A stretch of DNA of 64,000 nt from Rhodobacteraceae bacterium HLUCCA12. Its GTDB lineage: Bacteria > Pseudomonadota > Alphaproteobacteria > Rhodobacterales > Rhodobacteraceae. Shown one piece after another: positions 1-64,000 of this stretch (position 1 is its first letter; the number at the start of each line of letters is the position of its first letter). The translations under genes and the position numbers were made by a program. The notes beneath the pieces were generated by a model, which ran no database searches, was not told the origin of the DNA, and saw nothing but the letters and a program-made list of their open reading frames with translations. Where the stretch lies: the NCBI GenBank assembly GCA_001314715.1, contig LJSV01000004.1, positions 1 through 64,000 on the forward strand, given 5' to 3'.

Positions 1-2307
<2,307 letters not shown>

Positions 2308-2319
2308 GTCAGCAGCTCC

Positions 2320-2790
2320 TTACCAGCGATAATGGCTGAACGCCTTGTTGGCGTCGGCCATCTTGTGAGTGTCTTCGCGCTTCTTCACGGCGGTGCCGCG
2401 GTTGTTCACCGCATCGGCCAGCTCGCCCGCGAGACGCTCTTCCATCGTGTTCTCGTTACGCTTGCGCGCAGCGATGATCAGCCAGCGAATTGCCAGCGCC
2501 TCGCGGCGCTCGGGGCGCACCTCGACGGGCACCTGGTAGGTCGCACCGCCAACCCGGCGCGAGCGAACCTCGACCGAAGGCTTGATGTTGTCGAGCGCCT
2601 CGTGGAACACTTCCACCGGAGCGCGCTTGAGTTTCTTCTCAACGCGGTCAAGCGCGTTGTAGACGATCGATTCGGCAACCGATTTCTTGCCGTCGATCAT
2701 CAGGTTGTTCATGAACTTCGACAGAACCTTGTCGCCGAACTTGGCGTCAGGGAGGATTTCGCGCTTTTCGGCAGCGTGACGACGCGACAT
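2320..2790 (-). CDS. rpsG: 30S ribosomal protein S7
   Basis: 156 aa [31 protein letters not shown]..; str operon context. Confidence 0.98.
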
Positions 2791-2802
2791 GCTGGTCTCT
2801 CC

Positions 2803-3174
<372 letters not shown>

Positions 3175-3515
3175 TCGTTTCGCCCTATCTTGCAACCCGT
3201 TCATCCACCACTCGTCAGCGGGGTTTCCGGGGGCATTTCGCGTTTTGGTGCCCTGCGCGTCCGCAAAACACAAAGCCGCATGCGCCTTCGTCCTCGGAGG
3301 CGCCGCGGTGGAATTCCAGAGGATCGAGGCCATCCAGCCCGGATCGTGACCACTAGATATCTAAAGCCCCTGAACCGACATGCATGCATACCGGACCCGG
3401 GTGCGCGCCGTATATGAGGAGTCGCGGGGGTTGTCAACAGCCACCAGCCTCTTTGCCACGCCACGATGCCGTGCTAGCGATCATGCCGCGAACGACGTCA
3501 CGCAGGGGAACAGAG

Positions 3516-4319
3516 ATGCAGGTTCTTGGGCTATGCCGATTTTCCTGGCCGGCGATCGGTGGATTTCAGACCATGCATGAAACGCCGCGCGAGCGGGCCC
3601 GCTACCTCTATGCCCCTGCCCGTATGGAAGAGCGTTTCCGCTATTTCGAAAGCTTTACCCTGCCCAGCCTTCGCGGGCAGACCGATCAGGATTTTTCCCT
3701 GATCGTCGTCATCGGCCCCGACCTGCCCGAGCCCTACCTTGCGCGGCTGCGCGATCTGCTGGCAGGGCTGCCTCAAGCGGTGGTGCAGGTGCAGGCCCCC
3801 GGTCAGCACCGGCCGGTGATGCAGGGCGCGATCAACGCGGCACGGCGCTGGGACAAGAAGCGCTGCATCCAGTTCCGAATCGATGACGACGACGCCGTGA
3901 ACCTGCGGTTCGTCGAACGTCTGCGCCAGATCGCCCATGACGCGGGGCCGCTGATCGCGTCATCGCCGACCTTTGCCATAGACTTCAACAATGGTCATGT
4001 CGCCTATCCCGGCACCGAAGGCATATTCGCCCTGCCCGTTCGGCGGTCGTTCTGGGCGCCCGGTCTGGCCGCGGTCATGGGGCCCTGGAACAAGCAGACG
4101 ATCATGAATTTCAATCACGCGCGCATCTGGGAACGGATGCCGGCATTGTCCCTGCCCGCGCCGGACATGTTCGTGCGCGGATTGGGACGGCACAACGACT
4201 CGGGCTTTGATCGAGGGGAGGCCCCGGCCCTGCTGGACCGGACACAGGAAGTCGCGTTTCGTGCGGCCTACGGCATTTGCGCCGATCAGATACGAACGCT
4301 CTTTGCCGCGCGCCGCTGA
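3516..4319 (+). CDS. Putative rhamnosyl transferase / glycosyltransferase-like protein
   Basis: MQVLGLCRFSWPAIGGFQTMHETPRERARYLYAPARMEERFRYFESFTLPSLRGQTDQDFSLIVVIG resembles the putative rhamnosyl transferase family (PF11316) as recalled; start chosen at internal ATG. Confidence 0.75.
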   Translation: MQVLGLCRFSWPAIGGFQTMHETPRERARYLYAPARMEERFRYFESFTLPSLRGQTDQDFSLIVVIGPDLPEPYLARLRDLLAGLPQAVVQVQAPGQHRPVMQGAINAARRWDKKRCIQFRIDDDDAVNLRFVERLRQIAHDAGPLIASSPTFAIDFNNGHVAYPGTEGIFALPVRRSFWAPGLAAVMGPWNKQTIMNFNHARIWERMPALSLPAPDMFVRGLGRHNDSGFDRGEAPALLDRTQEVAFRAAYGICADQIRTLFAARR

Positions 4320-5185
4320 CGCGCGATGCGCTGGCGCTCGCGGTAGAGCGTGAACAGCCCCGTGGCCACGATCAGCCCTGCCCCGGACATGGTGATCGCA
4401 TCGGGCCAATCGCCGAACACCAGAAAGCCCAGCACCAGCGCCCAGACCAGCCCCGTGTAGCGATAGGGGGTGACCAGACTCAATTCGCCCACCCGCATCG
4501 CCATCACCGACAGCAGATAGCCGCCGATGATCAAAACCCCGGCACCCGCCAGCGCCAGGGTTACCGAGGTCGATGGCGTGACCCAGTCGTCTCCCAGGCT
4601 TCCAACGGCGGCAAAGGCCGTCACCCCCGCTGCCGTGGTCAGGGCGACCGTCATCGACGGAACGGCCCGCGACATGCGCCGCGTCACCAGATCGCGCAGG
4701 GTCACGCAGGCAACAGCCAGCAGCGCCATGATCGCGTGATGGTCAAAACCATCGGCATCTGGCCGCACGATCAACAGCACCCCGACAAAGCCCACCAGAA
4801 TCGCCAGCAGGCGCCGCCAGCCCACCGGCTCACGCAGGAACAGGGCCCCGGCCAGCGTGATCGTCAGCGGCAGGGCCTGCAAGATCGCGGTCACATTGGC
4901 CAGGGGCATGCTGAAAAGCGCGCTGAGAAAGAAATAGGCCGACGCCGCCTCGGCCAGAACACGCAGGGCGACCAGCTTGCAGTCGCGCGGGTCCAGTTGC
5001 GGGCGCAGCGCCCCAAGCCGCCAGGCAATGACCAGAAACAGCGCGGTGGTGATGATACCGCGCAGCAGCAGCGCCTGAAACAGCGGCAGTTCGGCCGAGA
5101 CCAGTTTCATCAGAGCGTCATTCATGACAAACGCCGCCATGCTGCCCATCATCAGCAGCGCCCCGCGGGTGTTGTCCGAAATCAT
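4286..5185 (-). CDS. EamA/DMT family transporter
   Basis: ~10 hydrophobic segments, EamA-like repeats (LFLREPVGWRRLLAILVGFVGVLLIVRPD); start taken at MISDNTRGALLMM. Confidence 0.85.
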   Translation of the reverse strand: MISDNTRGALLMMGSMAAFVMNDALMKLVSAELPLFQALLLRGIITTALFLVIAWRLGALRPQLDPRDCKLVALRVLAEAASAYFFLSALFSMPLANVTAILQALPLTITLAGALFLREPVGWRRLLAILVGFVGVLLIVRPDADGFDHHAIMALLAVACVTLRDLVTRRMSRAVPSMTVALTTAAGVTAFAAVGSLGDDWVTPSTSVTLALAGAGVLIIGGYLLSVMAMRVGELSLVTPYRYTGLVWALVLGFLVFGDWPDAITMSGAGLIVATGLFTLYRERQRIARQRRAAKSVRI

Positions 5186-5298
5186 CCGCCCCCCGTCCCT
5201 CCAGACCCTCACGTCGCCCTCACCGGCGGTGCCCGGTCCATCGGCAATCAATGCCCGGCGTCGCCGCGAAAGAAAAGCAGTCAGCTTCCCCCAGTCAT

Positions 5299-5328
5299 GA
5301 AAAACCCCCCGCCGATGCGGCGGGGGGC
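5299..5328 (-). terminator. Rho-independent terminator downstream of rpoC
   Basis: Minus strand reads GCCCCCCGCCGCATCGGCGGGGGGTTTTTC: GC-only stem followed by T-run, just past the rpoC stop. Confidence 0.85.
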
Positions 5329-5359
5329 ATTATCGTCGGGGCGCGAGGCCGGCCGCAGA

Positions 5360-9586
<4,227 letters not shown>

Positions 9587-9617
9587 CTCATCATCCTTCA
9601 ATGGGTGCGGGGAAGGT

Positions 9618-9643
9618 CAGGATGGGCGGTGACGCCCATCCTG
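9618..9643. repeat. Perfect 10-bp palindromic hairpin in rpoB-rpoC spacer
   Basis: CAGGATGGGC-GGTGAC-GCCCATCCTG read directly. Confidence 0.8.
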
Positions 9644-9654
9644 CGAGGCGATCC

Positions 9655-12600
9655 TCAATCCTCTTCCTCCGAATCCAGGAGTTCCATGTTCAGACCAAGG
9701 CCGCGGACTTCCTTCACCAGAACGTTGAAGGATTCGGGCACGCCGGCCTCGAAGTTGTCCTCGCCCTTGACGATGCTTTCATAGACCTTGGTACGGCCAG
9801 CCACGTCGTCGGACTTCACGGTCAGCATTTCCTGCAAGGTGTAGGCGGCGCCGTATGCCTCAAGCGCCCAGACCTCCATCTCACCAAGCCGCTGACCGCC
9901 GAACTGCGCCTTGCCGCCCAACGGCTGCTGTGTGACCAGCGAGTAGGGGCCGGTCGAGCGCGCGTGCAGTTTGTCATCGACCAGGTGGTGCAGCTTGAGC
10001 ATGTATTTCGTGCCCACGGTCACCGGACGCGCAAAGGCCTCGCCGGTGCGGCCGTCGTATGCCTGCGACTGTCCTGACGCATCGAACCCGGCCTTGATCA
10101 GAACCTCGTTCACATCGGGTTCCTTGGCCCCGTCAAAGACCGGCGTGCCGATCGGCACACCGCCGGTCACGGTACCGGCCGATTCGATCAACGCCTCTTC
10201 GTCCATACCGGCGAATGCGGCGTCATAGACCTCGTCGCTATAGGCGATGCGCATGGCATCGCGCACCGGGGTCATGTCGCCCGAGCGCCGATACTCCTGC
10301 AAGGCCTCGTCGATCTGCACACCCAGGCCGCGCAATGCCCAGCCCATGTGGGTTTCCAGAATCTGCCCGACGTTCATACGCGAGGGCACGCCCAAGGGGT
10401 TCAGAACCAGATCGACGGTGGTGCCATCGGCCAGGAACGGCATGTCCTCTTCCGGAACCACTTTCGATATGACGCCCTTGTTGCCGTGGCGTCCGGCCAT
10501 CTTGTCGCCCGGCTGAAGCTTGCGCTTGATCGCCAGGAACACCTTGACCATCTTCATCACACCGGGGGGCAGGTCGTCGCCGCGGCGAACCTTCTCGACC
10601 TTGTCCTCGAAGCGGTGATTCAGCGCGCGCTTTTGTTGGTCATAGAGCGCGTTCAGCGCCTCGACCTCTTGCGCGGCGGCCTCGTCGCCGAGGGCAAGCT
10701 GCCACCACTGGCCGCGACTAAGCGATTCCAGCAACTCCTCGTTGATCTCGGAATTCGGGCGGACGCCTTTCGGCCCCTTTACCGCCGTCTTGCCCAGGAT
10801 CAGCTGTTGCAAACGCGCATAGATGTTGCGCTCAAGGATCGCCAGCTCGTCGTCGCGGTCGCGCGACAGCCGTTCGATCTCTTCGCGCTCGATCTGAAGC
10901 GCACGCTCGTCCTTGTCGACGCCGTGACGGTTGAACACCCGCACCTCGACCACGGTGCCATAGGCGCCGGGCGGCAAACGCAGCGACGTGTCGCGCACGT
11001 CCGAGGCCTTTTCACCGAAGATCGCGCGCAAGAGCTTTTCTTCCGGGGTCATCGGGCTTTCGCCCTTGGGCGTGATCTTGCCCACCAGAATATCGCCGGC
11101 CTGCACCTCGGCCCCGATGTAGACGATCCCGGCTTCGTCAAGGTTGCGCAGGGCTTCCTCGCCGACATTGGGAATGTCGCGGGTGATTTCCTCGGGCCCA
11201 AGCTTGGTGTCGCGCGCCGCGACCTCGTATTCCTCGATATGGATCGAGGTGAACACGTCATCCTTGAGGATGCGCTCGGAGATCAGGATCGAGTCCTCGT
11301 AGTTGTAGCCGTTCCACGGCATGAAGGCGACGGTCACGTTGCGCCCGACCGCCAGTTCGCCCATGTCGGTGCTGGGCCCGTCGGCGATGACCTCGCCACG
11401 CTCGACCGTATCACCCACCTTGACCAGCGGACGCTGGTTGATGCACGAGGACTGGTTCGAACGCTTGAACTTGCGCAGGCGATAGATGTCGACCCCCGGC
11501 TCGCCCGGTTCCAGCATCTCGGTTGCGCGCACGACGATCCGCTGGGCATCGACCTGGTCGATGATACCGGCGCGGCGCGCCATGATCGACGAGCCCGAAT
11601 CGCGCGCCACGATCGCTTCGATCCCGGTGCCGACAAGCGGGGCATCCGATTTCAGAAGCGGCACCGCCTGGCGCATCATGTTCGAGCCCATCAGGGCACG
11701 GTTGGCGTCGTCGTTTTCAAGGAACGGAATCAGCGACGCGGCGACCGACACCAGCTGCTTGGGCGACACGTCGATCAGATCGATCGTTTCGCGCGGAGCC
11801 AGCTGGAACTCGCCACCCTTGCGGGTCGAGACCAGATCGTTGACGAAGCCGCCATCGGCATCCAGCGTTGCGTTCGCCTGAGCGATGACGTGGCGCTGCT
11901 CCTCGGTGGCCGACAGATAGATCACCTCGTCGGTCACCTTTCCGTCCACGACCTTGCGATAGGGCGTTTCGATGAAGCCATACTTGTTGACACGGGCATA
12001 GGTCGCAAGCGAGTTGATCAGACCGATGTTCTGCCCTTCGGGCGTTTCGATCGGGCACATGCGGCCGTAATGGGTCGGATGCACGTCGCGCACCTCGAAC
12101 CCCGCGCGTTCGCGCGTCAGGCCACCCGGACCAAGCGCCGACAGGCGCCGCTTGTGGGTCACCTCGGACAGCGGGTTGGTCTGATCCATGAACTGCGACA
12201 GCTGGCTTGAGCCGAAGAATTCACGCACCGCCGCAGCCGCCGGTTTGGCGTTGATCAGATCTTGCGGCATCACGGTGTCGATTTCGACCGACGACATGCG
12301 CTCGCGGATCGCGCGCTCCATGCGCAGAAGGCCCAGGCGATACTGGTTTTCCATCAGCTCGCCCACCGAACGCACACGGCGGTTGCCCAGATGGTCGATG
12401 TCGTCGATCTCGCCCCTGCCGTCGCGCAGTTCCACCAGCGCCCTGATGCAGGCAATGATGTCCTCGCGGCGCAGCGTGCGCTGGGTGTCCGGCGCATCGA
12501 GATCGAGCCGCATGTTCATCTTGACCCGGCCCACGGCCGACAGGTCGTAGCGTTCGCTGTCGAAAAACAGCGTATCGAACAGCGCGGCGGCGGCGTCATA

Positions 12601-13791
12601 GGTTGGGGGCTCGCCCGGACGCATCACGCGATAGATCTCCATCAGCGCGCCTTCGCGGTTCCAGACCTTGTCGGCAGCCATCGTGTTGCGGATGTAGGGG
12701 CCGACGTTGACACCGTCGATGTCCAGCACCGGAATATCGGTGATGCCCTGATCCATCAGCACCTTCAGCGAACCGCCCTTGACCTCGCCATCCTTGTCCA
12801 GATCCCAGGTCAGTTCGTCACCGGCCTCGACCCAGATCTCGCCGGTTTCCTCGTTGATGATGTCGCGCGCAACGAACCGGCCGACGATATAGTCGAACGG
12901 CACCAGCAGCTCGGTAACCTTGCCCTCGTCGATCCATTTCTTGACCATCCGCGGCGTGGCCTTGTCACCGGCCTTGAGGATGACCTCGCCGGTGGCGGCA
13001 TCGACCAGATCCATCGTCGGACGGGTGCCGCGCACGCGCTCGGGGAAGAAGCGCGTAACCCAGCCGCGCCCCTTTTCCAGGCGATAGTTCACCGTGTCGT
13101 AATAGGCGTCCATGATCGCTTCCTGATCCATGCCGAGGGCATAAAGCAGGGTCGTCACCGGCAGTTTCCGGCGGCGGTCGATGCGGGCAAAGACCAGATC
13201 CTTGGGATCGAATTCGAAATCCAGCCACGAACCGCGATAGGGGATGATCCGGCACTGGAACAGCAGCTTGCCCGAGGAATGGGTCTTGCCCTTGTCATGA
13301 TCGAAGAACACGCCGGGCGAACGGTGCATCTGGCTGACGACCACGCGCTCGGTGCCGTTGACGATGAACGTGCCGTTCGGCGTCATGAGCGGCATGTCGC
13401 CCATGAACACTTCCTGTTCCTTGATGTCCTTGACCGACTTCGCGCTGGTGTCGGGATCGACATCGAACACGATCAGTCGCAGCGTGACCTTCAGCGGCGC
13501 CGCATAGGTCATGTCGCGGGTCTGGCATTCGTCGATATCGTATTTGGGCTTTTCCAGCTCGTATTTCACGAATTCCAGAACTGCCGTCTCGTTGAAATCC
13601 TTGATCGGGAATACCGACTGGAAGGTGCCCATCAGCCCTTCGCCGTCCAGCGGCTTTTCGCTGTCACCTGAGCGCAGGAACAGATCATAGGACGATTTCT
13701 GAACCTCGATGAGGTTCGGCATCTCCAGGACTTCGCGGATCTTGCCATACATCCGGCGGATGCGTTTCTGGCCAACGTAGGTCTGAGCCAT
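9655..13791 (-). CDS. rpoB: DNA-directed RNA polymerase subunit beta
   Basis: [39 protein letters not shown]..; [12 protein letters not shown] motif. Confidence 0.98.
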
Positions 13792-13951
13792 GCTCGGTAT
13801 CACCTTTCATTCTTTCGCGGGCGCGCGTGCCGTGGGGCCTCGGCCGTGCCGCCGCTTGCGAAACAGAAGCGCGAGCTCCATTCTTGCAGACCGTCCCACC
13901 GGCCTGCGCCCGAGCCCGTGCTGCTTCTGGGCGAGGTTCCAGGGTTGGAGC

Positions 13952-13977
13952 CCCGGCCAGAAACAGCTTTGGCCGGG
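13952..13977 (-). other. Hairpin in rplL-rpoB intergenic leader (possible attenuator/processing site)
   Basis: CCCGGCC-(12 nt)-GGCCGGG inverted repeat in the ~245-nt rplL-rpoB spacer. Confidence 0.45.
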
Positions 13978-14036
13978 CCCGGAACTGTGCCGGACCCAGC
14001 CATGTCATACGGTCAGGGTGCCCGGCACCCCGACGA

Positions 14037-14420
14037 TCACTTCAGCTCGACTTTCGCACCAGCGTCTTCGAGCTTTTTCTTGATCTCTTCGGCTTCGGCC
14101 TTCGGAGCCTGCTCCTTGACGGCCTTGCCACCGGCTTCGACCAGGTCCTTGGCTTCTTTCAGGCCCAGACCGGTGATCGCGCGGACTTCCTTGATCACGT
14201 TGATCTTGTTGGCGCCGGCTTCGACCAGGATGACGTCGAATTCGGTCTTTTCCTCGACAGCGGCGCCGGCGTCACCGCCTGCGGCCGGACCGGCCATCAT
14301 CACCGCGCCGCCAGCGGCGGGCTCGATGCCGTATTCGTCCTTGAGGATTTGCTTCAGCTCCTGGGCTTCCAGCAGCGTGAGGTTCACGATTTGCTCGGCG
14401 AGTGCTTTCAGATCAGCCAT
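14037..14420 (-). CDS. rplL: 50S ribosomal protein L7/L12
   Basis: [58 protein letters not shown]. Confidence 0.98.
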
Positions 14421-14489
14421 TTTTCCGTTTCCATTCTAACAGGGTGTTTCCGACATGGGACAGCGTCCGCATGCGGGCCTTTGAGTTGC

Positions 14490-15005
14490 TCACGCGGCTT
14501 CGCGCTCCTCGAGCGAGGAGAGGATGCCCGCGATGTTCGAAGCAGGTGCGCCAATGGCCCCGGCGATGTTCGAGGCAGGAGCGCCGATGCAGGACACGAC
14601 CTGAGCGATAAGCTCTTCGCGCGAGGGCATCGAAGCCACGGCCTTGACACCATCCGGCGTCAGTGCCGACTCGCCCATCGCCCCACCAAGAATTTCAAGC
14701 TTCTTGTTGGTTTTGGCGAATTCGTCGACCACCTTCGCCGCGGCGACGGGGTCTTCGGAATAGGCGAGAACGGTCATGCCCGTCAGAAGGTCGGCGATGC
14801 TTGCGCAGGGCTTTCCCTCAAGGGCGATCTTGGCAAGCCTGTTCTTGGCGACACGCACGGCACCGCCCGCTTCACGCATTTTCGCGCGCAGGCCCTGCAT
14901 CTCGGCAACCGTAAGACCCGCGTAGTGTGCAACGACGACCACGCCAGAGCTTTCGAAGATCTGGCCGAGTTCCTCGACCACTTTCTCTTTTTGGGCTCTA
15001 TCCAC
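14490..15005 (-). CDS. rplJ: 50S ribosomal protein L10
   Basis: (V/M)[50 protein letters not shown] start at 15005 gives canonical length. Confidence 0.95.
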
Positions 15006-15189
15006 AGGTTTACTCCAAGGTTGGGGGTTTCCCCCCGGCTCATGTTTGTCCCGGACCAGGGCCCGGAACGTTCGGGTCCGCAAGGGAGCCGAGGCCAAAA
15101 CCGCCCGAGGGAACCCCCGGCCAAATTCGTCTCGTTCCCCATCTCAGGCAGGAGATTAAGCCCTTTCGGGCACCCGCCGTCTCGGACAG

Positions 15190-15211
15190 GACGGGGCGTT
15201 TCCGCCCCGTC
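15190..15211 (-). other. Stable hairpin in rplA-rplJ spacer (candidate part of an L10-type leader)
   Basis: GACGGGGC-GTTTCC-GCCCCGTC perfect 8-bp stem; an adjacent CCCCGG-CGAA-CCGGGG hairpin lies at ~15214-15229; no T-run on minus strand. Confidence 0.4.
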
Positions 15212-15268
15212 ACCCCCGGCGAACCGGGGATTGCTTGCGCGCCGGGCGTGCCTGCCCGCCGCGCCAGA

Positions 15269-15967
15269 TTATTGCGCCGTTGCCGATGCCAGATCGACGC
15301 TCACGCCCGGCCCCATGGTCGAGGACAGCGAGACCTTCTTCAGATAGGCACCCTTGGCGCCGGTCGGCTTGGCCTTGGCCACCGCATCGACGAATGCGCG
15401 CACGTTCTGCGCCAGCTGATCGGCATTGAACGACACCTTGCCGACACCGGCATGGATGATCCCGGCCTTCTCGACTTTGAACTGGACCTCGCCGCCCTTG
15501 GCATTCTTGACGGCTTGCGCGACATCCATTGTCACCGTGCCCACCTTGGGGTTCGGCATCAGGTTGCGCGGACCCAGGATCTTGCCCAGACGGCCGACCA
15601 GGGGCATCATGTCCGGCGTCGCAATGCAGCGATCGAACTCGATCTTGCCTTGCTGGATCGTTTCCATCAGGTCTTCGGCCCCGACGATGTCGGCACCGGC
15701 GTCCTTGGCCTCGTCGGCCTTGGGGCCGCGGGCAAAGACCGCCACGCGCACCGTCTTGCCGGTGCCGTTGGGCAGGGTCACGACGCCACGGACCATCTGA
15801 TCGGCATGCCGCGGATCGACGCCCAGGTTGAGCGCGATCTCAACGGTTTCGTCGAACTTGGCGTTGGCGTTGCCCTTGATCAGGCCGAGAGCGTCCTCGA
15901 CCGAAAGGTTTGCCTTGCCGTCAAAGGCTTCGCGGGCGGCGCGGGTGCGTTTTCCAAGCTTTGCCAT
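15269..15967 (-). CDS. rplA: 50S ribosomal protein L1
   Basis: [61 protein letters not shown]. Confidence 0.98.
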
Positions 15968-15970
15968 GGT

Positions 15971-16423
15971 TTATCCCTTCACCTCGATGCCGCAGGACTT
16001 CGCCGAGCCCAGAATGATCTGCATTGCACCCTCGACGTCGATGGCGTTCAGATCCTTCATCTTGGCTTCGGCGATCTCGCGCACCTGCTTGACGGTGACG
16101 GTGCCCGCAGTCTCGCGACCCGGCTTTTCCGCACCCTTGGCGCGGCTGCGCTTGCCGACGGGCTTCAGGCCGGCGGCACGCTTGAGATACCATGACGCAG
16201 GCGGCGTCTTCAGCTCCATGCTGAATGACTTGTCCTGATAATAGGTGATCACCACCGGAACCGGCGAGCCCGGCTCCATGTCTGCCGACTTCGCGTTGAA
16301 GTCCTTGCAGAACTGCATGATGTTGATCCCGCGCTGACCCAGCGCAGGGCCGACGGGAGGCGAGGGGTTGGCCTGCCCCGCCTTCACTTGCAGCTTCAGC
16401 TGCCCGATTACTTTCTTGGCCAT
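15971..16423 (-). CDS. rplK: 50S ribosomal protein L11
   Basis: [45 protein letters not shown]. Confidence 0.98.
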
Positions 16424-16517
16424 TCGGCCTCTCCTTCTGTCACCGCCCCGGCATGCGGGGCCTGCTTAGTGGTCCGGCCAGATGCCCGGCGGGCATCCGC
16501 GCCTCCCACGGGATCGC

Positions 16518-17051
16518 TCAGGCGGTTTTCTGCACCTGAGTGAATTCCAGATCGACCGGCGTCGGACGACCGAAGATCGACACCATGACCTTCAGGCGGT
16601 TGTTTTCCTCGTCCGCCTCTTCGACCATGCCCGAGAACCCTTCGAACGGGCCGTCGGTCACCTTGACCTGCTCGCCGATCTCGAACCGGATCAGGTTGCG
16701 CGGCGCCTCCTGCCCTTCCTCGACACGGTTGAGGATCAGGTTCACCTCTTCGTCGCGCATCGGGCTGGGCTTGCCCTGCTGGCCCAGGAAACCGGTCACG
16801 CGGTTGATCGAGTTGATCAGGTGATAGGTCCGGGTGTTCATCTCCATGCGCACGAGGACATAGCCGGGCATGAACCGACGCTCGCTGCTGACCTTCTTGC
16901 CGCGACGAACCTCGATCACCTCTTCGGTGGGCACCAGGACTTCTTCGATCTCGTCTTCCAGACCGGCCTCGGCCGCGGCGACGCGTATCTGCTCGGCGAC
17001 CTTCTTTTCGAAATTCGAGAGCACGCTCACCGAATACCAGCGCATCGCCAT
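16518..17051 (-). CDS. nusG: Transcription termination/antitermination protein NusG
   Basis: MAMRWYSVSVLSNFEKKVAEQIR..; KOW region VTDGPFEGFSGMVEEADEENNRLKVMVSIFGRPTPVDLEFTQV. Confidence 0.98.
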   Translation of the reverse strand: MAMRWYSVSVLSNFEKKVAEQIRVAAAEAGLEDEIEEVLVPTEEVIEVRRGKKVSSERRFMPGYVLVRMEMNTRTYHLINSINRVTGFLGQQGKPSPMRDEEVNLILNRVEEGQEAPRNLIRFEIGEQVKVTDGPFEGFSGMVEEADEENNRLKVMVSIFGRPTPVDLEFTQVQKTA

Positions 17052-17148
17052 CCGTCCGTCCTAACCTCGCACCGGGCGGAAGTTCCGCCGCAATTCTGAT
17101 ATTCTCCGCGTTTCGCACAGGGTTGCGAACCGCGCCGATCCGACCAGC

Positions 17149-17176
17149 AAAAAATGTGCGCACCGAATCGGTGCGC
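17149..17176 (-). terminator. Rho-independent terminator between secE and nusG
   Basis: Minus strand GCGCACC-GATTC-GGTGCGC-ACA-TTTTTT: 7-bp stem plus six Ts. Confidence 0.8.
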
Positions 17177-17267
17177 GCCATTCTGTCGGAGGTTGTCGCA
17201 GCCTTTATCGCCCATCGCGCCGCTTTTCAAGAGCGTATGGTGAAAAGATTGCGCCGCGGCCGACCTG

Positions 17268-17465
17268 TCAGCCGACCATGTCCAGTATGCCCGTCAGCCC
17301 GGTGCGGATCAGCAGATCGACCAGAAAGAAGAACACGGCCGTCAGCGATGCCAGAACCAGCACCATGATCGTGCTGATCGTCACTTCGCGCCGGTTCGGC
17401 CAGACGACCTTTGCGGTCTCGCTGCGAACCTGCTGAATGAACGTCAAGGGGTTGGTCTTGGCCAT
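17268..17465 (-). CDS. secE: Preprotein translocase subunit SecE
   Basis: MAKTNPLTFIQQVRSETAKVVWPNRREVTISTIMVLVLASLTAVFFFLVDLLIRTGLTGI. Confidence 0.95.
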   Translation of the reverse strand: MAKTNPLTFIQQVRSETAKVVWPNRREVTISTIMVLVLASLTAVFFFLVDLLIRTGLTGILDMVG

Positions 17466-17548
17466 GGGTGTCCTCTGGGCATCGGGCCCGGTGGCCCGTC
17501 TGCGCCCAGATAACGGCAAGCGCGCGGCAATTCAAGCCTTCGCGCCCG

Positions 17549-18439
17549 TCACCATAGTGCGGTCACCCGATCCATCCGGGCGATTTCCGCGCAATCGGTG
17601 TCATAGCTGGCTGTCGTGCGGGCAAGCGTGTCCTGATCGAAGGGGTGAAAGGCCGGATACACCGCGCCCTTGGGATAGGCCTCGCGCAGCGCCTGGACGC
17701 GGCTGGCGACATGATCGCGGTCGGCCATCATGAAGGCGCGACACTCGTCCATCACGGCGGCGTGGGCGCGCGCCGACAGGCCCGGATGGGCGCGCGGCTG
17801 GGCAAGGCGCACCAGCGATGCGCCCTCACTCAAAAGCCCCCGCAACACCGCCGGTGCGACCGCTGGATAGTCTTCGTATCGCCACACGGCAAGGCGCAGG
17901 CCCGGCATCGCGTCGATCAACCGTTCGACAAGGCCAGACCAGCGCAACGCCGCCGGATCGACAGCCCCCAGAAACCGGTCGAACGGCATGACCCGCCCGC
18001 TCATCAGCCACTGCGAATAGACCGAGGTCAGGTAGCCTGCCGGATTGCGCAGGGCCAGCGCCACCGTCACCGGCCCGTCGGGAAGCGTCGCCGCCAGGAG
18101 CGCGAGGCGCGCGCCCGCATGGGCATACAGGGTGCCCTCGCGAAAGACCCCAGGATTATAGAGCGCGCCGAGAATGTTCTCGTCGCTCACGACCAGACGG
18201 TCCGCCCACCTGGCGGCGGTGGCGAATGCCGCGCGGATCTGCGCGCCATGCTCCGCCGCGCTCGCAGCGCTTGGCTCAAGGCCCAGATAGTTTTGCAATC
18301 GCAGCCCGTCCTTGCGCAGATCGCCCGGCAGAAACAGGGCGGTGCCGCCCCTGCCCAGCGCACCACGCCTGTGTGCCAGCGCCAGCTGCAAATGCGTGCT
18401 GGCGGTCTTGTGCGCACCGATATGAAGGATGATCTGCAT
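17549..18439 (-). CDS. Sulfotransferase-like P-loop protein
   Basis: MQIILHIGAHKTASTHLQLALAHRR: N-terminal 5'-PSB/P-loop-like HIGAHKTAST motif typical of sulfotransferase-family proteins. Confidence 0.6.
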   Translation of the reverse strand: MQIILHIGAHKTASTHLQLALAHRRGALGRGGTALFLPGDLRKDGLRLQNYLGLEPSAASAAEHGAQIRAAFATAARWADRLVVSDENILGALYNPGVFREGTLYAHAGARLALLAATLPDGPVTVALALRNPAGYLTSVYSQWLMSGRVMPFDRFLGAVDPAALRWSGLVERLIDAMPGLRLAVWRYEDYPAVAPAVLRGLLSEGASLVRLAQPRAHPGLSARAHAAVMDECRAFMMADRDHVASRVQALREAYPKGAVYPAFHPFDQDTLARTTASYDTDCAEIARMDRVTALW

Positions 18440-18471
18440 CTGCCCTGTGTCACCCCCGTGTCACAAGGGCC

Positions 18472-18547
18472 TGGCAGGGGCAGAGGGACTCGAACCCCCG
18501 ACCCTCGGTTTTGGAGACCGATGCTCTACCAACTGAGCTATACCCCT
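18472..18547 (-). tRNA. trnW: tRNA-Trp (anticodon CCA)
   Basis: Minus strand AGGGGTATAGCTCAGTTGGTAGAGCATCGGTCTCCAAAACCGAGGGTCGGGGGTTCGAGTCCCTCTGCCCCTGCCA: cloverleaf, encoded CCA, loop CTCCAAA. Confidence 0.97.
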
Positions 18548-18638
18548 AGGCCTGCCGCGGGGGTTACGGCAGCGGCGCGGGGAAATCAAGAGGGGTTTTG
18601 CCGCGCGCCGGCGGTTCGGCCGGGCCGCACGGGAACGG

Positions 18639-19904
18639 CTACGCGGGATCGGCCAGCAACCGCCCCCCGTCATGGCCACGCACACGGGCCGAAACGATCT
18701 GGCCCTCGGGCTGGTCGGTATCAAAGATCACTTCGGCAAACTGGGCGGTTCGGCCCATGCGCGGGCTTTCCATCAGGACCGCGTGGCGCTGGCCGTGTTG
18801 CGCCGCCAGATGCGCCTCGGCCCGCGCGGCCCCCGCGTCACGCAGGCGCGCGGCGCGGATGCGGATGGCGCCGCCCGCGACCTGCGGCATCCGCGCCGCC
18901 GGCGTGCCCTTGCGCGGACTGTAGGGAAAGACGTGCAACCAGGTCAGCCCGCAATCCGCGATCAGTTTCAGCGAATTTTCGAACATCGTCTCGGTCTCGG
19001 TCGGAAAGCCGGCAATGATGTCGGCACCGAACACGATATCCGGGCGCAGGCGCCGCGCCTCGGCGCAAAAGCGGATCGCGTCGTCGCGCAGATGCCGGCG
19101 TTTCATGCGCTTGAGGATCATGTCGTCGCCCGCCTGCAACGACAGGTGCAGATGGGGCATCAGCCGTGGTTCGGTGGCGATGCCCTCCATCAGCGCGGGA
19201 TCGGCCTCGATCGAATCGATGGACGAGATGCGCAGGCGCGGCAGGTCCGGCACCAGCTTCAGGATACGCCGAACCAGATCGCCCAGGCGCGGCGTCGCCG
19301 GAAGGTCGGCACCCCAGGAGGTCAGATCGACCCCCGTCAGCACCACTTCGTTGAACCCCGCGCCGACCAGTCGCTTGATCTGCTCGACCACCACGCCGGC
19401 CGGGACCGAGCGCGAATTGCCCCGGCCATAGGGGATGATGCAGAACGTGCAGCGATGATCGCAGCCGTTCTGAACCTGCACATAGGCGCGGCTGCGCGTG
19501 CCGAACCCGTCGATCAGATGACCCGCGGTTTCACGAACCGATAGAATGTCGTCAACCTGAACGCGCTCGGTCCGGCCGATGAGGTCGGGGGCCATGGCAG
19601 CCCAGGTGGCGGCTTGCATCTTTTCGTGATTGCCGATCACGCGCGTGACCTCGGGCATGGCGGCAAAGGTTTCGGGCTCGGTCTGGGCGGCGCATCCGGT
19701 GACGATGATCGGCGCATCGGGATGCGCGCGGCGCAATCTGCGGATCTCCTGGCGGGCCTTGCGCACGGCCTCGGCCGTCACCGCGCAGGTGTTGACCACG
19801 ACCGCGTCCCCGAGCCCGGCTTGCGCGGCCAGATCCTTCATGGCCTCGGTTTCATAGGCATTGAGGCGGCAGCCCAGCGTTGTAAAGACAGGCGCGTTCA
19901 TCAC
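18639..19904 (-). CDS. mtaB: tRNA (N6-threonylcarbamoyladenosine(37)-C2)-methylthiotransferase MtaB
   Basis: N-terminal [20 protein letters not shown]; radical-SAM [19 protein letters not shown]. Confidence 0.93.
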
Positions 19905-20743
19905 ACCCCCGCCAGGAATGCCGGTGACAGAACCGCGTCGAACACATGTGCGACCGGGCCAGACAGCCAGACACCATCATCGCCCCAATCGACGCGCAAT
20001 TCGCCGCCATCGACGACCAGGTCCACCCGCCGTCCGGTCAGCCCGCGCATATGGGCCGCCACGGCAGCGGCGCAGGCACCCGAACCGCAGGCAAGCGTGA
20101 TGCCCGTCCCGCGTTCCCAAACGCGAAGCCTGAGAACGTCATCGCCCAGCAAGCTGGCGAATTCGACATTGGTGCGCTCGGGGAACAAGGGATGATGCTC
20201 GATCCTCGGACCCAGGGTTTCCAGCGCGACAACCTCGGCATCGGGAACGAAGAAGACGCAATGGGGATTGCCCATGCCGATCGCGACGGGGTCGCCCTCG
20301 ATCGGCAGGTGCAGGTGGTCCTGTACGCCGGCAAGCGGGATGTCGCGCCAATCCGTCAGCGGTGCGCCCATGTTGACCCAGATCGCGCCGCCGCGCCGTT
20401 CGGCACGCAGCAGCCCGCGCGAGGTGCGGATCGCAACGCAATCGCGCCCGCCTTCGCGCATCACCAGATCGGCAACACAGCGCGTGGCATTTCCGCAAGC
20501 TCCGGCGCGCGATCCATCGGAATTCCAGAAATCCAGCGCCAGGTCGGCATCGCCGTCGCCGTCGCCGTCATGCAGTTCGGCCAGTTGATCGTAGCCGACA
20601 CCACGATGGCGGTCGCCAATGGCACGGGCAAGCGCAGCCGTCATCATCGCCCCACGCCCGCGTGAGTCGATCACCACAAAATCGTTGCCGGCCCCGTGCA
20701 TCTTGCGAAAGGCCAGGCCAGGGGGGTGGCCGTCTGTCGTCAT
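19901..20743 (-). CDS. dapF: Diaminopimelate epimerase
   Basis: [52 protein letters not shown]; 4-nt overlap with mtaB; start trimmed. Confidence 0.95.
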
Positions 20744-20985
20744 GCGCGCGATATAGGACATTTGACGACGCCCCGCCAGTGCCGGAAAGCGGCCGGGATA
20801 GGCATGCGCCGCGACGCTCGACAAGAACACCCTGGCCATAACGATCGTTCATGACTGGCCCTAAACAACCGCATCGTACTTAACGATGTTTGCGCCGGGC
20901 CCCACGCGAAACCGCCACTTGCGCCGAAGGACATGCCGATGACACCCTTTCCGCCTTCGGTGATGCAAGCGTCGAGGATCGACGC

Positions 20986-21735
20986 ATGAACCTGCCCTTT
21001 GATCTCGGCCCCCTTGGTGCCGCCTTCATGGTGGTGGCGTTCTTCGCGGCAGCGTTCGTGCGGGGATATTCCGGCTTTGGCTTCGGGGCGCTGGTCGTTT
21101 CGGCCGGGGCGCTGGTGATGAACCCGCTGCACCTGGTCGCCGTCGCCATTATCGGCGATCTGATCCTGTCGCTTCAGCAATGGCACGGAGTTCGGCATCA
21201 GATCGACTGGCGCCGCGTTCTGACGCTGTTTGCAGGCTCGGTGATCGGGCTGCCGCTGGGACTTTGGGCCCTGACCACAATCACCGAGGATCTGGCGCGC
21301 GCCGTGATCGCCCTCTATGTCCTGGGCATGTGCCTGGCGCTACTGCTGGGCTGGACGCTGACAGCGCGCGCCGGGACGCCCATGACCTTCGGCACGGGCG
21401 CGGTGTCGGGGGTGGCCAACGCCGCCGGTGTCGGCGGGTTGCCGGTCGTCGTCTTCTTTGCCGCGCAGACCATGGCGCCGGTGGTCTTTCGCGCAACGCT
21501 GATTGCCTATTTCATGTTGCTGGATCTGTGGACCATTCCGCTGCTGCTGCATCGCGGACTGATCAGCGGCGATACGCTGGTGGTTCTGGTCGTCGCGCTG
21601 CCGCTGTTCGTTCTCGGCGCATGGACCGGCGGACGACGATTTCTGCGCACCGAGCCCCGCGAATTCCGGCGTTTCGCCATCATCCTGCTGATGGCGCTGG
21701 CGCTGTCGGGGCTGGTCAAGGCGCTCTGGCCGTGA
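20986..21735 (+). CDS. TSUP/TauE-SafE family permease
   Basis: MNLPFDLGPLGAAFMVVAFFAAAFVRGYSGFGFGALVVSAGALVMNP; repeated hydrophobic helices. Confidence 0.85.
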   Translation: MNLPFDLGPLGAAFMVVAFFAAAFVRGYSGFGFGALVVSAGALVMNPLHLVAVAIIGDLILSLQQWHGVRHQIDWRRVLTLFAGSVIGLPLGLWALTTITEDLARAVIALYVLGMCLALLLGWTLTARAGTPMTFGTGAVSGVANAAGVGGLPVVVFFAAQTMAPVVFRATLIAYFMLLDLWTIPLLLHRGLISGDTLVVLVVALPLFVLGAWTGGRRFLRTEPREFRRFAIILLMALALSGLVKALWP

Positions 21736-21807
21736 CACCGAATGCGCATTGGCCCCGGCCGGCAAACACCGTAAGACGCCTGAAACGGACCGAAACAAGA
21801 CACCCGA

Positions 21808-22692
21808 ATGGCTGAGATCCTGACACCGCCGCAAGGGCACAACCAACCGCTCAAGGCGGCGCTCTGGATGTGCGGCGCGATCGCATCGTTTTCGCTGATG
21901 GCGGTGTCCGGGCGGGCGGTCCAGGCCGAGTTGAACACGTTCGAACTGATGTTCTGGCGTTCGCTGATCGGCTTTGTCATCGTGCTGTGCGTCGTCGCCA
22001 CCAGCCCGCGCGGGCTGGCGCAGGCCGCCACGCGGGTGCCGGGCCTGCACGTCGCGCGCAACCTGTTCCACTTCGCCGGGCAGAACCTGTGGTTCTACGG
22101 GATCATGGCCATACCCATGGCGCAACTGGTGGCACTGGAATTCACGCTTCCCATCTGGGTGGTCCTGCTGGCACCGCTGCTTCTGGGCGAGGCATTGACG
22201 CGGCGCAAGCTGCTGGTTGCCGTGATCGGTTTTCTGGGCGTTCTACTCGTGGCGCAGCCGGGTGTGCAACCTGTCAGCCTGGGCCATCTGGCGGGCCTGG
22301 GCGCGGCGCTGGCATTTGCACTGAACATGATGCTGACCAAGCGGATCATGCGCCATGACGGGGTGCTGTGCGTGCTGTTTTGGATGACGCTGTCGCAAAC
22401 CGTGTTCGGCCTGGGCCTGGCGCTGGCCTGGGGGTTCACCTGGCCAAGCCTGTCGCTGACGCCATGGGTGCTGATTATCGGCCTGACCGGGCTGAGCGCG
22501 CATTTCTCGCTGACATCGGCACTGGGGCATGCCCCGGCCTCGATCGTCGCGCCGATGGAATTCGCGCGCTTGCCGATCATCGCGATGATCGGGTTCTGGC
22601 TTTATGCCGAAGCGCTGGACCCGCTGGTGTTCCTGGGTGCCGCAATCATTGTCTCGGCCAATTCGCTCAATCTCAGGCGGCAACGCGCGTGA
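21808..22692 (+). CDS. EamA/DMT family transporter
   Basis: Ten hydrophobic segments; LVALEFTLPIWVVLLAPLLLGEALTRRKLLVAVIGFLGVLLVAQPG. Confidence 0.88.
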   Translation: MAEILTPPQGHNQPLKAALWMCGAIASFSLMAVSGRAVQAELNTFELMFWRSLIGFVIVLCVVATSPRGLAQAATRVPGLHVARNLFHFAGQNLWFYGIMAIPMAQLVALEFTLPIWVVLLAPLLLGEALTRRKLLVAVIGFLGVLLVAQPGVQPVSLGHLAGLGAALAFALNMMLTKRIMRHDGVLCVLFWMTLSQTVFGLGLALAWGFTWPSLSLTPWVLIIGLTGLSAHFSLTSALGHAPASIVAPMEFARLPIIAMIGFWLYAEALDPLVFLGAAIIVSANSLNLRRQRA

Positions 22693-22859
22693 CGTAACTC
22701 GCCTGACCGGGATGACAGGTGTGATCCGGCAATGGTTGCAAATCCAAGGAATTCTTGACGATGGCGTTGCGTAAAGGCTTTTCAGGTCGTTGACCCTGTG
22801 GTTTAACAGGCACCATCAGCCCCAACGGGGTTGCAAACATTACCCATGGGAGGAGATTC

Positions 22860-23966
22860 ATGGACCGTCGTTCTTTCTTGCGCACGTCAGCATTTGGCGG
22901 CGCTGCGGCTGCTGCGACCACGCTGGCCGCACCCGCCGTCGCGCAAGGCAACATGACCTGGCGCATGGTAACCACCTGGCCGCGCAACTTTCCCGGCCTC
23001 GGCGTCGGCGCCCAGCGCCTGGCCGATCGCATCACCGCGGCCACCGATGGCCAGCTGACCGTCGAGGTGTTTTCCGCCGGCGAAATGGTGCCGCCGCTGC
23101 AATCGCTTGATGCAGTGATCGACGGCTCGGCCGAGATGAGTCACGGCGCTGCCTATTACTGGCAGAACAAGTCGGTTGGCCTGTCGTTCTTTACCGGCGT
23201 TCCGTTCGGCATGACCTCGCGCGAGTTGACGGGCTGGGTGCGCCACCTGGGCGGCCAGGAGCTGTGGGACGAAATCTATGACGAGTTCGGCGTACAGGGT
23301 TTCCTGTCGGGCGACACCGGCACCCAGACCGGCGGCTGGTTCCGCGACGAGCTGAACGGGCTTTCCGATCTGGACGGGCTGCGGTTCCGCACACCCGGTC
23401 TGGGCGGGCAAGTCTGGCAGAAGCTGGGCGCATCGGTCACCAACATGGCCGCGGGCGAGATTTTCGCCGCGCTTCAGACCGGGTCTCTGGACGCCGCCGA
23501 GTTCGTCGGCCCCTATAACGACCTGGCGCTGGGCTTCCACCAGATCTGCAAGCACTACTACACCTCGTCCTTCGTCGAGCCCGGTCTTGCCACCGAACTC
23601 GTCGTCGACAAGGCCAAGTATCAGGAGCTGCCGTCGAACATCCAGGCGATCATCCGCGATGTCTGCCAGGCTGAATATGACCAGGTCGCCTCGGACTTCG
23701 CGGCCAACGACCCGCGCGCACTTCGCACCCTGGTCGACGAGCACGATGTGATCGTTCATTCCAGCTTCCCCGAAGACATCCTTGAGGCGGGGGCGGACGG
23801 CGCCAAGGAAATCATGCAGGAGCTTCTGGAAAGCGACGACGACCTGACCCGCCGCACCGCGCGCAGCTTCGTCGACGCGCTGAAGCTGATGCGGACCCGC
23901 ACGGAAGGGACCGATCAGGTCTATACCCGTGCGCGGGAACAGTATCTGGACCTGTCGGACCTCTGA
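22860..23966 (+). CDS. dctP: TRAP transporter substrate-binding protein (DctP family), Tat-type signal
   Basis: MDRRSFLRTSAFGGAAAAATTLAAPAVAQ; DctP-like fold motifs; followed by DctQ and DctM; strong SD GGGAGGAG. Confidence 0.93.
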   Translation: MDRRSFLRTSAFGGAAAAATTLAAPAVAQGNMTWRMVTTWPRNFPGLGVGAQRLADRITAATDGQLTVEVFSAGEMVPPLQSLDAVIDGSAEMSHGAAYYWQNKSVGLSFFTGVPFGMTSRELTGWVRHLGGQELWDEIYDEFGVQGFLSGDTGTQTGGWFRDELNGLSDLDGLRFRTPGLGGQVWQKLGASVTNMAAGEIFAALQTGSLDAAEFVGPYNDLALGFHQICKHYYTSSFVEPGLATELVVDKAKYQELPSNIQAIIRDVCQAEYDQVASDFAANDPRALRTLVDEHDVIVHSSFPEDILEAGADGAKEIMQELLESDDDLTRRTARSFVDALKLMRTRTEGTDQVYTRAREQYLDLSDL

Positions 23967-23980
23967 TCGGCCTTGCGAAA

Positions 23981-24010
23981 GGGCGAGGCACCGAGGCCCC
24001 GCCCTTTTTT
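23981..24010 (+). terminator. Terminator/attenuator between dctP and dctQ
   Basis: GGGCGAGGC-ACCGAG-GCCCCGCCC-TTTTTT. Confidence 0.75.
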
Positions 24011-24142
24011 CGGTTGACGACTGGACCCGGAGCGGACAAGGCATCGCTCCGGGTTTCCTGAATGGATCGGGCGCGATCGGCCTGTTGGCAAGGTCGCATC
24101 CGCATCCGGTTCGAACCCGTCGAAACATCACTGGGGGAAGCC

Positions 24143-24694
24143 TTGGAACTTCTGGCCACCATCATGCGGGCGATCAACCTGACAAACCGGGTGATCGGAA
24201 ACGTCTTCGTCTGGCTTTCGGTCGGAATCGTCCTGGTCTGTTTCTGGGTCGTCATCGAACGCTATGTCTTCGGCATAACGCGACTGTGGATGCAGGATCT
24301 CTATCCCTGGATGAACGGTGTGATGTTCACCGCCGTCGCAGGCTATGCGCTGTATCGCAACGATCATGTCCGCGTCGATATCTTCTATCGCCCCGCCTCG
24401 ACCCGGACAAAGGCCTGGATGGACCTTGTCGGCGTGCTGGCCTTTTTGCTGCCCTTCGCCGCGGTCGTCTGGATCTATTCCTTTGTTTTCGTCTCTCGGT
24501 CATGGGGGCTGCACGAGGGATCGGCCAATCCGGGGGGCATGCCGGGGCTGTTCATTCTCAAGTCCTTCATCCTGGTGTTCGCCGTCAGCATCGCCCTCCA
24601 GGGCATTGCGATGCTGATCCGCTCGATCCTGCTGATCGCGGAGCGTGAGGATCTGGTGCCCCAGGATTTTCGCTACAACTACGACACGGAGTAA
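24143..24694 (+). CDS. dctQ: TRAP transporter small permease (DctQ)
   Basis: Four TM segments (VIGNVFVWLSVGIVLVCFWVVIERYVFGI..); TTG start preceded by SD GGGGGAAG preferred over 24062. Confidence 0.85.
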   Translation: MELLATIMRAINLTNRVIGNVFVWLSVGIVLVCFWVVIERYVFGITRLWMQDLYPWMNGVMFTAVAGYALYRNDHVRVDIFYRPASTRTKAWMDLVGVLAFLLPFAAVVWIYSFVFVSRSWGLHEGSANPGGMPGLFILKSFILVFAVSIALQGIAMLIRSILLIAEREDLVPQDFRYNYDTE

Positions 24695-24700
24695 GCAGGC

Positions 24701-26089
24701 ATGGACCCCGTACTGATTGGCGAGATCCTTGCCGCAACCATGTTCCTTGGCGTGATCGGCATGCTGATGCTGGGGTTTCCTGTGGCCTTCACGCTGGCCG
24801 GAACCTCGATCATCTTTGCCGTCATCGGCCTGCAGTTCGGCGTTTTCGACATGTCGAACCTGCGATCGCTGGCGGGGCGCTATACCGGTTACATGATCAA
24901 CGAGGTGCTGGTCGCGGTGCCGCTGTTCATCTTCATGGGCGTGATGCTGGAACGCTCGAACATCGCCGAGCAGCTTCTGTCAACGATGGGCCGGCTGTTC
25001 GGGAACATGCGCGGCGGGCTGGGCATATCGGTGATCGTGGTGGGCGCGTTGCTGGCCGCATCGACGGGCGTGGTCGGGGCGACCGTGGTGACGATGGGCC
25101 TGATCTCGTTGCCGGCGATGATGCGCGCGGGCTACGATCCGAAGCTGGCCTGCGGGACAATCTGTGCCAGCGGCACGCTGGGCCAGATCATTCCGCCGTC
25201 GACGGTGCTGATCTTCATGGGCGACATGATCGCCGGCATGAACAGCCAGGTGCAGATGAGCCTTGGAAACTTCGCGCCGAAAACGGTGTCGGTGGGCGAT
25301 CTGTTCGCGGGCGCCTTTATACCGGGACTGTTGCTGGTCGTGCTGTATATCGCCTACATCCTCTTCAAGGCGATCGCCGACCCCGAAAGCTGCCCCGCGA
25401 CCCCGATCCCCGAAAGCGAGCGCAAGGGGATCTGGCGCGAGATCGTGGTGGCGCTTGTGCCCCCGCTACTGCTGATTGCGGCAGTGCTCGGCTCGATCCT
25501 TGGCGGGATCGCCACACCGACCGAGGCCGCATCGGTCGGCGCGGTCGGGGCCACGGTCCTTGCCGCCGCGCGCTGGCGGCTGAGCGTGGCGGTGGTGGTC
25601 AACGTGGTGCGCCGCACAGCGGTCATCACCTCGATGATCTTCATCATCCTGTTCGGGGCGTCGGTCTTTGCCATCGTGTTCCGGCAGATGGGCGGGGACA
25701 ACCTGGTGCACGAATTCCTGGCATCCATGCCGGGCGGGGCGATGGGGGCCATGATCACGGTGATGATCATCATGTTCGTGCTGGGCTTCATCCTTGACAC
25801 GTTCGAGATCATCTTCATCGTTCTGCCGATCACGGCGCCGACGCTGCTGCTGCTGGGTGTCGATCCGGTCTGGCTGGGCGTGATGATCGGGGTCAACCTT
25901 CAGACCAGCTTCCTGACACCGCCATTCGGCTTTTCGCTGTTTTACCTGCGCGGCGTGGCCCCGAACAACGTTTCGACCATGATGATCTATCGGGGCGCCG
26001 TGCCGTTCGTGATTTTGCAGATCGTGGCGATCGCGATTTTGTTCATTTTCCCCGGACTGGTGACCTGGCTGCCATCGCTGCTGTTCTAA
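24701..26089 (+). CDS. dctM: TRAP transporter large permease (DctM)
   Basis: 462 aa, ~12 TM; GTICASGTLGQIIPPSTVLIFMGD motif. Confidence 0.95.
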   Translation: MDPVLIGEILAATMFLGVIGMLMLGFPVAFTLAGTSIIFAVIGLQFGVFDMSNLRSLAGRYTGYMINEVLVAVPLFIFMGVMLERSNIAEQLLSTMGRLFGNMRGGLGISVIVVGALLAASTGVVGATVVTMGLISLPAMMRAGYDPKLACGTICASGTLGQIIPPSTVLIFMGDMIAGMNSQVQMSLGNFAPKTVSVGDLFAGAFIPGLLLVVLYIAYILFKAIADPESCPATPIPESERKGIWREIVVALVPPLLLIAAVLGSILGGIATPTEAASVGAVGATVLAAARWRLSVAVVVNVVRRTAVITSMIFIILFGASVFAIVFRQMGGDNLVHEFLASMPGGAMGAMITVMIIMFVLGFILDTFEIIFIVLPITAPTLLLLGVDPVWLGVMIGVNLQTSFLTPPFGFSLFYLRGVAPNNVSTMMIYRGAVPFVILQIVAIAILFIFPGLVTWLPSLLF

Positions 26090-26111
26090 AGCCGTTCGAC
26101 AGATGACTGCC

Positions 26112-26145
26112 AGATCCGGTGCACCGAGGGGTGCGCCGGATCTTT
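26112..26145 (+). terminator. Rho-independent terminator downstream of dctM
   Basis: AGATCCGGTGCACC-GAGG-GGTGCGCCGGATCTTT: 14-bp stem including one G-T pair. Confidence 0.75.
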
Positions 26146-26218
26146 CGGGTCCACCCGCGGGGGACGTGACATGCGATGCACACTGGCGGGTTTCGTGCTG
26201 CTATGCTAGCGCAGCGCC

Positions 26219-27145
26219 ATGCTGGACGTGTTTCTTCAGACCCTTCCGTTCTTTGCCGTGATCGGCCTGGGCTATTGGGCCGGTCGCACCGGGTTCTTTA
26301 CCCGCGAGGCGACGGCCTATCTGACGAAATTCGTCTTTTACTTCGCGCTTTCAGCCATGCTGTTCGGGTTTTCAGCCAACATGTCGCTGGGCGACATCTT
26401 TGACCCGCGCGCGGCAGTGGCGTATCTGTGGGGCTGCGGCCTGATCTACCTGATCGCGCTTTCGGTCGCCTTTGCCCGGCGCCTGCCGCTGACCCAGGCG
26501 GCGATGGAGGCACACACCGCGATCATCGGCAATACCGGCTTTCTGGGCGTGCCCATGCTGGTTCTGCTGCTGGGTGAACAGGCGGCGGGCACGATCATCC
26601 TGGTGCTTGTCATCGACCTGATCGTGTTCTCGACCCTTCTGACGGTGATTGTCACCTTGTCGCGCGAGGGGCGCCTGTCGCTGGACCTGCCGCGCGTGAT
26701 CGCCATGGGGCTGCTGAAGAACCCGATGATCGTGGCCATGGCGCTTGGCTTGATGTGGTCGGCGACCGGAACGGACCTGCCCCAGCCCGTCAATGCCTTC
26801 ATGACACTTCTGGGGGCAGCAGCGACGCCCGGCGCACTGTTCGCAATCGGCGCCTCGCTTGCCAACAACCGGGCCGAGCGCGTTACCGTGGCAGGCTGGC
26901 TGACCGTTGCAAAGATTATTCTGCATCCGGTGGCGGTGGCCTTTGCGGCCTTCTTTCTGTTCAATGTCGCGCCCTACACCGCCGGGGTGCTGGTGGCCGC
27001 ATCGGCACTGCCGGTCGCCGGCAATGTCTATATCCTTGCCCAGCATTACGACATCGCGGTCGCAAGGGTTTCCGCCGCGATCCTGATCTCGACCGCGTTC
27101 AGTGTCCTCACGCTGCCGCCGATCATTGCGCTTGCCACGCCCTAG
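26219..27145 (+). CDS. AEC (auxin efflux carrier) family transporter
   Basis: MLDVFLQTLPFFAVIGLGYWAGRTGFFTREATAYLTKFVFYFALSAMLF; AEC topology. Confidence 0.87.
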   Translation: MLDVFLQTLPFFAVIGLGYWAGRTGFFTREATAYLTKFVFYFALSAMLFGFSANMSLGDIFDPRAAVAYLWGCGLIYLIALSVAFARRLPLTQAAMEAHTAIIGNTGFLGVPMLVLLLGEQAAGTIILVLVIDLIVFSTLLTVIVTLSREGRLSLDLPRVIAMGLLKNPMIVAMALGLMWSATGTDLPQPVNAFMTLLGAAATPGALFAIGASLANNRAERVTVAGWLTVAKIILHPVAVAFAAFFLFNVAPYTAGVLVAASALPVAGNVYILAQHYDIAVARVSAAILISTAFSVLTLPPIIALATP

Positions 27146-27275
27146 AAGCGCAAGGCGGGGGCAGCATCGGGCACCAGACCGTCGTTGTGCCGCGCTGACC
27201 TCCGGTTTGCCGCCGATTGGTCATCGCAAATACGACCGATGCTGGAATTCTATGGAAAATGATCCGTCCGCGTGG

Positions 27276-27304
27276 CTTGCAGCGGTTTTACCCCCTGCCT
27301 ATAT
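27276..27304 (+). promoter_or_regulatory. Candidate RpoH (sigma32) heat-shock promoter upstream of dnaK
   Basis: CTTG-N18-CCTATAT; matches the alphaproteobacterial heat-shock consensus CTTG-N17/18-CYTATNT (recalled). Confidence 0.7.
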
Positions 27305-27429
27305 AGCCTTCGAAGCCGGGCGGCCCCCGCACACTCAGACACCGGGTGCCGAACGGATCAGGGATCTGGGCTGCGGAGCCTGATGGGACTGCCGCCCTTG
27401 GAAATCGCCGAAGTAAAGAGGTGCATATC

Positions 27430-29346
<1,917 letters not shown>

Positions 29347-29361
29347 CGCGCGGCACGGACC

Positions 29362-29395
29362 GGGGCCCCGGCCGGTAATGCCGGACCGGGGCCCC
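29362..29395 (+). terminator. Long hairpin in dnaK-dnaJ spacer (partial terminator/attenuator)
   Basis: GGGGCCCCGGCCGG-TAATG-CCGGaCCGGGGCCCC, 14 bp with one bulge, followed by AGCCTTTTC. Confidence 0.6.
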
Positions 29396-29418
29396 AGCCT
29401 TTTCAGACGAGGTCAAGA

Positions 29419-30573
29419 ATGGCAAAGCGCGATTTCTACGATGTGCTGGGCGTTTCGCGGGATGCATCGGCCGACGAGATCAAGAAGGCCTATCGCCAGA
29501 AGGCCAAGCAGCTTCACCCCGATCGCAACTCCGACAATCCCGACGCGGAAACCCAGTTCAAGGAAGTGAACGAGGCCTACGACGCGCTGAAAGACCCCGA
29601 ACGCAAAGCCGCCTATGACCGTTTCGGCCACGCCGCCTTCGAGGGTGGCATGGGTGGTGGCGGTCCGCGCGGTGGCCGTGGTGGCATGCATCCGGGCGCG
29701 GATTTCGGGTCGGCATTTTCCGACGTATTCGAGGACCTTTTCGGCGATTTCATGGGCGGGGGCCGGGGCGGTGCCCGGCAACGCGCCAGCCGAGGTTCGG
29801 ATCTGCGCTACAATATGCGCATCACCCTCGAAGACGCCTATGCCGGTATCCAGAAAAGCATTCGCGTGCCATCGCTGAGCGCTTGCGAGGCCTGCAACGG
29901 TACCGGCGCCGAAGGCGGCGCCGAGCCTGTCACATGCCCGACCTGTTCGGGGATCGGCAAGGTCCGCGCGCAGCAGGGGTTCTTTACCGTCGAACGCACC
30001 TGCCCCACATGCGGCGGGCTGGGACAGATCGTCAAGAACCCATGCAAGACCTGCAAGGGCGCAGGCCGCACCGAAAAAGAGCGCACGCTCAGCGTCAACA
30101 TTCCCGCCGGTGTCGAGACCGGCACGCGCATCCGCCTTTCGGGCGAGGGCGAGGCCGGTCTGCGCGGTGGCCCGGCAGGCGATCTCTATATTTTCATCGA
30201 GGTGCGCGATCACCCGATCTTTCAGCGCGACGGACAGGATCTGTATTGCCGAGTGCCGATCAGCTTTGGCACCGCCGCGCTTGGTGGCGAGGTCGAGGTG
30301 CCGACGATCGACGGCGGACGCTCGCGCGTGAAGGTGCCGGCCGGAAGCCAGACCGGCAAGCAGATGCGCCTGCGCGGCAAGGGCATGCCGGCGCTGCGCG
30401 GCGGTGGCCGGGGTGACATGCTGATCGAGCTGTCGGTTGAAACGCCGGTCAATCTGAACGCACGACAGAAAGAGCTTCTGACCGAGTTCGAATCCCTGAG
30501 CGAGCACAACAACCCGGAAGGCCAGAGCTTTTTCAGCAAGGTCAAAAGCTTTTGGGACGGTATGACGGGTTGA
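29419..30573 (+). CDS. dnaJ: Chaperone protein DnaJ
   Basis: [37 protein letters not shown]; four CxxCxGxG repeats. Confidence 0.98.
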
Positions 30574-30599
30574 CCGCGGCCCTGACGACGGCCGCACAA

Positions 30600-30637
30600 C
30601 GCCCGCTCGAACAGTCGAGCGGGCGTTAACCGTTTCT
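30600..30637 (+). terminator. Terminator downstream of dnaJ
   Basis: CGCCCGCTCGA-ACAG-TCGAGCGGGCG, perfect 11-bp stem, then TTAACCGTTTCTT. Confidence 0.75.
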
Positions 30638-30664
30638 TAGCCCCTCCCGAGGCAAGATCCGGCC

Positions 30665-31480
30665 ATGTCCGATACCCGCTCTGTCATGTCCGAGGCCGCG
30701 TTGCCACTTTTTTCCGGTCCCGGCCCGGCCGCTGCCCCATCACGAAACGCCGTGTCCGCGTCGCGGGCAACCGCTTCCACGTCGCAGCCCCGCCCCGCCC
30801 GGACTCTGCCGTCCTATCTGCGCGACCATCGCAAGCGTTTGCGCGAACGATTCCTGGAAGGCGGCGCGCAGGCGATGCCGGATTACGAACTGCTGGAACT
30901 GTTGCTGTTTCGTGCGATCCCCCGTCAGGATGTCAAACCGCTGGCCCGCCGCCTTCTGGATGCCTTCGGCGATCTGGCGGGGGCGGTGACGGCCGCGCCG
31001 GCCCGTCTTGCCCGTATCGACGGCGTCGGCCAGGCGGTCATTGCCGAACTCAAGCTGGCCGAGGCCATGGCAACCCGCCTGTCACGCGCGCGGGTCATCA
31101 ATCGCCCGGTGATTTCCAGTTGGCAGGCGCTTCTGGATTATTGCCACTCGGCCCTGTCCCATCGCGAGACCGAACATTTCCGGGTTCTGTTCCTGGACCG
31201 CAAGAACACGCTGATCGCGGACGAAGAACTGGGCCGCGGCACGGTCGACCATGTGCCCGTCTACCCGCGTGAAGTCTTGCGCCGCGCGCTTGAGTTGAAC
31301 GCCTCGGCTCTGATCCTGGTGCACAATCATCCATCCGGCGATCCGACACCCAGCAATGCCGATATCGCCATGACCGAACAGATCCGCATGGCGGGCGAAA
31401 CGTTGTCGATCACGCTGCACGATCATCTGATCATCGGAAGATCGCGCGAATGCAGCTTTCGGGGGCAGGGATTGCTGTGA
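30665..31480 (+). CDS. radC: RadC family protein (JAB/MPN domain)
   Basis: LILVHNHPSGDPTPSNADIAMTEQI; LLELLLFRAIPRQDVKPLARRLL. Confidence 0.93.
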   Translation: MSDTRSVMSEAALPLFSGPGPAAAPSRNAVSASRATASTSQPRPARTLPSYLRDHRKRLRERFLEGGAQAMPDYELLELLLFRAIPRQDVKPLARRLLDAFGDLAGAVTAAPARLARIDGVGQAVIAELKLAEAMATRLSRARVINRPVISSWQALLDYCHSALSHRETEHFRVLFLDRKNTLIADEELGRGTVDHVPVYPREVLRRALELNASALILVHNHPSGDPTPSNADIAMTEQIRMAGETLSITLHDHLIIGRSRECSFRGQGLL

Positions 31481-31487
31481 AATCCGC

Positions 31488-33026
31488 TCAGCCGTCATCG
31501 AGCGGGCGCAACCAGACCTCGACCCGACGATTGAGTGCGCGCCCCCATTCCGCCGCGTTGCAGGCGATGGGCAACAGATAGCCGAAACCGGCCGACGACA
31601 GCCGCACCCGCGCTGCGTCCCGCAACGGCGCGGCCTCATCCAGGGCGTCGCGCACCGCCTCGGCGCGGCGCTCCGACAACCGGCGATTGGCGGCGGCATC
31701 GCCCTCGCTGTCGGTGAAGCCGACCAGAATCACCTCATGCCCGTCATGAACGCCCGCTTCGATATCGCGCGCCAATTGCCGGATACCGACCATCGATATG
31801 GCGTCGATCCGCGCCGTCCCGGCCTCGAATCGAAAGGCGCTCGACAACTGGCTGGTTTCCAGCATCAGGTCCGACACGCTGCGCAACCCGTCCGGCAGCG
31901 CATCCGGCCCTTCGAGACCCGGCAAGCGCAGCGACCGGATCATCCGCAACCCTTGTCCGGACGCATCGGTCATTTCAGGAAACGGCGGAACGAAACCGGC
32001 CGCCTCGATCGCCGCGCCCGCATCCGGCGAGGCGATAAAGGCCAGTAACTGGCGCAACCGCAACGGAAGGCGCTGACGCAACTGGACCGCGTAAAGCGGT
32101 TGCGTCAGCGGGTATTCACCCGCCTTCAGCGCGAACGGCTCGGGCGTTACCGGCAACCCACAGGCGTCGATCAGGGGCGCCTGGGACAGCCCGCCCGCCT
32201 GCGAGCGCAAGGTCAGGCCCAGCGCGAACGGATCGCGCGCCACCGCCTGTATCAGCCCGGCGTCAGACGCATGCCGCATCGCCTGGTCGGACATGCTTTG
32301 CGCGCCGATCGCATGGAGCCGCGCCCCAAGCGCATGGTTTTCGCCGGAATCGACGCGGCGCAAATGCAATGTCAGTTCCGCATCGGCACCGTTTGCCATG
32401 ACCGGTACACTGGCGCGCCCGTCCTGGAGCAGGGTCAGCAGATCGTTCATCGCGATCTGGTCGATCATGCCGTCATCGGCAACCACCGGAACGAATGCAT
32501 CCAGCGCCAGAACATGCAACAGGAAATCGGGGTCGCGCAGGGGGGTCAGCGACAGCGCGAGGTCGGTATCCCCTGAAACCAGTGCCAGAAGTCCATCATC
32601 ACTTGAACTGGCGCGCAGCCGAAGCCGCATGATCGGGCCCCCCGCTTCGACGTCGCTGAGGTCGAACAGCGTCACCGCGCCGTCGCGCTGCTGCGTCAGC
32701 TCCAGCCCTTGGGCGTGGGCAAAGGCTTCCAGAACCGGTGGAAACAGGTGTTCGGCAATGATCGCCGCGCCCTCGACACTGACTTCGACCACGCCACCGC
32801 TCAGCAGGGGGCATCCCGGCCCCTCACAATTCAGGCCCCGCGCGTCCAGCGTCAATTCCCCGAACTGGGTGCGCAGGCGCAGATATTCGCCATCATAGGC
32901 AATCAGATCCCCGCTCAACGCAATGCTGCCATCCGCCGATGACAGGGTGACATCCTGCCCCTGCGCGGGGTCTGGCGGAAAAAGCAGCGTGGCGGCCATG
33001 GCCACCACGCAGAAAATCGATCGCAT
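31488..33026 (-). CDS. Secreted two-domain protein: periplasmic-binding (PstS-like) domain plus C-terminal OmpA-like domain
   Basis: Signal peptide; C-terminal VILVGFTDSEGDAAANRRLSERRAEAVRDAL OmpA motif; middle region resembles a phosphate-ABC-type substrate-binding fold (inference). Confidence 0.7.
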   Translation of the reverse strand: MRSIFCVVAMAATLLFPPDPAQGQDVTLSSADGSIALSGDLIAYDGEYLRLRTQFGELTLDARGLNCEGPGCPLLSGGVVEVSVEGAAIIAEHLFPPVLEAFAHAQGLELTQQRDGAVTLFDLSDVEAGGPIMRLRLRASSSDDGLLALVSGDTDLALSLTPLRDPDFLLHVLALDAFVPVVADDGMIDQIAMNDLLTLLQDGRASVPVMANGADAELTLHLRRVDSGENHALGARLHAIGAQSMSDQAMRHASDAGLIQAVARDPFALGLTLRSQAGGLSQAPLIDACGLPVTPEPFALKAGEYPLTQPLYAVQLRQRLPLRLRQLLAFIASPDAGAAIEAAGFVPPFPEMTDASGQGLRMIRSLRLPGLEGPDALPDGLRSVSDLMLETSQLSSAFRFEAGTARIDAISMVGIRQLARDIEAGVHDGHEVILVGFTDSEGDAAANRRLSERRAEAVRDALDEAAPLRDAARVRLSSAGFGYLLPIACNAAEWGRALNRRVEVWLRPLDDG

Positions 33027-33044
33027 TTTGTTGTCGCGCCGTGT

Positions 33045-34136
33045 TCAGTTCAGCGCAAGTGTCAACTCAGGCAGAAGATTTTTCAACACCAGAAAGCCAC
33101 CCTGCCCGTCACAATCAGGCATTTCCAGGCGAATTTCGCGTCCCATAGCGTCAGCGCCCGATCGCAGTTCCAGCAGTTCGGCAGACAGGGGCCGACCGCA
33201 GCTGGCATCGGTGATCGCGGCCTCGACATCGATTGCCACGTCGCCGGCGCGCGCTGCCAAACCCGACGGGAAGGTGTAGATCTGCGCACGCTCATCTTCC
33301 CCCAACTCGGTCAGAAAACCATGCGACTCCTGGCCTGAACGGGACGGATTGCCAGGGTGAACATGGCCTGCGTCGCCGAATACCGCGCCGAACTCATAGG
33401 CGTTGAGGCTCAGCGATGCCTCGCCGCGCCATGCCAGGACAACCCGGTCGAACAGATCGGCATCCGCAACCTCGGTCCGATCGGTTTTTGACCGGCCATC
33501 CTCGAATCGCACACGCACCTCGGCCTCACGTGCGAGCGCCGGAACATCGAGGCGCAGCTCGCCATTGTCGGGGATCACGGCATCAAACCGCAATGGCGCC
33601 TGGCTGATCTGAATCCGTGCACCCCGGTCGCAGGGCGCATAGACGCTCAGGTCCAGCATCGCATCGGGCTCGGGCGTGATCACGACCGCAACCGAACACG
33701 GATCGAACTCGGTCTGAAAGGCGGCAATCTCGGTGGGCGCCTCGGCATCGGTTGCAATATCGGCTTCAAGGCCCGTGGCGCCATTCCCCGCACGGACCTC
33801 GGCCGCGGCTTGCATCAAGCGGGCATCCGGCACCGGGTCGGTCGCTTCAGGGGTCCCTTCGGCGGAATCCGTGACCGCAGGTTCGTCCGCCGGTTGCGGG
33901 TTCGCCTGATCGCCTTCGGCTTGCCGCCCCGTGTCGCCTGTTTCGGACGTTTCCGTCAGACTGGACGGCGTTGCCGCGTCATCCGGTTCGGGCTGGGCCA
34001 ACCGGACCAGCGACATACCCGCGGGTTCCGGGCTGGCGTCTGCTTGCTGCATGGTTTCTTGCTGAAACAACGTTCCCGCACCCACGGCCACGGCCAGGGT
34101 TGCCGCCGTCAGCGAGACGATCCGCACACGTTTCAT
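33045..34136 (-). CDS. Hypothetical envelope protein: N-terminal TM/signal, acidic linker, beta-rich domain
   Basis: MKRVRIVSLTAATLAVAVGAGTLFQQETMQQ..; D/E/T/P-rich linker; no family I can name with confidence. Confidence 0.65.
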   Translation of the reverse strand: MKRVRIVSLTAATLAVAVGAGTLFQQETMQQADASPEPAGMSLVRLAQPEPDDAATPSSLTETSETGDTGRQAEGDQANPQPADEPAVTDSAEGTPEATDPVPDARLMQAAAEVRAGNGATGLEADIATDAEAPTEIAAFQTEFDPCSVAVVITPEPDAMLDLSVYAPCDRGARIQISQAPLRFDAVIPDNGELRLDVPALAREAEVRVRFEDGRSKTDRTEVADADLFDRVVLAWRGEASLSLNAYEFGAVFGDAGHVHPGNPSRSGQESHGFLTELGEDERAQIYTFPSGLAARAGDVAIDVEAAITDASCGRPLSAELLELRSGADAMGREIRLEMPDCDGQGGFLVLKNLLPELTLALN

Positions 34137-34228
34137 CGCGCTCTCCGAAATACCTGATCTCGGAACCGACCCTGCCCGGCGATCTGGGCAGGTTCATGGC
34201 GCGCACATGGTGCTTTGACGGCCCTTGG

Positions 34229-36973
<2,745 letters not shown>

Positions 36974-37159
36974 GTTTTCTCCGCTCGAATTCTCTGACCA
37001 TTTCGTGCGCGGCGCGGGGTTGCCCGCCTGCCCCGGCTTCCCTAAGAAAGAGCCCAAGCCGACCGCTGCCACGCACGCAGGACCGACAAGCGATGTAAGG
37101 GGCGGCCTTCATAGTGTCAATCATACGCGCCCGATCGCGGCGCAAACAGGAGCGTTTCC

Positions 37160-38017
37160 ATGAAGAAATCTGCCCATTTCCTGGCTGCCGCCTGCCTCTG
37201 TGTCCTGTCGCTGCCCGCCGTCGCGCAAGACGAGACCCCCGAGGCCGGAACGGTGCTGGCAACGGTCGGTACGCAGGAAATCACGCTGGGCCACGCTATT
37301 GCCATGCGCGCCGCCCTGCCGGAACAGTTCCGGGATGTGCCGGACGAAACGCTTTTCCCTGCCATCGTCGAACAGCTGATCGAGCAGGAATTGCTCAACC
37401 AGTTTCATGCCGACGATCTGTCGCTGCGCGAGCGCGTCACCCTTGAAAACGAGAACCGCAACTTCGTGGCGAATTCGGCACTGATGGCCGCCGCCGAGGC
37501 CGCGGTCACCGACGACACCATCCAGCAGGCCTATGATGCCTTCGCCGCCCAATTCGACGAGGGCGAGCCGCAGACGGAATACAATGCCGCCCATATCCTG
37601 GTCGAAACCGAAGAGGAAATTCAGTCGATCGTGGCCGACCTGGACGGCGGTGCCGATTTCGCCGATCTGGCGGCGGAACATTCGATCGACGGCTCCAGCG
37701 CCGAGGGCGGCGATCTGGGCTGGTTCAGCGAGGGCATGATGATCGAGCCGTTCGAAGAGGCGGTGATGGCGCTGGAGCCGGGCCAGATCTCGGACCCGGT
37801 CGAGACCCGCTTTGGCTGGCATGTAATCCACCTCAAGGATACCCGCACCGCATCGGTGCCGGAACTGGACGAAGTGCGCGAGGACCTGACCAACGAAATC
37901 CAGCGCGAAGCCGCGCGCGCGCTGCTGTCGCGTCTGCGTGACGACGCCGAGATCGACAACCGCTCGGATTCCGTCGATCCCGAACACCTTGGCCGCACAG
38001 AGCTTCTGGACGAGTGA
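37160..38017 (+). CDS. Parvulin-type (PpiC/SurA-like) peptidyl-prolyl isomerase, exported
   Basis: Signal peptide MKKSAHFLAAACLCVLSLPAVAQ; AAHILVETEEEIQSIVADLDGGADFADLAAEHSIDGSSAEGGDLGWFSEGMM. Confidence 0.93.
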   Translation: MKKSAHFLAAACLCVLSLPAVAQDETPEAGTVLATVGTQEITLGHAIAMRAALPEQFRDVPDETLFPAIVEQLIEQELLNQFHADDLSLRERVTLENENRNFVANSALMAAAEAAVTDDTIQQAYDAFAAQFDEGEPQTEYNAAHILVETEEEIQSIVADLDGGADFADLAAEHSIDGSSAEGGDLGWFSEGMMIEPFEEAVMALEPGQISDPVETRFGWHVIHLKDTRTASVPELDEVREDLTNEIQREAARALLSRLRDDAEIDNRSDSVDPEHLGRTELLDE

Positions 38018-38046
38018 GCCAAGCGCGCGTAAATTGATGCGCATTC

Positions 38047-38079
38047 GGCCCGCGCCCGGTTCGGCGCGGGCCTTCTTTC
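38047..38079 (+). terminator. Terminator between ppiC-like gene and argJ
   Basis: GGCCCGCGCC-CGGTTC-GGCGCGGGCC-TTCTTT, perfect 10-bp stem. Confidence 0.75.
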
Positions 38080-38097
38080 AACTTGTGGGAACGTAAG

Positions 38098-39432
38098 ATG
38101 GCCAACAAGCACAAGGCCAAGGCAAGGAAATGGAAATCCGCGGCAAAGGCACTCAAGGCCCAGCTTGCTGGCGCACTGGGCGCAAAGGCCGGGCCGGTGG
38201 TGTCCCCGCTCGCGCCAGCGGCGTTCCCCGACATGCCGGTAATCGACGGCGTGGAATTTGCCGCCATCCCGGCCGGCGTGCGCTACAAGGGTCGGCTGGA
38301 CGTGATGCTGGCCCGGCTGGCGCCGGGCACGGTGGTGGCGGGCACGTTCACGCGCTCGAAAACCGCCTCCGCGGCGGTGCGGGATTGCCAGGCCAAGATC
38401 GCGCGCCGGGCCGATGCCGATGCCGGCGCGGCGATCCTGGTCAATGCGGGCAATTCCAACGCCTTCACGGGCACGCGCGGCGAGGCTTCGGTTCAGGCGC
38501 TCTGCACGGCGGTGGCCGAGGGGCTCGACCTGCCGGCCGGGCGCGTCTTCACGGCCTCCACGGGCGTGATCGGCGAGCCCCTGCCGCATGAGCGCATCAT
38601 CGACAGCCTGCCCGCACTGACGACGGCGCTTTCGCCCAGCGGCATCGACCAGGCGGCACGCGCGATCATGACGACCGACACATTCCCCAAGGGCGCCACG
38701 GCCGAGATCACGGTCGAGGGGCAGCCGATCCGCATCGCCGGGATCGCCAAGGGATCGGGGATGATCGCGCCGGACATGGCCACGATGCTGGTCTATATCT
38801 TCACCGACGCACGGATCGCGCAGAACCCCTTGCAAAAAATGGTCCGGCGGCTGACCGGGCGCAGTTTCAACTGCATCACCGTCGACAGCGATACCTCGAC
38901 ATCCGATACGCTGCTGGTCGCAGCCACCGGAAAAAGCCCGGCACCGGCGCTGACCGACATGCGCGCCTCCGGCGCGCGTGCCTTCGAAAAGGCATTGGGC
39001 GCCGTGATGCTCGACCTGGCGCACCAGGTCGTGCGCGACGGTGAAGGGGCCACGAAATTCGTCGAGATCACGGTGACGGGCGCCGAAACCACCGCGGATG
39101 CGCATCTCTGCGCCATGGCCATCGCCAATTCGCCGCTGGTCAAGACCGCGATCGCTGGCGAGGATCCGAACTGGGGGCGCGTGGTCATGGCTGTCGGCAA
39201 ATCGGGGGCCGCCGCGGATCGCGATCGCCTCTCGATCCGGTTCGGCGACGTGACGGTCGCCACCAACGGCCAGGTCGATCCCGCCTATGTCGAGGCCGAC
39301 GCGGCCGCCCATATGAAAACCGATGCGATCCGCATCGGCGTCGATCTGGGGCTGGGCAAGGGCAAGACAACTGTCTGGACCTGCGATCTGACCCATCGCT
39401 ATATCGACATCAACGCCGATTATCGTTCGTGA
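38098..39432 (+). CDS. argJ: Bifunctional glutamate N-acetyltransferase/amino-acid acetyltransferase ArgJ
   Basis: SNAFTGTRGEASVQALCTAVAEGLDLPAGRVFTASTGVIGEPLPHERI; GSGMIAPDMATML self-cleavage region. Confidence 0.95.
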   Translation: MANKHKAKARKWKSAAKALKAQLAGALGAKAGPVVSPLAPAAFPDMPVIDGVEFAAIPAGVRYKGRLDVMLARLAPGTVVAGTFTRSKTASAAVRDCQAKIARRADADAGAAILVNAGNSNAFTGTRGEASVQALCTAVAEGLDLPAGRVFTASTGVIGEPLPHERIIDSLPALTTALSPSGIDQAARAIMTTDTFPKGATAEITVEGQPIRIAGIAKGSGMIAPDMATMLVYIFTDARIAQNPLQKMVRRLTGRSFNCITVDSDTSTSDTLLVAATGKSPAPALTDMRASGARAFEKALGAVMLDLAHQVVRDGEGATKFVEITVTGAETTADAHLCAMAIANSPLVKTAIAGEDPNWGRVVMAVGKSGAAADRDRLSIRFGDVTVATNGQVDPAYVEADAAAHMKTDAIRIGVDLGLGKGKTTVWTCDLTHRYIDINADYRS

Positions 39433-39438
39433 TCACCG

Positions 39439-39502
39439 CTTCATCTTGCCGAAAATACGCCGGGGGGAGTCGCGCGCAGCGCGGCGGGGGGCAGCGCCCC
39501 CC
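39439..39502 (+). repeat. Composite palindromic intergenic repeat, copy A
   Basis: CTTCATCTTGCCgaAAATACGCCGGGGGG..GGGGGGCAGCGCCCCCC; second copy inverted at 41305-41366. Confidence 0.85.
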
Positions 39503-39532
39503 ATCTACCTTGGCCAGTGGTTCCCGGCATCC

Positions 39533-39931
39533 ATGAAAACCGTCCTCGTCTCTGCCGTCGCGCTGATCGACACCGATGGCCGCGTGCTGCTGGCCCAGCG
39601 ACCGCCCGGCAAACCGATGGCGGGCTTGTGGGAGTTTCCGGGCGGCAAGGTCGAGACCGGCGAAACGCCCGAGGCCGCGCTGATCCGCGAGTTGCACGAG
39701 GAACTGGGAATCGAGACCTGGTCGTCGTGCCTGGCGCCGCTGACCTTCGCCAGCCACAGCTATTCCGATTTTCACCTGCTTATGCCACTTTTCGCCTGCC
39801 GCCGCTGGCAGGGGATTGTCGCCCCGCGCGAGGGGCAGGCACTGAAATGGGTGCGACCCGCCCAGTTGCGCGACTACCCGATGCCCCCGGCCGATATTCC
39901 GTTGATCCCGATCCTGCGCGACTGGCTTTGA
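39533..39931 (+). CDS. mutT: 8-oxo-dGTP diphosphatase MutT (Nudix)
   Basis: MKTVLVSAVALIDTDGRVLLAQRPPGKPMAGLWEFPGGKVETGETPEAALIRELHEELGIE: full Nudix box. Confidence 0.93.
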   Translation: MKTVLVSAVALIDTDGRVLLAQRPPGKPMAGLWEFPGGKVETGETPEAALIRELHEELGIETWSSCLAPLTFASHSYSDFHLLMPLFACRRWQGIVAPREGQALKWVRPAQLRDYPMPPADIPLIPILRDWL

Positions 39932-40023
39932 GCGCGGCCCAGAAACGGTGGAACGCAAGTCTTCAAGCTTGAAATGCATCCTTGCCGGGCATAGGGTCGC
40001 GCGACCGATCGACGAGTAGCCGC

Positions 40024-41220
40024 ATGACGACCGACTTTTCCAGAGCACGCGCATTGTTCGACCTGCCCGACGGGGTGATCTATCTGGACGGCAATTCGCT
40101 TGGCCCGCTGCCACGGGGCGTGGCAGAACGCCTTGCCCGCACGGTTACCGACGAATGGGGACAGATGCTGATCACCGGCTGGAACCGCGCGGGCTGGATG
40201 GATCTGCCCAGACGCGTGGGTGACCGTATCGCACGGCTGATCGGGGCCGAGGCGGGCCATGTGGTGATGGGCGACACGCTGTCGATCAAGGTCTACCAGG
40301 CGCTGGCCTCGGCGCTGGAACTGGCGCCGGGGCGTCGGGTCATCCTGTCGGATACCGGCAATTTTCCCTCGGATCTCTACATGGCCGAGGGGCTGTGCAA
40401 GACCTTGGGGCCAGATTACCGGCTGGTGACCGTCGCCCCGCACGAGGTCGAAGGGGCAATCGACGACAGCGTGGCGGTCCTGATGCTGACCGAGGTGGAC
40501 TATCGCACCGGGCGCCGGCATGACCTGACCGCCCTGACCGCCAAGGCCCATGCGGCCGGGGCATTGGCGATCTGGGATCTGGCGCATTCGGCCGGCGCGA
40601 CCGATGTGCACGTCGCCGAAGGCGGGGCGGATTTCGCGGTCGGTTGCAGCTACAAGTACCTCAACTCCGGCCCAGGTGGCCCGGCCTTCATCTATGTCGC
40701 CCCGCGCCATGCCGATACCGCACGCCCGGCGCTGTCGGGCTGGCTGGGGCATGAGGCGCCCTTTGCCTTCGACATCGACTACCGTCCTGGCCAGGGGATC
40801 GAACGCATGCGCGTGGGCACACCCCCGGTGTTGCAACTGGTCGCGCTGGATGCCGCGCTCGATGTCTGGGACGGGGTCGAGATCGCCGACCTGCGCGCCC
40901 GGTCGCTGGAACTGACCGATGCCTTCATCGCCGCCGTCGAGGCCGGCTGCCCGGACCTGGAGCTGGCCACGCCGCGCGGCCATGCCGAACGCGGCAGCCA
41001 GGTCAGCTTTCGCCACCCCGAGGGCTATGCCATCATGCAAGCCCTGATCGCACGCGGCGTGATCGGCGATTTCCGCGCCCCGGACATCATCCGCTTCGGG
41101 ATCACGCCGTTGTTCATCGGACACGACGATATCGTACAGGCCGCCGCGATCCTGACAGAGATCCTGCGAGGCCGCGCCTGGGACCGCCCGGAATACAAGA
41201 CCCGGGCGAAGGTGACGTGA
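40024..41220 (+). CDS. kynU: Kynureninase
   Basis: [31 protein letters not shown]; length ~398 aa. Confidence 0.95.
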
Positions 41221-41281
41221 ACAGGGCCGCTCCCGCCCCCCGCCGGCGCCCCTTCGGGGCCTTGGCGGGCGTTGGGCCGGG

Positions 41282-41302
41282 CCGCGCGCCGTCGGCGCGC
41301 GG
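41282..41302. repeat. Perfect hairpin adjoining repeat copy B
   Basis: CCGCGCGCC-GTC-GGCGCGCGG read directly. Confidence 0.7.
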
Positions 41303-41304
41303 CA

Positions 41305-41366
41305 GGGGGGCGCTGCCCCCCTCGCCCTGCGGGCTCACCCCCCGGCGTATTTGTGGCAAGATGAAG
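41305..41366 (-). repeat. Composite palindromic intergenic repeat, copy B (inverted relative to copy A)
   Basis: Minus strand CTTCATCTTGCCacAAATACGCCGGGGGGTGAGCCCGCAGGGCGAGGGGGGCAGCGCCCCCC. Confidence 0.85.
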
Positions 41367-41509
41367 GGCGGGCGCGATCGCGGCTTGCCGCCGTTGTGTC
41401 GCCCGGCCGGCTGGGTGGCGCTCTGGCGGCGGTTGGCGTTCGTGGGGATTCTGAATGCACGTCGTGCGGGTTGATCCCGACTGTCTGCATTCAACGCACG
41501 GAGACTCAG

Positions 41510-42346
41510 ATGACCGACGCCTACGACCCCGCCCAGGACGGCGCACAGATGGCCTTTGATGGCCGCATGTCCTATACCGATTATCTGCAACTCGATGCGA
41601 TCCTGACCGCGCAGCATCCGCGCAGCAGTGCCCATGACGAGATGCTGTTCATCATCCAGCACCAGACATCCGAGCTGTGGATGCGGCTGGCACTGCACGA
41701 GATCGGCGCGGCGCGCGATCTGCTGGCACGGGGCGAGATGCGCCCGGCCTTCAAGATGCTGAGCCGGGTGGCCCGGATCTTCGAGCAACTCAATAACGCC
41801 TGGGACGTGTTGCGCACGATGACGCCCAGCGAATACACGCGGTTTCGCGATGCGCTCGGGCAATCCTCGGGGTTTCAGTCGTGGCAGTATCGGTTGATCG
41901 AGTTCGCCGTCGGCAACCGCAATCCCGCCATGCTGCGCCCCCATGCGCACCGCCCCGACCTGACCGAGGTGCTGGAGGCCGAACTGGCGCGTCCGTCGCT
42001 TTATGACGTTGCGATCGGCTGTCTGGCGCGGGCCGGACTGGCAATCCCCAGTGCCGTTCTGGAACGCGACCTGCGCCAGCCGTGGCAGGCCAACGATGCG
42101 GTCGAGGCCGCCTGGCGCAGCGTCTATGCCGCGCCCGAGACGCATTGGGAACTCTACGAATTGGCCGAGAAACTGGTTGATTTCGAAGACTATTTCCGCC
42201 GCTGGCGGTTCAACCACGTGACCACGGTCGAACGGGTGATCGGCTTCAAGCGCGGCACCGGGGGCACGGCGGGCGTGCAGTATCTGCGCCGAATGCTGGA
42301 GGTCGAGCTGTTTCCGGAACTGTGGCACTTGCGCACCAGTCTGTAG
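41510..42346 (+). CDS. kynA: Tryptophan 2,3-dioxygenase
   Basis: [57 protein letters not shown]. Confidence 0.96.
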
Positions 42347-42416
42347 CCGGCCGCCGCCGATGGCCTTGGCTTGCGCGACATCGCGAACGAGGTTTTGCAC
42401 GAATGAGGAAACCGCG

Positions 42417-43073
42417 ATGGTTGCCATGCCGAACCTGTCCCGCCGCCTGTTCACCGCCGGTCTTGCCGCCAGCGCCGCCGTGCCGCTGGCGTCCTGCATG
42501 GAAGCGATTGTGCCGGCACCGCCGCCCGAGATCGAACCGCTGGATTACGCCGCGCGACGCGACGGCGACCATGTCATTCCCGCGGTCCCGATCGAGGACG
42601 TGCCCGAATGGCTGCGCCGCCAGGTGGTGGCGTTTGATACCGACGAAGAACCCGGCACCATCGTCATCGAGTTGGACGATGCGCTTTTGCACCTCGTGAT
42701 GCCCGATCGATATGCCCTGCGCTATGGACTGGGGGTCGGCCGGCGCGGGCTGGGATGGCGCGGCGAGGCGGAAATCTATCGCACCGCACATTGGCCGCGC
42801 TGGACCCCCACCGAGAACATGATCCGCCGCGACCCCGATCTGGAGCGCTGGGAAGACGGCCAGCCCGGCGGCCCGGACAACCCGCTGGGCGCCCGCGCGC
42901 TCTACCTGCGTACGATCTCGAGTGGGCAGGACGAGGGGATCCGCATCCATGGCACACCCGAATGGCGGTCGATCGGGGATCGGGCCTCGTCCGGGTGTTT
43001 TCGGATGATCAATCATGACGTGATCGACCTCTATGGCCGGGTCGAACGCGGAACGCGTGTGGTCGTGAGATGA
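42417..43073 (+). CDS. L,D-transpeptidase (YkuD), Tat-type lipoprotein signal
   Basis: NLSRRLFTAGLAASAAVPLASC signal/lipobox; IRIHGTPEWRSIGDRASSGCFRMINHDVIDLY = HGT...SxGCxRM catalytic motif. Confidence 0.93.
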   Translation: MVAMPNLSRRLFTAGLAASAAVPLASCMEAIVPAPPPEIEPLDYAARRDGDHVIPAVPIEDVPEWLRRQVVAFDTDEEPGTIVIELDDALLHLVMPDRYALRYGLGVGRRGLGWRGEAEIYRTAHWPRWTPTENMIRRDPDLERWEDGQPGGPDNPLGARALYLRTISSGQDEGIRIHGTPEWRSIGDRASSGCFRMINHDVIDLYGRVERGTRVVVR

Positions 43074-43139
43074 TCGCGGCTGGAAACTGCGCGCCGATCC
43101 CTTATCTATTGGGTCCAAGCCACATGCCGGGACACACCA

Positions 43140-43598
43140 ATGCGATTGCGCGTCAACGACCAGACCCATGAACTGGACCTGCCCGGCGAGATGCCGCTGT
43201 TGTGGGTCTTGCGCGATGCCTTGAACCTGACGGGCACCAAGTTCGGCTGCGGGGTCGCGGCCTGCGGTGCCTGCACCGTGCTGATCGACGGCGAGGCCGC
43301 ACGATCGTGCCAGGTGGCCCTGGCCGATGTCTGGGGGCCGGTCACCACGATCGAAGGCCTGGGCAGCCCCGAGGCGCCCACCCCCTTGCAGGCCGCCTGG
43401 AACGATCACCAGGTGGCGCAATGCGGCTATTGCCAGTCAGGCCAGATCATGCAGGCGGCGGCACTTCTGGCAGAGAACCCCGCGCCCACCGATGACGAGA
43501 TCGACGACTGGATGGGCGGGAACCTGTGCCGATGCGGCACCTATGGTCGCATTCGCGCGGCGATCCACGATGCTGCAACCCGCATGCAGGAGCGGTAG
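43140..43598 (+). CDS. (2Fe-2S)-binding small subunit, isoquinoline 1-oxidoreductase/xanthine dehydrogenase family
   Basis: [55 protein letters not shown]. Confidence 0.94.
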
Positions 43599-43601
43599 GT
43601 C

Positions 43602-45857
43602 ATGGCCAGGCGCAAAAGCGGCAAACTGGGCAGGATCACGCGGCGCAGCCTGCTGGTTGGGTCGGTCGCCGTTGCCGGGGGCGTGGCCTTTGGCGTCTGG
43701 AAGATCCGCCAGCCGGTTGCGAACCCGCTGAATCCCGAACAGGGCGCAACGCTCAACCCGTTTGTCATCATCGACCGTGATGGCGTGACACTGGTCACAG
43801 GCCGGGCCGAGATGGGGCAAGGCACACAGACAACGCTGGCCGCCATGCTGGCAGAAGAGCTGGACCTGGACTGGGACAGCGTTCGCGTCATCCATGGCCC
43901 GGCCGATGCCGCCTATTACAACGGCGCCCTGCTTGAGGCGGGCCTGCCGGTCGCCGAATACGCGATGCGCGACTGGCAGCATTCGGTGGCCGGCGTGGTG
44001 GGCGACATGGGCAAGCTGTTCGGGCTTCAGATCACCGGCGGCTCTAGCGCGATGCGCGACGGATACGAGCGGTTGCGCCATGCCGGCGCCAGCGCGCGCG
44101 AGGCGCTCAAGGCCGCGGCCGCCGAGCGTCTGGGCACCACGCCCGACACCCTGCGCACCGAAGGCGGCGCCGTCGTCACCGCGGACGGCGCGCGCCTGCC
44201 CTATGCCGAACTGGCCGAGGCCGCGGCGCAGCGCCCCGCGCCGGAGGTCGCGCCGCGCGATCCGTCGCAATGGCGGTTGCTGGGCAAGGCGCTGCCGCGC
44301 CACGACATGCTGGCCAAGGTCACGGGCACGGCGACTTTCGGCAGCGACATCCGCCTGCCGGGCATGAAATTCGCAAGTCCCCGCATGTCGCCGCGCCTGG
44401 GGGGCACGATGCGCAGCCATGACCCCGAACCGGCGCTGGCGGTGCCGGGGGTCGAACGGGTGATCGACCTTGGCACCGGCATCGCGGTCGTGGCCAGCAA
44501 CAGCTGGGCGGCCATGCGCGGTGCCGAGGCGGTCGAGATCGAATGGGGGCCAGCCCCCTACCCGCCGACGACCGACGCCATTTTCGAGCGCATTGCCGAC
44601 GCCTTTGACGGGCGTCGCAACTCACGCCTGCGCGACGATGGCGATGTCGAGCGCACACTGGAGCAGGCCGAGTCCGTGGTCGAGGCCGAATACCGGCTGC
44701 CGTTTCTGGCACATGCGACGATGGAGCCGATGAACGCGACAGCGCTTTTCACAGATGACGCGCTGGAATTGTGGACACCGAACCAGACGCCGCTGATCCA
44801 GGCCCGGCTGGCCGCCGAGGCCGTCGGCCTGGACCCGGAACAGGTCACGGTACATACCCCCTTTCTGGGCGGCGGGTTCGGTCGCAGGCTGGAAGCCGAT
44901 TATTCGGTGCTGGCAGCACGGATCGCCCAGGCGATGCCGGGCACGCCCGTTCAGGTCGTTTGGTCGCGCGAAGAGGACATGACACATGACTTCTATCGCC
45001 CCGGCATCCTGGCCCGGATGCGCGGCGTTGTGGCCAACGGTCGCGCCGAGGCGTTCGAGGCACGTATCGCAGGCCCATCGGTCACCCATCAGGCCGGGCG
45101 GCGCATGATCGGCTTGCCACTGGGCGGGCCGGACAAGGGGCATGTCGAGGGGGCGTTTGACCAGCCCTACCGGATCGCGAACTATCGCGTTGACGGCCAT
45201 CACGCCGATCTGGACATCCCGCTGGGATTCTGGCGCTCGGTCGGCAGCAGCCATAACGGCTTCATCCACGAATGCTTTATCGACGAACTGGCCCATGCCG
45301 CGGGCCGCGATCCCATGGACTTCCGACTTGACATGATCCGCCCCGAAAGCACGGTCGCCGCGCGGGTGCTGGAAGCGGTGCGCGACATGTCGGACTGGGA
45401 CACGGCCAAGGCACCCGACACCGGGCGCGGCGTGGCCTTTACCTGGTCGTTCGGAACGCCCGTGGCCGAGGTGGTCGAGGTGCGCGATGAGAACGGGCGC
45501 ATCCGTATCACCCGCGCATGGATCGCCTGCGACATGGGCCGCGCGCTGGACCCCGGCATCGTGCGGGCACAGATGGAATCGGGCCTGATCTACGGGCTAT
45601 CGGCCGCAGTCTCGGGCAAGATCACCTTTGAAGATGGCATGGTGACAGAGCGCAATTTCCCCGATTACGATGTCCTGCGCATGCATACGGCACCGATCAT
45701 CGAGACGCGCATCCTGGAAAACCAGTCACGCCTTGGCGGTGGCGGCGAGCCAGGCACGCCACCGTCGATGCCGGCGCTGGCCAACGCGGTCTTCGATCTG
45801 ACGGGCCAGCGCGCACGCAGCCTGCCGCTGGACCAGCAGTTCGATTTCGTGACGTGA
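43602..45857 (+). CDS. Molybdopterin-binding large subunit, isoquinoline 1-oxidoreductase beta-like, with Tat signal
   Basis: ITRRSLLVGSVAVAGGVAFGVWKIRQ; MGQGTQTTLAAMLAEELDLDW; GGGFGRRLEADY. Confidence 0.93.
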   Translation: MARRKSGKLGRITRRSLLVGSVAVAGGVAFGVWKIRQPVANPLNPEQGATLNPFVIIDRDGVTLVTGRAEMGQGTQTTLAAMLAEELDLDWDSVRVIHGPADAAYYNGALLEAGLPVAEYAMRDWQHSVAGVVGDMGKLFGLQITGGSSAMRDGYERLRHAGASAREALKAAAAERLGTTPDTLRTEGGAVVTADGARLPYAELAEAAAQRPAPEVAPRDPSQWRLLGKALPRHDMLAKVTGTATFGSDIRLPGMKFASPRMSPRLGGTMRSHDPEPALAVPGVERVIDLGTGIAVVASNSWAAMRGAEAVEIEWGPAPYPPTTDAIFERIADAFDGRRNSRLRDDGDVERTLEQAESVVEAEYRLPFLAHATMEPMNATALFTDDALELWTPNQTPLIQARLAAEAVGLDPEQVTVHTPFLGGGFGRRLEADYSVLAARIAQAMPGTPVQVVWSREEDMTHDFYRPGILARMRGVVANGRAEAFEARIAGPSVTHQAGRRMIGLPLGGPDKGHVEGAFDQPYRIANYRVDGHHADLDIPLGFWRSVGSSHNGFIHECFIDELAHAAGRDPMDFRLDMIRPESTVAARVLEAVRDMSDWDTAKAPDTGRGVAFTWSFGTPVAEVVEVRDENGRIRITRAWIACDMGRALDPGIVRAQMESGLIYGLSAAVSGKITFEDGMVTERNFPDYDVLRMHTAPIIETRILENQSRLGGGGEPGTPPSMPALANAVFDLTGQRARSLPLDQQFDFVT

Positions 45858-45902
45858 CGGCAGCGCCAGAAACCGCGACGCAACAACGAAAGGAGTGATC
45901 CG

Positions 45903-46205
45903 ATGCGGCCACCCAAACTGGATTCAATCGAACGTGCAGCGGCTGTCGATGCGCTTGCCGCTGCCGGCTGGTTCCATGACGAACAGCGCGACGCGATCAC
46001 CAAGACTTTCAAGTTCGCGCATTTCGCCGATGCCTTCGGGTGGATGGCAAAGGTCGCGCTGGCGGCCGAGAAGATGGACCACCACCCCGACTGGCGCAAT
46101 GTCTACAACCGGGTCGAGGTGGCCTTGACCACCCATGATGCCAAGGGGCTGACCGGCCTCGACATCGAGCTGGCACAAAAAATGGACACGCTTGTCCAGG
46201 CCTGA
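45903..46205 (+). CDS. phhB: 4a-hydroxytetrahydrobiopterin dehydratase
   Basis: TFKFAHFADAFGWMAKVALAAEKMDHHPDWRNVYNRVEVALTTHDAKGLTGLDIELA. Confidence 0.95.
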   Translation: MRPPKLDSIERAAAVDALAAAGWFHDEQRDAITKTFKFAHFADAFGWMAKVALAAEKMDHHPDWRNVYNRVEVALTTHDAKGLTGLDIELAQKMDTLVQA

Positions 46206-46232
46206 CGCCGCGCCGTGCGCCCCGCGGCCCCG

Positions 46233-46736
46233 TCAGGCGGGTTCCTTGTCCATCGCCTCCAGCATCGCTTCGCCGCTGGACAGGTCGCACACGCCAGGCC
46301 CTTCCTCGGGCTGGAAGATCGTGACGATCCCGTCCTCGGCCAGAAGGGCATAGCGGCGCGAACGGCCGATGAACCCGGCCGCCGGCGCGGTGAAATCCAT
46401 ACCCACCGAGCGGGTGAACGAGCCGTCGGCATCGGCCAGAAACTCGATCCCCGCGGCCAATGCGCCGGTGGTTTCGCCCCAGGCCTTCATCACGAACGGA
46501 TCGTTGACCGACACGCAGATCACGGCATCGACGCCGCGCGCCTTAAGCGCATCCATGTTGCGCATGAAACTGGGCACATGGGCGGTCGTGCACGTGCCGG
46601 TGAAGGCGCCGGGCAGGGCAAAAAGCACCACCTTGCGTCCCTTGAGACGTTCGCCAAGGCTGACGGGCTCGGGGCCTTTGTCCCCGATTTTCAGCAAAGT
46701 CGCATCTGGCAGTCTGCTGCCGGTTTCCAGGACCAT
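46233..46736 (-). CDS. Peroxiredoxin (Prx5/AhpE-like)
   Basis: VVLFALPGAFTGTCTTAHVPSFMRNMDALKARGVDAVICVSVNDPFVMKAWG. Confidence 0.95.
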   Translation of the reverse strand: MVLETGSRLPDATLLKIGDKGPEPVSLGERLKGRKVVLFALPGAFTGTCTTAHVPSFMRNMDALKARGVDAVICVSVNDPFVMKAWGETTGALAAGIEFLADADGSFTRSVGMDFTAPAAGFIGRSRRYALLAEDGIVTIFQPEEGPGVCDLSSGEAMLEAMDKEPA

Positions 46737-46771
46737 GTTCGTTCCTCGTTCGTTGCGTTTTCAATCTGGCT

Positions 46772-46801
46772 CTATATAGCTTGCGCCTGTGGCGGGAAAA
46801 G
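46772..46801 (-). promoter_or_regulatory. Possible heat-shock-like promoter upstream of the peroxiredoxin gene
   Basis: Minus strand CTTT-N17-GCTATATAG; same -10 core (CTATATAG) as the dnaK candidate, imperfect -35. Confidence 0.35.
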
Positions 46802-46844
46802 ACGAAACGCCTCATGATTTGCGCAGAAACGAAAGGCATAGGGG

Positions 46845-48050
46845 ATGAGCGGTATCGTTGTCGTGGGGGCCGGGCAGGCGGGGGCGGCGCTGGTGGCCAA
46901 GCTGCGCATGCTGGGCCATGCCGGCCCGATCACGCTGATCGGCGATGAGCCGGTGCCACCCTATCAGCGCCCGCCGCTGTCCAAGAAATATCTGCTGGGC
47001 GAGATGCCGGTTGAACGGCTGTTCCTGCGCCCGGTGTCGTTTTATGACGAGCACGAAATCGCGCTACGCCTGAACCGGCCTGCGACCCGTATCGACACCG
47101 CCGCGCGCAAGGTCTGGCTGGGCGATGAGGCCCTGGGCTACGACCAGCTGGCGCTGACCACGGGGGCCGAGCCGCGCCGCCTGCCGGCGGCAATCGGCGG
47201 CAATCTCGCGGGTGTGCATGTGGTGCGCCGACTGGCCGATATCGACGCCATGTCGCCCGAGTTCATTGCTGGCCGTCGCGTTCTGATCGTCGGCGGCGGG
47301 TATATCGGGCTTGAGGCGGCGGCAGTCGCGCGCCAGCGTGGCCTTGACGTGACCCTGATCGAGGCCGCGCCCCGCATCCTGCAACGCGTCGCCGCCACCG
47401 AGACCGCAGATGCCGTGCGTGCCCTGCACGCCGGCCATGGCGTCCGCATCCTTGAAGGGTGCGGCCTGGAACGGCTTGACGGCAGCGACGGCCGGGTCAG
47501 CACCGCCATGCTGAGCAACGGTCAGGAAATCGCCGTGGATTTCGCGGTCGTGGGAATCGGGGTCAACCCGTCGATCGGACTGGCGCAACAGGCGGGGCTG
47601 GCGATCGACAACGGCATTGCCACCGATGCGCTGGGGCGCAGTTCGGACCCGCATGTCTGGGCGGCGGGCGATTGCACATCATTTCCGTGGGCCGGCGATC
47701 GCATCCGCCTGGAAAGCGTGCAGAACGCCATCGACCAGGCCGAAGCCGTCGCCGCGAACATGCTGGGCGCGGATACCCCTTATGTGCCCCTGCCCTGGTT
47801 CTGGTCGGATCAGTTCGACCTGAAATTGCAGATCGCCGGGCTGAACACCGGCTACGACCGCGTCGTGATCCGGCAGACCGAGGGCGCGCGCAGCCATTGG
47901 TATTATGCGGGCACACGCTTTCTGGCGGTTGATGCCTTGAACGATGCCCGCGCCTTCATGCTGGGCAAACGCCTGCTGGAAGCCGGGCGGTCGCCCGACC
48001 CGGCGCTGGTGGCCGACCCCGGCTGCGACCTCAAATCGCTGTTGCGCTGA
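46845..48050 (+). CDS. FAD-dependent ferredoxin/rubredoxin reductase-like oxidoreductase
   Basis: IVVVGAGQAGAALVAKLRMLGHAGPITLIGDEPVPPYQRPPLSKKYL; VLIVGGGYIGLEAAAVARQRG; DPHVWAAGDCTSFPW. Confidence 0.93.
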   Translation: MSGIVVVGAGQAGAALVAKLRMLGHAGPITLIGDEPVPPYQRPPLSKKYLLGEMPVERLFLRPVSFYDEHEIALRLNRPATRIDTAARKVWLGDEALGYDQLALTTGAEPRRLPAAIGGNLAGVHVVRRLADIDAMSPEFIAGRRVLIVGGGYIGLEAAAVARQRGLDVTLIEAAPRILQRVAATETADAVRALHAGHGVRILEGCGLERLDGSDGRVSTAMLSNGQEIAVDFAVVGIGVNPSIGLAQQAGLAIDNGIATDALGRSSDPHVWAAGDCTSFPWAGDRIRLESVQNAIDQAEAVAANMLGADTPYVPLPWFWSDQFDLKLQIAGLNTGYDRVVIRQTEGARSHWYYAGTRFLAVDALNDARAFMLGKRLLEAGRSPDPALVADPGCDLKSLLR

Positions 48051-48052
48051 TC

Positions 48053-48613
48053 ATGCGGATCGTCGGCGGCAGCCTGCGCGGATTGCACCTGGCCGAGATC
48101 GGCACCGGCGACGAGGCGGCGCATCTGCGCCCGACCTCGGACCGGGTGCGCGAGGCCATGTTCAACCTGCTGATCAACGGGCGGTGGGGCGATCTGGTGC
48201 GCGGCCAGCGCGTTCTGGACCTGTTTGCAGGCTCGGGCGCGCTGGGCCTTGAGGCGCTGTCGCGCGGCGCGCAGCATGTCACCTTTGTCGACGACGGCGC
48301 CAAGGCGCGCGCCCTGATCCGCACCAATGTCGAAAAGGCACGCGCGATGGGCGCGACCCGGCTCTGGCGCCGCGATGCCACCGCGCTGGGGAACAATCGC
48401 GGCGCGGGTTTCGGGCTGGTATTCATGGACCCGCCTTATGGCATGGGTCTGGGACAACGCGCCCTGCAATCGGCACAGGATGGCGGCTGGCTGGCTGCAT
48501 CGGCAACCATCGTCTGGGAAGAGAACGCACCGCAGATCGCCCCCGAGGGCTTTTCCGTGCTGGATCAGCGTCGATACGGCGAAACCTGGGTAAGTCTGCT
48601 GCAATCGCCCTGA
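48053..48613 (+). CDS. rsmD: 16S rRNA (guanine(966)-N(2))-methyltransferase RsmD
   Basis: MRIVGGSLRGLHL; RPTSDRVREAMFNLL; LDLFAGSGALGLEALSRGA; FMDPPYG. Confidence 0.95.
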   Translation: MRIVGGSLRGLHLAEIGTGDEAAHLRPTSDRVREAMFNLLINGRWGDLVRGQRVLDLFAGSGALGLEALSRGAQHVTFVDDGAKARALIRTNVEKARAMGATRLWRRDATALGNNRGAGFGLVFMDPPYGMGLGQRALQSAQDGGWLAASATIVWEENAPQIAPEGFSVLDQRRYGETWVSLLQSP

Positions 48614-48619
48614 CGGGTG

Positions 48620-49762
48620 TCATCCATTGCCCGACCGGCGAAACGGGGCGAACTGGCCCAGCCATTCCATCTCTTGCTGCACCGCCCTGCCCTCGGCCTT
48701 CAGATAGTCGCCGACGGCCTGCGTGAATCGCGCATCATTGAACCAGTAGAGCGCATGAACCGTGGTCGGGACATAGCCGCGTGACAGCTTGTGTTCGCCC
48801 TGCGCGCCAGCCTCGACCCGGTGCAAACCGTTTTCCAGCGCGAAGTCGATGGCCTGATAATAGCACAACTCGAAATGCAGACAGGGATGATCCTCGACGC
48901 AGCCCCAGTAGCGTCCGAACAGCGTGTCGCGCCCGATGAAGTTCAGCGCCCCTGCGACCGGCTCTCCGTCGCGCTCGGCCAGAACCAGCAAGGTGTCGTC
49001 GCGCATACTGGCCTGAACCTCGTCGAAAAAGGCGCGGGTCAGATAGGGGCGGCCCCATTTGCGCGACCCCGTGTCCTGATAGAACGTCCAGAACGCATCC
49101 CAGTGTTCGGGCCTGATCGCGTCCCCCGTCAGACGGTGAATCCGGCCACCGAAATTCTGCGCCGTCGACCGTTCCTTGCGGATTGCCTTTCGCTTGCGCG
49201 ACGACAGCGCGGCAAGGAACCCGTCGAACGAGCCGAAATCACGGTCAAGCCAATGGTATTGCTGCGTCTCGCGATGCAAGAACCCCTCGGCCTTGCCCAG
49301 CGCGGCCTCGTCGTCGGTGCAAAAGGTGACATGGGCCGACGACAGCCCGTTCTGGGCCACGATCTCGCGCATGGCGCGGAACAGCAGCGGTCGCAGCGGG
49401 GTCGGCGCCAGAAGGCGCGGGCCGGTCGCGGGCGTGAAAGGAACGGCGCATTGCAGCTTGGGGTAGTAACGCCCGCCGGCGCGCTGCCACGCATCGGCGA
49501 AGGCATGGTCGAAAATGTATTCGCCCTGACTATGGGTCTTTGCATAAAGCGGTGCGGCGGCCAGCAGCTTGCGGCCCTCGCGGATCAGCAGATGCTGCGG
49601 CTGCCATCCGGTGCCCGCCCCGACCGAGCCCGAACGCTCAAGCGCCGCCAGAAACCGATGCGTAGTGAACGGGTCGATCGGGCGCGCGCCATCACCGGGC
49701 AGCAGGGCATCCCACTGCCCCGGCTCGATCCGGTCGATTGAATCGATGACTTCGATATCCAC
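48620..49762 (-). CDS. GNAT/FemAB-like N-acyltransferase (COG3146-type)
   Basis: HVTFCTDDEAALGKAEGFLHRETQQYHWLDRDFGSFDGFLAALSSRKRKAIRKERSTAQNFG; ARFTQAVGDYLKAEGRAVQQEMEWLG. Confidence 0.85.
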   Translation of the reverse strand: MDIEVIDSIDRIEPGQWDALLPGDGARPIDPFTTHRFLAALERSGSVGAGTGWQPQHLLIREGRKLLAAAPLYAKTHSQGEYIFDHAFADAWQRAGGRYYPKLQCAVPFTPATGPRLLAPTPLRPLLFRAMREIVAQNGLSSAHVTFCTDDEAALGKAEGFLHRETQQYHWLDRDFGSFDGFLAALSSRKRKAIRKERSTAQNFGGRIHRLTGDAIRPEHWDAFWTFYQDTGSRKWGRPYLTRAFFDEVQASMRDDTLLVLAERDGEPVAGALNFIGRDTLFGRYWGCVEDHPCLHFELCYYQAIDFALENGLHRVEAGAQGEHKLSRGYVPTTVHALYWFNDARFTQAVGDYLKAEGRAVQQEMEWLGQFAPFRRSGNG

Positions 49763-49830
49763 GCGCCGCCCCTTTTCTCGTCATCGAAACCTGGGTGGCA
49801 TGGCGCTGTCGTCAAGGGGCCGTCGCAGGC

Positions 49831-50844
49831 TCAGGCGGCCACCGGCTTGCGAAACACCATGCGCCGATAGCTCACGCCCGGCGGCGAGGCCTCGTCGTCC
49901 TCGGCCCCTTCGAACAGATAGGGCATCAACAGCGCGGTCACGGCGTTGCGTTGCCCAAGCGTGGGCAAAATCCGCGCCTGAAGCCGCACCTTCCAGTCGT
50001 TGTAGAACCGCACCGAGTAGTCTTGCAGCTTGCGCAGGTTGGGCAGGATATGCGCGGTCTCGTCATAATCCCAATGCAGGGCCAATCCGGCGCGTTCCAT
50101 CGCCTCGACCCAGCGCGCGGGCGTGCGATACCCCTGCGAGATCCCCCAGCCGACCTCAAGCAGGCGTGTCGCCAGCAACATGTCCTGCGAATGGGTGCCG
50201 TCACGCTCGTTCAGGAAGCAATCGAAGATCACCACCCGCCCGCCGGGTCGCAGCGCCCGCGCCAGCGACTGGCACACGGCGTCCAGATCGACCGAATAAC
50301 ACAGGGTCTCGACCCCAAAGGCCAGGTCAAAGCCGTTCAGATCATCGGGCAGCGGTTCGAAACTGCCCTGGACAAAACTTGCATTGCCCAGATCGGCGGC
50401 GCGCCCGCGCGCTTTTTCGACATGCGCGGGCAACAGGTCGAGGCCGGTAAAGGAAACGTCCGGATGGTCCTGCGCCAGGCGGATCGTGTTCAGACCCTTG
50501 CCGCAGCCCACCTCAAGAACCTGACTGGCGCCGCCCATGCGCTCCATCTGCCGGGCCACGCCGCGCGCCTGCCCGTAAAAGCCCTTGCGGTCGAACACGC
50601 CGTCATAGTTGAGCGCGAAATGCATGCAGCCCGGAACCGAGAGATACTTCTCGTAGAACTGCTCATACACCAGCACCGACTGCTGGTAATAGGGTTCGGT
50701 GACCTGCGCGCCCTCATCCTTGAGCATCTTGTCGACGTCGAACACCCGGTCAACCATGCCGACCGCCTCGGACAATGAGAACGGCAAGGGGCCAAGGGGG
50801 GGCAAGGGCTGCGCTTCGACCTGTTTCTTCGCCTTTTTCGCCAC
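49831..50844 (-). CDS. Class I SAM-dependent methyltransferase
   Basis: GASQVLEVGCGKGLNTIRLAQDHPDVSFTGLDLLPAHVEKARGRA; GTG start at 50844 (VAKKAKKQVEAQ). Confidence 0.88.
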   Translation of the reverse strand: MAKKAKKQVEAQPLPPLGPLPFSLSEAVGMVDRVFDVDKMLKDEGAQVTEPYYQQSVLVYEQFYEKYLSVPGCMHFALNYDGVFDRKGFYGQARGVARQMERMGGASQVLEVGCGKGLNTIRLAQDHPDVSFTGLDLLPAHVEKARGRAADLGNASFVQGSFEPLPDDLNGFDLAFGVETLCYSVDLDAVCQSLARALRPGGRVVIFDCFLNERDGTHSQDMLLATRLLEVGWGISQGYRTPARWVEAMERAGLALHWDYDETAHILPNLRKLQDYSVRFYNDWKVRLQARILPTLGQRNAVTALLMPYLFEGAEDDEASPPGVSYRRMVFRKPVAA

Positions 50845-51032
50845 GCGATCCCCCTGCTCGACAAATATGCAACCGGGCGCGGTTACCCAGCTTGCGCGGC
50901 GGACCTTATAGCGGGCTTCATGGCGGCGCAAGCATCGCCGGGGTGCCTTGCGGCAGCCGTCGCAAACCCGCAAACAGGGGGCCGAGCCTGCCTGAGAAAA
51001 AGACCGCCCCTTTGCCGGATGAGACCCACGCG

Positions 51033-51980
51033 ATGAGCTTCGCCACTGTCATGCTGATCGCCCTTGCGCTTGATGCCGTGCTGGGCTGGCCGGATGCGCT
51101 CTTTCGACGGATCGGGCATCCGGTGACATGGATCGGGCAAATGATCGCCGCCGCCGATCGCCGCCTCAACCGGGCGCAGGATACGCCCGCCCGGCGCCGC
51201 GCGCTGGGGCTTATTGCGGCCATCGCGATCATCGCGCTGTGCGCGGCCCTGGGTGGCAGTGTGCAATGGATACTGCCGGACAGCAGCCTTGGCACGCTTG
51301 TCGCGGGGGTGCTGGCCTGGCCGCTCTTGGCGATGCGATCGCTGCATGATCATGTCAAGGCCGTTGCCACCCCCCTCATGGCCGGCGACATGGCAGCGGC
51401 ACGCCGCGCGGTATCCATGATCGTGGGCCGTGACCCCGCCGCACTGGAGGCAGGCGGTATTGGCGGTGCCGCGATCGAATCGCTGGCCGAAAACACCTCC
51501 GACGGGGTGGTCGCGCCGCTGGTCTGGGGGGTTGTCCTTGGCTTGCCCGGCATCGCCGCCTACAAGGCGATCAACACCCTCGATTCGATGATCGGCCATC
51601 GCACCGCGCGACACGCAGCCTTTGGCTGGGCAGCCGCCCGCATCGACGATCTGGCAAACCTGGTTCCCGCGCGGCTGACCGGTCTCCTGTTCGTTCTCGT
51701 GTCGGTCCACGCGCGCCGGGCATGGGCCTGCATGCGGCAAGACGCAAGCAAACACCGCTCACCCAACGCGGGCTGGCCCGAGGCGGCGATGGCCGGCGCG
51801 ATCGGTGTGCGGCTATCGGGGCCGCGCGTCTATGGCGGAGCAAGTTCCCCGGAACCCTGGCTCAACGCCAATGCCGCTGACCCCCAGCCTGCTGACCTGC
51901 GGCGCGCCTTGAGCCTGTTTCGCCGGGCCATGGCGGCCATGGCATGCGGCCTTGTGCTGATCATGCTTGTCGGTGGTTGA
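51033..51980 (+). CDS. cobD: Adenosylcobinamide-phosphate synthase CbiB/CobD
   Basis: ALDAVLGWPDALFRRIGHPVTWIGQMIAAADRRLN; SLAENTSDGVVAPLVWGVVLGLPGIAAYKAINTLDSMIGH. Confidence 0.94.
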   Translation: MSFATVMLIALALDAVLGWPDALFRRIGHPVTWIGQMIAAADRRLNRAQDTPARRRALGLIAAIAIIALCAALGGSVQWILPDSSLGTLVAGVLAWPLLAMRSLHDHVKAVATPLMAGDMAAARRAVSMIVGRDPAALEAGGIGGAAIESLAENTSDGVVAPLVWGVVLGLPGIAAYKAINTLDSMIGHRTARHAAFGWAAARIDDLANLVPARLTGLLFVLVSVHARRAWACMRQDASKHRSPNAGWPEAAMAGAIGVRLSGPRVYGGASSPEPWLNANAADPQPADLRRALSLFRRAMAAMACGLVLIMLVGG

Positions 51981-51991
51981 GCGCGCGCCGC

Positions 51992-52315
51992 TCAGCGGTC
52001 GAAGAAGTCTTCCTCGGCCTCGGTCACGTCGATATCCAGCGCCTCAAGACCGGCTTCCAGATTCTCGGACAGATGCGGCATGCCCAGCAGATAGTCGGGC
52101 GTCGGTGTCGTGGCTTCGGCCAGAGCGGTGGCAACGGCTTCGTTGTAATCCTCCGGCTCGAAGGCGCCGCGACCCACCCAGGCGATGGCAACCAGATGGG
52201 CCTGTTCGTCCTCGTTCAGCGAATCGATGAAGGCGTGCAACTCGCCCTCGCGATTGGCTTCGCGGGCCTGAAAGATGATATGAACCACTTTCTTGATGCT
52301 GATGTCTGGGCGCAT
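51992..52315 (-). CDS. DUF3775 domain-containing acidic protein
   Basis: MRPDISIKKVVHIIFQAREANREGELHAFIDSLNEDEQAHLVAIAWVGRGAFEPEDYNEAV. Confidence 0.8.
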   Translation of the reverse strand: MRPDISIKKVVHIIFQAREANREGELHAFIDSLNEDEQAHLVAIAWVGRGAFEPEDYNEAVATALAEATTPTPDYLLGMPHLSENLEAGLEALDIDVTEAEEDFFDR

Positions 52316-52377
52316 GGGCGACTCCTTCCTGTGCCGGAGTGTCGCGCGCAGCCGGACGTTTGGCAAGGAAAACCCGG

Positions 52378-53118
52378 TCAGCCGCGTATCGCAAAGAGCC
52401 GGAACCACAGCCAGTCGGGCATCAGCCGCGACAGGCGGAAGAGCCAGGAAAACAACAGCGGAAAGCTCTTGCGAAACCGCGTCGTGCCCATGTGATCGAA
52501 GATCGCGGCGGCGGCGGTTTCGGCCTCCATGATGAAGGGCATGGTGAAATCGTTCTTGTCGGTCAACCGCGTGCGGACGAAGCCGGGATTGACAAGCTGG
52601 ACCGCCACGCCCGAGCCGCGCAGATCCGCCTGCATGCTTTCGGCCAGATGCATGAGGCCCGCCTTTGACGCGCCATAACCGATCGCACCCGGAAGCCCGC
52701 GAAACCCCGCCAGCGACCCGGTCAGGATGACATGGCCCGAGCCGCGCTCGATCATTGCGGGCAACACGGCGCCCATAAGGCGCGCCGCACCGGTGAAGTT
52801 GACGTCGCACATCGCCTCGACCTGATCGGCGTTCCAGTCCTGGGCGGCCTGGGGCCAGTAGACCCCCGCCAGGTAAACCACGCCATCGACGGCCCCGGCG
52901 GCATGCGCGGCCTCATGCACCGACGCCATGTCGCGCACGTCGACCGGCACGACCAACGACCTGCCGGGCAGCGCGTCCGCCAGATCCTCGAGCCGGTCGC
53001 GGTTGCGCGCGCTCAGGACCAGCTCGACACCGGCGCGGCTCATCCGTTCGGCCAGGGCGCGCCCCAACCCCTCTGATGCGCCGATCAGCCAATAGCGTTT
53101 GCCGGACCAGTCCGTCAT
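52378..53118 (-). CDS. SDR family NAD(P)-dependent oxidoreductase
   Basis: KRYWLIGASEGLGRALAERMSRAGVELVLSARN; GAIGYGASKAGLMHLAESM. Confidence 0.93.
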   Translation of the reverse strand: MTDWSGKRYWLIGASEGLGRALAERMSRAGVELVLSARNRDRLEDLADALPGRSLVVPVDVRDMASVHEAAHAAGAVDGVVYLAGVYWPQAAQDWNADQVEAMCDVNFTGAARLMGAVLPAMIERGSGHVILTGSLAGFRGLPGAIGYGASKAGLMHLAESMQADLRGSGVAVQLVNPGFVRTRLTDKNDFTMPFIMEAETAAAAIFDHMGTTRFRKSFPLLFSWLFRLSRLMPDWLWFRLFAIRG

Positions 53119-53675
53119 GGCTGGACGCGGCGCATCGTGGCGACCAGTTCGGCGACCTTGATGCCGAACTTTCGAAACTGGCTACGGTTGATGATGGTTC
53201 CGTTTTCCATGACATACATCCAGTCCGTGACATCCAGCGCCCATCCGCCGGCATGCCTGGGCAACCGGATCCGATACGACAACCGCACGCTCGCCCCCTC
53301 CTGCTGGCCGACCCCGTGCCCGACCACGTCATCGGCCTCGGCGTGGATCGCGCCGTCATTGCCAAGGCTCAGGCGCCATTGCCGGGTCTGGGTGTTGCCC
53401 CCGGCATAGGCGAAATGCTCATCAAGGGTGCCGCGGCTGCCATTCCAGCGCCCCTCCATCCGTGCGGTAAATCGCGACGTGACGCGGCCGGTCGGCCCAT
53501 AGATGACACCCTCGCATTCGATCGGCCCGTTCAGGTGATGCCGGATGTCGGCGGCGGGCCCGGTGCCGGCATAATCGGCCGAACGCTGCGCCATGAAGCC
53601 CAGGCGCTGTTGCAGCACAAACCAGACAAGGGCCATCGCCATGACGACAAGAGGCAGAATCGCAAGATCAGGCAT
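53115..53675 (-). CDS. DUF3833 domain-containing protein
   Basis: IECEGVIYGPTGRVTSRFTARMEGRWNGSRGTLDEHFAY; N-terminal TM; overlaps SDR start by 4 nt. Confidence 0.85.
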   Translation of the reverse strand: MPDLAILPLVVMAMALVWFVLQQRLGFMAQRSADYAGTGPAADIRHHLNGPIECEGVIYGPTGRVTSRFTARMEGRWNGSRGTLDEHFAYAGGNTQTRQWRLSLGNDGAIHAEADDVVGHGVGQQEGASVRLSYRIRLPRHAGGWALDVTDWMYVMENGTIINRSQFRKFGIKVAELVATMRRVQP

Positions 53676-54927
53676 GGCTTGGTTCTCTTTCGATTGGGGT
53701 TGCTGCAAGCACTGCGATGGCCAGCAGTTTCAAGGTGCAAGGAACGAGGGCATAGACCAGCCCCAGTGCCAGCAGCGCGCCGGGCGGACTATCCGGCCCG
53801 GTGAAGCCCTGCCATTCCAGAAACGGCAGGACGGAGATCGCGGCCAGTGCCAGGGTCGCCTTTGACATGAAGGCCCAAAGCGCGAAGCCTGTCGCCGCGT
53901 CGGGCAAAACACGGACCATGCGCCGGGCAAACAGGGCCGAGAGGAGGGTCAGGTCAGCCCCCAGCGCAGCCCCCGTGACCACGCAGATCGCGGCGAAGTG
54001 CAGCGTATCGCCCGGACCCAGCAGCGCCGCCAGCGCAAAGGCCGCAACCGAAAGCGCCATGGCCGCGATCAGGATCGGTCGTTCGCCATGGACACGGGCC
54101 GCCGCCGCCCAAAGCGGTGCCGCCAGTGCTGCCGACAGGAAGAACAGGATCAGCAGCGCCCCCTCCCATCCCGGTGCCTGCAACCGCGATTCGACAAAGA
54201 ACAGGAACAGCGTGGAACTGACCGCGACGGGGGCTGCATTGAGCAGGGCCACCAACAAGAGCCGACGCGAAACCCGGTCGCCGAGAACCGCGACAAAGCC
54301 TTGCAGGGCGATTGGCGCCGCATCGGCCGGTGCGGCGAAGGCATCGCGCATCACCCAAAGCGCGCCAAGCGCGAAAGCCGCAAACAGGATGGCAAAGCTT
54401 TCAAACGGCGGATTGGGACCGAGCGCCAGCAAGGACGGCGCCGCGGCAGCGGCACAGACCCCCAACAATGCGCCGGCCTCGCGCCAGGCGGCAAGGCGCA
54501 CATGACCGTCGGCGCCCATGGCCTCGGCTTTCTGCACGCCCTGCGCATAAAAGCAGATTGTCAGAAAGCTGAATGCGCTGAACAGCCCCGTCAGCGTCAG
54601 CGCGAACCACGCCAGCGGCGCGATCGGCGGCGCGACGGCAAAAAGGCCCAGCATCGACAGCGAAAGAACCGCCGCCCCCCCGGCGACCATCGCCTTGCGG
54701 TGCGCGGCGGTGGCATGCGCCAGCCAGCCCAACAAGGGATCCTGTGCGAAGTCGATCAGTCTGAGCGCGAACAGAACGGCGCCCAGCGCGCCAAGGCTGA
54801 CGCCGTATTCGTCAACGTAGTATTTGGGCGCATGAATGTAGATCGGCAGCCCGGCCATGGCCAGCATGGCGGCAAAGGCCGACCATGCGGCCGGATGGGT
54901 CGTGCGCCCCAGCCCGATACGGATCAT
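53668..54927 (-). CDS. MFS transporter
   Basis: Twelve hydrophobic segments; LRLIDFAQDPLLGWLAHATAAHRKAM; start trimmed to MIRIGLGRTTHPAAW. Confidence 0.88.
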   Translation of the reverse strand: MIRIGLGRTTHPAAWSAFAAMLAMAGLPIYIHAPKYYVDEYGVSLGALGAVLFALRLIDFAQDPLLGWLAHATAAHRKAMVAGGAAVLSLSMLGLFAVAPPIAPLAWFALTLTGLFSAFSFLTICFYAQGVQKAEAMGADGHVRLAAWREAGALLGVCAAAAAPSLLALGPNPPFESFAILFAAFALGALWVMRDAFAAPADAAPIALQGFVAVLGDRVSRRLLLVALLNAAPVAVSSTLFLFFVESRLQAPGWEGALLILFFLSAALAAPLWAAAARVHGERPILIAAMALSVAAFALAALLGPGDTLHFAAICVVTGAALGADLTLLSALFARRMVRVLPDAATGFALWAFMSKATLALAAISVLPFLEWQGFTGPDSPPGALLALGLVYALVPCTLKLLAIAVLAATPIEREPSHA

Positions 54928-55685
54928 CGTGAGATCTCGTCGGCGGGCGGGGGGGTATGCGGGCGATATCTCGCACCACGCCACCACAGCTTGAAGGCTT
55001 GCCAGTGGATCAGCGCCAGCACCCGGCGCGACCCCAAGGGCCGGCGCACCATTGACCCCAGCAACCCCGCCGAGGTCGCCGGACGGCGCGGGCCGCAAAG
55101 CGTGGCGATTAGCCCGCCCGTGGCATGGCCGTAATCTATGTGGATCGCAATCCTGTCGGCACGAATGTCGAAGCGAAAGCGATAGCCGCCGTCGATGGGC
55201 TGGAAGGGCGAGACATGAAAGATCTTGCGCGCGCCCAGGGTGTCTTGCGCGGTGATCGGTCGCTGATCGTCATTGAAGCACAGATACGAATGCCGGTCGC
55301 CAAAGGTATTGTTCACCTCGGCGATCACGCAGCGCAACTGGCCATCGCGATCATGGCACAGCCAGAAACTGACCGGGTTGAACACATGGCCCAGGATACG
55401 CGGTTGAGCCAGCAGCAGGATCTGCCCGTCGGCACTGTCCAGACCGGCCTCGGCCAACACCCCACGCACCCAGCGCGCCCCCGTTCCGGAACCTCGTTCG
55501 CCGCCGTGATCGGTGTCATGCAATGAAATGATCCCGCGCCGGTTGCGCGCGAACAGCGCCGGGGCTTGCGGCGACGGGTCTTCGGCGTCGATCAGGACAT
55601 AATCGACACCATAGGTGAAACGATTGTCCGGCCCGCCCTTGCGCCCGTGAAACGTCTTGCCCGAAAGTTGTTCAAGCGTGCTCAT
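54924..55685 (-). CDS. DUF1365 domain-containing protein
   Basis: GHVFNPVSFWLCHDRDGQLRCVIAEVNNTFGDRHSYL; KIFHVSPFQPIDGGYRF; overlaps both neighbours by 4 nt. Confidence 0.92.
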   Translation of the reverse strand: MSTLEQLSGKTFHGRKGGPDNRFTYGVDYVLIDAEDPSPQAPALFARNRRGIISLHDTDHGGERGSGTGARWVRGVLAEAGLDSADGQILLLAQPRILGHVFNPVSFWLCHDRDGQLRCVIAEVNNTFGDRHSYLCFNDDQRPITAQDTLGARKIFHVSPFQPIDGGYRFRFDIRADRIAIHIDYGHATGGLIATLCGPRRPATSAGLLGSMVRRPLGSRRVLALIHWQAFKLWWRGARYRPHTPPPADEISR

Positions 55686-56983
55686 GCCGCCGCAGCCCCC
55701 ATGCGCTGCGTCCGCGCGCTCAGTGCCTGCACCACATCGACCGCCGAGGCGAAACCGTCTTCGTGAAACCCGTTGCGCATCCAGGCACCGCAATACCAAG
55801 TGCTCCGGGCCCCGTTGAAGTCCCGGATGCGGTCTTGCGCCGCAAAGGCCGCGAGGTCGAAAACCGGGTGGCGAAACGTGTGCGTGTCATAGATCAGCGC
55901 CTCGTCGATGGGGCGCGTGGCATTGAGCGTGACGATATGCAGATCGTCCTGCGGGATCGGTTGCAGCGAATTCATCCAGTAGCTCAGACTGATCCGCGCG
56001 CGGTCTTCAGGGGCGTGTTCGGTATAGGTCCAGCTGGCCCAGCACTTGCGACGGCGCGGCATGACCGAAGGATCGGCATGCAAAACCGCGTGATTGTCCT
56101 GATACCCCACCGCGCCCAGCGCGGCCCGCTCATCCTGCGTGGGATCGGACAGCATCGCCAGCGAATCGTCGGAATGGGTGGCAAGGATCACTTCGTCAAA
56201 CGCCTCCCAGGTGCCGCCGTGCGTCTTGATCTCGACCCCGAGTGGACGGCGGCGGATGGCCTGAACCGGGCTGTTGCAGCGGATGTCCACACCGCGCACG
56301 GCAAGGTCGAGCGTGAGCTTGCGCACGTATTCCACCGATCCCCCCGCGACGGTGAACCACTGATGCTGGCCATGATAGCCCAACAGAGCGTGGTTCTCGA
56401 AAAAGCGGATCATGGCGCGGGCGGGAAACCGCATGATCTGATCCTTCGGCGTGGACCATATCGCACCCGAGAACGGTTGTAGATAGCGTTCGCGAAACCA
56501 GCGCCCCATGCGCAGCTTGTCCATCAACTCGCCGATGGTCATTGCCGGATCGGCGGCAGCGCGAACGGCACCCTTGTTGAAACGCACGATGTCGCTGATC
56601 ATACGCAGGAAACGCGGATCGGCCAGGTTTCGGCGGCTGGCAAAAAGCTGGTCGATCGAGTTCAGGTTGTATTCGCACGCCCCCTGATCGAACGAGGCGC
56701 CAAAGCTCATGTTGCTTTTGACGGTTTCGACGTCCAGGGCCTCGAACATGGCGATCAGGTTGGGATAGTTGACGCGGTTGAACACGATGAAGCCGGTGTC
56801 GACCGGCTGATCGCCCCGTTTCCCGGCCATAACGGTGCGCGCATGCCCGCCCAGGCGCGGCGCAGCCTCGATCAGTGTTACCTGATGACCGGGCGCCAGC
56901 AGCCAGGCCGCGCCCATGCCGGAAATACCCCCTCCCACGACGGCGATTCGACGCGGGTGCAGGCTTGGGGATTCGAACGGCAT
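55682..56983 (-). CDS. FAD-dependent amine oxidase/desaturase-like protein
   Basis: RIAVVGGGISGMGAAWLLAPGHQVTLIEAAPRLGGHARTV; QPVDTGFIVFNRVNYPNL; ATG at 56983 preceded by AAGGAG. Confidence 0.92.
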   Translation of the reverse strand: MPFESPSLHPRRIAVVGGGISGMGAAWLLAPGHQVTLIEAAPRLGGHARTVMAGKRGDQPVDTGFIVFNRVNYPNLIAMFEALDVETVKSNMSFGASFDQGACEYNLNSIDQLFASRRNLADPRFLRMISDIVRFNKGAVRAAADPAMTIGELMDKLRMGRWFRERYLQPFSGAIWSTPKDQIMRFPARAMIRFFENHALLGYHGQHQWFTVAGGSVEYVRKLTLDLAVRGVDIRCNSPVQAIRRRPLGVEIKTHGGTWEAFDEVILATHSDDSLAMLSDPTQDERAALGAVGYQDNHAVLHADPSVMPRRRKCWASWTYTEHAPEDRARISLSYWMNSLQPIPQDDLHIVTLNATRPIDEALIYDTHTFRHPVFDLAAFAAQDRIRDFNGARSTWYCGAWMRNGFHEDGFASAVDVVQALSARTQRMGAAAA

Positions 56984-57009
56984 GGGCAACTCCTTGGGCG
57001 TTTAGCAAG

Positions 57010-57038
57010 GGATACGCGGTGCGGCGCTGAACGGATTA
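57010..57038 (-). promoter_or_regulatory. Candidate ECF-sigma promoter for the five-gene operon
   Basis: Minus strand TAATCC-N17-GTATCC; same layout and spacing as the + strand site at 57071-57099. Confidence 0.7.
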
Positions 57039-57070
57039 CCGAACCACGCCAGGTTTTTTCGCATGTGCAC

Positions 57071-57099
57071 TGATCCGGCCTGAGCGCGGGCGCGTATTC
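57071..57099 (+). promoter_or_regulatory. Candidate ECF-sigma promoter (autoregulatory) for sigma-ChrR
   Basis: TGATCC-N17-GTATTC upstream of the sigma gene; TGATCC is the -35 recalled for R. sphaeroides RpoE/ECF11. Confidence 0.75.
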
Positions 57100-57104
57100 G
57101 GTGC

Positions 57105-57755
57105 ATGTTGCAGTTGCTGGACGAAAGCCCGATAAAAGAGCGGCAAAGGCCGCCACTCGTCCCGCAAGGGCCGAGGGGGGCGGCGCAGGCCGAAAAGGTG
57201 CGAGACGTGTCGCAAGCCGAAGAGGCACAGGGCGAGTGGGTAAGCCAGATGCTGAGCGTGGCGCAACATGGCGACGAGGCCGCGTTTGCCGAGCTGTTCG
57301 CCCATTTCGCGCCCAGGATAAAGGCGTTCCTGCTGAAGTCGGGCGCCGGTGGCCCGATGGCCGAGGAATGCGCGCAGGACGTGATGGCGACGGTCTGGCA
57401 CAAGGCGCGGCTGTTCGATCCGTCGCGCGCAAGCGTGGCGACATGGATCTTTACCATCGCCCGCAACCGGCGCATCGACGCGCTGCGCAAGGCGCGCAGA
57501 CCCGAGCCTGAAGACCTGCCATGGGGGCCCGAACCTGAACCCGACCAGGCGGATGTCCTGTCGCTGCAACAAGAAAGCGAGAAACTGGGAGAGGCGCTTG
57601 CCCTCCTGCCCGAAAACCAGCGGGCCTTGATCGAACAGGCGTATTTCGGTGATCTGTCGCATGGCGAGATTGCGCGAATTACCGGATTGCCGCTTGGCAC
57701 GATCAAGTCCCGTATCCGTCTGGCGCTCGAAAAGCTGCGTCAGGCCATGACGTGA
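57105..57755 (+). CDS. rpoE: ECF sigma factor, RpoE/ECF11-like (true start probably downstream, e.g. GTG 57207)
   Basis: AAFAELFAHFAPRIKAFLLKSGAGGPMAEECAQDVMATVWHKARLFDPSRASVATWIFTIARNRRIDALRK; region 4 GLPLGTIKSRIRLALEKLR; followed by ChrR. Confidence 0.92.
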   Translation: MLQLLDESPIKERQRPPLVPQGPRGAAQAEKVRDVSQAEEAQGEWVSQMLSVAQHGDEAAFAELFAHFAPRIKAFLLKSGAGGPMAEECAQDVMATVWHKARLFDPSRASVATWIFTIARNRRIDALRKARRPEPEDLPWGPEPEPDQADVLSLQQESEKLGEALALLPENQRALIEQAYFGDLSHGEIARITGLPLGTIKSRIRLALEKLRQAMT

Positions 57756-57759
57756 AGGT

Positions 57760-58422
57760 ATGACCGCGATGATCCGCCACCATCTCAACGATGCGCTTTT
57801 GATGGGTTACAGCGCCGGGCAACTGCCCGAGGCGTTCAACCTGATCGTGGCGACGCATATCTCGATGTGCGATGAGTGCCGGGCGCGGCTTGAAAGCTTC
57901 GATGCCGTTGGCGGAGCCCTGCTGGAAACGGCCGTCACCGATACCGGCGAGGTCGCCATGGCCGAGGACAGCCTGGCCCAGGTGATGGCCCGCATTCGGC
58001 AGGCCCCGCCCGAGCCGCGCAAGGTGCAAAGGCCCGAACCCTGTCTGTTTCCGGCCCCCTTGCGCAAGTATGTCGGCGGCGATGCCGAGGCGGGGCGCTG
58101 GCGCGCGGTGGGCGGCGGCGTTCGTCAGGCGATCCTGCCCACGGCGCGCGATGCATCGGCCAGACTGCTTTATATCCCGGCGGGCATGGCGGTGCCGGAT
58201 CATGGCCATCGCGGCACGGAACTGACGCTGGTATTGCAAGGTGCCTTCAGCGATGCGGTGGACCGGTTCGGGCCAGGCGACATCGAAATCGCAACCGAGG
58301 ATCTGGAACACACCCCGGTGGCCGAACCCGGCATGGACTGCATCTGCCTTGCGGTCACGGATGCGCCGCTGCGCTTCAACGGCATGGTGCCGCGCCTGCT
58401 GCAACCGTTCCTGAAGATCTGA
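57760..58422 (+). CDS. chrR: ChrR family zinc-binding anti-sigma factor with cupin domain
   Basis: MIRHHLNDALLMGYSAGQLPEAFNLIVATHISMCDECRARLESFDAVGGALLE (H..HxxxCxxC) plus C-terminal cupin VPDHGHRGTELTLVLQGAF. Confidence 0.94.
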   Translation: MTAMIRHHLNDALLMGYSAGQLPEAFNLIVATHISMCDECRARLESFDAVGGALLETAVTDTGEVAMAEDSLAQVMARIRQAPPEPRKVQRPEPCLFPAPLRKYVGGDAEAGRWRAVGGGVRQAILPTARDASARLLYIPAGMAVPDHGHRGTELTLVLQGAFSDAVDRFGPGDIEIATEDLEHTPVAEPGMDCICLAVTDAPLRFNGMVPRLLQPFLKI

Positions 58423-58464
58423 ACGAACCTTCGCTGCCCCGTGCAGGCGAGTTGGCCCAACGGA

Positions 58465-59871
58465 TCAATCGGTCCATGACTGGTCGTCGGGCCGGGCCTC
58501 GGGAACGGTCAGGGTGCGCGGTTCCTGTTCGACGGGCGGGGCGGATTCCAGCGAAGCGTCGCGCTGGACAACGCCCAGCGCCTCGAACTTGCGGGCGGCG
58601 GGCAGCACCCGCCCCTCCATCGAGCCGACGGCCCGGTTATAGGTCTCGACCGCCGTGCCCAGGGCTTTTCCGGTGCGTCCCAGGTGCGACATGAACGTGC
58701 CAAGCCGGTCGTAGATGTCGCGTGCCAGTCGTTGAACCTCGGCGGCGTTTTCGGCCATTTTTTCCTGTTGCCAGCCATAGGCAATGGCCTTGACCAGCGC
58801 GATCAGGGTCGTCGGGGATGCGATCAGCACACGGTTCTCGAACGCGAATTCCAAAATCGCCGGGTCAGCCTCGGCGGCGGCGGCGACGAATGTCTCGCCG
58901 GGAATGAACATCACGATGAAATCAGGCGCGGCAGGAAGCGTGTCCTGATAGGCCTTCGAGGCCAGCGCGCGGACATGCTGGCGAAGTTGCGCGGCGTGGC
59001 GCTTGAGCTGCGCATTCTGCGCCTCGACACCGTCGCATTCCAGCGAATCGAGATAGGCCTCAAGCGGGGTCTTGGCGTCGATCACCACGCTTTTGCCACC
59101 CGGTATATGGACGATCGCGTCCGGGCGCAGCCGACCCGCCTCGCCGCTCTCGACCGATTTTTCAGTGACGAAATCGACATTTTCTGTCATGCCGGCCAGT
59201 TCAAAGACCTTGCGCAACTGCATCTCGCCCCAGCGTCCGCGCGTCTTGGGCGCGCGCAGGGCCTGAACCAGGCGCCGGGTCTCCTGCCCCAGCGATCGCT
59301 GCCCCTCGGCCAGTTGCAGAACCTGCGCCTTGATCGCACCATACGCTTCGTTGCGCGCCTTCTCGATCTCGCTGATCTTGCTGTCAAAGGTGACCAGTTT
59401 CTGGTTCAGATGGCCCAGCGTTTCCTGAAACTTGGTGTGCTGGGTCTCCTGCAGGGCACGCGTTTCCTGATCGTGCTTGGCATATCGCTCGGACACGAGT
59501 TGCAGAAAATCCTGCGCATTGGTCTTGAGGGCGTTGTTCGCCAGATGCGCGAACCGCGCTTCCATTTCGGCGCGCGCGCGCTCCATCTCCTCGATGCGCG
59601 ATTGATGGCTGGCGCGCAGGGCTTCCAGCTGCTTTTCCGCATCCATGCGCTGGTTCATCTCGGCGTCGCGCATCTGCCGCAGCGCGCCGATTTCCTGCTC
59701 GTATTGATCGGCGCGGCGCGCCCGTTCGCCTGTCGAGGCCAGTTCGTGCTGCATCTCGGCGATCTGCTCACGCGCCCGACCCAGCGCGCGCATCATCCAG
59801 CCCAAAAGCGCGATCAGCGCCAAGCCTATGGCAAGCGAAAAGAGTGGCACAAGGCTTGAATCGATGGCCAT
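58465..59871 (-). CDS. rmuC: DNA recombination protein RmuC
   Basis: N-terminal TM, coiled coil; RGRWGEMQLRKVFELAGMTENVDF; VVIDAKTPLEAYLDSLE. Confidence 0.94.
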   Translation of the reverse strand: MAIDSSLVPLFSLAIGLALIALLGWMMRALGRAREQIAEMQHELASTGERARRADQYEQEIGALRQMRDAEMNQRMDAEKQLEALRASHQSRIEEMERARAEMEARFAHLANNALKTNAQDFLQLVSERYAKHDQETRALQETQHTKFQETLGHLNQKLVTFDSKISEIEKARNEAYGAIKAQVLQLAEGQRSLGQETRRLVQALRAPKTRGRWGEMQLRKVFELAGMTENVDFVTEKSVESGEAGRLRPDAIVHIPGGKSVVIDAKTPLEAYLDSLECDGVEAQNAQLKRHAAQLRQHVRALASKAYQDTLPAAPDFIVMFIPGETFVAAAAEADPAILEFAFENRVLIASPTTLIALVKAIAYGWQQEKMAENAAEVQRLARDIYDRLGTFMSHLGRTGKALGTAVETYNRAVGSMEGRVLPAARKFEALGVVQRDASLESAPPVEQEPRTLTVPEARPDDQSWTD

Positions 59872-59899
59872 GTCGAACTCCGGTATGTCGAAACGGCAC

Positions 59900-61783
59900 C
59901 TATCGCCGCCCGAACAGTTTTTCGATGTCAGCCAGCTTCAACTCGACATAGGTGGGACGCCCGTGATTGCACTGGCCCGAATGCGGCGTCGCCTCCATCT
60001 CGCGCAGCAGGGCGTTCATTTCCTCGGCGCGCATCTGCCGGCCGGACCGAACGGAGCCGTGACAGGCCATGCGGCTGAGAACGCCATCCAGACGCGTGTT
60101 CAGGCTTTGGCTCTGACCCAGGTCTGCCAGCTCATCCAGAATGTCGCGCACCAGACCGGCGGCATCCACAATGCCCAAAGCGGCAGGGGTTTCGCGCACG
60201 GCAACCGCATCCCCGCCAAAGGGTTCGACCGTCAACCCCATGCGTGCCAGATCCGCGGCATGGGCCAGCAGGCGCGCGGCATCGCCCGCCGACAGCGGCA
60301 CGATTTCGGGGATCAGCAGCGCCTGGGCGGGAACGCCATTGTCGGCCATCTGGCGTTTCAGGCGTTCATAGACCAGGCGTTCATGCGCGGCGTGCTGATC
60401 GACGATGACGAGCCCGTCGCTGGTCTGGGCAATGATGTAGTTTTCGTGCAGTTGCGCGCGCGCGGCGCCCAGCGGCGCGTCGGTTGGTCCGGTCTCGGGT
60501 TCGATCCGGGCCGAAGGCGCGGCAGGGCCGTCAAAGGGTGCCTGAGTCTGGGCGAAACCGTCTGGCCCATCCGTGGAAGGGGCCTGCGCCGCGTAGCTTT
60601 GGGCCACCGCGCCGGCACCGGGGTGACGGGATCGGTTCGACAAGTCCATCTGATAGATCCGCGGACCTGACGCCTCGGGGCGCATCGCCCCCAACGTGGC
60701 ATCCGCCACCGTGCTCGCCGCACGGTGCCCAGCCTCGGCAAGCGCATGACGCAACGCCGAAACCACCAAACCCCGCGCCATGCCGGGGTCACGAAAGCGA
60801 ACCTCGGCCTTGGCCGGATGCACGTTCACATCGACCAGCGCGGGTGGGCATTCCAGGAACAGAACCGCAGCCGGGTGCCGGTCGCGCGACAGGAAATCGG
60901 AATAGGCCGCGCGCAGCGCGCCGGTCAGCAACTTGTCACGCACCGGACGCCCGTTGACGAAAACGAACTGCGCCACCGCGGCGCCGCGTGAATAGGTGGG
61001 CAGGGCGGCATGGCCCGTCAGGTGCAATTCGTCACGCCGGGCGTCGATGCGCAGGGCGTTGGCGGTAAAATCGCGCCCCAGCAGACGGGCAAGACGGGCC
61101 TCCATCGCGTCGAAAAGCTCGCCCTGTTCGGCCTCAAGCCGCAGGATGTCGCGCGACTGGCCGCCCGACACATCGGCAAGCGTGAAGCTGACATAGGGCT
61201 CGGCCATGGCAAGGCGCTTGACGGTATCGGCGATGGCCTGCGCCTCGGCCCGGTCGGTACGCAGGAATTTCAGACGCGCGGGGGTGGCGTGAAAGAGATC
61301 GCGCAGTTCAACCTGCGTCCCCTGGTTCAGCGCGGCAGGGCGAACCGCGCCGATCCGCCCGCCGGTCACGGCGATCTGGGCGCCCTCGTGCCCTTTGGCA
61401 TGGCTGGTGATGGTCAGCCGCGCCACGGCCCCCAGTGACGGCAATGCCTCGCCCCGAAACCCGAAGGTATGGATATTCAGCAGGTCAGAGCCGTCGATCT
61501 TGGATGTGGCGTGGCGCGACAGGGCCAGCGGCAGATCCTGCGGCGCCATGCCGTGGCCGTCGTCACTGACCCGGATCAGGGTCTTGCCGCCATCGGCATA
61601 GGCCACGGTGACGCGCCGCGCCCCGGCATCGAGCGCGTTTTCGACCAGTTCCTTGACCGCCGAGGCCGGGCGCTCGACGACCTCGCCGGCGGCGATGCGG
61701 TTTGCCGCCGATTCATCGAGTTGACGAATCGCAGGCGGAGCTTGGCTTATATTGGGGCGAGGCGCGATCATGCCACCAGACAT
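59900..61783 (-). CDS. mutL: DNA mismatch repair protein MutL
   Basis: [77 protein letters not shown]. Confidence 0.96.
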
Positions 61784-61822
61784 AGCATGCCGCCCCTGCC
61801 TTGCAAAGCCGACTCGCGCGGG

Positions 61823-63127
61823 TCAATCCAGCCCCTCGGGCTGCCCCACGACAATGAAATGCAACGCATCCGGCTTGATCAAGCGCTCGGCCACGCGGTG
61901 AACATCCTCCAGCGTCACATCGCGCACCAGCTCGTTGCGGACATTCACATAGTCGATGTCGAAGCCCTGAAACTGCATCGACGCCAGGATCGACGCGATC
62001 GCGCCATTGCCATCGAATCGCAGCGGATAAGCGCCGGTCAGATAGGTCTTGATGCGTTCCAGATCGGCCTCTGTTATGCCGCCATCGGCCAGCCATTGCC
62101 ATTCGTCGCGCATCAGTTCCACCACCTCGGCGGCGGTCGCATTGTCGGTCGAAAGCCGGCCTTGAAAACTGTCGCCATGCGCCGCCGATGCCAGCGACGT
62201 GCCGACACCATAGGTCAGCCCGCGGCGTTCGCGCAGTTCGCGCATCAGCCGGGTGCCGAACCGCCCGCCGCCAAACACCTCGTTCATCACGAAAGCGGTC
62301 AGAAAATCGGGATCGTCGCGCGGGATCCCCGCATGGCCAAAGGCGATCACCGATTGCGGGCCGTCATGCGGTATGACCGTGACCCCGCCATCAAGCGTGA
62401 ATTCAGCATAATCGGGCAACGGCTCTGTCGCCGCGGGCAGATCGCCCAGCAGGCGATCCAGAATTTCGCCCAGTTCCTCGGCGGAAATGTCGCCCGCCGC
62501 CCCCACCAGAACCCGGTCGCGGGTCAGGGCCGTCTCATGTGCCGCGCGAATGTCGTCGATCTCCAGCGACGCGACCGAATCCGGCGTACCGTCGCTGGGC
62601 CGCGCATAGGGATGCCCCTGATAGGCCCGTTCATTGAAGGCGCGGCTGGCGATCGCCTGCGGATTGCGCGCCGCCCGTTCAAGCGATGCAATCTGTTGCC
62701 TGCGCGCACGCTCCAGCGCGGCGGCGTCGAAGCGCGGCTCGATCAGGGCACTGCGGGCCAAGTCGATGACTGCATCGCGGTTTTCGCTCAGGGTCCGGAT
62801 CGACAGCGACACCGTATCGCGCCCGGCATCGAAATCCACGCTGCCGGCAAGGGATTCAAGCGACTCGGCGTATTCCTGTGCGTCAAGATCGCCCGCCCCC
62901 TCGGACAACAGACCCGCCATCATCGACACTGCCCCCTCGGCCTCATCGGCATCCAGATTGGCCCCGCCGGGAAAGATCAGCTCGATGGCGACAAACGGGA
63001 TCGAGTCGTCCTGAACCAGCCAGGCCGAGACCCCACCGGGCGAGGTGACGGGCTCGATGTCGATTTCCGCGTGCAACGGGGTTGCCAGAAACGCGGCCAC
63101 GGCAAAGGGTTTAAGGATATGCATCAA
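61823..63127 (-). CDS. M16 family peptidase-like protein lacking the HxxEH zinc motif
   Basis: Signal peptide; ELIFPGGANLDADEAEGAVSMMAGLLSEGAGD at the HxxEH position; LRERRGLTYGVGTSL second-domain motif. Confidence 0.9.
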   Translation of the reverse strand: MMHILKPFAVAAFLATPLHAEIDIEPVTSPGGVSAWLVQDDSIPFVAIELIFPGGANLDADEAEGAVSMMAGLLSEGAGDLDAQEYAESLESLAGSVDFDAGRDTVSLSIRTLSENRDAVIDLARSALIEPRFDAAALERARRQQIASLERAARNPQAIASRAFNERAYQGHPYARPSDGTPDSVASLEIDDIRAAHETALTRDRVLVGAAGDISAEELGEILDRLLGDLPAATEPLPDYAEFTLDGGVTVIPHDGPQSVIAFGHAGIPRDDPDFLTAFVMNEVFGGGRFGTRLMRELRERRGLTYGVGTSLASAAHGDSFQGRLSTDNATAAEVVELMRDEWQWLADGGITEADLERIKTYLTGAYPLRFDGNGAIASILASMQFQGFDIDYVNVRNELVRDVTLEDVHRVAERLIKPDALHFIVVGQPEGLD

Positions 63128-64000
63128 TCGTCTTCTCCCATCAGCCAGCCGGTCACCGACGCGCGCCGGTCCAGATCGCGCGCTGCGGCCAGGATCTCGT
63201 CGGGCGTAATGTCCTGCAAAACCTCGATCCAGGCTTCGGAATCCGCAAGCGTCAAGCCCGTCGCCAGATCGGCGCCTATAGTGCGTGCACGGGCGGCGAC
63301 ATCGTCGCGCTCATAGATTTCGGCCGCACGCAACTGCATGCGCACGCGCTCAAGCTGGTCCATATCGACGCCGGTTTCCAGAAACTCGGCAAAGGCGTCG
63401 TCAAGCGCGTCTTCGGCCTCCTGCATGCCGACATCTTGCGCCGGCGCGATCCCCAGAACGAACACGCCGTGATCCAGCGCCGTTCCGCTGTACCCGGCCC
63501 AAGCCGACAGCGCGACGCCCTCATCATAGGTCAGACGCCGTTCCAGAACCGAGGTCTGCGCGCTCCCCCCCAAGAGCGCCGCAAGCACCTGATAGGCCGC
63601 CGCCTCGCGCTGGTCGCCGGGGCGGCGATTGGGGGCAAGATACATGCGGTTGACATAGGGCTGCCCCACACGCCCGTCGCGCAGGATCAGCCGCCGTTCG
63701 GCCTGTTGCGTGGGCTCCAGTGGGCGAACGCGCTCATCCAGATCGGGATTTGCGGGAATCGCGCCGTAATGCCGTTCGGCCAGATCGCGCACCTCGTCCG
63801 CATCGACATCGCCCGCAACGACCAGAACAGCATTGTTCGGCGCATAATGCTTGCGATAGAAGTCCTCGGCGATCGTGTCGTCGAGTTGTTCCATCTCATG
63901 CCGCCAGCCGATGATCGGAATGCCATAGGGATGGTTTTGAAACAGTGCTGCGCGCATCTGTTCGTTGAAAACCCCCTCGGGGCGGCTTTCAAGGCTCTGT
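63124..64000 (-). CDS. M16 family metallopeptidase, C-terminal part (truncated by window end)
   Basis: Reads through window end (..ESLESRPEGVFNEQMRAALFQNHPYGIPIIGWRHEMEQL); NNAVLVVAGDVDADEVRDLAERHYG. Confidence 0.9.
   Translation of the reverse strand, partial: QSLESRPEGVFNEQMRAALFQNHPYGIPIIGWRHEMEQLDDTIAEDFYRKHYAPNNAVLVVAGDVDADEVRDLAERHYGAIPANPDLDERVRPLEPTQQAERRLILRDGRVGQPYVNRMYLAPNRRPGDQREAAAYQVLAALLGGSAQTSVLERRLTYDEGVALSAWAGYSGTALDHGVFVLGIAPAQDVGMQEAEDALDDAFAEFLETGVDMDQLERVRMQLRAAEIYERDDVAARARTIGADLATGLTLADSEAWIEVLQDITPDEILAAARDLDRRASVTGWLMGEDD

Follow-up and report, generated by a model that had tools for sequence, protein, structure and literature searches.

The window analysed here, a stretch of 64,000 nucleotides from Rhodobacteraceae bacterium HLUCCA12, contains the genes of a sigma factor and its anti-sigma factor, transcribed divergently from a five-gene operon. 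The ECF sigma factor gene rpoE lies on the plus strand and can be read in two lengths: a long form of 216 aa (RpoE-L; 57105..57755), in which Sigma70_r2 and Sigma70_r4 domains follow a 34-aa N-terminal extension, and a short form of 182 aa (RpoE-S; 57207..57755), which begins at an internal GTG and matches the short solved protein of R. sphaeroides. Among solved proteins, R. sphaeroides RpoE (2Q1Z chain A; E 1.9e-81, 276 bits) is by far the closest to the sigma factor, the next PDB relative reaching 81 bits. The following gene, chrR (57760..58422, plus strand), encodes a zinc-binding anti-sigma factor with a cupin domain (PF12973). It scores 223 bits against TIGR02451 (cut-off 124.5) and has its best PDB matches in 2Z2S and 2Q1Z; the alignment with R. 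sphaeroides ChrR spans most of the protein, and the zinc ligands and cupin metal ligands listed in PMC6852236 are conserved. The promoters upstream of rpoE and of the divergent operon both fit the published ECF11 consensus, TGATCC-N16-CGTA (PMC5507510). All these observations bear out the RpoE-ChrR identity proposed in the first-pass annotation and support the view that this locus forms the core of a stress response of the ECF11 RpoE-ChrR type.

The divergent operon, on the minus strand, starts with a ufaD homologue (55682..56983; PF01593; syntenic with RSP_1091 = ufaD), a putative FAD-dependent amine-oxidase-like fatty-acyl desaturase whose ATG at 56983 is preceded by the Shine-Dalgarno (SD) sequence AAGGAG (56995-56990), as the first-pass annotation had read it. 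It is followed by a ufaO homologue (54924..55685; DUF1365, PF07103, 237 bits; RSP_1090), an MFS transporter (53668..54927; PF13347), a DUF3833 protein (53115..53708; PF12915) and a short-chain dehydrogenase (SDR; 52378..53118; PF00106), the last three in the positions of RSP_1089, RSP_1088 and RSP_1087, respectively. This operon is gene-for-gene syntenic, and likewise divergent from rpoE, with locus L252 of the R. sphaeroides clade (L. azotoformans), where the same seven genes stand in the same order; the L. azotoformans RpoE and the solved RpoE of R. sphaeroides share 94% identity. In R. sphaeroides, UfaD and UfaO (RSP_1091 and RSP_1090) synthesize furan fatty acids, and the singlet-oxygen-induced breakdown of ChrR requires them (PMC3818230, PMC7380195, PMC6852236). 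The earlier suggestion that the sigma factor controls both itself and the divergent operon is thus supported by the ECF11 consensus in front of each and by synteny with the R. sphaeroides clade; the divergent rpoE-chrR/ufa layout is already published for R. sphaeroides itself. We looked for signs that ufaM is also under RpoE control: genes of the CMAS family are present in the genome, and no ECF11-like promoter was found near the two best. A gene for a DUF3775 protein (51992-52315, minus strand) starts 62 nt after the SDR gene; it is 84% identical to a protein at the equivalent position of a congener's locus (L253) and adjoins the ufaO homologue in L057. This gene, for which locus L252 of the R. 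sphaeroides clade gave no match, may belong to the ufa operon as its sixth member. A SAM-dependent methyltransferase nearby (49831-50973, minus strand) is weakly similar to fatty-acid methyltransferase models; we rejected it as a member of the operon, a large plus-strand ORF lying in between.

Two ECF11-type promoters lie back to back between the two operons. The predicted autoregulatory promoter of rpoE-chrR (57071..57099, plus strand; matrix score 22.5) is formed by TGATCC (57071-57076) and, after N17, GTATTC (57094-57099). That of the ufaD operon (57010..57038, minus strand; matrix score 13.6) is formed by TAATCC (57038-57033) and, after N17, GTATCC (57015-57010), with a transcription start site (TSS) predicted at about 57004. 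Both sites had been located correctly in the first reading of the sequence, and its alternative description, TRATCC-N16-CGTAT, matches each of them exactly (CGTATTC and CGTATCC, respectively). This exact pattern occurs three times in the whole genome of 3,725,513 bases and never in a reversed control, and two of the three occurrences are the divergent pair of this intergenic region, 32 bp apart; a search with looser spacing gave nine matches, against none with the reversed pattern. The genome-wide search proposed earlier thus established the rarity of the pair, but it could not delimit a regulon: allowing up to one mismatch returned 69 matches, merely about three times the 20 of the reversed control, and we claim nothing past the third exact site. 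The latter is located elsewhere in the genome (L012:1060-1527; G000:C28:125822-125848, minus strand). The ATG of a 137-aa ORF stands 27 nt beyond its -10 element, and the signal-peptide-like N-terminus of this ORF makes the secreted-like protein a candidate for a further RpoE target.

The rpoE promoter was found in 121 distinct Rhodobacteraceae loci with the spacer fixed at 16; searches with spacers of 15-18 or 15-17 gave 16 everywhere bar one ambiguous locus (L106). A minus-strand site scoring at least 8 on the matrix of the plus-strand site was present in 78 of the 111 divergent loci and in none of 113 shuffled controls. The back-to-back stress promoter pair is confirmed as real. Among relatives, the two -35 boxes are separated by anything from 8 to 167 bp, so that a fixed joint geometry of the pair is not required. 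In the pooled set, these distances cluster strongly near 13, 23 and 33 bp (a period of about 10.5), a hint of helical phasing that loses significance when each genus is represented by a single locus (n = 12, p = 0.17). A T6 tract (57054..57059, plus strand) at positions -17 to -12 from TGATCC resembles an UP element. Across relatives the AT fraction at these positions is 0.71-0.80, compared with about 0.45 around them, an AT-rich stretch that would suit an UP element. Runs of T or A were seen close upstream of TGATCC in L139, L140 and L155, loci with the promoter and no in-frame ATG after it.

The first in-frame ATG of rpoE (57105..57107) lies only 8 nt downstream of the CGTA of its promoter, too close for a normal leader, a detail absent from the first-pass annotation. 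Among the 121 distinct Rhodobacteraceae loci, 111 have an ATG at exactly this distance (hereafter +8), although these loci share ancestry and such counts do not represent independent events. The ATG is present in each of the 16 further congeners examined, with the sequence ATGTTGCA, in 71 of the 79 named motif loci and in 18 of 19 distant family members that have the motif. It is in frame with rpoE in every one of the 111 cases, and 110 of these frames are free of stops, whereas the other two frames read from the same position contain stops in 108 and 87 of the 111 loci. The base preceding the ATG, a C at our locus, is C or T in 121 of 123 loci. Transcription usually initiates at a pyrimidine-purine step, Y(-1)R(+1), so that this pattern is the one expected if the A of the ATG is the transcription start; the choice of start can vary by 1-2 nt. 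In S. meliloti, the CGTC element of an ECF promoter is located 9 nt upstream of the mapped rpoE9 TSS (PMC3616915), the same spacing as between the CGTA and the ATG at rpoE here. The constant distance, the Y(-1)A(+1) context and the rpoE9 precedent suggest that the autoregulated rpoE mRNA is probably leaderless. We found no earlier report of a leaderless rpoE or chrR in the open-access literature searched.

The ATG does not simply accompany this type of promoter. In front of ufaD, within these same intergenic regions, an ATG at +8 was found once in 49 cases; the leaders there mostly measure 20-39 nt and the base before +8 shows no preference. In Gammaproteobacteria the rpoE promoter is kept, and none of 12 motif loci has an in-frame open ATG at +7 to +12. 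Other alphaproteobacterial families vary: of 26 motif loci, 15 have such an ATG between +9 and +14, mostly at +9 to +11. Taken together with the 27-nt distance at the third exact site, these controls indicate that the ATG near the predicted TSS belongs to the alphaproteobacterial rpoE gene and not to the promoter. Within the Rhodobacteraceae, an in-frame ATG at +8 is missing from L086, L139, L140 and L155, and in L136 a stop follows six codons after it. L086, from L. azotoformans and the one genome of the R. sphaeroides clade considered here, lacks an ATG downstream of its rpoE promoter, and the gene begins there at a GTG preceded by an SD sequence. The absence of the ATG from this and a few other loci shows that it is dispensable. 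Its absence from the R. sphaeroides clade would explain the silence of the literature searched.

The second start is also conserved. The GTG at 57207 is in frame with the ATG at 57105, about 34 codons downstream, is preceded by AAGG at 57195-57198 and corresponds to the region in which the solved short RpoE of R. sphaeroides begins. Under a strict rule, an in-frame ATG, GTG or TTG with an SD sequence occurs near the extension boundary in 77 of 110 loci, whereas a control stretch within the extension contains one in 2 of 110 (Fisher p about 1e-29), and the Val and Leu codons near the internal start are mostly GTG and TTG. The first conserved Trp is encountered 38-54 residues after the +8 ATG across loci. 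In Qingshengfaniella (L228), which has the +8 ATG, RefSeq annotates the short form alone. The architecture as a whole (both promoters, the fixed in-frame ATG and two conserved starts) is strongly supported by sequence comparison, and the induced rpoE message probably encodes an overlooked longer RpoE besides the known short form.

We therefore propose the following scheme, which we regard as probable in its entirety: an ECF11 promoter pair, a leaderless rpoE mRNA and two isoforms, RpoE-L and RpoE-S. Once released by ChrR, RpoE would fire both back-to-back promoters. The leftward transcript would carry the five-gene furan-fatty-acid (ufaD-ufaO) operon, the products of which promote ChrR breakdown in R. 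sphaeroides, behind a leader of the usual type, about 20 nt long and with an SD sequence. The rightward rpoE-chrR mRNA would have the A of the in-frame ATG at 57105 as its 5' end and thus be leaderless. Its 5'-terminal AUG would direct the synthesis of RpoE-L, with a disordered N-terminal extension of about 34 residues beginning with Met-Leu, and the GTG at 57207 with its SD sequence, on the same mRNA, that of the standard RpoE-S. RpoE-L would be made efficiently solely from transcripts starting at the autoregulated promoter, and stressed cells would contain two isoforms. The position of the TSS, translation from both starts and a role of the extension are all inferred in this scheme.

One can also imagine that the extension is no more than a translated leader, feeding ribosomes to the internal start or shielding it, with the long protein as a by-product that has no role of its own. 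The low constraint on the extension and its predicted disorder fit this idea, to which we give an appreciable, if minor, chance. The extension is rich in Ala, Arg, Pro and Gly, residues 1-24 of RpoE-L are predicted to be disordered, devoid of secondary structure and with low pLDDT, and its residues are under low constraint. The differences by codon position number 124/105/159 in the extension, compared with 29/23/129 in the sigma domain; this weak third-position excess led us to abandon the idea of strong protein-level constraint, and the extension may be tolerated rather than functional. Yet an independent leader peptide could stop before the internal start, and the frame has been kept. In addition, residue 2 of RpoE-L is bulky and hydrophobic in 100 of 110 loci, which speaks against this reading; a bulky hydrophobic residue at this position should lead to retention of the initiator Met.

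It is rather unlikely, in our opinion, that the locus is an ordinary divergent pair in which rpoE is translated solely from the internal GTG or ATG with its SD sequence, after an untranslated leader of about 100 nt, the +8 ATG being used otherwise, for instance as initially transcribed sequence. The short form is indeed the one that has been solved and annotated, the internal SD start is conserved, and the R. sphaeroides-clade genome manages without the ATG. However, an element acting in RNA or in transcription need not be in frame, yet the ATG is so without exception and its frame is almost always open when the others are often stopped; moreover, the ufaD promoter, served by the same sigma factor, lacks it. 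Still more doubtful is the opposite extreme, in which the leaderless ATG would be the sole start on the induced mRNA and the internal start a relic, or used from another promoter. A 5'-terminal AUG can suffice for leaderless initiation, and the in-frame extension is universal wherever the ATG is present, but the internal NTG and its SD sequence are kept across genera while neighbouring residues drift, and lineages without the ATG must use the internal start. That the promoter-like pair is a chance match, as so short a motif might allow, has a negligible probability and is refuted by the conservation of the pair, which recurs across genera and accounts for two of the three exact matches genome-wide.

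Returning to the two-isoform scheme, our favoured guess for RpoE-L, by analogy with SigR' of Streptomyces, is a short-lived, feedback-limited isoform. We put forward only tentatively the broader idea of an ECF11 isoform switch in Rhodobacteraceae, and partly in other Alphaproteobacteria, in which RNA polymerase with RpoE initiates on an AUG, so that a probably short-lived RpoE-L arises from the stress-induced transcript alone and amplifies and then limits the response. Should the two-isoform scheme hold, a well-studied stress regulator would have a second form, so far overlooked, in most of the species possessing it, and a leaderless start fixed to its own promoter would give the sigma factor a simple means of marking its induced copies. 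Such a switch would have been missed because the clade of the model organism lacks the ATG and because annotation calls the short form. The annotated rpoE start is probably incomplete in many marine and soil relatives, and findings from R. sphaeroides would have to be transferred to them with caution. The inducing signal may also differ: we found no photosynthetic reaction-centre genes (PF00124) in this genome, so that singlet oxygen from the cell's own photosystem is unlikely, and the principal cue may be something other than singlet oxygen generated by light. By analogy, organic peroxides or further oxidants could plausibly serve as signals.

The genetic organization of the locus closely resembles that of R. 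sphaeroides RpoE-ChrR with RSP_1091-1087 (PMC3818230, PMC7380195, PMC6852236), with which it shares the divergent order, the five genes, an ECF11 promoter before both operons and the ChrR ligands. It differs from the R. sphaeroides clade, represented by L086 of L. azotoformans, in having an in-frame ATG at the predicted TSS, as does most of the family. The TGATCC-N16-CGTA promoter, the autoregulated sigma/ChrR pair and conserved core targets are also found with PSPTO_1043, the ECF11 sigma factor of Pseudomonas syringae (PMC5507510), but in those gammaproteobacterial relatives that we examined, the leaders are ordinary and no in-frame ATG coincides with the TSS. In S. meliloti, 171 leaderless mRNAs with the TSS on the A of AUG have been mapped (PMC3616915); here, a leaderless mRNA is predicted for one autoregulated ECF promoter, together with a second in-frame SD start, and the combination recurs family-wide. 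The closest functional parallel of the proposed RpoE-L is SigR' in the SigR/SigR'-RsrA system of Streptomyces, which likewise combines a zinc-dependent anti-sigma factor with an autoregulated transcript whose upstream in-frame ATG yields an N-extended isoform, a downstream start giving the short form (PMC5472188, PMC4921905). A start pair of this type, upstream and in frame on the autoregulated transcript and downstream for the short form, is present at our locus. SigR' carries an extension of 55-58 residues, is degraded by Clp and is made only from the autoregulated promoter (PMC5472188, PMC4921905). The extension of RpoE-L is shorter, with about 34 residues, and whereas the short SigR has its own promoter further downstream and a GTC start, both starts of rpoE would be located on a single, predicted leaderless transcript.
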